The notes under the pieces were generated by a model. The model made no database searches. It had not been told where the DNA came from and saw only the letters and a program-made list of their open reading frames with translations. Shown piece by piece: positions 1 through 64,000 of a stretch of DNA of 64,000 nt (position 1 is the first letter of the stretch; each line of letters starts with the position of its first letter). Where the stretch lies: assembly GCF_900188065.1 (NCBI RefSeq), contig NZ_FZNQ01000001.1, positions 248,001 through 312,000 of the forward strand. The letters run 5' to 3'. Origin of the DNA: Halorubrum vacuolatum (GTDB lineage Archaea > Halobacteriota > Halobacteria > Halobacteriales > Haloferacaceae). Position numbers and translations under genes: made by a program.

Positions 1-105
1 GTCGGGTCCGGGCTCGTCGCCAACGAGGCCGGCTACGTCGTCGGCGAGGACACCACCGGTCCGGAGCTCGGCCGCATCGAGGAAACGCTCGGATACATCG
101 ACTGA
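1..105 (+). CDS. eif6: Translation initiation factor 6 (aIF6), C-terminal end only
   Basis: The window opens inside this gene; only the last 34 codons and the TGA are present, read in frame 1. The tail contains [19 protein letters not shown], which matches the end of archaeal aIF6, the factor that binds the 50S subunit and prevents early subunit joining. The neighbours support the call: in many archaea aIF6 is followed by ribosomal protein LX, prefoldin alpha and FtsY, exactly the order seen here. The start, the fold repeats and the promoter lie outside the window. Confidence 0.85.
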
Positions 106-209
106 CCCCGGATCGGGCCTGCAACGCGACACCCGCCTGGCGGCCGATCGGGCGCCCACGGTACCCACTTTTAGGAAGATACTTCCGTCTCCCTATCCGA
201 ATCCGGGAC

Positions 210-386
210 ATGAGCACGTACACCGTGAGTGGTCGGTTCCAGAGCCGCGATGGGGATCAGGTATTCACCAAGGAGATCGAAGCCGAGAACGAGTCGCTCG
301 CTCGTGAGCGGCTCTACACCCTCATCGGGAGCCAGCACAATCGAAAGCGAACGCAGATCGAGATCGACGAGGTCGTATCGGCATGA
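210..386 (+). CDS. rpl18a: 50S ribosomal protein L18Ae (LX)
   Basis: A 58-residue protein starting MSTYTVSGRF, the usual short archaeal L18Ae/LX form. Conserved elements include the opening beta strand, the Arg-rich central helix ARERLYTLIGSQHNRKR that would contact rRNA, and the closing strand TQIEIDEV. The ATG at 210 is chosen because it gives the family length. A weak TATA-like element (CTTTTAGG near 169) lies about 40 nt upstream, so a short leader is likely. The stop codon overlaps the next gene in ATGA, which suggests co-translation with prefoldin alpha. Confidence 0.88.
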   Translation: MSTYTVSGRFQSRDGDQVFTKEIEAENESLARERLYTLIGSQHNRKRTQIEIDEVVSA

Positions 387-838
387 TGGGCGGTGGCCAA
401 GGGCAGCTCCAGCAGCTCTCCCAGGAGCTTCAGGCGCTCGACCAGGCGATCGGCTCGCTGGAGGAGGAGATCGACGCCCACCGCGAGGAGCAGGTCGAGA
501 TCGACGAAGCGGTGAAAGCGATCGAGACGCTGGAGTCGGATTCGACGGTACAGGTGCCGCTCGGCGGCGGCGCGTACGTCCGCGCGGAGATCGACGATAT
601 CGATGAGGTCATCGTCTCGCTCGGTGGAAACTATGCCGCTGAACAGGACCGTGAGGATGCGATCGAGGTCCTCAAACGGAAGCGCGAGGCGCTTGACGAC
701 CGGATTCAGGAAACCCGCGAGGAGATCGACGAACTCGAATCAGAAAGCGACCAGCTCGAACAGCAGGCACAGCGGATGCAACAGCAGATGCAACAACAGC
801 AGATGCAGCAGCTCCAACAGCAAGCGGACGACGAGTGA
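383..838 (+). CDS. pfdA: Prefoldin subunit alpha
   Basis: A 151-residue subunit of the hexameric archaeal chaperone prefoldin, which passes unfolded proteins to the thermosome. The sequence shows two long coiled coils (about residues 7-50 and 88-140) around a central beta-hairpin region containing VQVPLGGGAYVRAEI, the standard alpha-subunit layout. The C-terminus is a run of Gln and Met (QQMQQQ type), ending DDE. The first ATG overlaps the LX stop; a second in-frame ATG follows at once. It sits between LX and ftsY, the common archaeal arrangement linking folding with targeting. Confidence 0.93.
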   Translation: MMGGGQGQLQQLSQELQALDQAIGSLEEEIDAHREEQVEIDEAVKAIETLESDSTVQVPLGGGAYVRAEIDDIDEVIVSLGGNYAAEQDREDAIEVLKRKREALDDRIQETREEIDELESESDQLEQQAQRMQQQMQQQQMQQLQQQADDE

Positions 839-849
839 GGTAATCGAAC

Positions 850-2025
850 GTGTTTGACGGACTGAAAGACAAGCTCAGTAGCTTCCGGAAGGACGTCGAG
901 GAGTCGGCGGAGGACGAGGCGACCGCCGAGGCCGAAGCGCCGACCGACACCGAGATCGAGGAAGCCGCGGACGCCGCGACTGGCGACGACGACCTCGCCG
1001 ATGCGGAAGCCACCGGAAGCGAGACTGTGGGGGCTGGCTCGAACGAGACGGTGGAGACCGCCTCGAACGACGTGGAGGCTGCGGACACCGAAGATGCCGG
1101 AGCGGGGGTCACCGAGGACGACGACGCCGGTTCAAACGAACCGAGTACCTTCCAGCGCGCGAAGGCGTTCGCGACCGGTCGGATCATCATCGAGGAGGAG
1201 GACCTCGAACAGCCCCTCTGGGACCTCGAGATGGCGCTTTTGGGCAGCGACGTCGAGATGAGCGTCGCCGAACAGATCCTGGAGACGGTGCGGGAGAACA
1301 TGCTCGGCGAATCACGCAAACAGGTCGAAACGACGGGCGAACTCGTCGAGTCGGCGCTGTATGACGCCCTGCTCGAGGTGATCGCGGTCGGACAGTTCGA
1401 TTTCGAAGAGCGGATCGCCGAAGCCGACAAGCCAGTCACGCTCGTTTTTACCGGCGTCAACGGCGTCGGCAAGACCACCTCAATCGCGAAGCTCTCCGAG
1501 TGGCTCGCCGACCGCGGCTACTCGTCGGTGCTCGCGAACGGCGACACCTATCGAGCCGGCGCGAACGAACAGATCCGCGAGCACGCCGAGCGACTCGACC
1601 GCGAACTCATCGCCCACGATCAGGGCGGCGACCCCGCGGCGGTGATCTACGACGCCATCGAGTACGCCGCGGCCAACGACGTCGACGTCGTCCTCGGCGA
1701 CACCGCCGGCCGGCTCCACACGAGCGACGATCTGATGAGCCAGTTGGAGAAGATCGCCCGCGTCGTCGACCCGGACATGACGATCTTCGTCGACGAGGCG
1801 GTCGCCGGCCAGGACGCCGTCAACCGCGCGAAGGAGTTCAATTCGGCCGCGAAGATCGACGGCGCGATCCTGACGAAAGCCGACGCCGACTCCTCCGGCG
1901 GGGCCGCCATCTCCATCGCGTACGTCACCGGCAAGCCGATCCTGTTTTTGGGAACCGGACAGGGCTACGACGACCTCACCCGGTTCGACCCGGAAGCGCT
2001 CGTGGAGAGCCTGCTCGGGGACTGA
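850..2025 (+). CDS. ftsY: Signal recognition particle receptor FtsY
   Basis: A 391-residue SRP GTPase that docks ribosome-SRP complexes at the membrane. It starts at GTG, preceded by TGAGGT about 8 nt upstream, a plausible ribosome binding site and one of the few in this window. Residues 15-100 form a very acidic low-complexity A domain, followed by the helical N domain and the G domain. G1 is GVNGVGKTT near residue 202, G3 is DTAGR near 284 and G4 is TKAD near 342, followed by GGAAISIAYVTGKP. The gene is 12 nt after pfdA and probably in the same transcript. Confidence 0.95.
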   Translation: MFDGLKDKLSSFRKDVEESAEDEATAEAEAPTDTEIEEAADAATGDDDLADAEATGSETVGAGSNETVETASNDVEAADTEDAGAGVTEDDDAGSNEPSTFQRAKAFATGRIIIEEEDLEQPLWDLEMALLGSDVEMSVAEQILETVRENMLGESRKQVETTGELVESALYDALLEVIAVGQFDFEERIAEADKPVTLVFTGVNGVGKTTSIAKLSEWLADRGYSSVLANGDTYRAGANEQIREHAERLDRELIAHDQGGDPAAVIYDAIEYAAANDVDVVLGDTAGRLHTSDDLMSQLEKIARVVDPDMTIFVDEAVAGQDAVNRAKEFNSAAKIDGAILTKADADSSGGAAISIAYVTGKPILFLGTGQGYDDLTRFDPEALVESLLGD

Positions 2026-2041
2026 TACGCGTCGTTTTCGG

Positions 2042-2063
2042 CTGTTTTGGATTAAAAAAACAG
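2042..2063. terminator. Likely bidirectional terminator between ftsY and the acyl-CoA dehydrogenase gene
   Basis: CTGTTTT at 2042-2048 pairs with AAAACAG at 2057-2063, and the stem strands are T-rich or A-rich on both strands. It lies between two convergent stop codons (2025 and 2068), so either gene could use it. Archaeal termination needs mainly an oligo-T stretch, which is present in both directions. Confidence 0.5.
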
Positions 2064-2067
2064 TCGC

Positions 2068-3231
2068 TCACTCGTAGGCGGCGATGCCGGTGAGGTCCTG
2101 TCCGAGGATCAGCGTGTGGATGTCGTGGGTACCCTCGTAGGTGTAGACCGTCTCCAAGTTCGCCATGTGACGCATCGGCGAGTAGTCGGCGGTGATCCCG
2201 TTGCCGCCGAGCATCTCGCGGGCGATCCGCGACTGGTCGCGAGCCATCCGGACGTTGTTGCGCTTGGCCATCGAGACGTGTTGGGGGCGGAGGTCACCGC
2301 GCTCTTTCAGCTCCGCGAGCCGATAGGCGAGCAGCTGGCTCGTCGTGATCTGTGTCGCCATCTCCGCGAGTTTGTCCTGTTGCAGCTGGAACCGCGCGAT
2401 CGGCCCGCCGAACTGATCGCGTTCAAGCGCGTATTCGCGGGCCTCCTCGAAGCAGTCGCGTGCGGCACCGACCGCACCCCACGCGATCCCGTAGCGGGCC
2501 TGCGTGAGACACGAGAGCGGCCCCTTCATTCCGCTCACGCCCGGCAGGCGGTTCTCCTCGGGAACCCGGACGTTCTGGAGGCTTATCTCGCCGGTGATGG
2601 AGGCGCGAAGCGAGAGCTTCTCGTCGATCTTGTTCGTCGTCACCCCGTCGCGGTCGGTCTCGACGAGGAATCCGCGGACGGGGCTGTCCTCCGCGGACGT
2701 CTCACGGGCCCAGACGACCGCGACATCGGCGATGGGCGAGTTGGTGATCCACGTCTTCGAACCGTCGAGGACGTATTCGTCGCCGTCCTTTTCGGCGCGC
2801 GTCTCCATCGCGGAGGGGTTCGAGCCGTGTTCGGGTTCGGTCAGCCCGAAACAGCCGACCTTCTCGCCACGCCCCAGCGCGGGGAGCCACCGCTCCTTCT
2901 GTTCGTCGCTGCCGAAGGCGTGAATCGGATACATCACGAGCGCGCCCTGCACGCTCGCCATCGACCGAAGTCCGGAGTCGCACGCCTCAAGCTCCTGCAT
3001 CAGGAGGCCGTAGGCGGTCTCGGAAACTCCGGGGAGGCCGTAGCCGTCGAGGTTGGGCGCATAGAAGCCGAGCTCGCCCATCTCGGGGATGATCTCGGTC
3101 GGGAACGTGCCGGCCTCGAAGTGTTCGGCGATGTCGGGTCGGACCTGTTCGTCCACGAACCGTCGGGCGGTGTCGCGGATCAGTCGCTCCTCGGAGTCGA
3201 GGTCGGCCTCGAGCCCCACGTAATCCAGCAT
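2068..3231 (-). CDS. Acyl-CoA dehydrogenase, glutaryl-CoA dehydrogenase-like
   Basis: A 387-residue flavoprotein of the acyl-CoA dehydrogenase family. It shows the N-terminal helical domain, the FAD-binding middle strand GCFGLTEPEHGSNP followed by the KTWITNSP segment, and the C-terminal helical domain ending in YEGTHDIHTLILG, where the Glu of YEGT is the expected catalytic base. The overall pattern, including DYVGLEADLDSEERLIRD, is closest in memory to glutaryl-CoA dehydrogenases, but the substrate cannot be set from sequence alone. The second Met (3231) is preferred over one nine codons upstream because homologs begin there. It is monocistronic. Confidence 0.85.
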   Translation of the reverse strand: MLDYVGLEADLDSEERLIRDTARRFVDEQVRPDIAEHFEAGTFPTEIIPEMGELGFYAPNLDGYGLPGVSETAYGLLMQELEACDSGLRSMASVQGALVMYPIHAFGSDEQKERWLPALGRGEKVGCFGLTEPEHGSNPSAMETRAEKDGDEYVLDGSKTWITNSPIADVAVVWARETSAEDSPVRGFLVETDRDGVTTNKIDEKLSLRASITGEISLQNVRVPEENRLPGVSGMKGPLSCLTQARYGIAWGAVGAARDCFEEAREYALERDQFGGPIARFQLQQDKLAEMATQITTSQLLAYRLAELKERGDLRPQHVSMAKRNNVRMARDQSRIAREMLGGNGITADYSPMRHMANLETVYTYEGTHDIHTLILGQDLTGIAAYE

Positions 3232-3310
3232 GATCGAAGCTGAGCGTTCGGTCGACAAAAACCGTTCGGGATGGGCGTGTCATCGCCGGACACGAGGACC
3301 GTCGTCGGTG

Positions 3311-3396
3311 ACGAACGTGGGCGGTCGCCATCGACGAACGTGGGCGGTCGCCATCGACGAACGTGGGCGGTCGCCATCGACGAACGTGGGCGGTCG
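3311..3396. repeat. Tandem repeat, 23-bp unit, about four copies
   Basis: The unit begins ACGAACGTGGGCGGTCGCCA and repeats at 3311, 3334, 3357 and 3380, the last copy being partial and ending near 3396. The copies are identical as far as they go. It lies between the acyl-CoA dehydrogenase promoter region and the 3' end of the permease gene. The period is not a multiple of three, which fits non-coding DNA. Confidence 0.93.
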
Positions 3397-3409
3397 AAAC
3401 GATCGGCGA

Positions 3410-4411
3410 TCAGCCGTCGGGCGATACGTCGGAAGCGGCACCGTCCGAGCGATAGCCGTCGTACAGCGCCCGCGCTTTCGGGACGATCCCCTGACGGAAG
3501 TATAAAAAGAGGACGACGAGGAGGACGCCGAGCGCCGCGGTCCGCCACTGGCCGATCTCCCCGAGGAACTCATCGAGGAGGACGATGGCCCCGGCCCCGA
3601 CGACCGGTCCGAGAAGGGTGCGTGACCCGCCGAGCACGAGCATGACGAGCACCAGCACGTCGATCGCTTGGAACTCGAACATCGACGGCAACACGTACCG
3701 TTCAGCCTGCGCATAGAGGGGACCGACGACGCCGACCGTCCCGGCGGCGAGCGCGCCGGCGAACACCTTCGTCCGGACGACATCGATACCGGCAGCCTCC
3801 GCGGCGACCGGGTCCTGTCTGACGGCGTCGAAGGCCGCCCCCCAGCGGGAGTTGCGGAGCCACGCGTACCCGACGAGCGACGTGAGCAGCACGCCGAGGA
3901 GGACGTACGTGAAGAGGATTCGTTCATCGATACCGACCGCCGCCGCGAGCGGCGCGACCGAGAGGCCATCGAAGGGGAATCCAGTGCTCCCGCCGGTCAC
4001 CTCGCGGGCACCGACGAACGTTTCGACGGCGGCGAGCTGCAGCGACAGCGTGAGGATGGCCAGAACGATCACCGTCATGCCGCGACGGGCGGCCACGTAG
4101 CTCACCGTCGCGCCGAGCGCGCCAGCAGCGAGCGCGCCGAGCGGAAGCGTCGCCCACGCGGAGATACCGGCGGCATCCGCGATCAGCGCGGTCGTGTACG
4201 TCCCGATCCCGGCCAACGCGCCGAGGAAGAGAAACAGCTGGTCGGTGTGTGCGAACGCCACGTTGAGCGCGACGGTGAGCGTGGCGAACACGAGGAAAAG
4301 CGAGACGATCCGGAGCTGGTAGGTCCCGCCGCCGGCCGTGACGAGCAGGGGGAGCGGGAGGAGCAGGAGCGCGAGCGCGCCGATCCGCGTCACGTCGCCG
4401 CGGGTGATCAT
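3410..4411 (-). CDS. livM: Branched-chain amino-acid-type ABC transporter permease (LivM family)
   Basis: A 333-residue integral membrane protein with about nine to ten hydrophobic segments. The cytoplasmic coupling loop before the final helices has the LivM-type pattern GYAWLRNSRWGAAFDAVRQDPVAAEAAGIDV (residues split by helices), which contacts the ATPase. It overlaps the upstream livH-type gene by 4 nt, so both permeases are translated together. The binding protein and two ATPases nearby complete an importer of the HAAT family. Such systems carry branched-chain amino acids, but also urea or short amides, so the substrate is inferred only. Confidence 0.85.
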   Translation of the reverse strand: MITRGDVTRIGALALLLLPLPLLVTAGGGTYQLRIVSLFLVFATLTVALNVAFAHTDQLFLFLGALAGIGTYTTALIADAAGISAWATLPLGALAAGALGATVSYVAARRGMTVIVLAILTLSLQLAAVETFVGAREVTGGSTGFPFDGLSVAPLAAAVGIDERILFTYVLLGVLLTSLVGYAWLRNSRWGAAFDAVRQDPVAAEAAGIDVVRTKVFAGALAAGTVGVVGPLYAQAERYVLPSMFEFQAIDVLVLVMLVLGGSRTLLGPVVGAGAIVLLDEFLGEIGQWRTAALGVLLVVLFLYFRQGIVPKARALYDGYRSDGAASDVSPDG

Positions 4412-5265
4412 GATATCTCCTCCGGTCGGGCGATGAGGACGGCGACGGCGACCGCGAACAACAGGACGTTTGCGAGGTACGCGCCGACGATGAAATTCGC
4501 TGCGGTGATCACGAGCCCGAGACCGAAGCCGGCGAGGACGGTTCCCCGCAGGTCGCGGACGCCGCCCACGATGGCGACGATGATCGCGAAAACGGTCAGC
4601 TCGAAGCCGGCCGAGACGGTCACATCGGAGCTCGCTGCCCGGAGCAGCCCCGCGATCCCCGCGAGGACGAGGCTGACCACGAAGATGATCGTGCGGATCC
4701 GACGCGGATTCACGCCGCAGAGCAGCGCGCCGGTCTCGTCGTGGACGACGGTCCGGGTGGCGGTGCCGAGTTGGGTGCGGTCGAGAAAGCCGAAGAGCCC
4801 GACGAGGACGGGTATCGCGACCGCGAAGGTGAGAAGCGTCGATCCCCGGATGCCGATGCCCGCGAGTTCGACGCCGGGAACGCCGTGTGCGAGCGAGTAG
4901 GTGAGCGGCACGTAGACGAACATGATCCCGTCGAGCGCGATGGCCAGCCCGAGCGTGACGAAGATCCCGAGCACGATCCGCTCTTCGCCCTCCGAACGAT
5001 AGACGCTCGAGAGCAACGTCCGGTCGACGACCAACCCGAGGACGGCGACGACGACGAGGCCGGCGACCGCACCGACGGCGACGCTGCCGACCGCGCCGCC
5101 GACGGTAACTGCGACGACGACGGCGATGACGGCGAAGCTCCCGAGCGCGAGGTTGAGGACGTTGCCGAGCCCGAACACGAGCGTGATGGCCGCACCCAGA
5201 AGCGCGAACGAGAGTCCCCGGGCTAGCCCGTCGATCGCGAGTTCGATCCCCGTCGAGAGCGCCAT
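4408..5265 (-). CDS. livH: Branched-chain amino-acid-type ABC transporter permease (LivH family)
   Basis: A 285-residue membrane protein with eight or more hydrophobic stretches. The N-terminal signature ITLVFGLGNVLNLALGSF is the typical LivH opening, and GTATRTVVHDETGALLCGVNP is the coupling loop. The ATG at 5265 is preferred because the 19 extra residues upstream are basic and unlike the family. It is divergent from the ATPase genes starting at 5402, so the 136-bp gap must hold two promoters. Its stop overlaps the livM-type start. Confidence 0.85.
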   Translation of the reverse strand: MALSTGIELAIDGLARGLSFALLGAAITLVFGLGNVLNLALGSFAVIAVVVAVTVGGAVGSVAVGAVAGLVVVAVLGLVVDRTLLSSVYRSEGEERIVLGIFVTLGLAIALDGIMFVYVPLTYSLAHGVPGVELAGIGIRGSTLLTFAVAIPVLVGLFGFLDRTQLGTATRTVVHDETGALLCGVNPRRIRTIIFVVSLVLAGIAGLLRAASSDVTVSAGFELTVFAIIVAIVGGVRDLRGTVLAGFGLGLVITAANFIVGAYLANVLLFAVAVAVLIARPEEIS

Positions 5266-5401
5266 TCGTTTCCGTCTGTCGGTCACCCCCCGATCGGTAT
5301 GTCTCCTTCGATACGTTGCCACCGATGGTCGATCCCGATCATGGACGGTCGGATCCGTACAGCAACGAAAGGAATTTCACACCGGAACGAGGAATAACGG
5401 T

Positions 5402-6232
5402 ATGCTTGAAGTCGACGGGATCACGCGGACCTACGGCGGGTTGACCGCCGTCGACGACGTCGGGTTCGTCGTCGAGCCCGGCGAGATCGTCGGTGTCATC
5501 GGCCCGAACGGCGCCGGCAAGACGACCCTTTTTAACGCCGTGACGGGCGTCGATGCACCGGATTCGGGGTCCGTGCGTCTCCACGGCGAGGAGCTCGTCG
5601 GCGCGCGTCCGAACGCGGTCTGCCGCGCGGGGCTCGCGCGGACCTTTCAGTCGGTACGGACGTTCGATGAGTCGACCGTTCGCGAGAACGTGCGCGCGGG
5701 CGCACTGTTCGGTGGCGGCCACGATCGCCCGACGGCAGAGACGGAGACCGAGGCGGCACTCGAACTCGTCGGCCTCACGGCGGACGCCGACAGACACGCC
5801 AGCGATCTCCCGATCGCGGCGCGAAAACGGGTCGAGCTCGCGCGGGCGCTCGCAAGCGACCCGGACGTGCTGTTGCTCGATGAGATCGGCAGTGGACTCA
5901 CCCCCGTCGAGATCGACGCACTCACCGAGACGATCGTCCGGATCCGCGACGAGCGAGGCGTCGCCGTCGTCTGGATCGAACACGTCACCGACGCCCTCTT
6001 CGACGGCGCCGACCGCGTGCTCGTCCTCGATGACGGCGCGCTGATCGCCGCGGGAACCCCGGCAGAGATACGGGCGAACGATCGCGTGGCCGAGGCGTAC
6101 CTCGGGGGCGGATCGCAGGGGACGGACGCCACGGCGTCAGGAACCATGGTGATGGAAGCCGACACCGCGGCTGCCAGCACGGCGGAGGCCGCGACCGACG
6201 GCGGGGGCGACGGGGCGGAGCCATCACCGTGA
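5402..6232 (+). CDS. livG: ABC transporter ATP-binding protein (LivG family)
   Basis: A 276-residue ATPase. Walker A is GPNGAGKTT at residues 34-42 and Walker B is VLLLDE. The signature region reads LPIAARKRVELARALA instead of the classic LSGGQ, a departure often seen in LivG-like proteins. The ATG at 5402 gives the normal start MLEVDGITRTYGGL. The last 40 residues are a low-complexity Ala/Thr/Gly/Asp tail not needed for function. Its stop overlaps the livF-type start by 4 nt. It would dimerise with LivF and drive the permease pair. Confidence 0.87.
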   Translation: MLEVDGITRTYGGLTAVDDVGFVVEPGEIVGVIGPNGAGKTTLFNAVTGVDAPDSGSVRLHGEELVGARPNAVCRAGLARTFQSVRTFDESTVRENVRAGALFGGGHDRPTAETETEAALELVGLTADADRHASDLPIAARKRVELARALASDPDVLLLDEIGSGLTPVEIDALTETIVRIRDERGVAVVWIEHVTDALFDGADRVLVLDDGALIAAGTPAEIRANDRVAEAYLGGGSQGTDATASGTMVMEADTAAASTAEAATDGGGDGAEPSP

Positions 6233-6924
6233 TCCGGGTCGAGGACGTCGACGTCGCCTACGGCGACTTACAGGTATTGTGGGACGTCTCGATGGAGGTC
6301 CGCGAGTCGGACGGGGTCGTCGCGCTCGTCGGCCCGAACGGCGCCGGCAAGTCGACGCTGCTGAAGGCGATCTCCGGGCTCGTGCCGGTCGCCGACGGCC
6401 GGATCGAGCTCTTCGGCGAGGACGTCTCGGGACTGAGTCCCGAAGGGATCGTGAAACGCGGGTTCATCCAGGTTCCGGAGGCCAGACACCTCTTCGACGG
6501 GATGACCGTCGAGGAGAACCTCCGGATGGGCGCGTACACCCGCACGGACGACACGACGGAGACGCTCGCGGCGGTCTTCGAGCTGTTTCCCGTCCTCGAG
6601 GAGCGCCTCGATCAGCACGCCGGCACGCTTTCTGGCGGTGAACAGCAGATGCTCGCGATCGGTCGGGCGCTCATGGCCGATCCTGAGGTACTCGCGTTGG
6701 ACGAGCTATCCGTCGGGCTCGCCCCACAGCTGGTACGCCGCACGTTCGAGGCGGTCGCCGAATTGAGCGAGGAGCTGACGGTCATCCTCGTCGAACAGCA
6801 CGTCGACGAGGCGCTCAGGCTCGCCGACAGAGGATACGTGTTGGAGAAGGGCCGAATCGCGGCGACGGGAACCGGGAAGGAACTGCTCGAAAGCGACCGC
6901 GTCCGGACGGCGTATCTCGGCTGA
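6229..6924 (+). CDS. livF: ABC transporter ATP-binding protein (LivF family)
   Basis: A 231-residue ATPase starting at GTG inside the livG-type stop (GTGA overlap). It has Walker A GPNGAGKST near residue 37, the Q-loop segment VPEARHLFDGMTVEENL that is diagnostic for LivF, a canonical signature LSGGEQQMLAIGRAL, Walker B VLALDE and the switch histidine in LVEQHVDEAL. In contrast to its partner the signature motif is intact, so the heterodimer probably has one strong and one weaker signature site. Confidence 0.88.
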   Translation: MIRVEDVDVAYGDLQVLWDVSMEVRESDGVVALVGPNGAGKSTLLKAISGLVPVADGRIELFGEDVSGLSPEGIVKRGFIQVPEARHLFDGMTVEENLRMGAYTRTDDTTETLAAVFELFPVLEERLDQHAGTLSGGEQQMLAIGRALMADPEVLALDELSVGLAPQLVRRTFEAVAELSEELTVILVEQHVDEALRLADRGYVLEKGRIAATGTGKELLESDRVRTAYLG

Positions 6925-6946
6925 GGCAACGGTCGAACGCGATTTT

Positions 6947-8188
6947 TCAGTTTTCGATGAAGTCGTACTCGTCGGGATCGAACCCGTCAAGCGGACTGGA
7001 CCGGACGGTCTCTTCGAGCCGCCACTCGCCGTCGGGATAGTAGTCGGGCGCGTCCGCCTCGAAGGCGCTGAGCATATGTCTGAACCCGTCCAACTCACCC
7101 CACTCGGTGTATCGGATCGGCTCTGCGAGGAGCGTGTCGAACTCGATCCCACGGATCGCCGCTGCGATCTCCGCCGGGTCCGCCTCGTCCGCCTCCTCGA
7201 TGGCGGCGGCGATGAGCTGTCCCGTCAGGTAGCCGTACGCCTCGTGGGTGTCGAAGCGGGCCTCCTCCGCCGCGACGAACCGCTCGGCGACGTCGGCGAA
7301 CGCCTCGCCGAACGGGTCGCTGACGTGGAGGTGGAGAAAGCCCTCGGTGGCGTTCTCGCCGAGCCCGCTGGCGAGGACGTCCGGCGGGAGTCCGGCCCCG
7401 GTGGTAAGCTCGGGGTCGAGCCCGATCTCGAGCGCCTGATTGTGGATGGCGATGGACCCCGGTGGGTGACCCGTCGCGACGAGCAGATCGAGGTCCTCCG
7501 GGAGGTCGCGGAGGAACGGGGTGAAATCGTCCTCGCCGACCGGCGCGGTCGCGATCTCAAGGGTGACATCATCCGGGATCAGCGATTCGAGGCTCGCTTC
7601 GAGGGTCGTTCCCCATTCGTAGTCGCCGATGATCGCGCCGACGGTGTCGTAGCCACGCTCCTCGATCAGTTCGATCTGTGGCAGCACGTCCGAAACGGCC
7701 GGCTGTGAGCCGACGCGGAAGGTGTAACGGGTATCCTTCGGGAGGATCGTGTGTGAGCCGGCCATGTGTAACACCACCGGCACCGACAGCTCCTCGGCGG
7801 TCTCGCGGGTACGAAGCCCCACGTCGCTCGAAACCGGGCCGGTGATCGCGACCGCGTCGTCCCGCTCGACGAACCGTCTGAAGTCGGTGTCGGCCTCGCC
7901 GGCGTCGCTGCCGGTGTCGGCCGTCTCGACCACTAAATCCCGACCGAGGACGCCGCCGTCCTCGTTGATCTCCTCGACGGCGAACGCCAGTCCGGCCTCG
8001 TGGGCCTGTCCCCAAGCGGCGAAGTCGCCTGAGAGCGGCTGTAACGCGCCGATCGTGAGCACGTCGTCATCGCCATCATCACCCAGACAGCCCGCGAGGG
8101 CCGCCGGTCCGACCGCCGCCGCGGCCGCGGCCACCCCGCCGGAGCGTAGAAACGTTCGCCTGCTGGCCGGTCTTCGCTCGTGTGTCAT
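6947..8188 (-). CDS. Branched-chain amino-acid-type ABC transporter substrate-binding lipoprotein
   Basis: A 413-residue periplasmic-type binding protein (Peripla_BP_6 / LivK-like fold). The N-terminus carries a twin-arginine signal RRTFLRS, a hydrophobic Ala-rich stretch and a lipobox ALAGC near residue 34, so it should be exported folded and lipid-anchored, as is usual in haloarchaea. The mature part starts with an acidic linker and IGALQPLSGDFAAWGQ, a hallmark of the family. It faces the livG-livF pair tail to tail with only 22 nt between stops. The ligand is not determinable here. Confidence 0.88.
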   Translation of the reverse strand: MTHERRPASRRTFLRSGGVAAAAAAVGPAALAGCLGDDGDDDVLTIGALQPLSGDFAAWGQAHEAGLAFAVEEINEDGGVLGRDLVVETADTGSDAGEADTDFRRFVERDDAVAITGPVSSDVGLRTRETAEELSVPVVLHMAGSHTILPKDTRYTFRVGSQPAVSDVLPQIELIEERGYDTVGAIIGDYEWGTTLEASLESLIPDDVTLEIATAPVGEDDFTPFLRDLPEDLDLLVATGHPPGSIAIHNQALEIGLDPELTTGAGLPPDVLASGLGENATEGFLHLHVSDPFGEAFADVAERFVAAEEARFDTHEAYGYLTGQLIAAAIEEADEADPAEIAAAIRGIEFDTLLAEPIRYTEWGELDGFRHMLSAFEADAPDYYPDGEWRLEETVRSSPLDGFDPDEYDFIEN

Positions 8189-8285
8189 GTCTTCCCGCTC
8201 GGGTATGTGTCCGTTAGTACCTTACGGATCCGTGCATCGATGTACGAACCTGTACGTGGGGGTGGATGCCGATACGGACGATCAC

Positions 8286-8334
8286 GCCCCCTCGTCGACA
8301 CGATCGGTCAAGCCCCCTCGTCGACACGATCGGT
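8286..8334. repeat. 26-bp-period duplication at the 3' end of the EamA transporter gene
   Basis: The 23-nt block starting GCCCCCTCGTCGACACG at 8286 recurs at 8312. The upstream copy on the minus strand encodes the last residues TDRVDEGA and the TGA follows directly; the second copy is therefore just past the stop. It looks like a recent slippage event that fixed or moved the end of the gene. Confidence 0.85.
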
Positions 8335-9210
8335 GCTCACGACGTAGATGCCGGCCGCCATCATCGCCCCGCCGAGCAGGAAGCCGGTGCCGAGCGGCTC
8401 CCCGAGGAAGGCCGCACCCAGCGCCGCGCCGACAACGGGCTGGGCGAAGAGGAACACCGCGACCGTGCCGGCATCGAGATACTCCAGGCCTTTATACCAG
8501 CAGTACCACGCGACCGCGGTGCCGGCGACGCCGAGGTAGACGATGGCCGCGAGCACCGGGAGCGTGAACGCATCGAGGCCGATCGAGGCGTCGGTGAAGT
8601 GGAGTTCGAGGGGGACGGCGAGCGCGAACAGCGGGACGACGAGGGCGGTGGAGTACGTCGCCGTCTCCAGCGCCGAGTACCGGCGGATCAGCGGCGCGCC
8701 CCAGACGGTGTATCCCGCCCAGGTGACGCTCGCGAGCACGAGCATCGCGATCCCGACGCCGGCACCTGCACCGAGCGTCGAGGGGTCGTGTCGGCCGGCG
8801 ACCACCACGGCGGTGCCGACGAGCGCGGCGAGGACGCCGGCGGCACGGCGGAACGTTACCGATTCGCCCAGCACGAGCACGCCCATGAGGACGGTGAAAA
8901 CCGGCGTCGTGACGGTGATCAGCGAGCCCTCGCCGGCGGTCGTGAGGTCCGTTCCGAGAAACTGCGTCGCCAGCGAGACGGCGAGCCAGATGGCGATCAC
9001 GCCGAAGCCGTACCAGTCACGCCGCGAGAAGGAGCGGTCGGGATAGTAGCGCCGAACCACGACGAGTAACGTCGCCGCGCCGAGCGAGACGCGAATGAAC
9101 GCGAGCGTGATCGGCGGGATGGCCGCGAAGGTCCACTTGCTCACGACGTAGAGGCCGCCCCAGAGAACGGCGGCGACGAGCGGAGCGAACGCCCACGGCG
9201 TCCGTCGCAT
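8308..9210 (-). CDS. EamA/DMT-family transporter
   Basis: A 300-residue membrane protein with ten hydrophobic segments in two similar halves, the layout of the drug/metabolite (10-TMS) transporter family. Typical features are the first helix WGGLYVVSKWTFA, the mid-protein FLGTDLTTAGEGSLITVTTPVF and the second-half SALETATYSTALVVPL and LEYLDAGTVAVFLFAQPVVGA. The ATG at 9210 is preferred over a GTG nine codons upstream. The substrate is unknown; relatives export amino acids or metabolites. It is transcribed alone. Confidence 0.82.
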   Translation of the reverse strand: MRRTPWAFAPLVAAVLWGGLYVVSKWTFAAIPPITLAFIRVSLGAATLLVVVRRYYPDRSFSRRDWYGFGVIAIWLAVSLATQFLGTDLTTAGEGSLITVTTPVFTVLMGVLVLGESVTFRRAAGVLAALVGTAVVVAGRHDPSTLGAGAGVGIAMLVLASVTWAGYTVWGAPLIRRYSALETATYSTALVVPLFALAVPLELHFTDASIGLDAFTLPVLAAIVYLGVAGTAVAWYCWYKGLEYLDAGTVAVFLFAQPVVGAALGAAFLGEPLGTGFLLGGAMMAAGIYVVSTDRVDEGA

Positions 9211-9260
9211 CGAACGAGACCGACGCACGTCGGTCACGGATCCCCGTGGGCTCGCCGCGT

Positions 9261-9350
9261 GGAGGTCGATCGGTCGATGGAAGTCGGTCGATCGGCGGGG
9301 GTCGATCGATCGATGGAAGTCGGTCGATCAACAGGAGTCGGTCTATCAGT
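9261..9350. repeat. Degenerate tandem repeat, about 18-bp units, 36-bp higher-order period
   Basis: About five imperfect units built on GGAAGTCGGTCGATC occur between 9261 and 9350. A longer period of 36 bp is visible because GTCGATCGNTCGATGGAAG starts at both 9265 and 9301. It lies in the gap between the divergently placed starts/ends of the EamA gene and the 3' end of the glutamine amidotransferase gene and shows no coding character. Confidence 0.75.
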
Positions 9351-9367
9351 GGGAGACGACACGGCGA

Positions 9368-10093
9368 TCAGTCGTCGCCGGCGGCCCGGACGGCGTGGCG
9401 ATCGGTTTCATCGGCGCGGACAGCCCGTGCGTACGCGACGAAGTTGTCGAAGATCGATTTGACCGCACAGGCCGCCTCGTACTGCGCCGAGTCGATCCCG
9501 GCGAGCACGTCGTCGACGCGTGCGTCGCCGAGCCGTTCGCGTTTTCCCTCGGTCACGTTGCGGGCCGTCTCGATGTCGTACTCCGGATGGAACTGGACGC
9601 CGAAACAGTGGCCCTGCCGGAACGCATGGACGCCGTACTCGTTTTCCGCAAGCAGGCGTGCGCCCGGCGGCAGGTCGACGACGGTGTCGCCGTGGGTGGT
9701 GAAGACGGTGAACTCCTCGGGGACGTCCGTGAAGAGCTCGTCGCCGCGATGGCGGACCGTGTTGTAGCCGATCTCGAAATCGTCCATGCCGGCGACCCGT
9801 CCGCCGAGCGCCTCCGCAAGCACCTGATGGCCGTAACAGACCCCGAGGATCGGGACGCCGTCCGCGGCCGCCTCGGCGACGTACTCGATGAGCGGCGGGA
9901 TCCATGGTTTATCCCAGTAGACCGAGGAGCGCGACCCCGTGATCACGACCCCGTCGAAGTCGGTGTGCTCCGGGAGGTGGCCGTCCGTTGCGTCGAACTC
10001 GGCGAGGTCCGCGTCGAGTTCCCGCCGGAAGTTCCGGCGCGTGTCCGCCCCGTCGTGGGCGGCGTTCAACAGCGCGAAGCGAAGCCGTGTCAT
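9368..10093 (-). CDS. Class I glutamine amidotransferase (GMP-synthase-like domain)
   Basis: A 241-residue stand-alone GATase1 domain. The catalytic triad is visible: Cys in GVCYGHQVLAEALGG, His and Glu in VQFHPEYDIE. The oxyanion segment ITGSRSSVYWDKPWI lies upstream as in GuaA-type domains. There is no synthetase partner next to it, so it is not the GuaA of GMP synthesis here. Relatives act as gamma-glutamyl peptidases or unassigned amidotransferases. The C-terminal 50 residues are a helical extension with Asp/Arg-rich end. Confidence 0.82.
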   Translation of the reverse strand: MTRLRFALLNAAHDGADTRRNFRRELDADLAEFDATDGHLPEHTDFDGVVITGSRSSVYWDKPWIPPLIEYVAEAAADGVPILGVCYGHQVLAEALGGRVAGMDDFEIGYNTVRHRGDELFTDVPEEFTVFTTHGDTVVDLPPGARLLAENEYGVHAFRQGHCFGVQFHPEYDIETARNVTEGKRERLGDARVDDVLAGIDSAQYEAACAVKSIFDNFVAYARAVRADETDRHAVRAAGDD

Positions 10094-10247
10094 TGTTCGC
10101 TGAAACGGTATGGCCGGTCAAAACCGTTGTGCCCACGCGAAACGCTACCGGGAGTTCGGACGGGATGGGCGGGGATGGAGCGGGCGAGGGGCGGAGACGG
10201 TGTGACGCAAGCGCTAAAACCAACCCCGCTCAATCGAAAACCGTCGA

Positions 10248-11054
10248 ATGCTAGGGTACGAACTGGGTGTCGTCCTCGCCGTCGGGATCTTCACGGCCGT
10301 CGTCTGCGGCGTGGGAACCCTTCCGTTCTTCTTCGTCGATGAAATAAGCGACCGGCTGACGGTCCTCCTCTGGGGGTTCGCCGGCGGCGTCATGCTCTTC
10401 GCGTCGCTGTTCGGGTTCATTTTCGAGGGCCTAGCGGAGGGGACGCTCGCGGAGGTCGGCATCGGCCTCCTCATCGGCGTCGTGGTCGTCGTCGTCGCGG
10501 ACCGACTGATCAGGGGTCACGAGTTCGCCCCGCGCGAGATGGCCGAGGCGGACTTCAAAAAACTCGTGCTGATCGTCGGCGTGTTGACCGTCCACAGCTT
10601 TCCCGAGGGGGTCGCGTTGGGGGTCGCGTTCGCGGACCTCGGGATCGAAGGCGATCTCGTGCTCGGCGGGCTCGCGATCCCTTCACTGGCGGTGTTTATT
10701 ACCGTCGCCATTTCCCTCCAGAACATCCCCGAGGGCCTCGCCGTCGCGATCCCGTTAAAAACGTTCGGCGTGCCGAACTGGCAGATCTTCGGGTGGGCGG
10801 TCTTTACGAGCATTCCCCAGCCGCTCGGCGCGGGGATCGCGTACGTCTTCGTCGTGTTGGCACGGGAGTTCCTCCCTTACGGATTCGGCTTCGCCGCCGG
10901 GGCGATGATCTATCTCGTCCTCCACGACCTCTTCCCGGACGCGCTCGAACACGGCCGTGAGGCCGGCCTGGTAAACGGCGGCCGTCGACAGCTGCTCATC
11001 GGCATCGCCCTCGGCGTCGTGCTCATGGCGCCCATTCTGATACTCACCGAGTGA
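10248..11054 (+). CDS. ZIP family metal transporter
   Basis: A 268-residue membrane protein with eight hydrophobic segments. The paired metal-site helices are present: HSFPEGVALGVAF and QNIPEGLAVAIPL, where His, Glu and Asn residues form the binuclear metal centre of ZIP proteins. It should import divalent metals such as zinc, or iron or manganese. The charged His-containing loop usually found between helices 3 and 4 is short here. No metal regulator is adjacent. Confidence 0.88.
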   Translation: MLGYELGVVLAVGIFTAVVCGVGTLPFFFVDEISDRLTVLLWGFAGGVMLFASLFGFIFEGLAEGTLAEVGIGLLIGVVVVVVADRLIRGHEFAPREMAEADFKKLVLIVGVLTVHSFPEGVALGVAFADLGIEGDLVLGGLAIPSLAVFITVAISLQNIPEGLAVAIPLKTFGVPNWQIFGWAVFTSIPQPLGAGIAYVFVVLAREFLPYGFGFAAGAMIYLVLHDLFPDALEHGREAGLVNGGRRQLLIGIALGVVLMAPILILTE

Positions 11055-11181
11055 GCGAGACGGCGGTCCGACTGACGCCTGATGGTGTTGGCTGACGTCC
11101 GTCGGTGCCGGTCGGTGCCGGCAGAGGTCATCTTCGGCCGCCCGACGGTGGTTTTAGGACGCTGCCGTCCGTATCCCGATC

Positions 11182-11631
11182 ATGAAGGTCACGGGGCCGT
11201 GGGACCGGCACCGAATCGACGAGTTCCTCGAAGGTGCCCGCATTCCCGTCCGGATCGGCTGTCGCACGCCCGCCGGCGACCCGTGGATCGTCTCGTTGTG
11301 GTTCGCGTGGGACGGCACTATCCACTGTGCGACCGGCGCGAATGCGGACCTCATCGGATTCCTCTCCCACGACGACCACGTCTCCTTCGAGATCTCGACG
11401 AACGATCCGCCCTATCGGGGCGTTCGTGGGCGCGGGACCGCAACGGTTGAGCCCGACATCGAGAAGACACAGCTTCGTGCCCTGTTCGACCGCTACCTCG
11501 GCGGCACCGATAGCGATCTCGGCAGGCGATTGCTCCGACCTGAACGGGAGGAGATACACATCCGCATCGAGCCCGAGCGGCTCCATACGTGGGATTTCAC
11601 GGGCCGGATGCCGTCGTCGCCAACCCAGTAG
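11182..11631 (+). CDS. Pyridoxamine 5'-phosphate oxidase-fold protein
   Basis: A 149-residue split-barrel protein. The pattern IPVRIGCRTPAGDPWIVSLWFAWDG, then CATGANADLIGFLSHDDHVSFEI and GVRGRGTATVE is that of the PNPOx-like FMN-binding superfamily. Haloarchaea have many such small proteins, which may bind FMN, heme or F420. No specific substrate can be named. It ends tail to tail with the TrmB-type gene, separated by a short tandem repeat. Confidence 0.75.
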   Translation: MKVTGPWDRHRIDEFLEGARIPVRIGCRTPAGDPWIVSLWFAWDGTIHCATGANADLIGFLSHDDHVSFEISTNDPPYRGVRGRGTATVEPDIEKTQLRALFDRYLGGTDSDLGRRLLRPEREEIHIRIEPERLHTWDFTGRMPSSPTQ

Positions 11632-11636
11632 ACGCC

Positions 11637-11685
11637 GGGAGTTCGACCGTCCGAACGCGGAGGGAGTTCGACCGTCCGAACGCGG
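11637..11685. repeat. 25-bp tandem duplication in a convergent gap
   Basis: GGGAGTTCGACCGTCCGAAC starts at 11637 and again at 11662. The two copies are nearly perfect and lie between the stop codons of the PPOX-type gene and the TrmB-type gene. The period is not a multiple of three. Confidence 0.88.
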
Positions 11686-11692
11686 GAGGCGA

Positions 11693-12499
11693 TCAATCGA
11701 AGCTGAGCGGCTTCGCCTCCGCCCACCGCGGCTCGAACTCCGCGGCCACGTTCGTCGCGAACTCGACGTCTTTTAAATCGATCATCGCGAACGGCTCCTC
11801 CTCGGAGAGCGGATGTGGCACCTCGATACAGACCTCGATGCCGTCGAAGACGTTGAACGTTCCCGTGACGTCCGGAGCGGTCCGCACCTGAAACCCCTCG
11901 GTTTCGGCCAGCGTCGCGGTGTACCGACGACCGACGCTTCGTGGAAGCTCGTCGACCGCCGTCGGCGAGAGCAGTACCCGAACCGTCACGCCGCGATCGA
12001 GTGCGTCCTCAAGCGCCGCCGTCACCCGATCGCCGACGGTTCCCAGATCGAGACCCGCCGCCGGCGCGCCCGCGACGACGATCACGTCGCGCTCGGCGGC
12101 CGCGATCCGTTCGAGCAGCAGGTCGATCGTCTCCTCCGCACCGAGCGCCGCGGTCCAGAACCCGCTGTCGACTGGTTCACCGGATTCGAGCTCCGTTTCG
12201 AGCTCGGAGACGACCTCCTCGTACTGTTCCACCTGCGCTTCGAGTTCGCGTTTCCGTTCCGAAAGGAGCCGATCGAGCGCGGCATCGGGCTCGACGGCGA
12301 CGTATTTTTTCGGGCGGCTTGCGGCCTGACTGCGAACGAGGGTGTGACCCTCCAAGCTGTTGAGCACGTCATAGATCCGGCCCATCGGGACCTCGCTCGC
12401 CCGTGAAAGCTCTTTTGCGGTCGTCGGACCGGTCCGTAGCAACGCCCGATAGGCACGGGATTCGTACTCCGAGAGCCCGAGGTCACGTAGGGATGCCAT
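11693..12499 (-). CDS. TrmB family transcriptional regulator
   Basis: A 268-residue regulator. The N-terminal winged helix (residues 4-70) contains LSEYESRAYRALLRTGPTTAKEL and the recognition segment VPMGRIYDVLNSLE. A coiled coil follows (about 80-120) and then the TrmB C-terminal effector domain, which binds sugars or other metabolites in characterised members. The ATG at 12499 fits a leaderless transcript, since a TATA box (TTTTTATCC on this strand, centre near 12524) is 25 nt upstream. Its regulon is not identifiable; no sugar genes are next to it. Confidence 0.86.
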   Translation of the reverse strand: MASLRDLGLSEYESRAYRALLRTGPTTAKELSRASEVPMGRIYDVLNSLEGHTLVRSQAASRPKKYVAVEPDAALDRLLSERKRELEAQVEQYEEVVSELETELESGEPVDSGFWTAALGAEETIDLLLERIAAAERDVIVVAGAPAAGLDLGTVGDRVTAALEDALDRGVTVRVLLSPTAVDELPRSVGRRYTATLAETEGFQVRTAPDVTGTFNVFDGIEVCIEVPHPLSEEEPFAMIDLKDVEFATNVAAEFEPRWAEAKPLSFD

Positions 12500-12610
12500 G
12501 GGGTAGTATTTGCTGAGGAGGATAAAAACACACCGACAGTTTACACGTGGAGCGCGTGGTCGCAGTGGTCCTTCCCGTGCCGGTTCGACAACCACCCGCT
12601 ACCACGTGTT

Positions 12611-14287
12611 TCAACCGTTGTTCGGACGCGACGATATCGTCTCCGTGACACGGCCCATCAACTCGTCCGGCGTTGTCGCCGCCGCTGAGACGGATCCATC
12701 GGCGAAAACCACGGCTTCCCCCTCATCGACGGGTTCGGGCGTCGGCGCGTCCGCACGATGGGCGTTCGGGACGACGACCTTCTCGTGATCGGCGACCCGC
12801 CAGGCGGCCCGGTGGAGATCACTCCCCGGTTCGGTGCCAACGACGACGACGGTCGTGCCACGGAGGAGGCGGCCGGCGAGGCTACCGTAGCCGGCCACCT
12901 GGACGCCGAGCCGTTCGGTCGCGCCCGCGAACGCCTCGGCGGTCTCGCGGGCGACCTCACGGTAGCGCTCCTCGCCGGTCAGCGCCGCGAGGTCACAGAG
13001 CGCGGTCGCCATCTCCACGTTGCCGTCGAGCGGACGGAACGGTCTGTCGAGCAGCCCCGCACCGGATCGGGGGCCGTCGACGAACGAGCCGTCGACGTGC
13101 AACTCCTCGATGGCCCGGTCGGCGACCGTGCGGGCGATCTCGGCACCCTCACCGAGCACGCCGGCGGCACGGGTGTAGGCGGCGACGACGCGCGCGGCGT
13201 CCTCCAAGAGGTCCGTCTCGCCGACCTCGTCGCCGGCGCGGTAGCGCGTGACGGCACCCGTCTCGGCGTCGATGAGGTCGCGTTCGAGGCCCGCGAGGAT
13301 CCGTTCGGCGTACTCACGTGGGCGGTCCGCATCCGTGTACGCCGCGAACGTGAGCAGCGCGTCCGCCGCGAGCGCGTTGCCGCCGGCGTAGACGGTGAGG
13401 TCCCGGCGGGGGGGATCCAGTTCCGCCCGCTCGTCGGCCGGGGCCGCGTAGTAGGCGCGTCCGAGTCCCGGCCCGAGGCTGCCGCCGACGCCGTAGCCCG
13501 TCCAGAGGTCATCGGTGAGGAAGCCGATCGCGTCCGCCGCCGGGTCGCGATAGGCCGCCTCGCCCGTATAGAGGTAGGCGTTCGCGAAGGCGCGCGTCAC
13601 GGCCGCGTTCGTATCTATCGGCTTCTCGTAGGCGACATCAGCCCATTCACGGGTGCCGGCGAAGCGGAAGAAGCCGCCGTCGACGTCATCCGCGAGGTGA
13701 TCCCGGACGGCATCGAGCGTCCGGAGCGCCCGTTGTCGATCACGTTTGAGCGCGAACTCGACGGTCCGGGGGAGCGGAAACTTCGCGTCCGTCCCCCAGC
13801 CGGCGTGCTCATCGTCGTATTTGACCTCCAGTTGGCCCGCGAGGTGGCCCTCGATCGCCTCGCTCACCTCCCCACGTGGCGGCAGGTCGGCATCGAGCGC
13901 TCTGGGAACACGTCCGGCCCCCCGGCCCTTTTCGTTCCACATTTGACGGACCGATTCGAGCACCCCCCGCATCCCGTCGGGGGCGAGGTAGCCGGCACCG
14001 GTGAGCAGCTCGCCCGTCGGCGTCAGGAAGGCGGTCGTGGGAAACCCGCCCATGTTGTAGCGCTCGCGGACGCGGGGGTTGCGGTCGACGTCGACGCGGA
14101 TGGGGACGAACCCCTCGTTGACGTTCGCGGCGATCCGTGGCTCCGCGTAGGTCGTCGCGTCCATCTCGTGACAGCCCGTACACCACGTCGCCGACAGCGA
14201 GAGCAACACGGGGCGGTTCGACGACGCCGCCTCGGCGAACGCCTCCGGTCCCCACTCGCGCCACTCGACGTACGTCCCGTCGGTCAT
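12611..14287 (-). CDS. Thioredoxin-fold DUF255 (YyaL-like) protein
   Basis: A 558-residue protein with an N-terminal thioredoxin-like DUF255 domain (residues 1-140) carrying the redox motif WCTGC and a cis-proline loop GGFPTTAFLTP, followed by an alpha/alpha-toroid region similar to six-hairpin glycosidases. It belongs to the SPATA20/YyaL group, whose biochemical role is not well settled. The ATG at 14287 is chosen because residues upstream lack coding character. It is divergent from a lipoprotein gene. Confidence 0.8.
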   Translation of the reverse strand: MTDGTYVEWREWGPEAFAEAASSNRPVLLSLSATWCTGCHEMDATTYAEPRIAANVNEGFVPIRVDVDRNPRVRERYNMGGFPTTAFLTPTGELLTGAGYLAPDGMRGVLESVRQMWNEKGRGAGRVPRALDADLPPRGEVSEAIEGHLAGQLEVKYDDEHAGWGTDAKFPLPRTVEFALKRDRQRALRTLDAVRDHLADDVDGGFFRFAGTREWADVAYEKPIDTNAAVTRAFANAYLYTGEAAYRDPAADAIGFLTDDLWTGYGVGGSLGPGLGRAYYAAPADERAELDPPRRDLTVYAGGNALAADALLTFAAYTDADRPREYAERILAGLERDLIDAETGAVTRYRAGDEVGETDLLEDAARVVAAYTRAAGVLGEGAEIARTVADRAIEELHVDGSFVDGPRSGAGLLDRPFRPLDGNVEMATALCDLAALTGEERYREVARETAEAFAGATERLGVQVAGYGSLAGRLLRGTTVVVVGTEPGSDLHRAAWRVADHEKVVVPNAHRADAPTPEPVDEGEAVVFADGSVSAAATTPDELMGRVTETISSRPNNG

Positions 14288-14429
14288 GCCCTCGGGTCGG
14301 GGTCGCCCGCGGGTAAGCGCTTCGAGAGCGTTCCGGTTGACGACACACGATCCGGCAGGTGATCGATACGAGCCGAAGCCGGGGTCCTCCGGCAGGAAAC
14401 ACTTATGCCCGCTCCACGTACCGGCGCGT

Positions 14430-15029
14430 ATGACACGGCTCACACGGCGGACGGGTATGCGGCGGCTGGCCGCGCTCGCGTTCCTCCCGCTTGCCGCCTG
14501 CATCGACGAGCCGGGTGACGGCGCGGACGACGGTGAACCGGACGATGAAAACGGCGACCCGGCCGCGTCGCTTACGACGGACGTACATCACGTGGACGCG
14601 TGGTCGGTCGGCCTCGACTGGGACTATCGGGAGCGCCCGGGGGTCTGTCTCCTCATTGAGGACCCGGACGATGCAGTCCCACTACTGGAGGACGTCGGTG
14701 AGGGGACCGAGGCGTTCGTGCGGGAGACCGACTTTTCGGAGTCGGCGCTTTTATACGTCGAATCGATCGGCCCCGACGCGTGTCACGACCGGCTGGCGTT
14801 CGAGGAGTTCTCGTTGGAGAAGGGCACCGTCGTCGGCGAGGCCGCCGTGGTCGGCACCGCCGATGACGACGAGGTCTGTAGCACCGTGCTCACCTACCCA
14901 CGGGCGTTCGTCCGGGTGACCGCCGACCCGCTTCCGGCGGCCGCCGAGATCACGCTGACGGACGGCAACGGCGAGCAGGGAACCGTTCGATCCGACGACG
15001 ACGCCGTCGAGCCCGACCCGGCCGATTGA
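14430..15029 (+). CDS. Predicted lipoprotein, uncharacterised
   Basis: A 199-residue protein with a basic N-terminus (MTRLTRRTGMRRLA), a hydrophobic stretch and a lipobox LAAC, followed by an acidic linker. This suggests a surface-anchored lipoprotein; the twin arginines are present but the Tat consensus is weak. A TATA-like CACTTATG centred near 14404 is 26 nt before the ATG, so the transcript is probably leaderless. Four or more cysteines lie in the mature part (GVCLL, DACHD, EVCST), perhaps forming disulfides. No known domain is recognised. Confidence 0.65.
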   Translation: MTRLTRRTGMRRLAALAFLPLAACIDEPGDGADDGEPDDENGDPAASLTTDVHHVDAWSVGLDWDYRERPGVCLLIEDPDDAVPLLEDVGEGTEAFVRETDFSESALLYVESIGPDACHDRLAFEEFSLEKGTVVGEAAVVGTADDDEVCSTVLTYPRAFVRVTADPLPAAAEITLTDGNGEQGTVRSDDDAVEPDPAD

Positions 15030-15091
15030 GCCGGTCGCACCGAGCGCGCTCGTCGGAAACCACTTTACCGTCGCGCCGAATGGGTCGGGAC

Positions 15092-15520
15092 ATGACCGAC
15101 CTGATGGCGCGTCCAGTAATCCCGGTCGCGAACGAGACCGACGCGGAGACGACGTATGCCGCGGCAGCACCCTATCTCGACCCGGATTCGCGGCCGCTGC
15201 TCGTCAACGTGATCGAGAAGGCGGGCGGCGCGCCCGACAAAGCGAGCGTCGAGCAACGCCGGGAGGTCGCCGAGGCGGCGTTCGCGGCGTTCGCCGAACT
15301 CGCCGCCGCCGACGGCGTCGCGGTCGACGAGGAGATCCGATACGACACGGATGTCGTCGACGCGATCGTCGGCGCCGCGACCGACTCCGACGGGACGGCG
15401 ATCGCGTTCGTCTCGCGGGGTGGCGGCCGGATCGTTCAGTTCCTCTCGGGCGGCGTTCGCTCGAAACTTATCGCTGACCCAACCCTTCCGGTCGTCGTGC
15501 TCCCGACCGTCGAAGGGTAA
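15092..15520 (+). CDS. Universal stress protein UspA-like
   Basis: A 142-residue single-domain protein with the Usp alpha/beta fold: the first strand RPVIPVANETDAE, helix AYAAAPYL region and LLVNVIEKAGGAPD. The phosphate-binding loop near the C-terminus, SRGGGRIVQFLSGGVRSKLI, is a variant of the ATP-binding G-2X-G-9X-G(S/T) motif. The ATG at 15092 is 26 nt downstream of the centre of ACTTTACC, favouring a leaderless start there rather than at the in-frame ATG at 15080. Confidence 0.75.
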   Translation: MTDLMARPVIPVANETDAETTYAAAAPYLDPDSRPLLVNVIEKAGGAPDKASVEQRREVAEAAFAAFAELAAADGVAVDEEIRYDTDVVDAIVGAATDSDGTAIAFVSRGGGRIVQFLSGGVRSKLIADPTLPVVVLPTVEG

Positions 15521-15563
15521 CGGGACGGTATCGATGCGACCGACGGCACTGGCGGCCCCGAGT

Positions 15564-15797
15564 TCACACCCCGTCGCTGCCACCCGCGGGACCGTCCTCG
15601 CGATGGAGGTAGAGGTAGATCAGGACGGGGATGATGGTGAACACGAGCGTCGCGAGGAACCACGCGATCGGCCACTTGCTCCCGCGCGCTTTCGCGTCCC
15701 GGTAGATCCAGATGGCAACCAGAAGGAGGATGCCGTACACCGCCACCGTCACGGGTAGCGACCAGATCACCCCAATTTCGACGGGAACCGGATTCAT
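15564..15797 (-). CDS. Small two-helix membrane protein
   Basis: A 77-residue protein with two hydrophobic helices (about residues 10-32 and 43-63) separated by a basic loop IYRDAKARGSKWP, and an acidic Gly-rich tail. The YRDAKARG motif between two helices occurs in small archaeal and bacterial membrane proteins of unknown role. The ATG at 15797 is chosen because upstream sequence is not coding-like. No function can be assigned. Confidence 0.65.
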   Translation of the reverse strand: MNPVPVEIGVIWSLPVTVAVYGILLLVAIWIYRDAKARGSKWPIAWFLATLVFTIIPVLIYLYLHREDGPAGGSDGV

Positions 15798-15870
15798 ACG
15801 CGGGATCCGACGGCGGGTAAAAAGAGCGTAGCGATCATTGCTGCGAGGGTATGGGGGCCGGCCCGGCCCC

Positions 15871-17211
15871 TCACCGCCAGGGCTGTGACTCCGCGGTGAG
15901 CTCGCCCGCGAGGTCACGCCGCATCGCGTCGGCCGGGTCTGCGACGTTCGCAAGCGCCCACATGAGCTTCACCTTCGCCGTGCCGGGGAGCGTGTCGCCG
16001 GCCTCGATCACGCCCGCATCGAGCAGGTCGCGTCCGGTGTCATAGACGCGATCGCAGACCCGGCCCTCCAGGCACTGGCTCGTCATGACCACGACCGTCC
16101 CGTCCGCGACGAGCGACTCGATCCGTGGGATGAGGTCGGTGTGGACGTGGCCGAGGCCCGTCCCCTCGATCACGACCCCCGCCTTCCCATCGAGGTAGTC
16201 CCACGCCGCGGGGTCCATCCCGGGCGTGAACTTCACGAGTTCGACGTCGCGTTCGAGATCGAGTGCGGTCTCGACCGCGGTGTTTCCATCCTCCTCCGGT
16301 CGAGGTGTCGGCTCCCGATTCCAGGTGATCGTCTCGTCGGCGGGGTCGCCGTCTTTGCCCGCCTCGCTGGCGGCGTCATATGGGATGATCCCGAGCGGCT
16401 TCGCGCCGACGGTCTCGAAGGCGTCACGTCGGGAGGTGTGGTTCTTCCGAACGCGGGTGCCACGGTGAAGCGCACAGGCGTCGTCGTCGGAGCTCGCGTG
16501 CATACAGACGAGCGTCTCGACGTGATCGGCCTTGGCGGCCTCGACGGCACAGACCGCGTTCATGACGTTGTCGGAGGAGGGACGGTCCGCCGAGCGCTGG
16601 CTCCCGGTGAAGACGACGGGGACCGGCACGTCGAGGGTGAACGAGAGCGCGGCGGCGGAGTACTGCATCGTGTCGGTGCCGTGCATGATGACGACCCCGT
16701 CCGCGCCGGCTGCGACCTCCTCGGCGACGGCCGCGGCGAGGTCGCGCCAGATGGAAGGGTCCATGTTCTCCGAGAGGATGTTGGCGACGACCCGCCCGCG
16801 GTAGTTCGCACGGCCGGCGAGTTCGGGGACGGCCCGGAGGACGTCCTCGGCGTCGAACTGCGCGGTGACCGCGCCGGTTCGATAGTCGACGGTGGAGGCG
16901 ATGGTGCCGCCGGTCGAGATGAGCGAGATCGTCGGCAGGTCGTCATCGAAGGTGATCTCGGAGGCGGCCGTCGCGGCGTCGCCCGGCTCGGCGGCCGCAT
17001 CGTCGCCAGCGGTCTCATCGGCCGATCCGCCGCCGTCGACGTCGCGTGCGCCCGACTCCAGCACCTCGACGGCCGCCTCCTCGCGGTCGATACCGACGTT
17101 GTAGCCGCCGTCGAGTTTGATCACGAGGTGATCCCGCGTGCTGGAGGGCAAGAGCACGCCCTCGTTCGTGACGTCCCCGCGGTCGACGCGGACGCGATCT
17201 CCCGGATGCAT
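15871..17211 (-). CDS. gatD: Glutamyl-tRNA(Gln) amidotransferase subunit D
   Basis: A 446-residue asparaginase-like subunit that releases ammonia for converting Glu-tRNA(Gln) to Gln-tRNA(Gln) with GatE, the archaeal route. After a small N-terminal barrel (MHPGDRVRVDRGDVTNEGVLL) there is an acidic Ala/Asp linker, then the asparaginase core with active-site motifs STGGTIAS and MHGTDTM. The ATG at 17211 is the family start; an upstream Met would add 29 unlike residues. GatE is not in the window. Confidence 0.9.
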   Translation of the reverse strand: MHPGDRVRVDRGDVTNEGVLLPSSTRDHLVIKLDGGYNVGIDREEAAVEVLESGARDVDGGGSADETAGDDAAAEPGDAATAASEITFDDDLPTISLISTGGTIASTVDYRTGAVTAQFDAEDVLRAVPELAGRANYRGRVVANILSENMDPSIWRDLAAAVAEEVAAGADGVVIMHGTDTMQYSAAALSFTLDVPVPVVFTGSQRSADRPSSDNVMNAVCAVEAAKADHVETLVCMHASSDDDACALHRGTRVRKNHTSRRDAFETVGAKPLGIIPYDAASEAGKDGDPADETITWNREPTPRPEEDGNTAVETALDLERDVELVKFTPGMDPAAWDYLDGKAGVVIEGTGLGHVHTDLIPRIESLVADGTVVVMTSQCLEGRVCDRVYDTGRDLLDAGVIEAGDTLPGTAKVKLMWALANVADPADAMRRDLAGELTAESQPWR

Positions 17212-17357
17212 GCCCCCGGATTTCGGTTCGGCGGACTTGAATCCAACCGTTCGCGGGCGGCGGTGGGCATCACCATCGTCATTTTCGGTATCGTTCACTC
17301 GCTCGCTCCAATACGCGACGACACAAGATTCTTAACCACTTTTTACGAACGGTCGCT

Positions 17358-19025
17358 GTGGAGCACAGTCTCTTCATCGCGTACGTAGCCGTCCATCTGC
17401 TTTCGGTCCTGTTTGCGGGCACCTTCGGCTACTGGGCGATAGCCCGCAGCGAAATGCGATCGAGGCGCTGGTTCGGCCTGCTCATGGCTGGTGTGGCCGT
17501 CTGGGCACTTCTGGCGACTGCGGGACTGTTGATCGTTGATTACTCGACGTTGGTCATTCTGCAGATCGCTTCGTTTGGCATCGGTCTCATGATGCCGATC
17601 CTCTGGTTGCTCTTCACCGCCGATTACACCCATCGACCGACCCGGTCCAACACCGTGATTCGGGGCTTCGTCGTCGTCTATCTTCTTCTGCTCATCACGG
17701 CACTTACGACGCCGTTTCACGGCTACTATGCATCGTTTACGCTCCATCGGGAACCGTTGGTGCATCTGGAGATCATCTCGGGGCCGGTGCGGTTCGTGGC
17801 GATCGCGTATATATTCGCAGGAATGGTTCTCGGGACCTACTATTTAGCAGGTCTTCTCGAACGGGGACGGTCCCAGATAACGACATCGACGCTCATCCTC
17901 GCGGGCTCCGTCCTCCTCGGGATCGTTCCGTTCATCGCATCGATACTCGGGATCGGCCCAGTCCCGACCTACGACCATACGCCGTTCGGGATCTCGGTAT
18001 TCGTCCTCGGTGTCGGATACGTCGCGTTTCGATATGATTTCTACGCGCTCGATCCGATCGCCCGCGACATCGTTATCAACGACATCGCGGACGCAATCCT
18101 CGTTTTCGACGACCGTCTTCGGCTTCTCGATTACAACACAGCGGCGAGATCTATCGTGTCCGATCTGGACGACGGTCGTCTCGGCACCCCGTTGTCGCAG
18201 CTGCATCCGGATCTGGCGGCGTTGATCGGGGAGACATCGGACGGACAGGAAATGGAGCTGACGGTCCCGGACGTCGATGGGGATAGATACTACCTGGTCA
18301 AGACCTCCGAGATCATGCTCCGGGTGGAGCCGATCGGCACCGTCGTCGTCCTCCGTGACGTCACCGAGCTTCGGGAACGTGAACGGCAGCTCGCCCGGCA
18401 AAACGAGCGGCTCAACCAGTTCGCCAGCGTGGTCTCACACGACCTCCGTAACCCGTTGAACGTCGCGATGGGCCGTACGGCACTCGCCGCGGAGGAGTGT
18501 GACAGCGAGCACCTCCCGGACGTGAGCCGAGCGTTGTCACGGATGGAGACGATGATAGAAGACCTGTTGATCCTGGCCCGTGAGGGAAAAAGCGTCGGCG
18601 AGCGGGAACGGCTCGATCTCGAGGAGGTCGCCATCGCGAGTTGGCAGCACGTGGAGACGTCCGAGGCGACGATCACGATCGCTGATCCAGCGACGTTTCT
18701 CGGTGATCGGAGCCGGGTCATCCAAGCGTTCGAAAACCTGTTTCGCAACGCGATAGAGCACGGCGGCGACTCGGTGGCGGTCGTCGTCGGCATCACGGAC
18801 GACGATCGAGGGGTATTCGTGGCCGATACCGGCCCGGGGATCCCCGAGGAACGTCGTGAGGAGGTGTTCGAGAGCGGATTCACGACGAACCGCGAGGGAA
18901 CGGGGTTCGGGCTGGCGATCGTCAAGCAGATCTGTGATGCACACGGGTGGGATATCTCCGTGGCCGAGGTCGACGCCGGTGGTACGCGCTTCGAGATCAC
19001 CGGCATCGACTCGATCGAGCGGTGA
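17358..19025 (+). CDS. Sensor histidine kinase with 7TM N-terminus
   Basis: A 555-residue membrane kinase. Residues 1-215 hold about seven hydrophobic helices of the histidine-kinase N-terminal 7TM type, followed by a PAS-like domain (about 230-330), a short coiled coil, HisKA with the phospho-acceptor His in VVSHDLRNPLNVAMG, and HATPase with N-box NLFRNAIEHG, G1 DTGPGIP and G2 GTGFGLAI. The GTG at 17358 lies 25 nt after TTCTTAACC, suggesting a leaderless start. No response regulator is adjacent, so its partner is unknown. Confidence 0.9.
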   Translation: MEHSLFIAYVAVHLLSVLFAGTFGYWAIARSEMRSRRWFGLLMAGVAVWALLATAGLLIVDYSTLVILQIASFGIGLMMPILWLLFTADYTHRPTRSNTVIRGFVVVYLLLLITALTTPFHGYYASFTLHREPLVHLEIISGPVRFVAIAYIFAGMVLGTYYLAGLLERGRSQITTSTLILAGSVLLGIVPFIASILGIGPVPTYDHTPFGISVFVLGVGYVAFRYDFYALDPIARDIVINDIADAILVFDDRLRLLDYNTAARSIVSDLDDGRLGTPLSQLHPDLAALIGETSDGQEMELTVPDVDGDRYYLVKTSEIMLRVEPIGTVVVLRDVTELRERERQLARQNERLNQFASVVSHDLRNPLNVAMGRTALAAEECDSEHLPDVSRALSRMETMIEDLLILAREGKSVGERERLDLEEVAIASWQHVETSEATITIADPATFLGDRSRVIQAFENLFRNAIEHGGDSVAVVVGITDDDRGVFVADTGPGIPEERREEVFESGFTTNREGTGFGLAIVKQICDAHGWDISVAEVDAGGTRFEITGIDSIER

Positions 19026-19106
19026 TGCCCGTCGGTCGAGACCGACGATGGCACCGCCGTTCGATCGAGCCAGTACGCCTTTTAAACACGCCCGCGAGGG
19101 TCCGGT

Positions 19107-19745
19107 ATGAACCGAAAGACGCTCGCGCCGATGATCGACCACACCACCTTGGGCCCTGAGACGACCTGGGACGACGTGAAACGCGTGTTGGACGAGGCGG
19201 CCGACCACGGGATGAACGCCTGCATCCCGCCCTGTTACGTCGCCGACGCGGCCAACTACGCGAACGCGCCGGACACGCTCGCGACCGTGATCGGCTTCCC
19301 GCACGGGCAGTCCTCGATGCGGAGCAAACACGACGAGGCCGAGAACGCGTGGAACGACGGGGCCGACGAGTTGGACCTCGTGATCAACGTGGGTCGCCTG
19401 CGCGCGGGCGAGGACGATGCGGTCGCCGCCGACATCGCCGAGGTCGTCGCCGCCGTCCCCATCCCGGTGAAGGTGATCATTGAGACCGCCCTCTTAAGTG
19501 AGGAGGAGAAACGCCGGGCGTGTGAAGCGGCCGTCGAGGCCGACGCCGACATGCTGAAGACTTCCACGGGCTTCGCCGACGGCGGCGCGACCGTCGCGGA
19601 CGTCGAACTGCTCGCCGACCACCTCCCCGTGAAGGCCTCCGGCGGGATCGGATCCTACGAGACGGCCGTGGAGCTGATCGAGGCGGGTGCCGACCGGATC
19701 GGGGCCTCAAGCGGCGTCGACATCCTCGCGGGCGCACCGGAGTGA
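19107..19745 (+). CDS. deoC: Deoxyribose-phosphate aldolase
   Basis: A 212-residue class I aldolase that splits 2-deoxyribose 5-phosphate to glyceraldehyde 3-phosphate and acetaldehyde. The Schiff-base lysine is K151 in LKTSTGF and the second active-site lysine is K176 in PVKASGGI. The opening [18 protein letters not shown] matches archaeal DeoC. A TATA-like CCTTTTAAAC, centred about 24 nt before the ATG, suggests a leaderless transcript. It is monocistronic, followed by the hairpin-rich gap. Confidence 0.94.
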
Positions 19746-19787
19746 TTCGGATGCGATAGCGGGTTTCACAAGCAAGCGCCGCCGCCG

Positions 19788-19797
19788 AGTATATAAA
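19788..19797 (+). promoter_or_regulatory. Strong TATA box upstream of the hairpin locus
   Basis: AGTATATAAA preceded by a CCGCCGCCG stretch is a near-consensus haloarchaeal TATA element. Initiation is expected about 25 nt downstream, near 19818, just before the first palindrome. No start codon with a sensible reading frame follows, so the product may be a non-coding RNA. Confidence 0.55.
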
Positions 19798-19831
19798 CGA
19801 CTACGACACCCACCCACTACGTTCGGCGCGC

Positions 19832-19861
19832 CCGCTCAGCGCCGATATCGGCGCTGAGCGG
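19832..19861. repeat. Perfect 30-bp palindrome
   Basis: CCGCTCAGCGCCGAT is followed directly by its exact reverse complement, with the symmetry axis between 19846 and 19847. As RNA it would form a stem of about 13 bp with a tiny loop; as DNA it is a possible cruciform or dimer binding site. Confidence 0.95.
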
Positions 19862-19872
19862 ACCGCGAGGGA

Positions 19873-19911
19873 GGTGGGCGGACGCCGGACGCCTCTCGGC
19901 GTCCGCCCACC
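19873..19911. repeat. Inverted repeat, 15-bp arms, 9-nt loop
   Basis: GGTGGGCGGACGCCG at 19873-19887 pairs perfectly with 19897-19911 across the loop GACGCCTCT. The stem is very GC-rich and would be stable even in high salt. No T-run follows, so it does not look like a terminator. Confidence 0.95.
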
Positions 19912-19956
19912 GAGGCTGGGGAGGTTCGAGGTCATCGCCGGGCGAACACGGCCGTC

Positions 19957-20034
19957 GTGATCGGTACGATTGATGAACGACAGGGCCTGTCGCTCCGCTC
20001 GCCCATCGTGCCGGTCATCAATCGTACCGATCAC
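19957..20034. repeat. Inverted repeat, 20-bp arms, 38-nt loop with nested hairpin
   Basis: The arm at 19957-19976 (beginning GTGATCGGTACG) is the perfect reverse complement of 20015-20034. Within the loop CGACAG and CTGTCG (19978-19992) form a small inner hairpin around GGC. The arms could be terminal inverted repeats of a tiny element or the closing stem of an RNA. Confidence 0.94.
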
Positions 20035-20090
20035 CCGTCATCCCGGTGCCCAAACTGCCTCTTTATCCCGTTTCATGGCATCCGAGACGT

Positions 20091-20243
20091 ATGGCAACCG
20101 AGCAACAGTACGAATACAGGTGTGTCGCGATCGTCGGATTCGGCGGGAAGACGACCCGTATATTAAACGAGTATGCCCGGGACGGCTGGGAACTCGTCGA
20201 GGTCACGTGGATCTGGCACTACCTCAAGCGACCGGTCGACTGA
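20091..20243 (+). CDS. DUF4177-type mini-protein
   Basis: A 50-residue protein beginning MATEQQYEYRCVAIVG. The pattern with a beta strand, LNEYARDGWELVEVTW, and a closing LKRP is that of the DUF4177 family of small alpha/beta proteins with unknown role. The ATG at 20091 lies 28 nt after the centre of CTCTTTATCC, fitting a leaderless transcript; an ATG-like start 15 codons upstream would precede the expected transcript start. It is followed by the trp promoter region. Confidence 0.75.
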   Translation: MATEQQYEYRCVAIVGFGGKTTRILNEYARDGWELVEVTWIWHYLKRPVD

Positions 20244-20420
20244 TGGCTCCGCTCTTTCGCGTCCATTAGTCGGTCGCGGCCGGTCCAGTACATACGCCCG
20301 TGGAACGCCTTCCGACGGGATTCAGTAGGAACGTCTCCCGACGGAGTTCGGCAGATGCGCTTTTATTTATATACCTCCTCCTCGCCGCCCCCGTGCGACA
20401 CGCTTAAATCGATGTGCGGA

Positions 20421-20450
20421 TTTGTACATTACAAGCCGAATATATACATC
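20421..20450 (+). promoter_or_regulatory. trpDFEG promoter with TGTACA box
   Basis: A TATA box (AATATATACA, about 20439-20448) lies 18 nt before the ATG at 20461 and 33 nt before the ATG at 20476. Immediately upstream is TGTACA (20423-20428) inside the inverted repeat TTGTA-CAT-TACAA (20422-20434). TGTACA is the known core of the TRP box bound by TrpY in Methanothermobacter; a similar role here is an inference. A second TATA-like TTTATATA lies near 20365. Confidence 0.55.
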
Positions 20451-20460
20451 ACTCCACACA

Positions 20461-21543
20461 ATGACTACACATTCCATGACCATTCAAGACACCATCGAGC
20501 GGGTGACCGACGGCGGCGACCTGACCGTCGAGGAGGCGCGGACGACGGCGCGGCTGATCTTCGAGGAGGCGACGCCGGCACAGATCGGCGCGCTGCTCGC
20601 GGCGTTGCGCGCGAAAGGCGAGACGGAAGCGGAGATCGCGGGGCTCGCGAAGGGGATGCGCGACGCCGCGCGCACCATCGACCCCGACCGCGCCCCGCTC
20701 GTCGACACCTGCGGCACCGGTGGCGACGACTACGACACGATCAACGTCTCGACGACCGCGGCGATCGTCGCCGCGGGCGCGGGGGTCGCGATCGCGAAAC
20801 ACGGCAACTACTCCGTCTCCTCCTCCTCGGGCAGCGCCGACGTCCTCACGGCCGCCGGCGTCGAGGTCGACGCGGAGCCGGAAGCCGTCGAGGCCGCCAT
20901 CGAGCGCGACGGGATCGGCTTCATGCTCGCGCCCGTCTTCCACCCCGCGATGAAGGCCGTGATCGGTCCGCGACAGGAGCTCGGGATGCGGACCGTCTTC
21001 AACGTCCTCGGCCCCCTCACGAATCCCGCCGGGGCCGACGCGCAGGTGCTCGGCGTCTACGACTCCGACCTTGTCCCCCGGATCGCCCGCTCGGTCGCCC
21101 ATATGCCAGTTGAGCGCGCGCTCGTCGTCCACGGCTCGGGCATGGACGAGATCGCCCTCCACGACGAGACGGTCGTCGCGGAGGTCGACGGCGACGAGGT
21201 GACGGAGTACACGATCTCCCCGGCGGATCTGGGACTCGATCCCGCCCCGATCGAGGCGGTCGCGGGTGGCTCCCCGGAGGAGAACGCGACTGACCTCCGC
21301 GGGATCGTGACCGGCGAGGTGACCGGACCGAAACGCGACCTTATCCTCGCGAACGCCGGCGCGGCGGTCTACGTCGCCGGCGAGGCCGACACGCTCGCTG
21401 CCGGCGTCGAGGCCGCTGCCGCGGCGATCGATGACGGCGGCGCGGCGGCGAAACTCGCGGCGCTTCGTGGGGAACCGGAGGCGACGCCCGATGATGAACC
21501 GGAGGCGACGCCCGACGCCGAAGTCGACGGAGGCGACGACTGA
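20461..21543 (+). CDS. trpD: Anthranilate phosphoribosyltransferase
   Basis: A 360-residue enzyme of tryptophan synthesis transferring phosphoribosyl from PRPP to anthranilate. The PRPP site GTGGDDYDTINVST, the anthranilate-site segment KHGNYSVSSSSGSADVL and NVLGPLTNPA are all intact. The start may be ATG 20461 or ATG 20476; the TATA position suits the second. The C-terminus ends with a 24-bp tandem duplication giving PEATPDDE-PEATPDAE, outside the conserved fold. Its TGA overlaps the trpF ATG by one base. Confidence 0.95.
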   Translation: MTTHSMTIQDTIERVTDGGDLTVEEARTTARLIFEEATPAQIGALLAALRAKGETEAEIAGLAKGMRDAARTIDPDRAPLVDTCGTGGDDYDTINVSTTAAIVAAGAGVAIAKHGNYSVSSSSGSADVLTAAGVEVDAEPEAVEAAIERDGIGFMLAPVFHPAMKAVIGPRQELGMRTVFNVLGPLTNPAGADAQVLGVYDSDLVPRIARSVAHMPVERALVVHGSGMDEIALHDETVVAEVDGDEVTEYTISPADLGLDPAPIEAVAGGSPEENATDLRGIVTGEVTGPKRDLILANAGAAVYVAGEADTLAAGVEAAAAAIDDGGAAAKLAALRGEPEATPDDEPEATPDAEVDGGDD

Positions 21544-22187
21544 TGGCACGGGTGAAGATCTGCGGGATCACCCGCGGGGCGGACCTGCGCGCGGCGGTCG
21601 ACGCCGGGGCCGACGCGATCGGCGTCATCACCGAGGTCCCGGTCGAGACGCCCCGCGAGGTCGACCCGGCCGCGGCCGCGGAGCTGATCGCGGACGTTCC
21701 GCCGTTCGTCACCGCCACGCTCGTCACGATGCCGGACTCCCCCGAGCGGGCCGTCGAACTCGCCCGGACGGTCGGACCGGACGCGATCCAGCTTCACGGC
21801 GAGTGGACCGCCGACGAGGTCGGCTACGTCCGCGCGGAAACGGAGACGAAGGTGATCCTGACCGTCGACGCGACCGACCACGGACTCGCCGAGCGACTCG
21901 ACGACGCGGTGGACGCGTTCGTGGTCGACTCGACGACCGAGTCCGGTGCCGGCGGGACCGGCGAGACCCACGACTGGGCCGCGACCGGTCGGCTGGCCTC
22001 GCGGCTCACCTCGCCGGTCGTCCTCGCCGGTGGGTTGACCCCGGAGAACGTCGCGGAGGCCGTCCGTGTTGCCGACCCCTTCGCCGTCGACGTCGCCTCC
22101 GGCGTCGAACTCACCGGCGGTCGGAAGGATCACAACGCGGTCGCCCGCTTCGTCGCGAACGCCGGCCGCGAGATGGAGGTCGTCTAA
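21543..22187 (+). CDS. trpF: Phosphoribosylanthranilate isomerase
   Basis: A 214-residue TIM-barrel enzyme isomerising N-(5-phosphoribosyl)anthranilate. The N-terminal KICGITRG contains the catalytic Cys; the catalytic Asp lies in TVDATDHG; the phosphate-binding end reads VLAGGLTPENV and VDVASGVE. An acidic Gly/Thr loop (about residues 125-145) is longer than usual. It overlaps trpD and trpE by single bases, so the four genes form one tightly coupled operon. Confidence 0.93.
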   Translation: MARVKICGITRGADLRAAVDAGADAIGVITEVPVETPREVDPAAAAELIADVPPFVTATLVTMPDSPERAVELARTVGPDAIQLHGEWTADEVGYVRAETETKVILTVDATDHGLAERLDDAVDAFVVDSTTESGAGGTGETHDWAATGRLASRLTSPVVLAGGLTPENVAEAVRVADPFAVDVASGVELTGGRKDHNAVARFVANAGREMEVV

Positions 22188-23842
22188 TGTTAGATCGCTC
22201 CCGTGAGGCGTTCATCGAACTCGTGAGCGACGCGGACCGGCCCGTCGTCGCCCGCGTCGCCGCGTCGCTCGATGCGGATGTCACCCCCCTGTCGACGTAC
22301 GCGACGTTGGTCGGCGACGGGCCATACGGCTTCCTCCTCGAATCCGGCGAGAAGGTCGCCTCCAGCGACCCGGACGGCGCGTTCTCCGCCGGCGGCAAGG
22401 CGGACCGACACGCGCGCTACTCGTTCGTCGGCTACGACCCGGAGGCGATCGTCTCGATCCACCCGGATCGGACGGACGTCGAACGGCTTGGCCCCGCCGC
22501 CGATCGCATCGAGGCCGCGGGGCTCGGCCCGGAGGCGGGCGACGTTATCGACCGGATCCGTGCCGCGTTCCCCGAGGTGACCCGCCGAGGCTTCCCCGAA
22601 ACCGATCGGCAGATCCTCTCGGGCGGGTTCGTCGGCTTTCTGGCCTACGAGGCCGTCTACGACCTCTGGTTGGAGGAGGTCGGCGTCGAACGTCCGGAGA
22701 CGACGTTTCCGGACGCGGAGTTCGCGTTAACCACCCGAACGGTCGTCTTCGACGACGTGGAGGGATCCGTCGAGCTCGTCTTCACGCCGATCATCGATAT
22801 CGACGACGACGCGGGCGCGGTCTACGACTCGCTGCTCGCGGAGGCCGAACGCGTGGCCGAGGCGCTTGCGGGAGCAACCGCTCCAGAGACGGGTGGCGTC
22901 CGCGAGACCGACTCGACGGCGGGCGCACAGGAGACCTACGAGGAGGCGGTCCGCCGAGCGAAGCGGCACGTCCTCGACGGCGACATCTATCAGGGCGTCA
23001 TCTCCCGGTCGCGTGAGGTCCGCGGCGAGGTCGACCCGCTCGGGCTGTACGCTGCGCTGCGCGAGGTGAACCCCTCGCCGTACATGTACGTCCTGCGCCA
23101 CGCCGACCGGACGATCGTCGGCGCGAGCCCGGAGACGCTCGTGTCGGTGACGGGCGACCGGATCGTCTCGAACCCCATCGCCGGCACCTGCCCACGCGGG
23201 GAGAGCCCGGTCGAGGACCGCCGGCTGGCGGGCGAGATGCTCGCGGACGGCAAGGAGCGTGCCGAACACACGATGCTCGTCGATCTCGCGCGCAACGACG
23301 TTCGACGGGTGAGCAAGCCGGGGTCGGTGCGCGTCGAGGAGTTCATGAACGTCTTAAAATACAGTCACGTCCAGCACATCGAGTCGACGGTGACGGGAAC
23401 GGTCGCGACCGAGTACGACGCCTTCGACGCGACGCGCGCCGCCTTCCCCGCGGGGACGCTCACGGGCGCCCCGAAAGTGCGAGCGATGGAGATCATCAAC
23501 GACCTCGAGGAGACCCCACGCGAGGCGTACGGCGGCGGCGTGGGCTACTACTCGTGGACCGGCGACGCCGACTTCGCCATCGTCATCCGGACGGCGACGA
23601 TCCGGGGGTCCGAAAGCGATCCGGACGAGTCCGTCGTCACGGTGCGGGCAGGTGCCGGCCTCGTCGCCGATTCCGATCCGACCGCCGAGTACGAGGAGAC
23701 CGAACAGAAGATGAACGGCGTGCTCGCGGCGATCGACGCGATCCGCGAGGGCGACGACCACGACCGCGAGGGCGACGACCACGACCGCGGGAGCGACATG
23801 GTCGATGACGGCGTCACCGCCGGCACGGAGGCCCCAAGATGA
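22187..23842 (+). CDS. trpE: Anthranilate synthase component I
   Basis: A 551-residue chorismate-binding enzyme starting MLDRSREAFIEL with its ATG inside the trpF stop. The N-terminal LLES element (GFLLESGEK), the tryptophan feedback site of TrpE proteins, is present, so allosteric inhibition is likely. The catalytic core shows PIAGTCPRGE, DLARNDVRRV, KYSHVQHIESTVTG and TLTGAPKVRAME. The last 40 residues are a hydrophilic tail containing a 21-bp duplication (REGDDHD twice). Its stop overlaps the trpG ATG. Confidence 0.95.
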   Translation: MLDRSREAFIELVSDADRPVVARVAASLDADVTPLSTYATLVGDGPYGFLLESGEKVASSDPDGAFSAGGKADRHARYSFVGYDPEAIVSIHPDRTDVERLGPAADRIEAAGLGPEAGDVIDRIRAAFPEVTRRGFPETDRQILSGGFVGFLAYEAVYDLWLEEVGVERPETTFPDAEFALTTRTVVFDDVEGSVELVFTPIIDIDDDAGAVYDSLLAEAERVAEALAGATAPETGGVRETDSTAGAQETYEEAVRRAKRHVLDGDIYQGVISRSREVRGEVDPLGLYAALREVNPSPYMYVLRHADRTIVGASPETLVSVTGDRIVSNPIAGTCPRGESPVEDRRLAGEMLADGKERAEHTMLVDLARNDVRRVSKPGSVRVEEFMNVLKYSHVQHIESTVTGTVATEYDAFDATRAAFPAGTLTGAPKVRAMEIINDLEETPREAYGGGVGYYSWTGDADFAIVIRTATIRGSESDPDESVVTVRAGAGLVADSDPTAEYEETEQKMNGVLAAIDAIREGDDHDREGDDHDRGSDMVDDGVTAGTEAPR

Positions 23843-24435
23843 AGGTCGTCGTCGTCGACAACTTCGATTCGTTCACCTACAACCTCGTCGAGTACGTCTC
23901 CGATCGGCGGGTTGACGGCGAGCCGATCGAGGTGGTCGTCCACAAGAACACCGCGTCGCTCGCGACGGTCGAGGCCGAGGAGCCGGACGCGCTGATCATC
24001 AGCCCGGGGCCGGGACACCCGAAGAACGCCCGCGACGTGGGCGTGACGGCCGATGTGCTCTCGGGGCTCTCGACGGAGATCCCCACGCTCGGCGTCTGTC
24101 TCGGGTTGGAGGCGGCCGTCTACGAGTATGGCGGGACGGTCGGCCATGCCCCGGAGCCGATCCACGGCAAGGCGTTTCCCATCGATCACGACGGCGAGGG
24201 CGTCTTCGCGGGCCTCGATCAGGGCTTCCGCGCTGGGCGGTATCACTCGCTCATCGCCACCGAGGTGCCGGAGGTCTTCGACGTCTCCGCGACGACCGAC
24301 CACGGCGGCGAGGAACTGGTTATGGGGATCCGTCACGTCGAGCATCCGATCGAGGCGGTGCAGTTCCATCCCGAGAGCGTCCTCACCGGCGTCGGTCACG
24401 ACGTGATCCGAAACTTCATCGAGTGGGCGCGATAG
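23839..24435 (+). CDS. trpG: Anthranilate synthase component II (glutamine amidotransferase)
   Basis: A 198-residue GATase1 subunit supplying ammonia to TrpE. It begins KVVVVDNFDSFTYNLVEY, has ISPGPGHP at the oxyanion region, the nucleophile C87 in GVCLGLEAA, and His/Glu in QFHPESVL. Leu-Glu replaces the usual His-Gln after the GVCLG motif, a modest deviation. It ends the operon; the next gene faces it from the other strand 3 nt away. Confidence 0.94.
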   Translation: MKVVVVDNFDSFTYNLVEYVSDRRVDGEPIEVVVHKNTASLATVEAEEPDALIISPGPGHPKNARDVGVTADVLSGLSTEIPTLGVCLGLEAAVYEYGGTVGHAPEPIHGKAFPIDHDGEGVFAGLDQGFRAGRYHSLIATEVPEVFDVSATTDHGGEELVMGIRHVEHPIEAVQFHPESVLTGVGHDVIRNFIEWAR

Positions 24436-24438
24436 GGG

Positions 24439-24993
24439 CTATCTGCCGGCGGCTCCGTCCCTGTCGCGGTCGGCGTCGCGGTTGCCGTCGCCGCCCCTGT
24501 CGTCGTCTCCGTCGTCAGTCTCCCCTCCAACCTGGTCCCGCTCATCCGTGACCTCCTCGCCCAGCCGGGCGACGGCCCGACGCAACTCGGTTCGACGGTT
24601 GGAGGTCGCAAACCAGTCTTTCACCCGGGCGAGCGGGCCGCCGAACGTGAACGTCGAGTTGAGCGTCACGCGGGTGAGATCGGGGGCGTCGATCTCGGCT
24701 CGCACCTCCGCGGGCGGGTCGGTGACGAGGATGGTCGTGTGTAGCTCCTCGAAGAAGCCGCCGTCGACGAGTTCGTACGCGTAGCCGTTCTCGACGGTGT
24801 CGACGGAGAGCGTCATCTCAACGATCTCGTCGCCGACGATCGTCGACGCCGTCACCAGCCACCCACCCTCCGCCTCGCGAACCGCGTCGACCTCGTAGGT
24901 CCCCTCCAATCGGATGAGCGCCTCGGGCCCGAGTGCATCGAGGACGTCCTGTCTCTGGGCGCGCAGATCGGCGGTCACCTCCACCTGTCGCAT
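24439..24993 (-). CDS. SRPBCC-type (CoxG-like) protein
   Basis: A 184-residue protein whose first 145 residues look like a START/SRPBCC helix-grip fold: RQVEVTADLRAQRQDVLDAL, then alternating strands such as GGWLVTASTIVGDEIVEMTLSVD and a C-terminal helix RTELRRAVARLGEEV. Such folds bind hydrophobic ligands. The final 35 residues are a low-complexity Asp/Gly/Arg tail. No ligand or pathway is indicated; the adjacent genes (trpG, moaB) are unrelated. Confidence 0.6.
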   Translation of the reverse strand: MRQVEVTADLRAQRQDVLDALGPEALIRLEGTYEVDAVREAEGGWLVTASTIVGDEIVEMTLSVDTVENGYAYELVDGGFFEELHTTILVTDPPAEVRAEIDAPDLTRVTLNSTFTFGGPLARVKDWFATSNRRTELRRAVARLGEEVTDERDQVGGETDDGDDDRGGDGNRDADRDRDGAAGR

Positions 24994-25034
24994 ATGGCCT
25001 TTCGGGGCGGTGTCGGTTTATAACGTTGCCCCGA

Positions 25035-25649
25035 TCACTCCCGGGTCGCGAGCCCGACGAGGTGGCCGATCTCCTGAAGGATGATCGCCTCGACGCCGAG
25101 ACGCACGGCGTTCTCGGAACCGGGTAGACAGAACACGGGCACGCCGTTCACGATCCCGGCGGTCGCCCGGGAGCCGACCGTCCGCGTGCCGACCTCCTCA
25201 TACGAGAGCGTTCGGAACAGCTCGCCGAACCCGGGGAGTTCGGTCTCGACGAGGTCGCCGACGGCCTCCGGGGTGACGTCGTCGGGGGTTACGCCCGTTC
25301 CACCCGTCGTCACGACCGCGTCGACGTCGGCACGTCCGACGAGCCCGTCGACGGTCTCACGGATCGTCCCGAAGTCGTCGGGGACCAACTCGCGGGCGAC
25401 GACCTCGTGCCCGGCCCCCTCGAAGGCGTGTACGAGATGGTCCCCCGAGGGGTCCGCATCCAGCGTCCGCGAGCTCGACACCGTCACGACCGCAACCCCG
25501 ACCGAGTCGGCGTCGTGGTGGTGGTGATCGGCGTGGGAGTGGTGGTCGTGGTCGTCGCGATGCTCGTGACGGTCATCGGAATGCTCGTGACCGCGGTGGT
25601 CGTCGCGTTCGTGTTCATCCTGATGGTCATGCTGGTGCTGCTCGCTCAT
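25035..25649 (-). CDS. moaB: MoaB/MogA-type molybdenum cofactor protein with His-rich N-terminus
   Basis: A 204-residue protein whose residues 49-204 form the MoaB/Mog molybdopterin-binding domain (TTGGTGVTPDDVTPEAV and FCLPGSENAVRLGVEAI). It should adenylylate molybdopterin before metal insertion. The first 48 residues hold 17 histidines with many Asp and Glu, including HHHH, a likely metal-binding or charge-buffer extension not part of the family. The ATG at 25649 keeps this region; an upstream Met would add 18 more residues. moaA lies 680 bp upstream on the same strand. Confidence 0.87.
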   Translation of the reverse strand: MSEQHQHDHQDEHERDDHRGHEHSDDRHEHRDDHDHHSHADHHHHDADSVGVAVVTVSSSRTLDADPSGDHLVHAFEGAGHEVVARELVPDDFGTIRETVDGLVGRADVDAVVTTGGTGVTPDDVTPEAVGDLVETELPGFGELFRTLSYEEVGTRTVGSRATAGIVNGVPVFCLPGSENAVRLGVEAIILQEIGHLVGLATRE

Positions 25650-25739
25650 AACGTTCGGTTCGATGGCCGGACTCAAAACAGTCGGTGATGCCGATGAGTC
25701 CACTCGGCCGAATACGGCGGTCTCGGGCTCGCCGGCCGC

Positions 25740-26153
25740 TCAGGGCCAGTCGTCGCGCGTGGGCTCCTCGGGAACCGCCTCCTCCTCATCGTCGGCGAGC
25801 GTCCATCCCGCGGCCTCGGCGGCGTCCTCGACGTGAAGGAACTCCCAGCCCGTCTCCTCGGCGAGCGCCTCGTCCGCCTCCGTGCGGCCGACGAAGACGT
25901 GTCGCTCGGTGTCGAACTGTCGTTTGATGTTCTCCAAGCTCTCCGTGACGCCACGGGGCCCGGAAAAGAAGTCTTGCCGGACGCGGTGTTTTCGCGTGTA
26001 GTTCGTGACGACGTAGGTGGGCTGGTCGCTCACGACGCCGACGTACTGGGTCCACTGTCTCGCGCCGTTAAAGACGGCGTTCGGATCGGCGAGCGCCTGC
26101 AGTGCCTCCAACTCGAACGCGAGCGTCATGTCGCTGGATCCGCCACTGTCCAT
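25740..26153 (-). CDS. Conserved haloarchaeal protein (tentatively DUF7124)
   Basis: A 137-residue acidic protein. The core reads LAFELEALQALADPNAVFNGARQWTQYVGVV and continues with a Tyr/Arg-rich strand NYTRKHRVRQDFFSGPRGV, then HVFVGRTEADEALAEETGWEF and an acidic tail ending RDDWP. The pattern is familiar from haloarchaeal genomes, where I recall it as DUF7124, but the family name is from memory. It lies between moaB and moaA on the same strand. Its role is unknown. Confidence 0.6.
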   Translation of the reverse strand: MDSGGSSDMTLAFELEALQALADPNAVFNGARQWTQYVGVVSDQPTYVVTNYTRKHRVRQDFFSGPRGVTESLENIKRQFDTERHVFVGRTEADEALAEETGWEFLHVEDAAEAAGWTLADDEEEAVPEEPTRDDWP

Positions 26154-26327
26154 GCCGACTTCTTTCACACCACGGCCGAAAACCACTTCGTTTCGCCCGT
26201 CGCGCTCGATGAGCGTGCGTGTTCGAGCACGATGGTTCCCGGATCGGATCGGCAGGTGTATACGGTCGAGCAGGTCGGTGACGACGGGTCAACTGGTTGG
26301 CCAAGCCGGACGCCCCGCGCCGTCGCC

Positions 26328-27323
26328 TCAGACCGACGGCGTACCGAGGTACTTCTCGTTGAACTCGTACTCGCCGTCGTCGTCCTTGATGAGATATTCG
26401 CCGTAGTAGGGCACCCGGTTCGCGACGACCGTCTCGAACGTCTCGGCGATCTCCTCGCGCGTCATCTCCCCCATCGACCGCAGGTCATCGTTCCGGTTGA
26501 GACAGCCTTTTAAATATCCCTCGTGGGTGACGCGGACGCGTCCGCAGTTGGCACAGAACGACTCGTTCTCGACGGGGTCGACGATCTCGACCATACCGCC
26601 CGGCCCGTCGCCGTCCGCGCCGATGTAGTACCGACGGCGGCTGTGCATCTCGCGGCGTTCGACCCGATCGGCGATCCCCTCGAGCCAATCGTGGACGCGT
26701 TCGATATCGATGTTCCACTCCGGCTTGCCGGTGAGTTCCGGCATGTACTCGATCAGTTGGAGCTGAAGCCCTTCGTTCTCGGCGACGTACTCGACCATCT
26801 CCTCGACGTAGCCCGCGGTATGGGTGAACACCACCATGTTGAGTTTCACCGGGGCAAGCCCGGCGTCGACGGCCGCTTTGACGCCCTCCATCACCTGATC
26901 GTAGGCGCCGGATTTCGTCACCGCCGCGAAGTCGTCGGGATCTAACGCGTCCTGTGAGACGTTCACGCGGTCCAAGCCGGCCTCCCGAAGGTCGGCTGCA
27001 CGTCCGGGCAGGAAGGTTCCGTTCGTCGTCATCGAAACCTCCATCGAATCGGGCGTTCGGCGGATGATCTCCTCGAGGTCCTGACGCAACATCGGCTCGC
27101 CGCCGGTGAATTTCACCTTGCGGACGTCGTACTCCTCGACGACCTCCAGAAACCGAACGACATCGTCGGTGCTCATCTCGTTTTCACCGGGCTCCATCGG
27201 CCCGCGCGTGTCCCCGAGCCCCTCGTTGTGACAGTAGATGCAGTCGAAGTTACAACGGTCGGTCAACGAGACGCGCACTCCCGTCACCGCACGCCCGAAA
27301 TCGTCCGTAAGTGGACCGCTCAT
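26328..27323 (-). CDS. moaA: GTP 3',8-cyclase (molybdenum cofactor synthesis)
   Basis: A 331-residue radical SAM enzyme converting GTP to 3',8-cyclo-GTP. The N-terminal cluster is CNFDCIYC, with GGEPMLR for SAM binding; the C-terminal iron-sulfur site is [14 protein letters not shown] followed by KGCL. The ATG at 27323 gives the family start [16 protein letters not shown]-like GCTTAAGC about 25 nt upstream suggests a leaderless mRNA. The protein ends LGTPSV rather than in the double glycine known from bacterial MoaA. Confidence 0.92.
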
Positions 27324-27381
27324 GCTCGAAGGAAATGACCACGACCGCTTAAGCATCCGGGTTGATCACGAACGACCGTAA

Positions 27382-27737
27382 CTACAGGTCATTACATCGG
27401 CGGTTGACATCCTCCCGTTCCGCGAGGATCCCCGCGGCGGCCACGTCCGCGACGAATACGGCGCGTGATTCCCATTGGCCGGCCCGCTCCTCGTCGATCG
27501 ACGCCACGAAGGCGTAGTCGCGGTCGGTGAGCGAGATAATCGCCGGAGCGCCCCGGCCGAAAGCAGCGTCGTTGCGGGATCCGATCGGTGGCCATCATCC
27601 CCGGCGATGTCGTCGCTCGCCTCAGGGGTGAGACCGGTCGCGTGGACCGGACCCGTGTCGAACCAAGCCAGCACTCGATCCGAGAGGTATCGCTTCCTCG
27701 GCGTCGGCGTCCCCGGGACGAGAGCTCCATCGTACAT
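27382..27737 (-). pseudogene. Frameshifted ORF remnant of unknown family
   Basis: The first half reads MYDGALVPGTPTPRKRY... in one frame and the second half, with good protein character (APAIISLTDRDYAFVASID, then ESRAVFVADVAAAG), is in another, ending at the TAG at 27382-27384. A frameshift around 27560-27600 would join them. The putative ATG falls directly on a TATA-like CATATAAA, which argues against normal expression. No family is recognised, so this could also be chance coding character. Confidence 0.35.
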
Positions 27738-27812
27738 TTATATGTAGTTCGGCTCACGGGAGCATTGACCTGATTGCGAGTAGTCGGTATCGGGGTTCAA
27801 ATACCAGTAAGT

Positions 27813-27837
27813 AAACATATAGGAATGTTTAAAACAT
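27813..27837 (+). promoter_or_regulatory. AAACAT/ATGTTT half-site cluster upstream of the HTH membrane protein gene
   Basis: AAACAT (27813-27818), ATGTTT (27825-27830) and AAACAT (27832-27837) form two overlapping inverted repeats around the likely TATA element TTTAAAAC. Such a layout would let a dimeric winged-helix protein occlude the promoter. The gene starting at 27897 encodes an HTH protein, so autoregulation is a reasonable guess. Confidence 0.45.
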
Positions 27838-27896
27838 CTGACTGTCTCCGATTACCACGCGAAGTTTCCTGGGGGGGAATCCGCGGAGAGGAGCCA

Positions 27897-28460
27897 ATGA
27901 ATCAGATCCAACCATCAGACGATACGGACGACCCGATGGAGACGGCGGACGCATCGGCGAGCATCTCGACCGACGAGGTGTTCGCGCTGTTGAGCAACGA
28001 ACGCCGTCGACACGTGCTCCAGCATCTCTCGGCGAACGGCGGCGAAGCACACCTCCGCGAGCTCGCGACCGAGATCGCAGCCGAAGAGCACGGCATCGCG
28101 CCCGTCGAAGTCAGCTACGCACAACGGAAGCGGCTGTACACGTCGCTGTACCAGTCACACCTTCCGCGGATGGAACGAAGCCGCGTTATTACCTACGATC
28201 GAAACACCGGCGCGGTGACCCTCGCGCCCGCGGCGGACACGTTCGATGCGTACCTCGAGATCGTCGGCGATGACGAGTTCACCTGGTCGGAGTTCTATCT
28301 CGGCTTGGGCGCGCTCTTCGGGGCAGTCACTATCGCGTACGCGACTGGGACCTCGCCGTTCGGTGCCGTGCCGGCGGCGGCGGTGATGGCCGCCTTCACC
28401 ATGCTACTCGTTATCGCTGCACTCATACACCTCCGGTACACCCGACAGCGGCGTCTGTGA
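27897..28460 (+). CDS. HTH domain protein with two C-terminal membrane helices (DUF7344-like)
   Basis: A 187-residue protein. Residues 20-110 resemble the haloarchaeal DUF7344 winged helix: FALLSNERRRHVLQHL, ELATEIAAEE, then QRKRLYTSLYQSHLPRMERSRVI. Two hydrophobic helices follow (about 135-155 and 160-180), so it may be a membrane-tethered regulator. The ATG at 27897 has GGAG six nt upstream, a good ribosome binding site. AAACAT-type half-sites in its promoter suggest self-control. Confidence 0.72.
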   Translation: MNQIQPSDDTDDPMETADASASISTDEVFALLSNERRRHVLQHLSANGGEAHLRELATEIAAEEHGIAPVEVSYAQRKRLYTSLYQSHLPRMERSRVITYDRNTGAVTLAPAADTFDAYLEIVGDDEFTWSEFYLGLGALFGAVTIAYATGTSPFGAVPAAAVMAAFTMLLVIAALIHLRYTRQRRL

Positions 28461-28549
28461 CCATCCGACAGGGCGTCTTGAAGCAGGGAGCCGCGGTCGA
28501 ACCACGCCGACGCGAGCAGTTAACTCATCGCCGACGAAATCACCGATGA

Positions 28550-29842
28550 ATGCGACATGTCGAACCGCTCGCCGAGGCCGTGAGGGCACTCAGGACGGGG
28601 GCGAGGACGCCGACGGAGTACGTCGAGCGGGCGCTCGATCGCGCCGCCGAGATCGAACCGACCATCGAATCGCTGGTCCCCGAGCCGGATCGTCGGGAAC
28701 GGGTTCTGGAGACGACCACGTCGCTCGCGGAGACGTCCCCCGATCCCGCATCCCGTCCACCGCTTTTCGGCGTCCCGGTCGGCGTGAAAGACATCGTTCA
28801 CGTCGACGGGATGGAGACGCGGGCCGGATCCGCGCTCCCGCCGGAAGCGCTTTCCGGCCCGGAGGGTCCCGCGATCGAGCGACTTCGGGCGGCCGGGGCG
28901 ATCGTCCTCGCGAAGACGGTCACCACCGAGTTCGCCTACTTTTCACCGGGGCCGACGCGAAATCCGCTCGACCCCGAACGGACCCCCGGCGGGTCGAGCA
29001 GCGGATCGGCCGCGGCGGTCGCCGCCGGCCTCTGTCCGGTCGCGCTCGGAACACAGACGGTCGGTTCCGTGATCCGCCCTGCCGCCTTCTGTGGCGTGGT
29101 CGGATTCAAACCGACCCGTGATCGGATCCCGACCGACGGCGTGATCCCGCTCTCGCGGTCGGTGGATCACGTCGGGGTCTTCACCCAAGACACCGCCGGG
29201 TTGCCGCTCGTCGCCGCCATTCTCTGTGACGGCTGGCGGACGCTCCCCGCGCCGTCCGGGAAACCGACCCTCGGCGTGCCGACGGGGCCGTACCTCGAAC
29301 AGGCTTCCCGGGTCGCCCTCGACGCCTTCGACCGTCACCTCGACACGCTCGCCGCCGCCGGCTACGAGGTCGTCCGCGTCGACGCGTTCGAATCGATCGA
29401 CGGGATCAACGCGCGACACAATCGGCTCGTCGCGGCCGACGCCGCGCTCGCTCACGATGCGTGGTATCGGGAGTATGGAGACCGTTACGCGCCGGAGACC
29501 CGCGAGTTGATCGAGACGGGACACTCGGTGTCGGCGGCGGATATTGCAGCCGGAAGGCGAGGGCGCGAGGACCTCCGGAGGCGGCTGACCGCGCTCATGG
29601 ACGACCACGGGATCGACTGTTGGATCGCGCCGGCCGCGCCGGGTCCCGCCCCGCGGGGCATCGACTCGACCGGCGATCCGGTGATGAACCTCCCGTGGAC
29701 CCATGCGGGTCTGCCCACCGTCACGGTCCCGGCGAGCCGAACCGACGAGGGGTTACCGCTCGGCGTGCAGTGTGCCGGCCGGTTCGGGACCGACGAGGAC
29801 GTGATCGCGTGGAGCCACGGGATCGCCGCCGCGTTCGGATAG
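28550..29842 (+). CDS. Amidase (amidase-signature family)
   Basis: A 430-residue Ser/cis-Ser/Lys amidase. The catalytic Lys is in GVPVGVKDIVHV, the cis-Ser in GGSSSGSAAAVAAG and the nucleophile region reads GTQTVGSVIRPAAFCGVVGFKPT. It resembles GatA but lacks GatB/GatC neighbours and archaea charge Gln-tRNA through GatDE, so it is more likely a general amidase. The substrate is open. Monocistronic, followed 70 bp later by rfcL. Confidence 0.85.
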   Translation: MRHVEPLAEAVRALRTGARTPTEYVERALDRAAEIEPTIESLVPEPDRRERVLETTTSLAETSPDPASRPPLFGVPVGVKDIVHVDGMETRAGSALPPEALSGPEGPAIERLRAAGAIVLAKTVTTEFAYFSPGPTRNPLDPERTPGGSSSGSAAAVAAGLCPVALGTQTVGSVIRPAAFCGVVGFKPTRDRIPTDGVIPLSRSVDHVGVFTQDTAGLPLVAAILCDGWRTLPAPSGKPTLGVPTGPYLEQASRVALDAFDRHLDTLAAAGYEVVRVDAFESIDGINARHNRLVAADAALAHDAWYREYGDRYAPETRELIETGHSVSAADIAAGRRGREDLRRRLTALMDDHGIDCWIAPAAPGPAPRGIDSTGDPVMNLPWTHAGLPTVTVPASRTDEGLPLGVQCAGRFGTDEDVIAWSHGIAAAFG

Positions 29843-29911
29843 AATGGAGTCGACGGCGGACGGGATCGCCCGTCCGCAACCACTAAACACGGCTCCCGCC
29901 AACCCACGGTA

Positions 29912-31474
29912 ATGGCCGACTGGACGGAGCGCTACCGCCCACGGACCCTCTCCGAGGTACGGGGCAACGACACGGCCCGAGACGCCGTCGCCGACTGGGC
30001 GCGGACGTGGGACGACCACCGGGAGGCGGTCGTGCTCCACGGCAGCCCGGGCGTCGGGAAGACGAGCGCGGCACACGCGCTCGCGAACGACATGGGATGG
30101 GAGACGGTCGAGCTCAACGCCTCCGACCAGCGGAAAAGCGACGACATCGAGCGGTTCGCGGGACGGGCGGCGCACAACGCGACGCTCAGCGGAAGCGCCG
30201 GCGGGGGCGGTGCGACCGGCGAGGACACCGCCTCCAGACAGCTCGTCATCCTCGATGAGGCCGACAACATCCACGGCACCTACGACCGCGGCGGGGCCGC
30301 CGCCATCACGAAGCTCGTGAAGAACGCCGAGCAACCGGTCGTCCTCATCGCAAACGAGTTCTACGACATGTCCCGCGGGTTACGGAACGCCTGCCAGGAG
30401 ATCGAGTTTCGCGACATCTCGGCACGTTCTATCGTGCCCGTCCTGCGTGACATCTGCCGCAAGGAGGGGATCGAGTTCGAAGCGGACGCGCTCTCGCGGA
30501 TCGCCGAGCGAAACCGCGGTGACCTTCGTGGGGCGGTAAACGACCTCCAGGCCGCCGCGCAGGGCCGGACATCGATCACCGTCGGCGACGTGGTGACCGC
30601 CGATCGCGACAAATCGATGGGGATCTTTCCGTTCCTCGACGCCGTATTAAAAGAGCAGTCGGCTGAAGAGGCGTTACAGTCGGCGTACGCCGTCGACGAA
30701 ACGCCCGACGACCTGACCAAATGGATCGAGGACAACCTCCTCGACGTCTACGATCCCATGGAGGCGACACGGGCGTACGACGTCCTCGCGAACGCTGACC
30801 GTTGGCTCGGGCGGGTCCGTGCCACCCAGAACTACAGCTACTGGCGATACGTGACCGACAACGCCGCCGCCGGCGTCGCCGCCGCGCGTAACGGAACGAA
30901 AGGGGGCTGGACGCGGTACGGCCGCCCCCAATTCTGGGCCCGCTCGAACGAGACGGCCGACGAGGTGGTCCGCCAAATCGCCGAACGGAGCGGGTGTAGC
31001 ATGACGACGGCACGCCGCGACGTGTTGCCGTTCCTCTCGACGATCACCCATCACTGCCGGCCCCGTGAACTCACCGTGACGATGGCGGCCGCCTACGACC
31101 TCGACGAGGCGGGCGTCGCGTTCGTTACGGGATCCGGGGAATCGACGAAGAAGGTGGCATCGATCGTCGAGGACGCGCGGGAGCGGCGCGAACAACTGAT
31201 CACGGAGACCGCCACCGGCGATGGCGTCTCCGGGCTCGATGTGGCGGGCGAGGCTGGTCGATCGGATGCCGACGACGACGCCGACAGCGACGGGAAAGCC
31301 ATCGACGGCGACAACGGCAACGACGGCGACAACGGCAACGACGGCGACGGTACCGCTAACGATGGGGATGGCGACGGCAGCGACGACAGCAAGGGGGACG
31401 ATGACCGATCGACCGCCGATGTCGACGACGACGCCGACGACGATGGACAGGCCGGTCTCGGCGACTTCCTGTAA
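29912..31474 (+). CDS. rfcL: Replication factor C large subunit
   Basis: A 520-residue clamp-loader subunit. The N-terminal AAA+ domain has Walker A GSPGVGKTSAA near residue 46, Walker B LVILDEADNI, and the RFC-box opening WTERYRPRTLSEVRGND. Residues 430-512 are a very acidic tail with an 18-bp DNA duplication (GDNGND twice). The last eight residues QAGLGDFL match a PCNA-interacting peptide, the expected anchor to the sliding clamp. The small subunit genes are not in this window. Confidence 0.94.
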   Translation: MADWTERYRPRTLSEVRGNDTARDAVADWARTWDDHREAVVLHGSPGVGKTSAAHALANDMGWETVELNASDQRKSDDIERFAGRAAHNATLSGSAGGGGATGEDTASRQLVILDEADNIHGTYDRGGAAAITKLVKNAEQPVVLIANEFYDMSRGLRNACQEIEFRDISARSIVPVLRDICRKEGIEFEADALSRIAERNRGDLRGAVNDLQAAAQGRTSITVGDVVTADRDKSMGIFPFLDAVLKEQSAEEALQSAYAVDETPDDLTKWIEDNLLDVYDPMEATRAYDVLANADRWLGRVRATQNYSYWRYVTDNAAAGVAAARNGTKGGWTRYGRPQFWARSNETADEVVRQIAERSGCSMTTARRDVLPFLSTITHHCRPRELTVTMAAAYDLDEAGVAFVTGSGESTKKVASIVEDARERREQLITETATGDGVSGLDVAGEAGRSDADDDADSDGKAIDGDNGNDGDNGNDGDGTANDGDGDGSDDSKGDDDRSTADVDDDADDDGQAGLGDFL

Positions 31475-31497
31475 ACCGGCGCCTGTTACGCACGCGC

Positions 31498-32583
31498 TTA
31501 TTCCGCGTCCGTGACCGTCTCAACGTCTGTCACTTCGAACCGGGCACCGCCGAATCGGGACTCGGTGACCTCGATCTCCCAGCCATGTGCGGTCACGATC
31601 CGCTCGACGATGGCCAGCCCGAATCCCGTTCCGTCGGGACGTGTCGAGTGTCCCGGTTCGAGGATTTGCTCCCGTCGGTCGGGGGGAATACCGGGGCCGT
31701 CGTCGTCGATATAAAAACCGTCGGCGGTCGGTCCGACCACCACTCGAACGACATCCATGGAGCCACCGGACGCCTGGAGTTCGTCCGGCCCATCGACGGT
31801 CGATGAGTCACGATCGAGCGTCTCGGGGGTCGCGACGTGTTCGATCGGGTCATCGACATCGACGCCGTGTTCGATCGCGTTCCGAAAGAGGTTCTCGAAA
31901 ACCCGTCGGAGCCGCCGATCGTCGCAGGGAACACGCGGGAGTGGGTCCTCGATGACGAGTCGGGCCGGTGCGCCGGTCCCGGTGGTGCTCCACGCCTGTC
32001 TGACGATCCGTTCGACGTCCGCTTCCGCCGTCTCCTCAACGATCCGCCCCTCGCGTGCAAGCGCCAGCATGTCGGCGATGAGCGTGTCCATCCGTTCGAG
32101 CGCCTCATGGACCCGATCGAGTCGCTCGGTCGCCTGCTCGCCCTCGAGATCGCGGGCGAGTTCGAGGTTGCCAACGGCGATCGAGAGGGGGTTCCGAAGG
32201 TCGTGGGAGACGACGCCGACGAACTCCTCCAAACGCTCCCGTTGGCGCTCCAACCGCCGCCGTCGTTCGACACGTTCGCCCGCCGGAAAGAGATAGCCGA
32301 CGATCGTTTCGTCATCGCTCGCCTGGACGCCCCGCTCGGTGATCCACGTGTTCGATTCCTCGGTCCGGACTCGATAGGCGATGTCGACCTCCTCGTCGCT
32401 TAACGCGTCGCAGAGACGGTCACGGTCGTCCGGATGGACGCGCTCACGCCAGTCGTTGACCGACCGCTCGTCGATAGGCAATCGCTCCGTTGGCTCCGAC
32501 TCGAGGACCAGCCGGTCGACCGTCCCCCCCGGCCGTCGATATGGGACCCCCGGTCGGATGCCGGTCCCATGGCTCACGTTCAC
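31498..32583 (-). CDS. PAS-domain sensor histidine kinase (soluble)
   Basis: A 361-residue kinase with no membrane segment. An N-terminal PAS-3-like region (residues 35-105, with WRERVHPDDRDRL) precedes a short coiled coil, HisKA with His in VVSHDLRNPLSIAVG, and HATPase with NLFRNAIEHG, DDDGPGIPP and GTGFGLAI. The HATPase has an Asp/Ser-rich insert after the N-box. The transcript seems leaderless: TTTATATG (32600-32607) lies 22 nt before GTG 32583 and 28 nt before the in-frame GTG 32577, so either may be the true start. No response regulator is adjacent. Confidence 0.85.
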   Translation of the reverse strand: MNVSHGTGIRPGVPYRRPGGTVDRLVLESEPTERLPIDERSVNDWRERVHPDDRDRLCDALSDEEVDIAYRVRTEESNTWITERGVQASDDETIVGYLFPAGERVERRRRLERQRERLEEFVGVVSHDLRNPLSIAVGNLELARDLEGEQATERLDRVHEALERMDTLIADMLALAREGRIVEETAEADVERIVRQAWSTTGTGAPARLVIEDPLPRVPCDDRRLRRVFENLFRNAIEHGVDVDDPIEHVATPETLDRDSSTVDGPDELQASGGSMDVVRVVVGPTADGFYIDDDGPGIPPDRREQILEPGHSTRPDGTGFGLAIVERIVTAHGWEIEVTESRFGGARFEVTDVETVTDAE

Positions 32584-32869
32584 ACGTCCTCACCTATCAC
32601 ATATAAATGTTATTTATCTAATATCTATTGCTGTAGAGAATAACTACCGGGGCGGTTGAAAAAATCTAGAACGGGTGTCTGAACCAGCAGTGCGGCCGGT
32701 CGTGTCCGGCCTCGTCTCCCGCCGTACGACGGCGCGCGTCCGGATCCCGGCGAGGATCGGTTCACGTGCCGAGCGTCCCGCAGGCCGGAGATGGCGCACC
32801 CGCTGCGGCGATCCGCGACATCCCGCCGGACGACCACAGAGCTTTGGGACCACCGATAGATCGACGGAT

Positions 32870-33940
32870 ATGCACGCAGCAGTGCTCGACGCGTACGGCG
32901 AGCCCCTCGATCTCCGGGAGGTCCCGGACCCACAGCCCGACCGGAACGGCGTCGTGGTCCGTCTCGAGGCTTGTGGTGTCTGCCGCAGCGACTGGCACGC
33001 CTGGCGGGGCCACGGCGAGTGGGCCGACGATCGCGTCCCACGTGGACAGATACTCGGCCACGAACCCGCGGGCGAGGTCGTCGCCGTCGGCGACGGTGTG
33101 ACTCGATTCGTCCCCGGCGACCGCGTGATCGTTCCCTTCTCGCTCGGGGATGGAACCTGTGACGCCTGTCGACGCGGACACGGAAACGTCTGTTCGGACG
33201 GCCGTGCGCTCGGTTTCGAACCCGACGCTCCCGGCGCGTTCGCCGAGCAGGTAGCCGTTCCGAACGCCGACTATAACCTCGTGCCCCGTCCCGCGTGGCT
33301 CTCCGCCCGCGACGCCGCCGCGCTCGGCTGTCGGTATATGACCGCCTATCACGCACTCGCCGGCCGCACCGGGCTCGAAGCGGGCGACTGGCTCGCCGTC
33401 CACGGCTGTGGCGGCGTTGGGCTCTCCGCGGTTCAACTGGGGGCGGCCCTCGGCGCGCGCGTCCTCGCCATCGACGTCGACGATTCCGCACTCGATCGGG
33501 CGGCCGACCTCGGCGCGACCGATCTGATAAACCCGACCGAAAGCGACGCCGCCGTGTCCGAACGGGTGCGGGAACGCTCGGGCGGCGGCGTCGACGTCTC
33601 CATGGACGCGCTCGGGATCGCCGAGACCTGCCGCAACTCCGTTCGATCGGTTCGGCCGCGAGGGACGCACGTCCAAGTCGGGTTGACCACGGATGCCGAA
33701 CGCGGGGAGGTGTCGCTCCCGACGGACTATATGACCCGCTGGGAGGTCTCCTTCGTCGGCTCCCGTGGGATGCCGCCGACGAACTACGACGCGCTCTTCG
33801 ATGTCATCGAGGCGACGGCGATCGACCCCGGCGCGCTGGTGAGCAACGAGATCTCGCTCCCGGCGGTCTCCGACCGCCTCGCTGCGATGGACGACTACGG
33901 GGTGAGCGGGATCGAGGTCATCACCGACTTTTCGGTGTGA
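32870..33940 (+). CDS. Zinc-dependent alcohol dehydrogenase family protein
   Basis: A 356-residue medium-chain dehydrogenase. Catalytic zinc ligands are Cys in GVCRSDWHAW and His-Glu in ILGHEPAGEV. The structural zinc loop reads DGTCDACRRGHGNVC, so the first of the usual four cysteines is Asp, which may still coordinate. The Rossmann motif is GCGGVGLSAVQ followed by IDVDDS, whose Asp suggests NAD rather than NADP. The ATG at 32870 gives the normal start MHAAVLDAYGEPL. The preceding 286 bp contain the kinase promoter and no clear gene. Confidence 0.85.
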   Translation: MHAAVLDAYGEPLDLREVPDPQPDRNGVVVRLEACGVCRSDWHAWRGHGEWADDRVPRGQILGHEPAGEVVAVGDGVTRFVPGDRVIVPFSLGDGTCDACRRGHGNVCSDGRALGFEPDAPGAFAEQVAVPNADYNLVPRPAWLSARDAAALGCRYMTAYHALAGRTGLEAGDWLAVHGCGGVGLSAVQLGAALGARVLAIDVDDSALDRAADLGATDLINPTESDAAVSERVRERSGGGVDVSMDALGIAETCRNSVRSVRPRGTHVQVGLTTDAERGEVSLPTDYMTRWEVSFVGSRGMPPTNYDALFDVIEATAIDPGALVSNEISLPAVSDRLAAMDDYGVSGIEVITDFSV

Positions 33941-33966
33941 GCACGTCCGATGTGAGGGGGGCCGAC

Positions 33967-34872
33967 TCAGTCGCCCCCGATCGGTGCGGTCGTGCCCGTC
34001 CCGACGTCCCGGCGGCGGAGGAGCCACGCCGCCCCGGCCGCACAGACGAGCGTGCCGCCGAGCGCGAGCAGGTTGACCTGCTGCCAGAAGGCCGTGTAGA
34101 GGACGAGGTCCCGACCGAGAAGTAAGGTGGCGACCAGAAGCCCCATACTCGCAGCCGCGAGCCGCTGGATCGTCCGCGCCGTCCCCGTCGTGATCCCCTC
34201 GTAGCCGCCGCGGAGGGCCTCCCTCGCGTAGACGACGGTCGCAAGCAGCCCGAAGTGTGCGGTGAGGCCGGCGACGTAGAACCACGCCTGTGCGCCGGGC
34301 GAGTAGGTGAGGAACGGGACGGCCCGTGAGAGGACCGCGCTCGCGAGCAAGCCCCCGAGCGCAACGCCGACCGCGAGGGTGAGCAGACGGGGCGACCCAC
34401 CACGTGCGCCGGGGTCGCGGCCCCAAAGCGTCACCAGCCCGAGCAGCGTGAAGATGATCAGCGCGACGATCAGGTGTGCGGCGTGGGTCTCGACGGTGTA
34501 GCCGCCGGGAACGAGGCCGCCGATCGTGACCGTGATCGCGCCGACGGTGATCTGCACCGGGAGGATGGCGACCGCGAGCGTCGCCGCGAGGCGGGGGCCG
34601 CGGCCGAAGGATCCCAGCCACGTCCAAGCGGCGACGCCGATGATGAGGAAGCCCGTGATCATCGCCCACACGCGGTGGAACCACTCGATGAAGTCCGGGT
34701 TGATCGTGAGCGCCGGGATCAGCTGGTCCGAACAGAGGGGCCACTGTGCCTCACAGGCCAGCCCCGAGCCTGTCGCAGCCGTGTAGACGCCGATGGCGAA
34801 CAGCGACAGCGTCATCCCCGTCGTGAACGCCGCGTACCGTCGAAACGTCAGCCACGCGGGCCGAAGACTCAT
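33967..34872 (-). CDS. ctaA: Heme A synthase (COX15/CtaA family)
   Basis: A 301-residue membrane protein with eight hydrophobic helices. The heme-ligand histidines are in DFIEWFHRVWAMITG and THAAHLIVALII, with two more in the second half (YVAGLTAHFGLL and the last helix pair). The paired cysteines CEAQWPLC in the first extracellular loop match CtaA-type enzymes. It oxidises heme O to heme A for terminal oxidases. ctaB is not nearby. Confidence 0.88.
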   Translation of the reverse strand: MSLRPAWLTFRRYAAFTTGMTLSLFAIGVYTAATGSGLACEAQWPLCSDQLIPALTINPDFIEWFHRVWAMITGFLIIGVAAWTWLGSFGRGPRLAATLAVAILPVQITVGAITVTIGGLVPGGYTVETHAAHLIVALIIFTLLGLVTLWGRDPGARGGSPRLLTLAVGVALGGLLASAVLSRAVPFLTYSPGAQAWFYVAGLTAHFGLLATVVYAREALRGGYEGITTGTARTIQRLAAASMGLLVATLLLGRDLVLYTAFWQQVNLLALGGTLVCAAGAAWLLRRRDVGTGTTAPIGGD

Positions 34873-34977
34873 TGTTCCTACTGAGGCGTCAGCGTATTTA
34901 GACCGTTCGACCGCTCCTCGTCCATGGGAACCGGACCCTTCGTATCGGTCGGCCCGTCAACCGGTCGTCCGATCGCC

Positions 34978-35433
34978 TCACCCGGTTAACTCGCGTCGTG
35001 CGCGCCGTGCCCTGTCGGACATCTCCGCGTTGCCGTCGACGTCGGCGAGTGTCTCGACGGCGTCCAGCGACCGGACGGCGTCGTCGAGAAACGATCGGAC
35101 GTCGCCCGTATAGGCGTACACCATGTACTCGTCGGTCATCACGTCGACGATGGCGTCCGGGTTGAATCCCTGTGCGCGGAGTTCGAGAACGTACTGGATG
35201 AACTTCTCCTCGGGGCAGCCGCAGTAGGGGTTCGCCTGACAGTCGCAGTCGAGGAAGTCCTCCACAAAATCGAGGATCCGATCGCGGGTCGTGGAGTCGA
35301 GCTTTGCGAGCCCGTCGCCCGTAAACAACATGTCGAGCGTCGCGCCCGCGAAGGCACCCTTCGGGACGTTCGTCTCGAGTTGGGAGGAGAGCTGCCGGTG
35401 ATTTTTCACGTAGACCTTGTCGGTGAACGCCAC
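34978..35433 (-). CDS. Conserved haloarchaeal protein with Cys cluster
   Basis: A 151-residue acidic protein starting MAFTDKVYVKNHRQLSSQL. Residues 60-75 contain the dense motif CDCQANPYCGCPE, four cysteines in ten residues, suited to bind zinc or an iron-sulfur group. The rest is helical with LRAQGFNPDAIVDVM. The TATA element CTTTTATC, centred about 28 nt before the ATG, suggests leaderless expression. I recognise the sequence as widespread in haloarchaea but cannot name a function. Confidence 0.65.
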   Translation of the reverse strand: MAFTDKVYVKNHRQLSSQLETNVPKGAFAGATLDMLFTGDGLAKLDSTTRDRILDFVEDFLDCDCQANPYCGCPEEKFIQYVLELRAQGFNPDAIVDVMTDEYMVYAYTGDVRSFLDDAVRSLDAVETLADVDGNAEMSDRARRARRELTG

Positions 35434-35543
35434 GGTTATCCGAGATAGTCGAGCAGGAGATAAAAGGGACGTGATCGGTCCATCCCTTCCCCGGCCGGGA
35501 GTCGTAACCGTTATCTGTGAAAGCGGGGTACGTGACGATGCGT

Positions 35544-35617
35544 GTCCGGGTTAGGGTAGTGGACTATCCTTCAGCCTTGTGGAGGCTGAGACGCGGGTTC
35601 AATTCTCGCACCCGGAC
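35544..35617 (+). tRNA. tRNA-His (anticodon GTG)
   Basis: A 74-nt cloverleaf without intron. The anticodon stem CAGCC / GGCTG encloses the loop TTGTGGA, giving anticodon GTG. The acceptor stem pairs TCCGGGT with ACCCGGA, and an extra G at 35544 pairs with C at the discriminator position; this G-1:C73 pair is the identity mark of tRNA-His. The T arm contains GGTTCAATTC. The 3' CCA is not encoded. Its 3' half is repeated twice downstream. Confidence 0.95.
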
Positions 35618-35852
35618 CTCCTGGGGCGAACATCCTCGTGAGCCGCAGGTGTCGAAGGAAATTGAACCCAACCAGTCGCAGCGACCGAACGGAGTGAGGT
35701 CGACCGTCTGGTCACGGTTCAATTCTCGCACCCGGACCTTTTCACGACGACCAACGGGAGGAGTGGAAACGCCGGAAGGCGAGAATTGAGGCAGGGAGTG
35801 AAGCGAGCGTTGCAAGCGGAACGACCGAGGTTCAATTCTCGCACCCGGACCT
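35596..35852 (+). repeat. Three direct copies of the tRNA-His 3' end (attachment-site array)
   Basis: The 24-nt block that begins GGTTCAATTCTCGCACCC occurs at 35596-35619 (inside the tRNA), 35716-35739 and 35829-35852, all identical. Copies 1 and 3 also share about 50 nt of downstream sequence (CGTGAGCCGCAGGTGTCGAA and onward) with few differences. This is the pattern left when elements integrate at a tRNA 3' end and are later lost. No integrase gene is in the window. The 364 bp from the tRNA to the next gene hold nothing else convincing. Confidence 0.9.
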
Positions 35853-35981
35853 CCTGCGGCGAACAAGATCGTGAGCCGCAGGTGTCGAAGGAAATCGAAC
35901 GCCCGGGATGATACCCCCTCCTGAAGGCTACGGATACGCCGGAGCCGTCGACTATTTCATTTCGGCGCGTGAGCGACCCAC

Positions 35982-36575
35982 ATGGCACGAATCGACCCCG
36001 TCGATCCGATCGATCTGCCGGCAGAAAAACGCGACCTGCTCGATACGCTCTCGGAGAAAACGTCCGACGAGGATACCGTCGATCATCCGCTGGAGGGCGG
36101 AACGTTGAACGTCTATCGGACGCTCGGGCGGAACCTCGGCGTCCTCGAGGGCTTTCGAGCCTACGGAAGCGTCGTCTGGAACGAAAGCGGCCTCACACCG
36201 CACGAACGCGAAACCGTCATCCTCGCCACGTCGTATCATGCCGGCTCGGCGTACGAGTGGCACCAGCACGTCCGTGTCGCGCTCGATGAAGGAATGAGCC
36301 CCGAACACATCCTCGCGATCGCCAGTGAGGAAAGCGACCGGCTGGACGAGCCGTTTGCCGCGCTCGTCGCGTACGTCGAGGCGTTCGTCGACGACGACGT
36401 CGATGACGCGATCCATGCCCGATTAGCCGGTCACTACGACGAGGAAACGATCGTCGGGATCTGTGCCCTCACGGGCTGTTATCTCGGCCTCGCTCGGCTG
36501 TTGAGCTCGCTCGATGTCGAGACCGAGTCCGAGTTCGTCGGGTGGAAGCTGGAGCGGTTGGAACTGGACCGCTAG
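35982..36575 (+). CDS. Carboxymuconolactone decarboxylase family (AhpD-like) protein
   Basis: A 197-residue all-helical protein. The core motif GLTPHERETVILATSYHAGSAYEWHQH matches the CMD/AhpD fold, with conserved Glu and His residues. The CxxC of true AhpD peroxidases is absent, so a decarboxylase-like or other role is more likely. It is the first gene after the tRNA-His attachment array, though its base use is like its neighbours. Confidence 0.8.
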   Translation: MARIDPVDPIDLPAEKRDLLDTLSEKTSDEDTVDHPLEGGTLNVYRTLGRNLGVLEGFRAYGSVVWNESGLTPHERETVILATSYHAGSAYEWHQHVRVALDEGMSPEHILAIASEESDRLDEPFAALVAYVEAFVDDDVDDAIHARLAGHYDEETIVGICALTGCYLGLARLLSSLDVETESEFVGWKLERLELDR

Positions 36576-36601
36576 CGCGGCAGAACACGGCGAGGCGGCG
36601 C

Positions 36602-36784
36602 TTACCGGTCGTCCTGCGGACTCGTGACGAGGAACGTTCGGCCACCGCGACGTTCGAGATGTACCTCGCTGCCGGCGACACGGTTCACACGGGCGCGGTC
36701 GGCGATCCGATCGGCACGGCAGTTCGTGACGTCGACGCGCGTCAGTGAGGCGTATCGGGGGCTCGCTTGGCTTTGCATGCTCAT
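36602..36784 (-). CDS. Possible small protein, 60 residues
   Basis: A 60-residue basic frame with C-terminal VHLERRGGRTFLVTSPQDDR, which has beta-strand character typical of real small haloarchaeal proteins. A TATA-like CTTATAGG on this strand lies about 30 nt before the ATG, fitting a leaderless message. The opposite strand has less coding character. No family is recognised, and the whole 36576-36889 gap would otherwise be empty. Confidence 0.4.
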   Translation of the reverse strand: MSMQSQASPRYASLTRVDVTNCRADRIADRARVNRVAGSEVHLERRGGRTFLVTSPQDDR

Positions 36785-36889
36785 GACCGTAGATCGGATC
36801 GCACAGCACCTATAAGCGAGCCATGCGCGGAGTGAAAGTGAAAGTGGACGGGAGGATGACGGAACCGGGCGGCGACGATCGCCTGTGTC

Positions 36890-37189
36890 TTATCGTCGGA
36901 GCTCGGCTTCGTCGTCGCCCTCGATGAACCGGACCGTGAAGTAGTCGTATCCGCCATAGGCGACGTCGAGCGCGCCCATCCACCAGTTCCACCGCTCTGG
37001 GAGCGAGGAGTCGTCCGGCGCATCCGAGAGGTGGCGGATGATATCGGGGACGGTCAGCGCGTGCCCGCGGTCACGGGAGGGATTTCCCGAGTCGGCGAGG
37101 TCCCGGGCCGACCGGACGATCGCCCGGCGCTCGGCCGCGGTGCCGCCGAACTCCGCCGCCAGCGCGGCGTCGAGACGTTTCGGGTCCAT
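36890..37189 (-). CDS. Conserved hypothetical protein, 99 residues
   Basis: A 99-residue soluble protein starting MDPKRLDAALAAEFGGT, with an N-terminal helical half (ERRAIVRSARDLADSG), a DIIRHLSD helix, the Trp-rich motif ERWNWWMGALDVAYGGYDYF and an acidic end. The composition and length fit a real haloarchaeal gene, but no domain is recognised. It stands alone between two minus-strand genes. Confidence 0.6.
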   Translation of the reverse strand: MDPKRLDAALAAEFGGTAAERRAIVRSARDLADSGNPSRDRGHALTVPDIIRHLSDAPDDSSLPERWNWWMGALDVAYGGYDYFTVRFIEGDDEAELRR

Positions 37190-37266
37190 ACCCCGGCTAA
37201 GTGGTCGGGCTATTTGAGTCGTGCGGTGGTGTCACACACCGTCTCGCACCGCCGCTCGCCACGCGT

Positions 37267-38226
37267 TTATAACCGCGCGGCCAGCGCGAAAAAGACGAGG
37301 CTCATCGGCGATGCGAGGACCGCTAACGCCCAGCCGCCGCTCTCGCCGGTCGCGAGCGCGATGGCGAGCCCGACGACGAGGGTGCTGGCTCCGACGAGCG
37401 CAAGGACGACCCGTTCCGGGACGCTCGCGCGGTCGGGGCCGTCGCTTCGCGCCAGCGCGCTTTTAAGCGCTCCCTCGACCATGTCGGCTCGATCCGTCGG
37501 GACGAACAGCCACGGCGTCGACCGGTACCACTCGTTGCCGCGGAACGCCAACAGGAACACCGTCGTCCACGGCAGGTCGATCCGCCGCGTCCGCACCACC
37601 GCATCGAGGTCCTCGGTCCGTGTACGGTCAGTCTTGACGTTCCGACGTTCGACCGTCCGATCGGCCGGATCGAGCCGGTACGTTGCGCCCCTGAAACCGG
37701 CCATCGCCGGGGCGAAGAGGATCAGCGGAAACAACAGCCAAAGGCTCCCCGTGAGCCACGGGAGACCGGCCAACCAGATGCCGAGGAGGGCCCCTGCACC
37801 CGCAAGCGTCCATCCCGGCCGCAGGTTTCGCGTGACCTGCTTGGGAGCGTAGCCGAACTCGGCGATCAGGCGACGCCGTTTCTCCGAGGAGGCGCGGTCG
37901 GCAACGATGAGGAGGTAGATGAGCGAAAACGGGCCGCCGATCAGGAACAGGATGAGCAGCGCCCATTCGGCCCCAAACGTGAGCGACCCGGACCCGAGCG
38001 CGGGAACGAAGGCACCGACTGCGAGCCCAAGCACGGCCAGCAGCCCGAACAGGACGGTGAGCGCCATGCCCGTGATCAGCGAACGGATCCGATCGTATCG
38101 AACCGGCCCCCACTCGATGGCGGCGCCCGGCCCGTCGGCCGCCCGTGTGGCTTCGGCCGACGTCGTGACCGACTCGGTCATTGCTGTAACGGGTTCGGTC
38201 GTAGCCGATTCGGTCTCGGAGGGCAT
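37267..38226 (-). CDS. Multi-pass membrane protein, uncharacterised
   Basis: A 319-residue protein with an acidic Thr/Ser-rich N-terminal 40 residues, then about six hydrophobic helices arranged as pairs (near 55-75, 85-108, 140-155, 160-175 and two at the end), and a soluble middle part rich in Arg (DPADRTVERRNVKTDRTRTEDLDAVVRTRRIDL) resembling a PH-like DUF of membrane proteins. The Met at 38226 is preferred because a TATA-like GTTATG lies about 26 nt upstream. No function is known. Confidence 0.65.
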   Translation of the reverse strand: MPSETESATTEPVTAMTESVTTSAEATRAADGPGAAIEWGPVRYDRIRSLITGMALTVLFGLLAVLGLAVGAFVPALGSGSLTFGAEWALLILFLIGGPFSLIYLLIVADRASSEKRRRLIAEFGYAPKQVTRNLRPGWTLAGAGALLGIWLAGLPWLTGSLWLLFPLILFAPAMAGFRGATYRLDPADRTVERRNVKTDRTRTEDLDAVVRTRRIDLPWTTVFLLAFRGNEWYRSTPWLFVPTDRADMVEGALKSALARSDGPDRASVPERVVLALVGASTLVVGLAIALATGESGGWALAVLASPMSLVFFALAARL

Positions 38227-38310
38227 TAACGGCGGTACGCTGGCTGGAGGCATAACTTGTGGGCCGAATTCGATGGGCCACGCCGGCCAGCCAAAGCGGA
38301 TTCCCCAGCC

Positions 38311-38994
38311 TTAATTGTCCGTCGCTTCGGGCTCGCTTAGGGACGCCGTGGTGTCCTCGACGGTCGGCTCGAACGATCCGTAATGAACGACCTCCGAGAC
38401 CGGCCGTCGGAACTTCCGCGGGAGCCGTTCCGCCTCGGCGTCCTCGTCGGGATAGCCCATCGTCAACAGCATGATCGGGACGTATCCGGCCGGCACCTCG
38501 AACGTCTCACACAGCGCCTCGGCGTCGAACCCGCCCATCGGGCAGGTGGCGACTCCCCGATCGCGTGCGGCGAGCATCAGCCCCATCGCCGCGAGCGACG
38601 TCGACGTCACGCTCCACCGGTGTCGCTCCGCCTCGGGGAGCTCCCGCATCCCGACGATCGACTCGCGGGTTCGCTCGGCGGCGGCCTCGTCGCGGTAGCC
38701 CTTTTCGATCTGATCCGCAAGGACCCGGTCGACGTGGGCGGCCGGATCGAGCGACCCGAGGACGGCGATCGCGACCGGCGCATCGGTCACGTGCGGCTGT
38801 CCGTAGGCGACCTCCTGAAGGCGCTCGCGGTCCTCGTCGTCGGTGAAGACGAGGAACTCCCACGGCTGGAGGTTATAACTGGAGGGCATGAGCGTCGCGT
38901 CGGCGACGATGGCCTCGATCGTTTCCCGATCCAGCCGTGCATCCGTGTAGGATCGGACGGAACGGCGAGCCTCGATCACCTCTGTGAACTCCAT
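38311..38994 (-). CDS. Nitroreductase family protein
   Basis: A 227-residue FMN-dependent oxidoreductase fold. The FMN phosphate-binding motif RRSVRSYTD opens the protein, PSSYNLQPWEFLVF is the second FMN contact, and ATCPMGGFDAEAL with GYVPIMLLTMGYPDE closes it. The start MEFTEVIEARRS at 38994 is the family norm. Substrates of such proteins vary widely (nitro-aromatics, quinones, flavins) and cannot be set here. The last 30 residues are an acidic extension. Confidence 0.85.
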   Translation of the reverse strand: MEFTEVIEARRSVRSYTDARLDRETIEAIVADATLMPSSYNLQPWEFLVFTDDEDRERLQEVAYGQPHVTDAPVAIAVLGSLDPAAHVDRVLADQIEKGYRDEAAAERTRESIVGMRELPEAERHRWSVTSTSLAAMGLMLAARDRGVATCPMGGFDAEALCETFEVPAGYVPIMLLTMGYPDEDAEAERLPRKFRRPVSEVVHYGSFEPTVEDTTASLSEPEATDN

Positions 38995-39078
38995 CGATCC
39001 ATCGGTCGGGCTCCAGCGTGATGAATCGATCCACATCCGTTTCGGCCGTCGCCTATTCGCCCGCTCAATGACCCGTAG

Positions 39079-39576
39079 TCACCGAACCACCGTCACCGGT
39101 ATCTCCGCGCGTCTGACGACGCCCTCGGCGACGCTGCCGAGGAACACCCGGGAGAGGCCCGTCCGTCCGCGGCTCGCGAGCACGACGTGATCGAACGGGA
39201 CGTCCTCGCCCGAGCCGACCGCGTCCGCTGTATCCGTGCCGTCCCCGGTATCCGCCCCCGTCGACTCGATCGGCTCGCTGCCGTGGGCGACGTTGAGGAT
39301 CATGCGCGTCGGGCGGCCCACTTCAAGACGCGTCTCCACGTCGCGGTCGAGCGCCGCCGCCGCCCGATCGAGGACGCGCTCGCCGCGGGCGCGTGCGCTC
39401 TCATACCACTGTTCGACCGCGCCGGGGAAGCCACCCTCCGCGCCCGTCGAGGACTCCGCCGGGTTGATCACGTGGAGCAGCGTCACCGACGCCGCCGGCC
39501 ATTCCGCCGCCGCGAACCGGGCCGCCTCGATCGCCGCATCCGAGCCGTCGACCGCGACGAGAATTCGTTTGCCCAT
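39079..39576 (-). CDS. Universal stress protein UspA family
   Basis: A 165-residue Usp domain. The first strand KRILVAVDGSDAAIEAARFA and the nucleotide loop ASRGRTGLSRVFLGSVAEGVVRRAEIPVTVV, a full G-2X-G-9X-G(S) ATP motif, are intact, so it probably binds ATP. A Gly/Ser/Thr/Asp-rich insertion (about residues 108-135) interrupts the fold before that loop. It follows the nitroreductase gene on the same strand with an 84-bp gap. Confidence 0.86.
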   Translation of the reverse strand: MGKRILVAVDGSDAAIEAARFAAAEWPAASVTLLHVINPAESSTGAEGGFPGAVEQWYESARARGERVLDRAAAALDRDVETRLEVGRPTRMILNVAHGSEPIESTGADTGDGTDTADAVGSGEDVPFDHVVLASRGRTGLSRVFLGSVAEGVVRRAEIPVTVVR

Positions 39577-39664
39577 GGTTCACCTCCTCGATAGTGGGAT
39601 AAAAAGATCGGTTCCGCGGGGAACGACGCCGGCGCTCGTGACGCACGAGCCCTGGCTCACGTGC

Positions 39665-41563
39665 TCACTCGTGCCGGGTCACACAGGTCGAAAGGCCGGT
39701 TAGCTCGACTGGCTCGGAGTTATCCGGCGAGTAGACCACCATCTGTCCCTTCTCCATGTACGGCACTTTCCCGGCGAGCGTCGACGGGATGTTGACGCTT
39801 TTGATGGCGTCCTCGTCGCCGAGGTTCAAGACGACCTTCGTGTTGATCTGTTTGAAGACGGACTCCGCGACGTCCTGTGGGTCCTGCGTGATGAGAAAGA
39901 GCCCGAGCCGCTCCTTACGGCCCTGTTTGGCCGCCTCGGTGAACTTTCCGACGACCCGCTCCGCCTGCACGTTGTCGGCGTCCGCGAGGAAGTTGTGCGC
40001 CTCGTCCATCCCGATGAGCAACGGCGTCCGTTTGATCCGCTCGCTGGTGGGGTCATTGGAGAGTTTATCGTCGATGAGCAGCGCCGCCACCGCGAGGACG
40101 ACGATCTCCTTCTGTCGGGAGGTCGGGAGGTGATAGGTCGGGATCACGGTGAGCCCTCCGGGCCTGACGAGGGTGTGATCGAGGTCGGTGATCGGCGTCG
40201 CGTCGGCGTCGAAGACACCCGAGGGAACCGCCCGAACCCGCCGTTTCACCGCGTCGAAGGTCGCCTCGTGGACGCGGCCGGTCTCGTCGAGCTCCTCCTT
40301 TAACGCGGGGTCATCGAGATACGAGAGGAACTGCCGATATGTCCCGGAATCGCCGTAATCGCGGAAGAACCGGTTGAGAAGCGTGAGCAGGGCCGGATAC
40401 TGGTTGTCGTTCAGCCCCGAGCCGGCGACGAGCCACGGCAGCTCCTTCGTGAGCGAGAACGGGATCGTGAACTCGACCTGTTCGGCCCGATGCCCTTCGC
40501 CGGGATAGCTCGCGTCGACAACCCGGGGGACGAGCGCGACGGTGTCGTCGTGGCCGCCATAGGCGATCCCTTCACGCTCCAGCCGGCGGGCGGTCTCGGC
40601 GTCGAGCGCGGGGTTGTCGTCGTGCATCTGGGCGTACTCGTCCTGGGGGTCGAACTGGACCACCGCCATTCGTGCCTCGCGACCGTCGTCCATCGGATAG
40701 GTCCGGTCGGGATCGAGGTACTGTCTGAGGACGTTCTTCGAGGCGTGGGTCTTTCCGGAGCCGGTGCCGCCGGCGACGAGCGTGTGTCTGAACGCGAGCG
40801 GGTCGCCGTCGCCGTAGTCGTCCTTGACGCGATAATCCACCGTCGGCGGCTTCGCGGCCGTACGGACGACCTCCCCGCCGACGGAGAGGTGCCCGAGGAA
40901 GACGCCCTCCTCGGGGATCTTGAGCCCCGTCTTTATTTCGCGGGCATCCGCCGCCTCCTCGACGAGCGCGCCCGGTTTCGGGACGCGATCGGTCATCCGT
41001 CGACTGAGGTCCTCGCCGACCCCGTAGACGATGGACATCGGTTCCAGTTCGGCCATGAACTTGTAGTCGCGCTCGGAGAAGTCGTTTCGGCGCATCCGGC
41101 GGCGCGCGTGGATCTCCGTCGCGTCGTCCGATCGGAACTCCTGGGCGTACTCCAATCCCGTGATCCGACAGAAGAGCCGTTCGCCGTCGGGATAGGGGAC
41201 GACGAGATACTTCCCGAGCCTGACTGACTCCCGGTTATCGGTCGTGACGAACGCCTGCAGCGTCGTCTCCTCCGCCTCCTCGGCGACACGGAGCCCCCGT
41301 GAGACCGACAACACGCCGAGCCCGGAATCCTCGCCCACCGGTTCCGCCTCGTACTCGGCGAACGCGCCGCCCGCACCCGTGTCCGCGTCGTGGCCCCCGA
41401 CGTCGCTCCCAGCCCCGGCGGCATCCGACTCCACGACGTCGCCGGCGGGCCCGTCCACGTCGGCGTCCCCGTCAACACCGGCGGCGTCCCCGTCAACACC
41501 GGCGGCATCCTCGTCCGCATCATCTCCGTCGCCGACGAAATCCGTGAAGTCCTCAAGGGTCAT
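39665..41563 (-). CDS. herA: HerA-type DNA-translocating ATPase
   Basis: A 632-residue protein. A disordered acidic N-terminus (1-85) includes a 21-bp DNA duplication (GDAAGVD twice). A HAS-barrel-like beta domain follows, then the RecA-like motor with Walker A AGGTGSGKTHASK near residue 263, VVQFDPQDEY, Walker B LLIGMDEAHNFL and the arginine-finger region TQDPQDVAESVFKQINTKVVLNL. HerA normally works with NurA in end resection beside Mre11-Rad50, but none of these is in the window. The neighbours give no functional hint. Confidence 0.87.
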   Translation of the reverse strand: MTLEDFTDFVGDGDDADEDAAGVDGDAAGVDGDADVDGPAGDVVESDAAGAGSDVGGHDADTGAGGAFAEYEAEPVGEDSGLGVLSVSRGLRVAEEAEETTLQAFVTTDNRESVRLGKYLVVPYPDGERLFCRITGLEYAQEFRSDDATEIHARRRMRRNDFSERDYKFMAELEPMSIVYGVGEDLSRRMTDRVPKPGALVEEAADAREIKTGLKIPEEGVFLGHLSVGGEVVRTAAKPPTVDYRVKDDYGDGDPLAFRHTLVAGGTGSGKTHASKNVLRQYLDPDRTYPMDDGREARMAVVQFDPQDEYAQMHDDNPALDAETARRLEREGIAYGGHDDTVALVPRVVDASYPGEGHRAEQVEFTIPFSLTKELPWLVAGSGLNDNQYPALLTLLNRFFRDYGDSGTYRQFLSYLDDPALKEELDETGRVHEATFDAVKRRVRAVPSGVFDADATPITDLDHTLVRPGGLTVIPTYHLPTSRQKEIVVLAVAALLIDDKLSNDPTSERIKRTPLLIGMDEAHNFLADADNVQAERVVGKFTEAAKQGRKERLGLFLITQDPQDVAESVFKQINTKVVLNLGDEDAIKSVNIPSTLAGKVPYMEKGQMVVYSPDNSEPVELTGLSTCVTRHE

Positions 41564-41754
41564 GTCCCATTCACCGGGCGCGAGGTGGAAAGCGGTTTCC
41601 CCACGACGGGTCGGGGACCGGTGTGCGGAACGGTCGACGCGACACGACGGAGTATATACCGGACCGGACGGCCGACACGCCAGCGGCGTCGTCGATACCC
41701 GATCGAACGGCCGACCATGGGTCCCTTTTTAGGCCGCGGACGCCTACCGTTTCT

Positions 41755-42090
41755 ATGATACTCGTTCGCGGCAGCGGCGGGGGGACGGACCTCACCGGCA
41801 CGGTCTTTGAGCGCGGCGAGGAGCCACCCACTTATAAGGGTGCGCCGAACGAGGACGCCCCGTACGTCTGGGTCTGTGACGCCTTTTATCAGGTCGAAAG
41901 CGGCGGATCGGCGCTGCGCGTGAACGGCTCGGAGATCCGGGTCGCCTTCGAGGAGCCGATGCCACGCGGGTTCGACACTCGCGATCAGGCCCTGAAGGCG
42001 GCGAAAGAACATGTTCGCACACAGTTCGCACGGATCGGCGTCAACCCCGACGACGTGGTCATCGAAGTCACGCGAGCCGACCCCGTTTGA
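41755..42090 (+). CDS. Conserved haloarchaeal protein (tentatively DUF7113)
   Basis: A 111-residue acidic protein starting MILVRGSGGGTDLTGTVFERGE. It contains APYVWVCDAFYQVESGG and a C-terminal helix-strand segment FDTRDQALKAAKEHVRTQFARIGV. The pattern is typical of a haloarchaeal family I recall as DUF7113; the name is from memory. The ATG at 41755 is chosen since the 44 upstream codons look like promoter DNA with a TATA-like TTTTTAGG 27 nt before it. It is divergent from herA. Confidence 0.65.
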   Translation: MILVRGSGGGTDLTGTVFERGEEPPTYKGAPNEDAPYVWVCDAFYQVESGGSALRVNGSEIRVAFEEPMPRGFDTRDQALKAAKEHVRTQFARIGVNPDDVVIEVTRADPV

Positions 42091-42179
42091 AGGGAAACAA
42101 CCATCCACCGACCGCGACGCGTCCGAGTCGAAACGACCGCTTCCCACAGTCCCTTTTGAGTGCGGTTCGTCGTGTCCGT

Positions 42180-43538
42180 ATGGCCCAGCTACCGGACCGC
42201 GTGATCGGGAACGCACGGACGAGCGATTTCGGATGGGAGCTGTTGACCGACCTGACCGACATCGGGGATCGCATGGCCGGATCGGCGGGCGAGCGGCGCG
42301 GCGCGGAACGGGTCGTCGAGGCGTTCGAGGCCGCCGGACTCCGAAACGCCGGTCTGGACGAGTTCGACATTCCCGGCTGGTGGCGCGGGGACGCGTCGCT
42401 CGCGCTTTCCGGCCCGGTATCGCGGCGACACGAGGGGAGCCACGAGGTGATCGGGCTCCCGGGTACCCCGGCGGGCACGGTGACCGCGCCGCTCGTCGAC
42501 GTCGGCGACGGCACCCCCGCCGAGTTCGAGGAAGCGGGCGACCGATTGGAGGGCGCCGTCGTCATGGCCTCCTCGCGAACGCCATCGGATCACGGCCGCT
42601 GGATCCATCGGATGGAGAAGTACGTGGGCGCGGTCGAGGCCGGCGCGGTCGGGTTTATATTCAGCAATCACGTCGAGGGATCGCTCCCGGCAACCGGCGA
42701 GATCGGCTATCACGAGCGGCCGGGGCCGATCCCGGCCGTCGGGATCAGCAGCGAGGTCGGCGCACGGCTCGCACGACTTGCCGAACGGGACGGTGGGGGC
42801 GACCCACCCGAGGTGACGATCGACGTCGACTGCCGGAACGAGCCGACGACCTCGGTGAACGCCGTCGCGGACGTCGGGCCCGACACCGCGGAGGCGATCT
42901 GGATCACGGCCCACGTGGACGCGCACGACGTGAGCGACGGCGCGAACGACAACGGAGCCGGAAGCGCGCTCGTCGCCGAGGTCGGTCGCCTCCTCGCGCA
43001 GGTCGAAGCCGACCTGGAGCGCCGGGTGCATCTCGTGACGTTCGGCGCGGAGGAGATCGGCCTGTGGGGCGCGTATCACGCGGCGGAGACGACGCCACAC
43101 GAGGAGATCGCCTGCGTGATCAACCTCGACGGCGCGTGCAGCTCGCGAAACCTCCGCGTCGGGACGAACGGGTTCGAGACCCTCGGGGAGCTCTTCGAGT
43201 CGGTCACGGCGGACCTCGACGCACCGCTTTCGACCGCGGATGGGATCTCTCCGCACGGCGACCAGTGGGCCTTCGTACAGGAGGGAATCCCCGCCGTGAT
43301 GGCCGCAACGACGTCGGAGGCGTCAGGACGGGGCTGGGGACACACCCACGCCGACACGCTGGATAAACTCGATCCCCGGGACCTCCGCGAGGTCGCTATC
43401 CTCATCGCCGAGGCGACCTATCGGCTCGCGAGCGAGGATCGCCGGATCCCGCATCGATCCCGCGAGGAGACCAGAGACATGATCGACGAGGGCTACGTTC
43501 GCGAGTTGAAAACTGGCGGTCGGTGGCCATACGAGTGA
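42180..43538 (+). CDS. M28 family metallopeptidase with PA-like insert
   Basis: A 452-residue zinc aminopeptidase-type protein. The metal ligands are visible: His and Asp in ITAHVDAHDVSDGANDNGAG, Glu-Glu in FGAEEIGLWG, Asp in NLDGA and His in GWGHTHADTLDKL. A protease-associated domain sits between the N-terminal cap and the catalytic core (about 120-235, with FIFSNHVEGSLP). There is no signal peptide, so it likely acts inside the cell. The ATG at 42180 is supported by MAQLPDRVIG. Confidence 0.88.
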   Translation: MAQLPDRVIGNARTSDFGWELLTDLTDIGDRMAGSAGERRGAERVVEAFEAAGLRNAGLDEFDIPGWWRGDASLALSGPVSRRHEGSHEVIGLPGTPAGTVTAPLVDVGDGTPAEFEEAGDRLEGAVVMASSRTPSDHGRWIHRMEKYVGAVEAGAVGFIFSNHVEGSLPATGEIGYHERPGPIPAVGISSEVGARLARLAERDGGGDPPEVTIDVDCRNEPTTSVNAVADVGPDTAEAIWITAHVDAHDVSDGANDNGAGSALVAEVGRLLAQVEADLERRVHLVTFGAEEIGLWGAYHAAETTPHEEIACVINLDGACSSRNLRVGTNGFETLGELFESVTADLDAPLSTADGISPHGDQWAFVQEGIPAVMAATTSEASGRGWGHTHADTLDKLDPRDLREVAILIAEATYRLASEDRRIPHRSREETRDMIDEGYVRELKTGGRWPYE

Positions 43539-43579
43539 ACACGCCGCTATACGATCTCTCGCGGTGAGCGCTCCGTCGC

Positions 43580-44266
43580 TCAGCTCGAAAGCTCCTCTCG
43601 GAGCTGAGTCATCACCTTCGACTCCGCCCGCGAGAGGTGTTCCCAGACGGTCGTCGATCCGAGATCGAGCGCCTCGGCGACGTCATCGATGCCGACGCCC
43701 CCGTCATGTTCGTAGTAACCACGCTCGATAGCCGTCGTGAGCACCTCCCGTTGTCTGCGCGTGAGGTCATCGAAAAATCGGACCCGGGACAGCTGCGGGG
43801 GCCGGTCCAGATCCGAGAGGGGGACGTTTCGAACGAGCGTGACGTCGTTGTCGCTGCCCTCCATCGTCCGGATCACGCCCGAAAGGTCCTCGTCGGGATC
43901 GAGATAGAGGATCCACCGCTCGACCCCGCCGGTGATCGTCGTCCCGGTTCGATAATGAATACCCATCCCGGAGAGCACGGACGACATGCTCTCCTTTTTG
44001 CCCGAATCGTACGCGACGGCGACGTAGATCGGGGAGGTATCGGGCGGCATCAGTGGGTCGACATCGACGACGGACGGATGTTCACGAAGCGTGAATACGA
44101 ATCCCGCAATGTCATCGGATGGTCCCTCAAGTTCGACGATCCGTTTCTTGATCGGCCCCTGACCGGTCATTGAAGAGACCGAGCGCATCGTCACCGACGG
44201 GTGCGCGATGCTGGCTTCGTACTCGGGTTCACCGTAGTGACGAACGTCGAGGATCACCTCGCGCAT
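43580..44266 (-). CDS. Bat-type HTH-10 transcriptional regulator
   Basis: A 228-residue regulator. Residues 1-155 form a sensor-like domain similar to the N-terminal part of bacterio-opsin activator-like proteins (HPSVTMRSVSSMTGQG). The C-terminal HTH-10 is clear: LTRRQREVLTTAIERGYYE, VGIDDVAEALDLGSTTVWEHLSRAESKV. Such proteins are numerous in haloarchaea and their targets are mostly unknown. It converges with the M28 peptidase gene. Confidence 0.85.
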   Translation of the reverse strand: MREVILDVRHYGEPEYEASIAHPSVTMRSVSSMTGQGPIKKRIVELEGPSDDIAGFVFTLREHPSVVDVDPLMPPDTSPIYVAVAYDSGKKESMSSVLSGMGIHYRTGTTITGGVERWILYLDPDEDLSGVIRTMEGSDNDVTLVRNVPLSDLDRPPQLSRVRFFDDLTRRQREVLTTAIERGYYEHDGGVGIDDVAEALDLGSTTVWEHLSRAESKVMTQLREELSS

Positions 44267-44331
44267 ACTGCGGATAGATGCAGCGGGGCAATGATAGCGG
44301 TTTCGACGGAACCCCCGACCGTCCGGTCGTC

Positions 44332-45276
44332 TCAGTCGCCACCGGCCGCCCGTGCGTGTCGTCTCGCGTCTTCCGGCGAACGTCCCTCCCTGATCATCGC
44401 ATCGATGAAGAGCTCGCCGGCTCGGTATGACGAGCGAACCATCGGTCCGGATGCACAGTAGAGGAAGTCGAACTCCTCCTCGGCGACGGTTTGCCAGACG
44501 TCGAAGACGTCGGGATGGACGTACTCGAAGACGTCGAGGTGTGTGCGGGACGGTTGGAGGTACTGCCCGAACGTGACGATATCGACGCCGACCTCCCGGA
44601 GGTCACCGAGCGTGCGGTACACCTCGTGGTCGTACTCGCCGACTCCCAGCATGAGGCTCGTCTTCGTATAGACATCGGCGGTGCGATCGATCCGGTCGAG
44701 CACCGAAAGCGACTGTTCGTAGGTCGCACGGCGATCACGGACGGGCCACTGAAGCCGCTCCACCGTCTCCACGTTGTGGGCGATCACGTCCGGGCCGGCA
44801 TCGACGATTCGGTCGACCGCCTCCGGGTCGCCCTGGAAGTCGGGGATCAGCGTCTCGACGAGGATGTCGGGGTCACGGCGTTTGATCTCGCGGATCGTCT
44901 CGGCGAAGTGTGCCGAGCCGCCGTCCGCGAGGTCGTCGCGATCGACGGAGGTCAACACGACGTACTCCAAGCCGATCTCCGCGACCGCGTCCGCGACGTT
45001 CGCCGGCTCGTCCGGATCGAGCGGCTCCATCCCGCCGGTTTCGACGTCACAGAAGTTACAGCCCCGCGAGCAGCGGTCGCCCATCAACATGAACGTGGCC
45101 GTTCCGGGGCCGTTCCGGCCGGACCAACACTCGCCCATGTTCGGGCAGTTCGCCTCCTCACAGACGGTGTGGAGGTTCCGGTCGCGGAGGCTCGCTTTGA
45201 TCGACGTAAAACGGGTCCCGGACGGCGGGCGCGACTTGAGCCAATCCGGTTTCCGTCGTCCGCGTTGCATACTCAC
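44332..45276 (-). CDS. lipA: Lipoyl synthase
   Basis: A 314-residue radical SAM enzyme inserting sulfur into octanoyl groups. The auxiliary cluster ligands are CEEANCPNMGEC near residue 40 and the SAM cluster is CSRGCNFC near 68. It ends with the SSYRAGELF region, whose Ser-rich motif supplies a serine ligand in LipA. Haloarchaea contain lipoylated 2-oxoacid dehydrogenase-like proteins and the glycine cleavage system, likely targets. The Met at 45270 is an alternative start. Confidence 0.93.
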   Translation of the reverse strand: MSMQRGRRKPDWLKSRPPSGTRFTSIKASLRDRNLHTVCEEANCPNMGECWSGRNGPGTATFMLMGDRCSRGCNFCDVETGGMEPLDPDEPANVADAVAEIGLEYVVLTSVDRDDLADGGSAHFAETIREIKRRDPDILVETLIPDFQGDPEAVDRIVDAGPDVIAHNVETVERLQWPVRDRRATYEQSLSVLDRIDRTADVYTKTSLMLGVGEYDHEVYRTLGDLREVGVDIVTFGQYLQPSRTHLDVFEYVHPDVFDVWQTVAEEEFDFLYCASGPMVRSSYRAGELFIDAMIREGRSPEDARRHARAAGGD

Positions 45277-45348
45277 ACGGTCGGGTCGCTGGAGGCAAAA
45301 ACGTGCGGGTCGCCGGTCCGCTCACTACCCGTCAACAATCACGATCGG

Positions 45349-46206
45349 TCACTCCGTATGTATCCGACCGGCGGCGTCGATCCCGGACGCCTCCACCGCG
45401 AGGGCTGCGACCGCGTCCATGAACGCCGTTCGATAGCTCGCCGGGCCCGGCGGGTCGCCCGCGGCGGCCCGTTCACCGGCGACGCCGAACGCGACCGTCG
45501 CGATCAGCATGGCCTCGGTATGGGTCCCAAGCGGGGGCACGTCGCCGTGTGCCAGCGTCGCGAACGTCGCGGCCGTACTCCCGAGCATACAGCCCGACCC
45601 GACGAACGTCCCCATTCGCTCGTGACCGGCGGTGACCCGATACACTGCCTCGCCGTCGGAGACGACGTCGACGGGACCCGATGCGATGACGACCGCGTCG
45701 TGTTCGGCGGCCAGCGCACGGGCGGCCCCGTCGATCGCATCGCCCTCGTCGACCGACTCGACCCCTCGAACGGCGGCCTCCTCCCCGGCGAGTCCGCGTA
45801 TCTCCCCGACGTTACCCTTTATAATGTCGACGTCGACGGCATCGAGGATCCGTCCGACCGATTCGACGCGGTGAGGCGTCGCGCCGTAGCCGACCGGATC
45901 GAGCACGACCGGACTCCCGGCGTCGTTGGCGCTGCGCCCGGCATCGATCATCGCGTCGATGTCGTCGCGGCTCGCCGTCCCCGTGTTCAACAGGACGGCA
46001 TCGGCGCCAGCGGCCATGTCGGCGGCCTCGGCGGGGGCGTCGGCCATCACCGGGAGGCCGCCCCAGTGGAGGGTGATATTCGCCGTCTCGCTCGTCGTCA
46101 CGGCGTTCGTGAGGTGATGCACGAGCGGCGATCGGTCCGAAAGCGCCGACAGCGCCCGGTGAACTCGCTCGCCGTCGATATCGACGTGCGCATCCTCCTC
46201 ACCGGG
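45349..46206 (-). CDS. thiM: Hydroxyethylthiazole kinase
   Basis: A 285-residue thiazole kinase for thiamine salvage. Typical features are the opening LVHHLTNAVTTSETAN, DPVGYGATPHRVE and the C-terminal GSGCMLGSTAATFAT, whose Gly-Cys segment holds the active site. The ATG at 46206 lies inside the end of thiE (8-nt overlap), so thiE-thiM are cotranslated. It phosphorylates the thiazole that ThiE joins to the pyrimidine. Confidence 0.92.
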   Translation of the reverse strand, partial: PGEEDAHVDIDGERVHRALSALSDRSPLVHHLTNAVTTSETANITLHWGGLPVMADAPAEAADMAAGADAVLLNTGTASRDDIDAMIDAGRSANDAGSPVVLDPVGYGATPHRVESVGRILDAVDVDIIKGNVGEIRGLAGEEAAVRGVESVDEGDAIDGAARALAAEHDAVVIASGPVDVVSDGEAVYRVTAGHERMGTFVGSGCMLGSTAATFATLAHGDVPPLGTHTEAMLIATVAFGVAGERAAAGDPPGPASYRTAFMDAVAALAVEASGIDAAGRIHTE

Positions 46207-46837
46207 CATCGGCGACCACCTCCCCAAGCCGGCGGGTCGCGGCCGCCGGATCGGCGGCGGCCGTGATCGCCGAAATGACGGCCACGCCCGTCGCGCCCGC
46301 CTGAATGACCGCGGCAGCGTTGCCCTCGCCTATGCCACCGATCCCCACGATCGGGAGGTCCACCGCCGAGGCGATCGCACGGATCCGTTCGGGGCCGATC
46401 CCGGATTCCTCCTCCGGGACGTCCTTCGAGTCGGTGGCATACACCGCGCCCACGCCGAGATAGTCGGCCCCCTCGGCGACCGCCCGCTTCGCTTCCGCCG
46501 TCGTCGACGTCGAACAGCCGATGATCGCTTCGGAGCCGAGTTGATCGCGGGCGACATCGATCGGGAGATCGGACTGGCCGAGATGAACACCATCGGCGTC
46601 GATCGCCGCCGCGATGTCGACCCGGTCGTTGACGATGAGCGGTACATCCGCGTCCGCGGTGAGTTCGCGTAGCTCGCGACCCAAGCGGTAGCGATGGCGC
46701 GCATCCGTTCCCTTCTCGCGTAGCTGTACGGCGTCGACGCCGCCGGCGAGCGCCGCCCGGACGACCGCGACGGTGTCACGGTCCCCCGATCGGCTCGCCT
46801 GCGTCACGAGGTAGGTCCGCCACGTGGATGGTTCCAT
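46199..46837 (-). CDS. thiE: Thiamine-phosphate synthase
   Basis: A 212-residue TIM barrel joining HMP-diphosphate and thiazole phosphate. Conserved motifs include LVTQASRSG, VDAVQLREKGTDARH, LIVNDRVDIA, VHLGQSDLP and GATGVAVISAI with the phosphate-binding Gly loop VGIGGIGEGN. The ATG at 46837 follows the family start; a Met four codons earlier exists. It is the upstream gene of the thiE-thiM pair. No TPP riboswitch is seen in the 56 bp before it. Confidence 0.92.
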   Translation of the reverse strand: MEPSTWRTYLVTQASRSGDRDTVAVVRAALAGGVDAVQLREKGTDARHRYRLGRELRELTADADVPLIVNDRVDIAAAIDADGVHLGQSDLPIDVARDQLGSEAIIGCSTSTTAEAKRAVAEGADYLGVGAVYATDSKDVPEEESGIGPERIRAIASAVDLPIVGIGGIGEGNAAAVIQAGATGVAVISAITAAADPAAATRRLGEVVADAR

Positions 46838-46893
46838 GGGTGGTACCACTCAATGATGGAGAAAAACCGTTCCGCTTCGGGTCGCGTTCGACC

Positions 46894-47757
46894 CTACTCG
46901 TCGGCGGCGATCGCCTCGATCGTCTCGATGCTGCCGGTCAGCTCGCGGTGGACGTACGGGATGTCGATACCCGCGTCGTCGAACGCCTCCTTCACCGACT
47001 GGACGTACTCGGAACGGATCTTCACGAAGTCACCCCGGTCGGGGTCCTCGATCCACCATCGCGACTGGAGCCCCACGTCGGAGTCGCCGAGGTCGACGAG
47101 CCTGACCGAGGGGGCGGGGTCATCGAGGATGTCCTCGTGTTTTTCGGCCTCCCCGACGATGATGTCGGTCGCCTCGTCGATGTCGTCGTCGTAGCCGATG
47201 CCGAAGACGAACTTCTGTCGGAGCGTGTCGTAGGCGACCGGGTTGGTGACGGCGTTGTTCGCGAGGTCGCCGTTCGGCACGGTGACCAACTCGTTGTCGA
47301 AGGTGCGCACCCGCGAGACGCGGAGGTCGATGTCCTCGACGCGCCCGGCGTTGCCCTCCCACTGGATCCAGTCACCCACCTCGAACGGCTTGTCCTTGAG
47401 GATGAAGATCCCGGCGACGAAGTTGCCGAGGAGGTCCTGCGCGGCGAACCCGACCGCGAGCGCGAGCGCCCCGCCGAAGACGGCGAACGCCGAGAGGAAC
47501 GCCCCGTATCCGGCGACGGTAAAGGCGATGGCGATCGCGGCGACCCAGACGATCGCGTTCGCGACGCTCGTCCCCAGGCTCCGGACGACCTCGTCGAACC
47601 CGCGCGAGCCCAACACCCGGCGCACCGCGGGGACGAAGAGCGTCTTTCCGAGGAGCAACACCACGACGAACCCGAGCAGGAACGCGGCCGCGGAGACGAC
47701 CACCGCACCCGGGTCAAGCGCATCGACGACTTCGTCGGCTTGTAAAGGGAGCATCAC
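46894..47757 (-). CDS. Small-conductance mechanosensitive channel (MscS family)
   Basis: A 287-residue membrane channel. Three N-terminal hydrophobic helices are followed by the pore-lining TM3 pattern AVFGGALALAVGFAAQDLLGNFVAGIF and the beta domain start KPFEVGDWIQWEGNAGRVEDIDLRVSRVRTFDNELVTVPNG. The C-terminal alpha/beta domain ends RELTGSIETIEAIAADE. It should release solutes on hypo-osmotic shock. Monocistronic. Confidence 0.92.
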   Translation of the reverse strand: MMLPLQADEVVDALDPGAVVVSAAAFLLGFVVVLLLGKTLFVPAVRRVLGSRGFDEVVRSLGTSVANAIVWVAAIAIAFTVAGYGAFLSAFAVFGGALALAVGFAAQDLLGNFVAGIFILKDKPFEVGDWIQWEGNAGRVEDIDLRVSRVRTFDNELVTVPNGDLANNAVTNPVAYDTLRQKFVFGIGYDDDIDEATDIIVGEAEKHEDILDDPAPSVRLVDLGDSDVGLQSRWWIEDPDRGDFVKIRSEYVQSVKEAFDDAGIDIPYVHRELTGSIETIEAIAADE

Positions 47758-47816
47758 CGACCCTATTTGCGAGTATATTTAAAGAAGCTACTGGCCACGC
47801 GGTTTTTTACTGACGG

Positions 47817-49007
47817 TCACGGCGGTCGGCTCCGCCCGGCCGACGGGTTCGCGTCGCCCTCGGCGGACAGCGGTCCCTCCCCCCGTGCAACCGCTCGAAG
47901 CCGGCGTCCATGCACGTCGTCCCGGCGGATCCGTTCCTGCACCGCCGGCGGGATCCACGCGTCGCGGTCGCGTGGTTGGTCCGCTCGGTCCGACGACGCC
48001 GGCCGGATGTCGTCGGGGAGGTAGCGGGCGTGCGTCGGCAGGCGTTCCCGAAGCGGCACGTTCCCGTCCGCGGCGATCGACCGAAGTTCCGAAAGCCCCG
48101 GCCACGCGTAGTCGGGATTGATGTAGTCGTCGGTGACCGGCGAGACACCGCCGAGATCGTCGATCCCGCAGTCGAGCAGCTCGGCGGCGGCGGTGAGGTT
48201 CGGCGGCACCTGCACGGAGACCTCCGCAGGGAGCCCCGCGCGGGCCATGGCGACGACACGCCGGAGGGCCTCACGGTCCGGCCCCTCGAAATCGGAGCGT
48301 TCGTTCGGCACCACCGGCTGGACGATCACCTCCTGGACGTGCCCATACCGCTCGTGGAGCCGGCGGATCGCGAGGATGCTTTCGGCGCGATCGCGCCATC
48401 CCTCGCCGATACCGACGAGGATCCCCGTGGTGAACGGGACCCCGTGCCGACCGGCCGCCCGGATCGTTTCGAGGCGACGCTCGGGGGTCTTCTTGCGTGT
48501 GCCCGAGTGGGCGTCCACGTCGGCGGTCGTCTCGAGCATGACGCCCATCGAGGCGTTCACCTCCCGAAGGGTGCGGAACTGCCCCTCGGTGAGGTCGCCG
48601 GGGTTCGAATGCGGCAACAGGCCCTCCTCCAAGGCGATCGCACAGGCCGTATAGAGGTAGTCGTGGATCGACTCGAAGCCCCACTCGGCGAGGGTTTCGT
48701 GGATCGAGACGTACCGATCGTCGGGGTCGTCGCCGAAGGTGAAAAGCGCCTCCGTGCAGCCGGCGTCCGCGCCGACCCGGCAGCGCCGACGGACCTCCGC
48801 CGGCGAGAGCAGCGTCGCCTCGCCCGGGACATCGTAGTACGTACAGTACGTACACGTGTAGCGACACGCCGTGGTGAGCGGGATGAAGACGTTGCGGGCG
48901 AACGTGAGTCGGTCGGTCGGGTCGACGTCGGCCGGCGCGATCGAGCACAGCCGCTCGACGTCGGCGTCGTCGATCTCGATCCCGAAGCGGCTCGTGGCCG
49001 ATGACAC
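47817..49007 (-). CDS. cofG: FO synthase subunit 1 (7,8-didemethyl-8-hydroxy-5-deazariboflavin synthase)
   Basis: A 396-residue radical SAM enzyme for the deazaflavin ring of coenzyme F420. The cluster motif is CRYTCTYC near residue 48; FARNVFIPLTTACRY and VVPNERSDFEGPD are CofG hallmarks. The GTG at 49007 is preferred: it lies 27 nt from the centre of TTTATAA (leaderless) and homologs begin here. A GTG at 49094 overlapping the cofC stop (GTGA) would add 29 unlike residues. CofH is not in the window. Confidence 0.9.
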   Translation of the reverse strand: MSSATSRFGIEIDDADVERLCSIAPADVDPTDRLTFARNVFIPLTTACRYTCTYCTYYDVPGEATLLSPAEVRRRCRVGADAGCTEALFTFGDDPDDRYVSIHETLAEWGFESIHDYLYTACAIALEEGLLPHSNPGDLTEGQFRTLREVNASMGVMLETTADVDAHSGTRKKTPERRLETIRAAGRHGVPFTTGILVGIGEGWRDRAESILAIRRLHERYGHVQEVIVQPVVPNERSDFEGPDREALRRVVAMARAGLPAEVSVQVPPNLTAAAELLDCGIDDLGGVSPVTDDYINPDYAWPGLSELRSIAADGNVPLRERLPTHARYLPDDIRPASSDRADQPRDRDAWIPPAVQERIRRDDVHGRRLRAVARGEGPLSAEGDANPSAGRSRPP

Positions 49008-49028
49008 GGATCGCGTTCGGCGGCCGAG

Positions 49029-49080
49029 GGTTATAAACCGCCACGGTCGCAGGAGATGACGCTTATAAATGGCCACGGTA
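49029..49080 (-). promoter_or_regulatory. Duplicated TATA region between cofC and cofG
   Basis: On the plus strand TTATAAACCGCCACGGT (49031) and TTATAAATGGCCACGGT (49063) are direct repeats 32 bp apart, each holding a TATA box on the minus strand. The downstream copy fits a leaderless cofG start at 49007. The upstream copy lies inside the 5' extension of the longer cofG frame. The duplication may have doubled a promoter. Confidence 0.55.
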
Positions 49081-49090
49081 GCGGTTTCGT

Positions 49091-49765
49091 TCACTCACGA
49101 ACGACGCCGACGCGGCCGTCCGTAACGCCGAGTCGAAAACCGGCCTCGCGGAGCCACGCGGCCGCAGCGCCGTCGCCGTGGAGCAACACCTCCGTGAGAT
49201 CCGCCGGTTCGTCGACGTCGCTCGCGAGTCGATGGGAATCGATCTCCCTGACATCCGCGTCGATCGCCGCGGCGATCCGTCGATGATCCCGGACGGACGC
49301 CCCGTGATAGTCGACCCGAAACGACGGGTCCCGGACGACGAGCGCGTTCGTGCCACCGCCGCGTCCGGGCGCGATGACCACGTCGCCGTCGGCGGTGAGG
49401 AGCCGTTCGATCGCCGCCGACGTCGCGATGGCGAGGTCGGCCATCACGACCGCGACCGGCTCGTCTGGGGTCGGCCGACGGTCAACGAGTTGCGCGTTGA
49501 CCGCCGCCGAGAGGGCCCGATCGTCGACGATGACGGGAGGGGTGGCGATACCGGCCGCCGCTGTAATGGCGTCAACGTCGAGGTCGTCGGCCGGCGACTC
49601 CGCCGGCGGAGTCGTCAACAGGGTCGGCTCGCCGCCTGCGGCCCGTACGGCGGCGAGGACATCGGTACACATGGCGCGGGCGAACGCCGTCCGCTCCGCT
49701 CGCGAAAGCACGCTCGACAGTCGAGACTTTGGACGGTCGGTCGAAAACGGAACGAGCACCTCCAT
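49091..49765 (-). CDS. cofC: 2-phospho-L-lactate guanylyltransferase
   Basis: A 224-residue nucleotidyltransferase activating 2-phospholactate (or a related acid) for F420 synthesis. The MobA-like opening VLVPFSTDRPKSRLSSVLSRAER carries the nucleotide-binding Pro-Lys-Ser-Arg, followed by VVMADLAIATSAAIERLL and APGRGGGTNALVVRDPSF, diagnostic for CofC. It starts 15 bp after the end of cetZ and is followed by cofG, so the genes may share a transcript. Confidence 0.9.
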   Translation of the reverse strand: MEVLVPFSTDRPKSRLSSVLSRAERTAFARAMCTDVLAAVRAAGGEPTLLTTPPAESPADDLDVDAITAAAGIATPPVIVDDRALSAAVNAQLVDRRPTPDEPVAVVMADLAIATSAAIERLLTADGDVVIAPGRGGGTNALVVRDPSFRVDYHGASVRDHRRIAAAIDADVREIDSHRLASDVDEPADLTEVLLHGDGAAAAWLREAGFRLGVTDGRVGVVRE

Positions 49766-49780
49766 CGGAGGCTCGGTCGT

Positions 49781-50959
49781 TTAAAAGAGCGATTCGAGCT
49801 CGTCCTCGCCGTCGTTGACGAGGCTCTCGAGGTTCTCCTCGCTCTCCTCGCGGATCTCCGCGAGGTTGTCCTGCGCTTCGATGGCGACCTGCTGCAGCTC
49901 CTTGATCCGGGGGACGTTCGTCACGCCCGCAAGCAGGATGACCGTCGCGACGAAGCCGGCACCACGGTACGGGTAGTCGCCGCCGCGGACCTCCATCGAC
50001 CCGGTCTGCTCTTCGAGCCACTTGCGGCCGCGCTCGATCCCCTTTCTGTTTAAATACTCCGGCGGCCCCGCGAGCACGAGCAGCGCGCGCTCCGTGCCCT
50101 CGATCTCACACGGAAGCGTGAGCCGACCGAGCGCCGCCTTCCGGACGAGGCTCGTGATCCGGTTGGTGGTGTGAGCCGTGTCGAGTTCGTCGACGCCATC
50201 GTCGTTGCGGAGCCGCGAGAGCAGCCCTCCCGAGTTGCGCTCTTCGACCTCCTCTTCCGCGTAGCCGACCGTGGAGACGCCGCCACCGGCGAGCGTGTTG
50301 ATGATCTCCGAGGAGTCGACGACGCTCTCTGCGACCTCCTGCCCCTGTTTGATCTCGCCGGCCCCAAAGAGGATCCCGAAGCGGCGAACGATCTCCTCGT
50401 TGATCTGCTCGTAACCGCCCTGCACGGACTCCCCGGTCTGTCGCCACGCATCGTTGTCGAAGACCATGAGGTTGTCCACCTCGCGGACGAACGTCTGGAA
50501 CGACCGCGCGGCGTTGAGCGTGTAGATCCCGCCTTCGTCGCTGCCGGGCAGGATGCCGAGCCCGTAGACCGGCTCCGTGTAGATCCGCTTGAGGTGTTTC
50601 GCGAGCACCGGCGCGCCGCCGGAGCCCGTCCCGCCGCCGAGCCCCGCGACGACGAGGAACGCGTCGACCTCGTGGACCGGGATGGAGTCGATCGCGCCCT
50701 GGACCTCGTCCATGTCCTCCTCGGCGATCTCCGCGCCCAGCTCGTTGTCCGCGCCGACGCCGTGGCCCTTCACGCGCGACTGTCCGATGAGCACGCGCTG
50801 CTCCTCCGAGATGTGTTGTAATCCCATGAGGTCGGCTTTCGCCGTGTTGACCGCCGCCGCCGCCCGCACGATCTCGGAGCCCGTCCGCTTGTCGTACTCC
50901 AGGAACTTGTCGACGACTTTCCCACCCGCCTGTCCGAATCCGATCATTGCCAGTTTCAT
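49781..50959 (-). CDS. cetZ1: Tubulin/FtsZ-like cell-shape protein CetZ
   Basis: A 392-residue GTPase of the archaeal CetZ family controlling cell shape and motility. It begins MKLAMIGFGQAGGKVVDKFL, has the tubulin signature GLGGGTGSGGAPVLA near residue 108 and the T7-type loop region with NTLAGGGVSTVGYAEEE. The last 25 residues are acidic and end ELESLF. From memory, CetZ1 lies beside cofC and cofG in Haloferax too, which supports orthology to CetZ1. A TATA box (TTATATT, about 51003) gives a leader of some 20 nt. Confidence 0.9.
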   Translation of the reverse strand: MKLAMIGFGQAGGKVVDKFLEYDKRTGSEIVRAAAAVNTAKADLMGLQHISEEQRVLIGQSRVKGHGVGADNELGAEIAEEDMDEVQGAIDSIPVHEVDAFLVVAGLGGGTGSGGAPVLAKHLKRIYTEPVYGLGILPGSDEGGIYTLNAARSFQTFVREVDNLMVFDNDAWRQTGESVQGGYEQINEEIVRRFGILFGAGEIKQGQEVAESVVDSSEIINTLAGGGVSTVGYAEEEVEERNSGGLLSRLRNDDGVDELDTAHTTNRITSLVRKAALGRLTLPCEIEGTERALLVLAGPPEYLNRKGIERGRKWLEEQTGSMEVRGGDYPYRGAGFVATVILLAGVTNVPRIKELQQVAIEAQDNLAEIREESEENLESLVNDGEDELESLF

Positions 50960-51167
50960 CGTGTACCCCGCTTACCGTTTGAAAACACACAGCGCCAACT
51001 GGAATATAAGGCTTCTGATGCCGTTACCAGCTTTGAGATTTCCGTGCGACGCAGCGACGCGGTAACCCCGACGCGGTGGGGTGATTTCGTACCGTTCGAC
51101 GTCGATCGATATCGTGATTTCATGTTGACAAGTGTGGTTCGATCCGGTCCCACCGTATCCGTGTGGT

Positions 51168-52067
51168 TCATGCGACCCCCAGATACGACGCGAGCGTGGT
51201 CATCTCCGATTCGTCGATCCCGAACGCCCCGACATCGTTCTCGGCCGCCGTGTTGTCGAAGCTGAGCGAGCGGTACTGATCGGCGCCCATCGGAAAGCCG
51301 GGGACCGCCCCGAGGACGGTCAGCCCGACCTTCGCGAGCGGCATCGGCAGCGGCACGATCGTGATCCCTTTCCGTTCCGCTTCATAGACCAAGTCCGTCA
51401 CCTCACGGAGGGTCAACACCTCCGGGCCGCCGACCTCGTACGTCTCGCCCGCGTGATCGTCCGTCTCGGCTGCGGCGACGAGCATCGGCACGAGGTCCTC
51501 GACGTGGATCGGCTGAAACCGGGTCCGGTTGCCGCCGCCCGGAAGGGGATACATCGGCACGACGGGCGCGAACATCTTTTTTAACCGCTTGGTGAAGCCG
51601 ACGAACTCCCCGCCGTCGCCGAAGACGACGGAGGGCCGGAAGATCGTCCATTCGAGGTCGCTCTCGCGGACGATCCCCTCGGCTTGCCCCTTCGAACGGA
51701 TATACGCCGTATCGCCGTTCGGGTCGGCCCCGAGCGCGCTCATCTGAACGAATCGGCTCGCGCCACCCGCCTCGGCCGCCCGGACGAGGTTTTCGGTCCC
51801 GCCACGGTGAACCCGGTCGTGCATCTCGTTGCCGCCTTTCGGCTCGAAAAGCGGCGAGAGCGCGACGAGGTTCACCACGACATCGTGCCCCTCGACGGCC
51901 GGCTCGATCGAGTCGTACGCCGTGACGTCGCCGGTCGCCGACGTGACGCCCTCGGGGACGTCGTTCGGCGAACGCGACAGGGCGGTCACGTCGTGGCCCC
52001 CGTCGGCGAGCGCCCGACAGAGGTACGACCCGATGAACCCGCCACCGCCGGCAACAAGCACCTTCAT
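51168..52067 (-). CDS. NDUFA9-type NAD(P)-binding protein (atypical SDR)
   Basis: A 299-residue Rossmann protein. The dinucleotide motif GGGGFIGSYLCRAL lies near residue 8. The tail half has the ATP-independent NmrA/NDUFA9 features YIRSKGQAEGIVRES, FRPSVVFGDGGEF and TRFQPIHVEDLV. Such proteins resemble the complex I accessory subunit and plant chloroplast RNA-binding reductases; in haloarchaea they may reduce quinone-like or sugar substrates. The start at 52067 is preferred over a Met four codons earlier. Confidence 0.8.
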   Translation of the reverse strand: MKVLVAGGGGFIGSYLCRALADGGHDVTALSRSPNDVPEGVTSATGDVTAYDSIEPAVEGHDVVVNLVALSPLFEPKGGNEMHDRVHRGGTENLVRAAEAGGASRFVQMSALGADPNGDTAYIRSKGQAEGIVRESDLEWTIFRPSVVFGDGGEFVGFTKRLKKMFAPVVPMYPLPGGGNRTRFQPIHVEDLVPMLVAAAETDDHAGETYEVGGPEVLTLREVTDLVYEAERKGITIVPLPMPLAKVGLTVLGAVPGFPMGADQYRSLSFDNTAAENDVGAFGIDESEMTTLASYLGVA

Positions 52068-52171
52068 GGGGCGTAACACGTGAGGATGAACCGTAAACTT
52101 ACCGCGCTTGTCAGACGTGGGGCTGACGACGGGATGACGGCGGCAGCGGAGCTCGTAATCGGTATCACCCC

Positions 52172-52182
52172 GATTTATAAAC
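52172..52182 (+). promoter_or_regulatory. TATA box of tmk
   Basis: GATTTATAAAC is centred 27 nt before the ATG at 52203. This puts the expected transcription start at or next to the A of the start codon, the leaderless arrangement common in haloarchaea, and fixes the tmk start against in-frame codons further upstream. Confidence 0.6.
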
Positions 52183-52202
52183 GCCGCCCCCCGAGCGCGA
52201 CC

Positions 52203-52799
52203 ATGCTGGTCACGCTGGAGGGACTCGACGGCAGCGGTAAGACGACGGTCTGGGAGGCGCTTCGCGACGTCTATCCGGACGCGACGTTCACCCGTGAGCC
52301 GACGAGCAGCTGGTATGGCGACGCCGTCTACCGATCCATCGAGGACGACGACGCCGACCCGCTCGCGGAGCTGTTCTTATATACTGCCGACCACGCCGAC
52401 CACCTCGAACGGACGATCCGGCCGGCGCTCGCCGACGGCGACCTCGTCGTCTCCGATCGCTACTCCGACTCCCGGTTCGCGTATCAGGCGGCGACGCTGG
52501 CGTCGAGCGATATCGAGATCCGCCGCCCCCTTGAGTATATAAGGGGCATCCACGAGGCGTTCTCCCGTCCACCCGACGCGACGCTCTATCTCGACCTCGA
52601 CCCGCGAACCGCGGCGGAGCGCTCCGGGCGCACGAACAAGTTCGAGGAGGACGGCTACCTCGCCGCCGTCGCCGAGAACTACGAGCGACTGATCGCCGCC
52701 GAACCCGACCGATTTGTTCGGATCGACGCGACCCGTTCGCCCGAGGAGGTCCTCGATCACGTCGAGTCGGTGATGGAACGGTTGCTCGCCGAGGGCTGA
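52203..52799 (+). CDS. tmk: Thymidylate kinase
   Basis: A 198-residue kinase making dTDP from dTMP. The P-loop [10 protein letters not shown] is at residues 6-15, the thymidine-site segment [11 protein letters not shown] follows, [14 protein letters not shown] is the DR(Y/H) motif and the lid reads [12 protein letters not shown]. The start is fixed by the TATA box. It is transcribed alone between two minus-strand genes. Confidence 0.93.
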
Positions 52800-52824
52800 A
52801 TTCGCGGATCGAGTTAGCCCCCGC

Positions 52825-53148
52825 TCACGTCGTGTCCGGCAGCTCGTACTCCTCCGGCGGGGGCATGTAGAGGTAGTCGATCGTCGCGCCGAGCACGACG
52901 GGCAAGAAGACGAGCACGGCGAACACGACCGACGGGCTCCCGAGGTCGACGCCGGTGCCGACGCCCAACACGCCGGTAAACACCAACGTCGAGGCGAGCA
53001 GCACGATGGGTGGGAAGATCGCCGTATAGACGATCCACCCCCATGTCGTGTTCAACCGGAGCCGGAAGAATCGTGTCATGACGCCGGCGGCGAGGGTGTG
53101 TGCGGCGATCAGCGCGAGCAGCGACACGAACCCGAAGACCGAGAGCAT
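52825..53148 (-). CDS. Small membrane protein, uncharacterised
   Basis: A 107-residue protein with three hydrophobic helices (about 3-24, 38-60 and 72-92), a short basic loop FRLRLNTTWG and a hydrophilic C-terminus MPPPEEYELPDTT. It looks like a conserved haloarchaeal membrane protein. No function is known; it is followed on the same strand side by other small unknown genes. Confidence 0.65.
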   Translation of the reverse strand: MLSVFGFVSLLALIAAHTLAAGVMTRFFRLRLNTTWGWIVYTAIFPPIVLLASTLVFTGVLGVGTGVDLGSPSVVFAVLVFLPVVLGATIDYLYMPPPEEYELPDTT

Positions 53149-53203
53149 ATCAGTGCTACGTGCTCCCGGCTTTTCCGCCTATCGGAGTGCCGGGAGCGGG
53201 CGC

Positions 53204-53704
53204 TTACGGCCCGGCGCTTCCCTGCCGACGTGCGGCCGAGAGGAGATCCGAAACGGGTTCGACGTACTCATAGCCCGGGATCACCCCCTGCACGTAGGTT
53301 CCCTCGACGAAGTCGATAAGCGCGCCCGCGTCGTCGACGCCGCGGCGTTCGTTGATATCCGTGAACGAGAAGGCGACCGTTATCTCCTCGCCCGTACGTT
53401 CGACGTCGGGGTCGAACTCGTGTTCCTTCCGGGTGACCGCGCCGACGTCGACGACACGCAGCTCGAACGTCTCGTACCAGCCCTCCTCGACCACCTCGGC
53501 GATCTCGTCGGCCGCCGTCGCCGACAGGGTCGGAACCGTGACGGTCACGTCGAATCGAATCCGACCGTCCTCGGCGTCCGCGACGTCGACCGCGCCCTCG
53601 AAGGCGGTCGTGGTCGACTCCCAGCGTGCGTCCCGTACCTGCTCGAAGGAGCCGTGGCTTGCGAACGCGCGACGAACGCGACCCGGTGGTGTCTCGGAAC
53701 TCAT
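53204..53704 (-). CDS. Conserved haloarchaeal protein (tentatively DUF5813)
   Basis: A 166-residue protein with alternating strands (FEGAVDVADAEDGRIRFDVTVTVPTL and GEEITVAFSFTDIN) around a helix DEIAEVVEEGWYETFELRVVD, reminiscent of the haloarchaeal DUF5813 family; the name is from memory. The Met at 53704 (MSSETPPGRVRRAF) is preferred to one 19 codons upstream. It has no signal peptide or membrane segment. Function unknown. Confidence 0.65.
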   Translation of the reverse strand: MSSETPPGRVRRAFASHGSFEQVRDARWESTTTAFEGAVDVADAEDGRIRFDVTVTVPTLSATAADEIAEVVEEGWYETFELRVVDVGAVTRKEHEFDPDVERTGEEITVAFSFTDINERRGVDDAGALIDFVEGTYVQGVIPGYEYVEPVSDLLSAARRQGSAGP

Positions 53705-53851
53705 GTGAGCTGAAAGGGGCCGATCGCTACAAAAGGGCGTTGTGTCCGGTGTCGCGCCCATGCCGCACGGAGCGCCTCGCCTCCGTACACGATAGTGGCA
53801 CGGTCGACCGGTACTGATGCGACTTTAGGGTTCGACCGGAAAGGGGGATCC

Positions 53852-55150
53852 ATGGCCGACCGAGTTCTCTCCACCGCGGCGCTCATCGACGCGCTCGCGG
53901 ACGCCTCCTTCGACCGCCCGCCGGCGCTCGTCAGCAACGCACATATCACCGGCCTCGGCGTCGCCCGAGCGCTCGCCGCCCACGACGTGCCCGTGATCGC
54001 CCTCGATCGCGCCGGTGGTCCACCCTCGACCGACGACGACGGTATTGAAACGGTCCCGCACGACGGGCTCGCGCCGCCGTCCGAGGCGATCGATTTCGCC
54101 GGCGCGGTGACCTACCCCCTCGACGACCTCGATGGCTTCCGGGCGGACGTGGAGGCGATCGTCGAGGCCGCCGGCACCGAGGCGGTCGCGTTCGGTTGTA
54201 TGGACGAGTGGGCGCTCGCGTACGCGGAGGCACAGCCGGACGGCGTCCGACTCCCCTTTTCGGGGATCGACGTCGTCGACGACGTGTTGAACAAATCGAA
54301 ACTCTACGCGACCTGTGAGGATCTCGGCGTGCCCTACCCCGAGACCTATCGGCTCGGCGACGGTCCGGAAGCGGACGCGACGCCCGAAGAAGCGGCGGAC
54401 GCGCTCGGCTTCCCGCTCGTCGTCAAGCCGGCGCTGAAACGCGAGTTCGAGGAAGCGTTCGGCACGAACGTGATCGAGGTCGACGATCACGAGTCGTTCA
54501 CGAAGGTCGTGGACGAGGCGAGGGAGGCCGAGATCGACGTGATGGCACAAAAGCGGGTCGACGTCGCCACCGGCGAGGACCACTCGCTGGCGTCGTACGT
54601 GCCGCCCTCGGGCGTCGAGGACGCGCTCGCGGTCGTCGGCAACGCCGCGGTCCGGTTCCCCCGCCAGTTCGGCACCTCCTGTCTGGTCGAAACCGTCGAC
54701 GCACCCGAGATCGAAGCGCGCGCGCTCGCCGTCCTCGAGGACGCCGGCTACTATGGGATCAGCGAGTCGGAGTTCGTCTACGACGCCGAGCGCGAGGAGT
54801 TCCTGCTGCTCGACGTCAACACCCGCCCGTGGAAGTGGATCTCGATGCCCGTCGCCGCCGGCGCGAACCTGCCGATGGCGGCCTACGCCGCCGTCACCGA
54901 CGCCGAGTACGAGTCGGACGGGATCGAACCGACCCGGTGGGTCTACCTCCGCGACTATCTCACGCTGCTCGCGACCGACGACGGGTTCTGGGACGTCCTC
55001 CGCGGCGAGGACTGGGGACGGCTCGTCTCCGGCGCGTTCGAGACCGAGGGCTCGCTGACGACGGGCGTCTACCGGCCGTCAGATCCCGGCCCCGCTGAAA
55101 AGCTCTTGCAAACGGCGTTTCTCGACCGGGAGTACTACTGCTCCTGTTGA
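53852..55150 (+). CDS. ATP-grasp ligase family protein (carboxylate-amine ligase type)
   Basis: A 432-residue protein. An N-terminal pre-ATP-grasp fold (PPALVSNAHITGLGVARALAAHD) precedes the ATP-grasp domain with LNKSKLYATCEDLGVPYPET, PLVVKPALKREFEEAF (nucleotide-binding Lys) and the metal-binding LLLDVNTRPWKWISMPVAAG, whose Asp and Asn would hold magnesium. The ATG at 53852 has GGGGGAT just upstream. It likely couples a carboxylate to an amine, perhaps in cell-surface or cofactor synthesis, but the substrate is unknown. It ends with an unusual CSC. Confidence 0.8.
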   Translation: MADRVLSTAALIDALADASFDRPPALVSNAHITGLGVARALAAHDVPVIALDRAGGPPSTDDDGIETVPHDGLAPPSEAIDFAGAVTYPLDDLDGFRADVEAIVEAAGTEAVAFGCMDEWALAYAEAQPDGVRLPFSGIDVVDDVLNKSKLYATCEDLGVPYPETYRLGDGPEADATPEEAADALGFPLVVKPALKREFEEAFGTNVIEVDDHESFTKVVDEAREAEIDVMAQKRVDVATGEDHSLASYVPPSGVEDALAVVGNAAVRFPRQFGTSCLVETVDAPEIEARALAVLEDAGYYGISESEFVYDAEREEFLLLDVNTRPWKWISMPVAAGANLPMAAYAAVTDAEYESDGIEPTRWVYLRDYLTLLATDDGFWDVLRGEDWGRLVSGAFETEGSLTTGVYRPSDPGPAEKLLQTAFLDREYYCSC

Positions 55151-55242
55151 GGCGTGCGGATCGGTTGTGATATAAAATCGGTGCTGATTGAACACCGTTC
55201 GCACAGAATTTCATATGTAAGGAAGACCAACTTAAGTAAGGA

Positions 55243-55512
55243 ATGGCGATCTCAGCCGACGGAACGGTTACGAGCAAGGGGCAGGTGACGATCCCAAAGC
55301 GGATCCGCGACGAGCTCGGCCTGCGCGCGGGGACGGAGGTGGAGTTCACCCTCGCTGAGGATGGGACGCTTCGGGTCCGGCCGAAGCAACCGGCGTTCGA
55401 GCGACTGCGGGCCGTCAAAGACCAACTCGTCGAGCACGACATCGATCTCGAGCAGATCCGTCGGGAATCGAAGCGTGAGTGGAGCTCACACCTCGACGTG
55501 AACGAAACGTGA
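55243..55512 (+). CDS. AbrB/MazE/SpoVT-type DNA-binding protein (VapB-like antitoxin)
   Basis: An 89-residue protein with the swapped-hairpin AbrB motif at residues 8-45 (TSKGQVTIPKRIRDELGLRAGTEVEF) and an acidic/basic C-terminal tail ESKREWSSHLDVNET of the kind that wraps a PIN toxin. An inverted repeat CGGTG / CACCG and a TATA-like CTTAAGTA precede it, suggesting self-control. Its stop overlaps a nine-codon relic of a vapC-type start, so it seems to be an antitoxin that has lost its toxin. Confidence 0.82.
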   Translation: MAISADGTVTSKGQVTIPKRIRDELGLRAGTEVEFTLAEDGTLRVRPKQPAFERLRAVKDQLVEHDIDLEQIRRESKREWSSHLDVNET

Positions 55513-55538
55513 TATTCTTCGACTTTCTTGGTCGCTGA
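55509..55538 (+). pseudogene. Remnant of a VapC/PIN toxin start (nine codons)
   Basis: A GTG overlapping the antitoxin stop (GTGA) opens a frame reading VIFFDFLGR and then TGA. PIN toxins coupled to AbrB antitoxins typically begin with an overlapping start and a strand ending in the first catalytic Asp, as in IFFD. After this point no PIN sequence is seen in any frame up to the next gene at 55631. The call rests on only five matching residues. Confidence 0.4.
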
Positions 55539-55630
55539 GCGCCACTCCCGTTTCCCTCTCGTCCTCGTTCTCGTTTCTTGACGAACCGGCAACCGATCCA
55601 CCCGGCCCGAACGGTTTCCCCCAAGCGCCG

Positions 55631-56833
55631 ATGAGTACGACCATGTACGCCATCACCAACGGCCTCGTCCACACCGCCACCGAGCGCGGAACCGTCGAGG
55701 GACACGTCCTGATCGACGACGGCGAGATCGTCGCCGTCGGCGACGTCGATGTCCCCGCTGAAGCGACCGCGATCGACGTCGGCGGCGACCACGTCACGCC
55801 GGGGCTCATCGACGCCCACAGCCACGCCGGCATCTCGGAGTGGGGCGAACCGGAGGACCGCGACTACAACGAGGGGACCGACTCGGTCACGCCCCACGTC
55901 AACGCGCTCGACGGCTTTCATCCCCGCGACGAGGAGCTGAAACACGCCTTCCGGAACGGGGTGACATCGGTGTCCGCACGGATGGGCTCGGGCAACGTCA
56001 TCGGCGGGATCATCTGCTCGATGAAGACCTACGGGCTGACCGCCGACGGGATGTTGATCCGCGAGGACGGGATGAAGGCCGCGATGGGCGAGAACCCGAA
56101 GCGGTTCCACGGCGAGGAACAGGGTCGCCAGCCGAGCACCCGCCCCGGCGTCGCCGCCACGCTCCGGGAGGCGTTCATGGCCGCCGAGGACTACGTCGAC
56201 CGCCGCGAACACGCCCGAAACGCGGGCGAACCGTTCGAGCGCGACCTCGGGATGGAGAACCTCTCGCGCGTCCTCACCGAGGGCTTCCCCCTCCGGGTGC
56301 ACGCCCATCGGGCCGACGACATCATGACCGTCTTCCGGATCGCCGAGGAGTTCGGGATCGAGAACCTCTCGATCGAACACGCGACCGAGGGGCACCTGAT
56401 CGCCGAGGAGTTCGCGAAACGGGACGTACCCGCGGTCGTCGGCCCCTCGCTCTACTCGGGTGCGAAGTACGAACTCCGCAACATCACCTTCGAGACGCCG
56501 GCGATCCTCCACGAGGCCGGCGTGGAGGTCGCGATCCAGACGGACGCGCCGGTCGTCCCGCAACACCACCTCGACGTCTGTGTCGGGCTCGCCGTCCGGG
56601 AGGGCTTCCCCGCGGACGACGCGCTCGCGGCGGTCACCCGCGTTCCGGCGGAGATCCTCGGGATCGACGACCGCGTCGGTACGCTGGAGCCTGGAACGGA
56701 CGCCGACCTCGCGGTCTGGGACGGCGTGTTCTATGAGAACGGTACCCGGACGCGACACGTCTTCGTCGACGGCGAACACGTCTTCGACCGCGAGCGCGAC
56801 GCCGTCGATCCGCGCGAGGAGTACGCCTGGTAG
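55631..56833 (+). CDS. Amidohydrolase family protein (imidazolonepropionase-like)
   Basis: A 400-residue metal-dependent hydrolase. The HxH metal motif is in GLIDAHSHAGISEWGE, further ligands are in LRVHAHRADD and IEHATEGHL, and the final Asp is in VAIQTDAPVVP. The C-terminal composite barrel with LEPGTDADLAVWDG is typical. Relatives include imidazolonepropionase and prolidase-like enzymes; the substrate is unknown. The long conserved RMGSGNVIGG segment and the absence of hut genes nearby argue against histidine breakdown. Confidence 0.85.
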   Translation: MSTTMYAITNGLVHTATERGTVEGHVLIDDGEIVAVGDVDVPAEATAIDVGGDHVTPGLIDAHSHAGISEWGEPEDRDYNEGTDSVTPHVNALDGFHPRDEELKHAFRNGVTSVSARMGSGNVIGGIICSMKTYGLTADGMLIREDGMKAAMGENPKRFHGEEQGRQPSTRPGVAATLREAFMAAEDYVDRREHARNAGEPFERDLGMENLSRVLTEGFPLRVHAHRADDIMTVFRIAEEFGIENLSIEHATEGHLIAEEFAKRDVPAVVGPSLYSGAKYELRNITFETPAILHEAGVEVAIQTDAPVVPQHHLDVCVGLAVREGFPADDALAAVTRVPAEILGIDDRVGTLEPGTDADLAVWDGVFYENGTRTRHVFVDGEHVFDRERDAVDPREEYAW

Positions 56834-56864
56834 TCGGATTCTATCGACCCACCGGTCGGCCGTC

Positions 56865-57404
56865 TCAGTACGCGTCACCCGCGACGTAGCCCGCGTCACC
56901 CGCGACGTAGCCCGCGTCGCCGTCCGCGTCCGCCGTAACCCGTTCCGCGAGATCGACCAGGGTGAGCCACCCGAGCAGCCGCTCGGCACGCTCCAGCCAG
57001 CTCGTCTCCCAGTCGGGATCGCGTGCACGGTCGTGTCGGGGCACCCGATCGCGGGTGGCCGCGAACACGTCCGCGGCGGTCACCGGATCCTCGCGGGTCG
57101 CCTCGCCGAGCAGCGCGAGTGCCTCCGGGGCGAACAGCACGCGCTCGCGAAGCCCACGTCGCACGCCCTCGGGAGTGAGATCCGCGTCCGTGCGTTTGAA
57201 CCCACGCGGCGTCGACTCGACGAGTTCGAGCGCGTCGAGAAACGCCAGCCAGTCGTTCGCGACCTGTCTGGTGTCGAGATCCGTTCGGTCACAGAGGCGC
57301 GCACAGCAGTCGTCGGTTCGGCCGGGGACGAGCGGAACGGCATCCCGGTACGGCGTGATCCCGGCGAGCGTGTCCGGCGGCTCCGGCACCGGCTTCAGTC
57401 GCAT
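56865..57404 (-). CDS. Uncharacterised protein linked to mch
   Basis: A 179-residue helical protein starting MRLKPVPEPPDTLAGITPYRDAV, with WLAFLDALELVESTPRGFKRT and WLERAERLLGWLTLVDLAERV. The C-terminus has a 21-bp DNA duplication giving GDAGYVAGDAGYVAGDA. Its ATG overlaps the mch stop (TGATG), so it is cotranslated with mch and may be linked to the C1 pathway, but no domain is recognised. The helical wHTH-like layout is suggestive only. Confidence 0.65.
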   Translation of the reverse strand: MRLKPVPEPPDTLAGITPYRDAVPLVPGRTDDCCARLCDRTDLDTRQVANDWLAFLDALELVESTPRGFKRTDADLTPEGVRRGLRERVLFAPEALALLGEATREDPVTAADVFAATRDRVPRHDRARDPDWETSWLERAERLLGWLTLVDLAERVTADADGDAGYVAGDAGYVAGDAY

Positions 57405-58342
57405 CAGCGGTAGCCGAACGACGCCGCGAGCAGCTCCTCGTCGGTCTTTCCGACCGTGTAGACTGGACCGTCGACGACGTCGACGGTCACTGTGGCGGGC
57501 GCGAAGACGGTCTCGGGGATCGAATAGAAGTCCCAATCGGCCGCCTCGAAGATCTCCACGAAGGGCGTCCCGTAGTCGTCACGGGCCGTCGAGACGAGTC
57601 CCTCGAACCGATCGTCGTCGCGGGCGACCTGCAGGTGAACCTCCCCGCCGTAGGCCAACGCGTCGTTCGTCCGGCCCATCGCGCGGTCCTCGTCGTAGGT
57701 GACGGGGGCGATCGGGGCCCGTCCGGAGGCGTGGAGGACGTCGGTGGGCTCGTAGCCGATCTCCAGCAGGCGGAAGACCGCCAACTCGGCGGCGCGGGCG
57801 GCAGTCGCGACCGAGCCCGCCATCGACCCGGTCGCATACGTCGGGAGGAAGACGCCGCTCGGTTCGACCTCCGAGAGCTCCGCGACGTGCTCGGCGACCG
57901 TCACGTCCGGCAGCGCCGTGGATTCGACGGTCAGCGTGGCGAACTCCGAGGAGTCGTAGTAGCCGACCCGCTCGAACTCCGTCTCGCGGCCGACGAGCGC
58001 GCGGGCCGGCCCCGATCCGAGCCCCTCGAACCCGTTCTCGAAGGCGAGCTCCCAGCCGGCCTTCTGTGAACACAACAGCGAGACGGCCGGGTGGTCGGTC
58101 GAGAGTTCGACGTAGGCGCGCGGCGCGCCCGCGACCTCACCCATCGACGTCCGGACGTTCGCGAGCCCCGCGGTCTGGATCTCCGCGAGCAACAGTCCCG
58201 CCTCGACGCCGCCCCCGGCCTCGACGCCGAAGTCGACGACCGTCGCGCCGTTGTCGAGTTCGTAGCCGACGACGTTCAGCTCGCCCGCGAAATCGAGCGC
58301 CTCGTCGACGAGTTCGATCGCGGTCCGATTGATGCTCTGCAT
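57404..58342 (-). CDS. mch: Methenyltetrahydromethanopterin cyclohydrolase
   Basis: A 312-residue cyclohydrolase of C1 metabolism. Hallmarks are SINRTAIELVDEALDFAG, TVVDFGVEAGGGVEAGLLLAEI, STDHPAVSLLCSQKAGW and the C-terminal GRTNDALAYGGEVHL. Non-methanogenic haloarchaea keep mch for folate-like C1 transfer, so its presence does not imply methanogenesis. Downstream it overlaps a gene of unknown role. A 24-bp direct repeat lies in its promoter region. Confidence 0.92.
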   Translation of the reverse strand: MQSINRTAIELVDEALDFAGELNVVGYELDNGATVVDFGVEAGGGVEAGLLLAEIQTAGLANVRTSMGEVAGAPRAYVELSTDHPAVSLLCSQKAGWELAFENGFEGLGSGPARALVGRETEFERVGYYDSSEFATLTVESTALPDVTVAEHVAELSEVEPSGVFLPTYATGSMAGSVATAARAAELAVFRLLEIGYEPTDVLHASGRAPIAPVTYDEDRAMGRTNDALAYGGEVHLQVARDDDRFEGLVSTARDDYGTPFVEIFEAADWDFYSIPETVFAPATVTVDVVDGPVYTVGKTDEELLAASFGYR

Positions 58343-58376
58343 ATGGGTCCGTTCGCCCCCCTGACGTAAGGGGTTT

Positions 58377-58441
58377 GTCGGTCGGCGATCGGTCGGTTGA
58401 GGTTCGGTTGGTCGGTTGTCGGTCGGCGATCGGTCGGTTGA
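58377..58441. repeat. Two 24-bp direct repeats upstream of mch, period 41 bp
   Basis: GTCGGTCGGCGATCGGTCGG begins at 58377 and at 58418; both copies extend 24 nt without mismatch. Between and after them are partial units such as GGTTCGGTTG and ACGATCGGTGGATTG. The block is 35-100 bp upstream of the mch start, so it could affect transcription, or be simple slippage. Confidence 0.9.
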
Positions 58442-58515
58442 CGATCGGTGGATTGAGCGTCGGTCGGAAACTGCCGTGGCCGACCGACCGGTATCGTTCC
58501 CGCCACAACGGTGAC

Positions 58516-58842
58516 TCAGTGGTTGCCGTCGGGAAGTGGCTCGACACGGAACACGTAGTCCGCATACGCCTTATCGAGGTTCGTCGGCGACTCCTCGGCG
58601 GTGTGGATCTCACAGAGACGTGCTGTCGCCTCCACGGCCCCCTTTCCGGTCTCCTCCTGATACCGTTCGGTGACCGAGAACGCCGCGAGTTCACGGCAGT
58701 TCCGGCGATAACATTCCACGGGGGTATCGTCGGCCGGTTCGGGCTCGTCGCCGCGTTCGAGCGCCTCGGCGACGTCCCGTTCGATACGTCGTCGTTCCTG
58801 GTTGCGCGCCTGCTCTGCTCGTCCCGATTTGGTGTCCGCCAT
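58516..58842 (-). CDS. Conserved small protein with Cys/His residues
   Basis: A 108-residue hydrophilic protein. The conserved middle reads VECYRRNCRELAAFSVTERYQEETG and continues to ARLCEIHTAEESPTNLD; the two Cys plus Cys-x-x-His could hold zinc. The N-terminal 35 residues are a charged helix with many Arg and Glu. A TATA-like CATATTATTA about 30 nt before the ATG suggests a short or no leader. Function unknown. Confidence 0.65.
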   Translation of the reverse strand: MADTKSGRAEQARNQERRRIERDVAEALERGDEPEPADDTPVECYRRNCRELAAFSVTERYQEETGKGAVEATARLCEIHTAEESPTNLDKAYADYVFRVEPLPDGNH

Positions 58843-58929
58843 ACCTGAGGGATCGGGCCTCGGGCTGATAATAATATGGCCGTCGGATCGATAGGTCAGG
58901 GCACTCGACGGACGGTCGATCCGACGTCC

Positions 58930-59442
58930 CTACCAGAAGCCGCCGGGTCCACCCGGACCGCCCGGCCCCCGCGGCCCGGACGCCCGTGGATCCGGGTTGA
59001 TCTCGACGAGTTCGGTTTCCGCACGCGGGTCGATCTCCCGGCCCTCCTCGTAGCGCACGAACGAGAGATAAAAGGCGTCACCACAGCCCTCGCCTCCAGC
59101 AACTCCCTCACCTCCAGCAACCTCCTCGATCCCCTTGCCTCCAGCAACCTCCTCGCTTCCCGCAATCCCCTCAACCCCCTCGCTTCCCGCAATCCCCTCG
59201 GTCTCCGTGTTCGCGCCCGCCTCGGTTCGGTCCGACGCGGGCCGCCAGCGGACGCCGTCGCTTTCGCCACAGACGAACCGGACGCCGTCGGCTGCGTCGT
59301 CCTCGAACGGCTCCGTCGGGGCGACGTACCGCCAGCCCTCGAAGGGATACGGCGTCACCGCCTTGTCCGCGAGGTAGCCGTCGCGGTCGAGTTCGGCGAG
59401 CGTCCCACAGCGCGGACAGTAGTAGGTGACCGGAAAGCCCAT
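58930..59442 (-). CDS. Zinc-ribbon protein with low-complexity insert
   Basis: A 170-residue protein starting MGFPVTYYCPRCGTLAELDRDGYLADKAVTPYPFEGW. The CPRC at residues 9-12 is half of a zinc ribbon; a second cysteine pair is not clear (FVCGE, EGCGD). Residues 75-118 are built from degenerate Glu-Val-Ala-Gly-Gly type units, and the C-terminus is GPRGPGGPGGPGGFW. The insert looks like a recent repeat expansion in a conserved small protein. Role unknown. Confidence 0.65.
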   Translation of the reverse strand: MGFPVTYYCPRCGTLAELDRDGYLADKAVTPYPFEGWRYVAPTEPFEDDAADGVRFVCGESDGVRWRPASDRTEAGANTETEGIAGSEGVEGIAGSEEVAGGKGIEEVAGGEGVAGGEGCGDAFYLSFVRYEEGREIDPRAETELVEINPDPRASGPRGPGGPGGPGGFW

Positions 59443-59508
59443 CGGCGGGCCGTACGTGCGCCGTGGTTAAACGCCCGTCGACGGGGGATCGCGGATCGGC
59501 GGACGGGC

Positions 59509-59919
59509 TCAAACGGTTCGCGTCATGATCCAATCATACTCCGACGCTTGCAGATAGTCGTCGGGCGTTCCCTCGCGGATCACGCCCGAGGAGTACGTCC
59601 GTTCGTGATCGTAGGCGATCACGTGTCGAGGGATCGGGATCGCACGCGTATTGTACCCACACACCCCGATCCCGACGCCGGGTCGGTTGTGTGCGATCGC
59701 CCACGAGACGACCGCCGTCGCGTAGTCGACACAGTCACCCCGTTCCCGACAGTAGGTCTCGAACGGATTGGCCGACACGTCGATCAGGCCGTTGAAATCG
59801 TCCTGTTCCCACTCGAACCGGCCGGACCATTCCTCGACGTCGACGTCCGACCAGAACGGATCAAGCGACGCCAGCAGTCGAGGATTCGCGACGAAGAACA
59901 CGGTCCATCGACAGAGCAT
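59509..59919 (-). CDS. Transglutaminase-like cysteine protein
   Basis: A 136-residue protein. YCRERGDCVDYATAVVSWAIAH has the catalytic-type Cys of transglutaminase/bacterial Cys-protease-like folds (GDCVDYA), and RHVIAYDHERTYSS can supply the His and Asp. The protein is short, lacking a large partner domain. The ATG at 59919 is taken because further upstream the frame runs through the start of another gene on the same strand. Substrate unknown. Confidence 0.65.
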   Translation of the reverse strand: MLCRWTVFFVANPRLLASLDPFWSDVDVEEWSGRFEWEQDDFNGLIDVSANPFETYCRERGDCVDYATAVVSWAIAHNRPGVGIGVCGYNTRAIPIPRHVIAYDHERTYSSGVIREGTPDDYLQASEYDWIMTRTV

Positions 59920-60002
59920 GGCCCGTATTCGTGCTTGACATACAGTAACATTACCGGTGAGAACGTGGATCCACGGTAGCTGAGGGGAACGATCCGATCC
60001 GG

Positions 60003-60452
60003 TCACTCTGATTCGGCGGCGAACTTCACGAGCGTCAGATCCCGATCCAGCGCGCAGTGATCGTGGGGCGGCTCCCCGAGCACCTGTTCGATGACGCGCT
60101 CGTCGTCGAAATCGGCTCCTTCGGGGACGCAGTACTGATGACTCGGGCATTCGGTGTGCGGGCAGGGCCCGGCGAGTTCGACCTTGCTGCCGGCGTACGC
60201 GACCTTCGAGGGGACGTTCGCGGGAACGGGTGCGGGCTCGACCTCCACCGCCCGAACGCCCGCGTCGTGGACCGCACAGTCGAGCGTCTGGGCGTTCTCG
60301 CGAACGCCGGTGATCCGATAGCGGGTCCCCTCGGAGAGGTTGAGACACTGTCCGCGGTACGGACAGCCCTCGCAGTCGGGCGATTCGCCCCCGTAGACGA
60401 ACTCGCGACCGACGTCCGCGAGCCGGCTGCCGATGAGCGTGATCGTGGTCAT
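60003..60452 (-). CDS. UPF0179 family protein
   Basis: A 149-residue protein with eight cysteines arranged in two sets: CEGCPYRGQC in the N-terminal half and CPHTECPSHQYC in the C-terminal half. This double Cys pattern is that of UPF0179, an archaeal family of unknown function that may bind zinc or an iron-sulfur cluster. It is divergent from tmcA, with 111 bp between the start codons for both promoters. Confidence 0.88.
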   Translation of the reverse strand: MTTITLIGSRLADVGREFVYGGESPDCEGCPYRGQCLNLSEGTRYRITGVRENAQTLDCAVHDAGVRAVEVEPAPVPANVPSKVAYAGSKVELAGPCPHTECPSHQYCVPEGADFDDERVIEQVLGEPPHDHCALDRDLTLVKFAAESE

Positions 60453-60563
60453 ACCCGATCATCGGCCCCAGCGATGGTAAGCGTCCCGGCCGAGAGGGTC
60501 GGCCGATCCCGGCCGGACCACGGAGGGCAAGACACATCCCCACCCCCCGACAACGCGGATGCG

Positions 60564-62939
60564 ATGATCGGAACGCTCGCGAGGGAGCGACGACGGGAGG
60601 CCGTGCGGGCGAACGAGCGCCGCCTGATCGTCCTCGCGGGTGACCGTGATCGTGGGATCGACGCCGCCTACGAGATCGTCGACGCCGTCGACGGGGACGA
60701 TCCGATCCGATCAGACGACGTCGCCATCGTCTCGACCCGTGAGGGATTCCGGTTCGATGAGTATCGACCACGGAACGCGCGCGGGCTTCTCGGAGCCACC
60801 CGCACGGTCGTCGTCGTCGACTGTCACGAGCGGTTCGTCCCGAACGCGCTCGGGGCCGCCGCGGGGGCGGTCGACGGCGGCGGGCTCCTCGTCCTCTTGA
60901 CGCCCGATCTCGATCGATGGCCCGCCATCCGTGATGGGTTCGACCGGGCGCTCGCGGTGCCGCCATACGAATTGTCCGACGTGACGGGCCGGTTTCGCGA
61001 GCGGCTGGTCGGGACGCTCCGACGACATCCGGGCATCGCCATCGTCGACGTCGGCGACGGCGAACGCGGCCCCGAGAACATGCACCTCATTCGCGACGGA
61101 CGGGCGGACCCGCCACCTGCGACCGATCACCGGCGGCCGCGTCGACCCGCAGATGCGGCCTTTCCCGACGCCGCATACGAGGCCTGTCTGACCGCCGATC
61201 AGGCGCGTGCGGTCCGGGCGCTCGAATCGCTCGCCGACCCGGGAACCGCGGTCGTCATCGAGTCCGATCGGGGGCGGGGAAAATCCAGTGCCGCCGGGCT
61301 GGCGGCGGGATCGCTGGCGCTCGCCGGCGCCGACGTGCTCGTCACCGCCCCCGCGTTCCGGAACGCGAGGGAAGTCCTCGAACGGGCGCGGGAGCTGGTC
61401 GGACTCGAAGATGACGGTGATGGTGGAAGCGACGACGACGAAGCGGCACACGGGGGACGGACCGCTACGGAGACGACACACGGGGAACGGACCGCTACGG
61501 GGACAGCACACGAGATTCGAACCGCCACGGGTGGCCGCGTCCGGTTCCTGCCGGCGGCCGAGGCCGCCGACTGTCTCGATGATCCGGATGCCGTCATCGT
61601 CGACGAGGCGGCCGCGCTCCCCGTCCAGCTGCTCGAACGCTTCCTCACGGCACCGTCGGTCGCGTTCTGCACGACCGTCCACGGCTACGAGGGGGCGGGC
61701 CGGGGCTTCGCCGTCCGGTTTCGCGAACGGCTCGCGGACGCGGACCACGTCGTCCGGGACGTCCATCTCAAGGAGCCGATCCGCTATGTGCGGGGTGACC
61801 CAGTCGAGAGATGGCTCTTCGATGCGCTCCTCCTCGATGCCCGCCCCGCCGTCGAGGCCGCGGTTGCGGATGCGGACTCTGCGGACGCGACGTACCGCGC
61901 GCTCGACCCCAAAACGCTGCTCGGGAACGATACCCTGTTAGCCGAGACGTTCGGGCTGCTCGTCGTCGCCCACTACCGCACCGAGTCGAACGACCTCGCG
62001 CGGGTGCTTGACGCGCCCAACCTCCACACCCGGGCGCTCGTGGTCAACGACCGGCCCGTGGCCGTTGCGCTGCTCGCCCGAGAGGGATCGCTTCCGGCCG
62101 ACCGCCGCCGATCGATGTACGAGGGGGATCGGGTCCACGGGAACATGGTGCCTGACCTGCTCACGAGCCAGTTACGCGACGAGGCGGCCGGCGAACCCGC
62201 GGGGCTCCGGGTCGTCCGGATCGCGACCCACGACGCGCTCCGTGGAACGGGCTTCGGCACCCGCCTCCTCGATCGGATCCACGCGGAGTTCGCGGACGAC
62301 GTGGACTACGTCTCGGTTGGATACGGGGCGACGCCCCGCCTGCTCCGGTTCTGGCGGCGCGCGGGCTATCGGACGGTGCACCTCTCGACGACGCGTAACG
62401 ACACCTCCGGCGAGCACTCCGTGGTGATGTTGCGGCCGGTGACCGAGTCCGGGCGGACCCTGCTCTCCCGGCACGCGAGCGCCTTTCGACGGCGCGAACG
62501 GGATGCGCTCTCGGACGCCCACCGGGAGGTCGACGTCGACGTGATCCGTGGGGCACTCGGGTCCTCCGCACCCGATCCGGAGGGGACGTCCACGGTCGAT
62601 CTGACCGATCACGAGTGGCGCGCGGTCGTCGCGGCCGCCTACGGTCCCGGCATGTACGACGTCGCTCCCGGCGCGTTTCGTGACCTCGCGTTCGCCGCGC
62701 TCGTCGGTTCCGACATCGAAGCAACCGCCGACGTGGCGGTCGAACTGGACGACGAAGCCGAGCGACTCCTCGTCCGGAAGGTCTTACAGGGATGGTCATG
62801 GGGGGACGCCGTCGCCAACCTCGGCTACCCCTCGACACGCTCGTGCATGCGAGCGATCGGGGAGGCGACGAAGCCGCTCGTGGAGCGGTTCGGCACCTCG
62901 CTCGCCCGGCGGGAGCGCGATCGCTTTATAAACGGTTAA
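60564..62939 (+). CDS. tmcA: tRNA(Met) cytidine acetyltransferase
   Basis: A 791-residue enzyme that acetylates cytidine 34 of elongator tRNA-Met (and possibly other tRNAs in archaea). An N-terminal DUF1726-type domain, a helicase-like module with P-loop SDRGRGKSSAA near residue 234 and Walker B VIVDEAAALP near 344, a GNAT domain with ATHDALRGTGFGTRLL and a C-terminal RNA-binding domain are visible. A 30-bp DNA repeat in three copies (61447-61536) inserts ten-residue units such as THGERTATGT in a loop after the P-loop. The ATG at 60564 starts MIGTLARERR. Confidence 0.92.
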   Translation: MIGTLARERRREAVRANERRLIVLAGDRDRGIDAAYEIVDAVDGDDPIRSDDVAIVSTREGFRFDEYRPRNARGLLGATRTVVVVDCHERFVPNALGAAAGAVDGGGLLVLLTPDLDRWPAIRDGFDRALAVPPYELSDVTGRFRERLVGTLRRHPGIAIVDVGDGERGPENMHLIRDGRADPPPATDHRRPRRPADAAFPDAAYEACLTADQARAVRALESLADPGTAVVIESDRGRGKSSAAGLAAGSLALAGADVLVTAPAFRNAREVLERARELVGLEDDGDGGSDDDEAAHGGRTATETTHGERTATGTAHEIRTATGGRVRFLPAAEAADCLDDPDAVIVDEAAALPVQLLERFLTAPSVAFCTTVHGYEGAGRGFAVRFRERLADADHVVRDVHLKEPIRYVRGDPVERWLFDALLLDARPAVEAAVADADSADATYRALDPKTLLGNDTLLAETFGLLVVAHYRTESNDLARVLDAPNLHTRALVVNDRPVAVALLAREGSLPADRRRSMYEGDRVHGNMVPDLLTSQLRDEAAGEPAGLRVVRIATHDALRGTGFGTRLLDRIHAEFADDVDYVSVGYGATPRLLRFWRRAGYRTVHLSTTRNDTSGEHSVVMLRPVTESGRTLLSRHASAFRRRERDALSDAHREVDVDVIRGALGSSAPDPEGTSTVDLTDHEWRAVVAAAYGPGMYDVAPGAFRDLAFAALVGSDIEATADVAVELDDEAERLLVRKVLQGWSWGDAVANLGYPSTRSCMRAIGEATKPLVERFGTSLARRERDRFING

Positions 62940-62955
62940 CAGTCGAGGACGTCGG

Positions 62956-64000
62956 TCACACCGGCTCGCCGAAGGCGTACACCGTGTTGTGGCCGGTGAC
63001 CTCGACGTCGAGGAACTCTCCGACCTCGATCCCGCGCTCGCCGGCCCGCTGAATGATGACCTGTCGGTACGCGCCGTCACGACACTTCACGGAGTCGGCG
63101 GTCCCCTCCTCGACGACGAGCACCTCGCGTTCGGTGCCGACCATCGACCCATAGGCCTCGCCGACGACCTGCATCTTCAGCTCCGACATCGCCTTCGAGC
63201 GCTCCTTTTTAATTGTCCCGCCAAGGCCCTTCATGTCGGCCGCGTCGGTGCCGGGACGCTTGGAGAAGCGGGTGACGTTGATCTTTTCGGGGCGAACCTC
63301 CCGTAAGAGCTCCATCGACCGCTCGTGGTCTTCGGCCGTCTCCGTCGGGAAGCCGACGATGAAATCGGTCGAGAGCGTCCACTCGTCGAGTCGGTCGTCG
63401 AACGTCTCGACGACCTCGCGGAACTTCCCCACGCGGTGTTGTCGGCGCATCGCTTCGAGGACCTCGTCGCTGCCGGACTGCACCGGCGCGTGGATGAAGT
63501 CGTAGAGCTTCTCGTTGCGCGCGAAGACGTCGGCCAACTCCTCGTGGATGCCGTGGATCCCGCCGGGGTTCGCCATGCCGAGCCGGACGCGGAACTCGCC
63601 GTCGATGTCACAGATCCGATCGAGGAGTTCGGGGAGCTTCCGTTCGCCCGTATCCCAGCCGTAGACGCCGGTATCCTGGCCGGTCACGCGGATCTCCTTT
63701 GCGCCGGCGTGCACCAGCGCGCGGGCCTTCGCGACGTTCTCCTCGACGGACGGGGAGTCGACGCGGCCGGTCGCGAACTTGGTGATGCAGTACGAGCAGT
63801 TGCTCATACAGCCGCGGGCGATCGGGAGGATGCCGACGACGCCGTCGAGCACGGGGTCGACGTCGGGCGTGACGGTCGGGCACTCGCCGTTGAGGACGTG
63901 TTCGGGGACGGCGTCCCAGTGGAGCACCTCCGCGTCGATGCCGGCCTCGCGGAACGCCTCGCCCTGTGCGAGCGCCATGCAGCCGGTGATCACGAGTTCG
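62956..64000 (-). CDS. tRNA-t6A37 methylthiotransferase (CDKAL1/MtaB type), 5' end outside window
   Basis: At least 345 C-terminal residues of a radical SAM methylthiotransferase; the start and part of the UPF0004 domain lie beyond 64000. GCMALAQGEAF belongs to the first cluster domain, CMSNCSYC is the SAM cluster near the middle, and a TRAM-like domain ends the protein (GTEREVLVVEEG, then EVTGHNTVYAF). It would make ms2t6A in tRNAs. It converges with tmcA, another tRNA modifier, 16 bp apart. Confidence 0.9.
   Translation of the reverse strand, partial: ELVITGCMALAQGEAFREAGIDAEVLHWDAVPEHVLNGECPTVTPDVDPVLDGVVGILPIARGCMSNCSYCITKFATGRVDSPSVEENVAKARALVHAGAKEIRVTGQDTGVYGWDTGERKLPELLDRICDIDGEFRVRLGMANPGGIHGIHEELADVFARNEKLYDFIHAPVQSGSDEVLEAMRRQHRVGKFREVVETFDDRLDEWTLSTDFIVGFPTETAEDHERSMELLREVRPEKINVTRFSKRPGTDAADMKGLGGTIKKERSKAMSELKMQVVGEAYGSMVGTEREVLVVEEGTADSVKCRDGAYRQVIIQRAGERGIEVGEFLDVEVTGHNTVYAFGEPV

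Follow-up and report, generated by a model that had tools for sequence, protein, structure and literature searches.

Downstream of deoC, the window (the whole 64,000-nucleotide stretch of Halorubrum vacuolatum DNA analysed here) carries a near-consensus TATA box followed by three inverted repeats, which raises the question of what kind of genetic object this arrangement represents. The first-pass annotation of positions 19788-20034 had described these features, had called the arms of the three repeats unrelated in sequence and had suggested, among other options, a new structured non-coding RNA. The TATA box and all three repeats were found where it had placed them, and the arms indeed show no sequence kinship to one another (Table 1). 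Its statement that no protein frame follows the expected transcript start has to be qualified: frames of at least 60 amino acids cross the stretch, and nothing suggests that they are coding. From the position of the TATA box, a transcript start would be expected near 19820. The region 19818-20050 folds with -139.9 kcal/mol (z -6.4) and the core 19820-19931 with -79.1 kcal/mol (z -6.0); in both cases 0 of 200 shuffled sequences folded as well. In the predicted fold, the GCG of the linker GCGAGGGAG also pairs at the base of hairpin P1 (19827-19830 with 19864-19867). The outer 20 bp of the third inverted repeat are perfect, and an imperfect hairpin lies inside.

Table 1. Features of the locus downstream of deoC (positions in the window). 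R1, covariance model of the core; R2, second core model.
Feature	Position	Strand	Evidence or detail
TATA box tatataaa	19790-19797	+	sequence; 35 nt 5' of the GGCGCG of the element
Element core (domains 1 and 2), short form	19825-19931	+	R1 90.2 bits; R2 81.6 bits, E 2.3e-15
Hairpin P1, a 30-bp perfect palindrome	19832-19861	+	Watson-Crick variant of a usually G.A-bearing stem
Invariant linker GCGAGGGAG	19865-19873	+	copy alignments
Hairpin P2	19873-19911	+	perfect 15-bp arms 19873-19887/19897-19911, 9-nt loop
Conserved 3' linker CGAGGCTGGGGAGG, then TTCGAGG (family: YGTGAGG)	19911-19931	+	
Third inverted repeat	19957-20034	no strand	26-bp arms 19957-19982/20009-20034, 92%

When the region was used as a DNA query, its first half matched in 45 of the 52 genomes of the genus. 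The aligned copies have a common layout, GGCGCGCC - hairpin - GCGAGGGAG - hairpin - CGAGGCTGGGGAGG-YGTGAGG, in which both stems vary and the linkers show little or no variation. With R1, about 31 core copies are found in the window's own genome. Among the matches listed, named records with the exact linker pair belong mainly to Halorubrum, and also to Haloparvum, Halorussus and Halobellus. Core copies also lie just beyond both ends of the window, at contig positions 244157-244264 and 312359-312806; the latter are two copies in opposite orientation, approximately 240 bp apart.

The third inverted repeat behaves differently from the core. In a DNA search of the genus, the close relative G035 was the sole other genome to contain it, in the corresponding position, and it is not a member of the dispersed family. 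The TATA box and the three hairpins thus comprise two objects, the core as the repeat unit and hairpin 3 apart from it. The element site 3' of deoC is common only to the window and G035 among the species compared, and hairpin 3 lies outside the repeated unit, so that a single RNA gene belonging to this place is not supported. A regulator of deoC or trpD was likewise rejected, as the region 3' of deoC differs in the other species compared. A 50-aa frame 3' of the element (20091-20243, + strand, MATEQQYEYRC...) matches DUF4177 barely above the cut-off; such a frame after deoC was seen only in the window and G035.

Many relatives carry a longer element. Its full order is TATA box, P1, GAGGGAG linker, P2, GAGGCTGGGGAGG linker and domain 3, the last (approximately 125 nt) consisting of CTCAAAGGGG, a long hairpin P3 of approximately 100 nt and GGGGCTTTGG. 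P3 is built of 2-bp helices alternating with G.A loops. Domain 3 is present in about half of the copies (110 of 204), and the domain-3 model (R3) matches 227 of 292 haloarchaeal genomes, distributed over 63 of 77 genera. At least 150 copies, scoring at least 110 bits each with R3, are present in a single complete genome of 3.0 Mb from the genus, and related forms, ACTGAAAGGGG...GGGGCTTTC, are found on Natrinema and Halobaculum plasmids. In many relatives domain 3 takes the place that the third inverted repeat occupies in the window; the two are unrelated in sequence. Since R3 gave a single weak match in the window's species and no match of note in the window, with none at 19957-20034, this species has the short form, nearly all of its copies lacking domain 3. 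The earlier suggestion of a tiny decayed element can be kept in this sense, as a copy without the domain 3 of many relatives, and as one of many dispersed copies. Downstream of domain 3, many copies carry tandem units of approximately 57-70 bp that include additional TATA boxes. Each locus has its own unit sequence, and the units therefore seem to have been duplicated in place. At L328:1604-1713 a 57-bp unit of this kind, with a TATA box inside, is present in 1.9 identical copies.

Of 84 aligned copies, 64 have tandem G.A pairs in P1, and in the others this stem is nearly always fully Watson-Crick paired. The P1 of the window belongs to this minority and looks like a perfect palindrome because Watson-Crick pairs substitute for G.A; its 30-bp palindrome is a variant hairpin and no special site. 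The stems change in a compensatory manner, and as the copies share ancestry and exchange sequence, the following counts of double-changed paired cells are neither independent events nor probabilities: 65 against 20.1 after shuffling for 20 freely aligned core copies (A1; 0 of 500 shuffles), 465 against 129.6 in a model-fitted alignment of 85 core copies (A2), 67 against 21.3 at the orthologous site beside rad50 (A3), where the stems were rewritten and pairing was kept, and 303 against 80.4 in a model-fitted alignment of 70 domain-3 copies (A5), in which 99.7% of the cells are paired. In a free alignment of 30 domain-3 copies (A4), double changes occur in 23 of 30 pairs. The covariation signal is lost when the partner columns are slid by 1-3 positions. 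A mere DNA palindrome would be expected to show equal numbers of G.T and A.C mismatches on a given strand. The core stems contain 36 G.U and 10 A.C pairs (32:9 in distinct contexts, p 4e-4), and the domain 3 stems 94 and 2 (31:2 in distinct contexts), one pair being a near-constant U.G. The excess of G.U therefore marks the + strand as the RNA. Tandem G.A pairs, a domain 3 built on G.A loops and the G.U bias are together what an RNA of the + strand would give.

The copies within one genome are mosaics, in which domain 3 can be identical between copies that differ in P1 and P2 and have unrelated flanks, and domain identities between copies are weakly correlated or uncorrelated. Hairpins have been replaced by unrelated ones at the same site. 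At L080, L154, L195 and L212 the segment between the arms of domain 3 is inverted, and the P2 loop GACGCCTCT of the window is inverted in the G035 orthologue (L009), where it reads AGAGGCGTC. The mosaics, the hairpin replacement and the inverted interiors suggest that copies recombine with one another, both at the linkers and across the arms. The same observations speak for a DNA-only palindromic repeat, in which compensation would result from template switching or from conversion of one arm by the other, and the exchange of hairpins would take place as DNA, with no function at the RNA level; 'switch' and inverted small repeats are also contained in the palindromes of Haloquadratum (PMC3119063). 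We consider this explanation very improbable. Correction of this kind should erase tandem G.A pairs, yet the 64 copies still keep them, hardly any A.C is seen in stems with frequent G.U, and the covariation of domain 3 lies in 2-bp helices separated by G.A loops, an arrangement unlike a palindromic arm.

TATA boxes accompany the family and not only the window copy. In 189 copies with distinct flanks, TATA hexamers on the element strand peak at -25 to -15 before GGCGCG (the three 5-bp bins of this interval hold 30, 45 and 10 copies, most of the others 0-4), and a second peak lies near -55; the TATA box of the window is located approximately 10 nt farther out than the family peak. Altogether, 152 copies could be placed in their genomic context: 61 lie in convergent gaps, 67 in co-directional and 15 in divergent gaps, and nine inside a predicted frame, a class that rests on a rough gene caller. 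Convergent gaps are enriched, with 61 of the 143 flanked copies compared to approximately a quarter of gene pairs. Copies often start approximately 100 nt past the preceding gene. Enriched convergent gaps, rare divergent ones and this distance would suit an element of 3' ends, the hairpins of which stop transcription or guard the RNA ends of the neighbours in both directions. However, the co-directional copies show no preferred orientation (33 and 34), and this balance indicates that the orientation of the element is independent of that of the neighbouring genes. In the 85 copies, the core is followed by G+C-rich sequence without the T run of an intrinsic terminator; TATA boxes on the element strand would be unexpected for a terminator, and selection against promoter disruption alone would yield the identical gap preference. 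A role at 3' ends is thus improbable. Regular spacing along the chromosome was also rejected, as the gaps between copies in G022 have a coefficient of variation of 0.86 among the matches listed, which is close to random.

Positions of the element are conserved in part. Sixteen of the 30 own copies are found at the equal place in G035, the assembly of which is incomplete. Empty sites were sought with a single composite query of the flanks. Three other sites lack the element in G035, but their intergenic flanks also differ, and neither a clean junction nor a target duplication is discernible there. Beside rad50 (L291-L320), at least 17 of the 30 species examined carry the element, all in one orientation, with a small gene on the opposite side that by our reading encodes a DUF7346-like protein. 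The copies in common with G035 and the conserved rad50 site suggest slow turnover, and a host role is possible. Rad50 is the partner of the hairpin-cleaving Mre11 nuclease; the adjacency is probably a coincidence, and a link to palindrome stability is possible. A linked protein partner was rejected, since among the recurrent neighbourhoods only rad50-DUF7346 is informative, and it recurs because it is one orthologous site. The largest cluster of neighbouring proteins resembled G+C-rich spurious frames, and no mobilising gene was found in the neighbourhoods of the copies.

The main rival explanation is a multi-copy RNA family of benefit to the host. Its members would be small RNA genes with their own promoters, multiplied by ordinary recombination, and their RNA would act in trans, for instance as a decoy that binds protein via the repeated G.A motifs and the purine-rich linkers; the 3'-end element and the DNA-only repeat are weaker. 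Constraint at the RNA level, the TATA boxes, the rad50 site with its kept orientation and the wide distribution of domain 3 over genera are all in line with such RNA genes. On the other hand, at least 150 dispersed and mosaic copies in one genome would be unusual for a needed RNA gene, positions are mostly unshared, and domain 3 is nearly absent from the window's species. We therefore regard a beneficial host RNA as rather unlikely.

The element is, in our estimation, somewhat more probably a transcribed, non-autonomous and slowly mobile structured-RNA element, comparable to a SINE or MITE, than anything else; its transcription and its mobility are both deduced from sequence. In this case, a short RNA would start near the TATA box and fold into the hairpins of the element, and the folded strand might be recognised by a factor acting in trans. 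Copies would be spread by machinery encoded elsewhere, and hairpins would be exchanged between copies via recombination at the invariant linkers. The early idea of a new structured non-coding RNA is supported in fold and conservation, by the compensatory changes, the G.U bias, the TATA distance and the lack of an Rfam family. The opposite concern, that the arms might be scattered as ordinary transposon ends, did not materialise: it is the linkers and the foldability that repeat and not the arms, and tnpB is not in excess. None of the results speaks to a replication or anti-silencing site, which the annotation had also listed. More tentatively, the family may represent an undescribed class of elements that pervades the haloarchaea, RNA-based and either mobile or symbiotic, promoter-bearing and modular, and used or moved in trans by a putative protein. 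Members of such a class would have up to three hairpin domains and at least 150 copies in some genomes, with hairpins shuffled at invariant linkers.

The element composed of core and domain 3 matches no Rfam family. With Rfam 15, no match at the gathering score was obtained in the window or in six loci that include full-length copies, and the region likewise gave none at a permissive threshold; SRP RNA and RNase P RNA, the motifs of which had already been noted as missing, are thereby rejected together with the other families. A viral or phage origin was rejected as well, with no exact pattern match in IMG/VR and no match in the INPHARED phages. REP/BIME, ERIC, BOX, RUP and nemis are high-copy intergenic hairpin repeats of bacteria. 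No sequence relation to these was recognised, and in contrast to them the present family has three domains, with domain 3 widespread in archaea. HEARO/IscB and TnpB-associated RNAs are likewise structured and present in many copies without an adjacent protein gene; unlike these, the six loci of full-length type have no Rfam match and there is no excess of tnpB. Ends of IS605/tnpB elements or an omega RNA were rejected, as R2 and R3 placed the element at one of 30 tnpB loci, about the expectation from its density, and the end motifs were otherwise absent.

The closest known systems are found in Haloquadratum walsbyi, where palindrome-associated transposable elements (PATEs) and short mobile repeats (SMRs) have been described (PMC3119063). 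PATEs resemble the present family in being haloarchaeal, high-copy, non-coding, palindromic and heterogeneous in sequence, and in lacking terminal inverted repeats; no target duplication has been reported for them (PMC3119063). In our aligned copies the ends GGCGCG and GTGAGG do not form an inverted pair, and hence there are no terminal inverted repeats; near-terminal palindromes of the PATE type are present, the hairpins being internal. However, PATEs are tied to ends of the IS605 type (PMC3119063), whereas the present family shows no link to tnpB beyond chance, and its promoter-like TATA spacing and RNA-level covariation are outside the PATE description (PMC3119063). SMRs are similar in length (approximately 110 bp), have many copies, no target duplication and an unexplained mobilisation, and lie in or as palindromes (PMC3119063). 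They differ in having terminal inverted repeats and more than 95% identity within a type, where the present family combines invariant linkers with divergent stems, and they target PATEs and IS605 elements, while our copies lie mostly in ordinary intergenic DNA. A halite metatranscriptome contains conserved haloarchaeal intergenic RNAs without an assigned function (PMC7002113). In the open-licence literature we found the Haloquadratum PATEs and SMRs and no description of the present family; an earlier one elsewhere is possible.

As a high-copy structured RNA element without an Rfam match, the family would rank with the most abundant non-coding features of haloarchaea, with domain 3 in most genomes sampled. 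It supplies ready covariance models and a large natural set of mosaics in which hairpins change while pairing is kept, and it poses a concrete question in organisms amenable to culture and manipulation, namely what transcribes, binds or moves the element. Haloarchaeal annotation and small-RNA surveys should handle this repeat family. Two further segments were observed within copies of the element. A second recurring segment, GTTCCCGCGAGCG...GGGAGCACGGAAGTCGCAGC...CGTCTTCCGG, lies between domains 2 and 3 in the manner of a nested repeat; its carriers are L071, L081, L087, L089, L397, L403 and L405. At L026:1560-1720, a segment with palindromic ends, ATAGTGATTACTGCGA...TCGCAGTAATCACTAT, interrupts domain 3 directly after GGGACTCA and is probably a MITE insertion.
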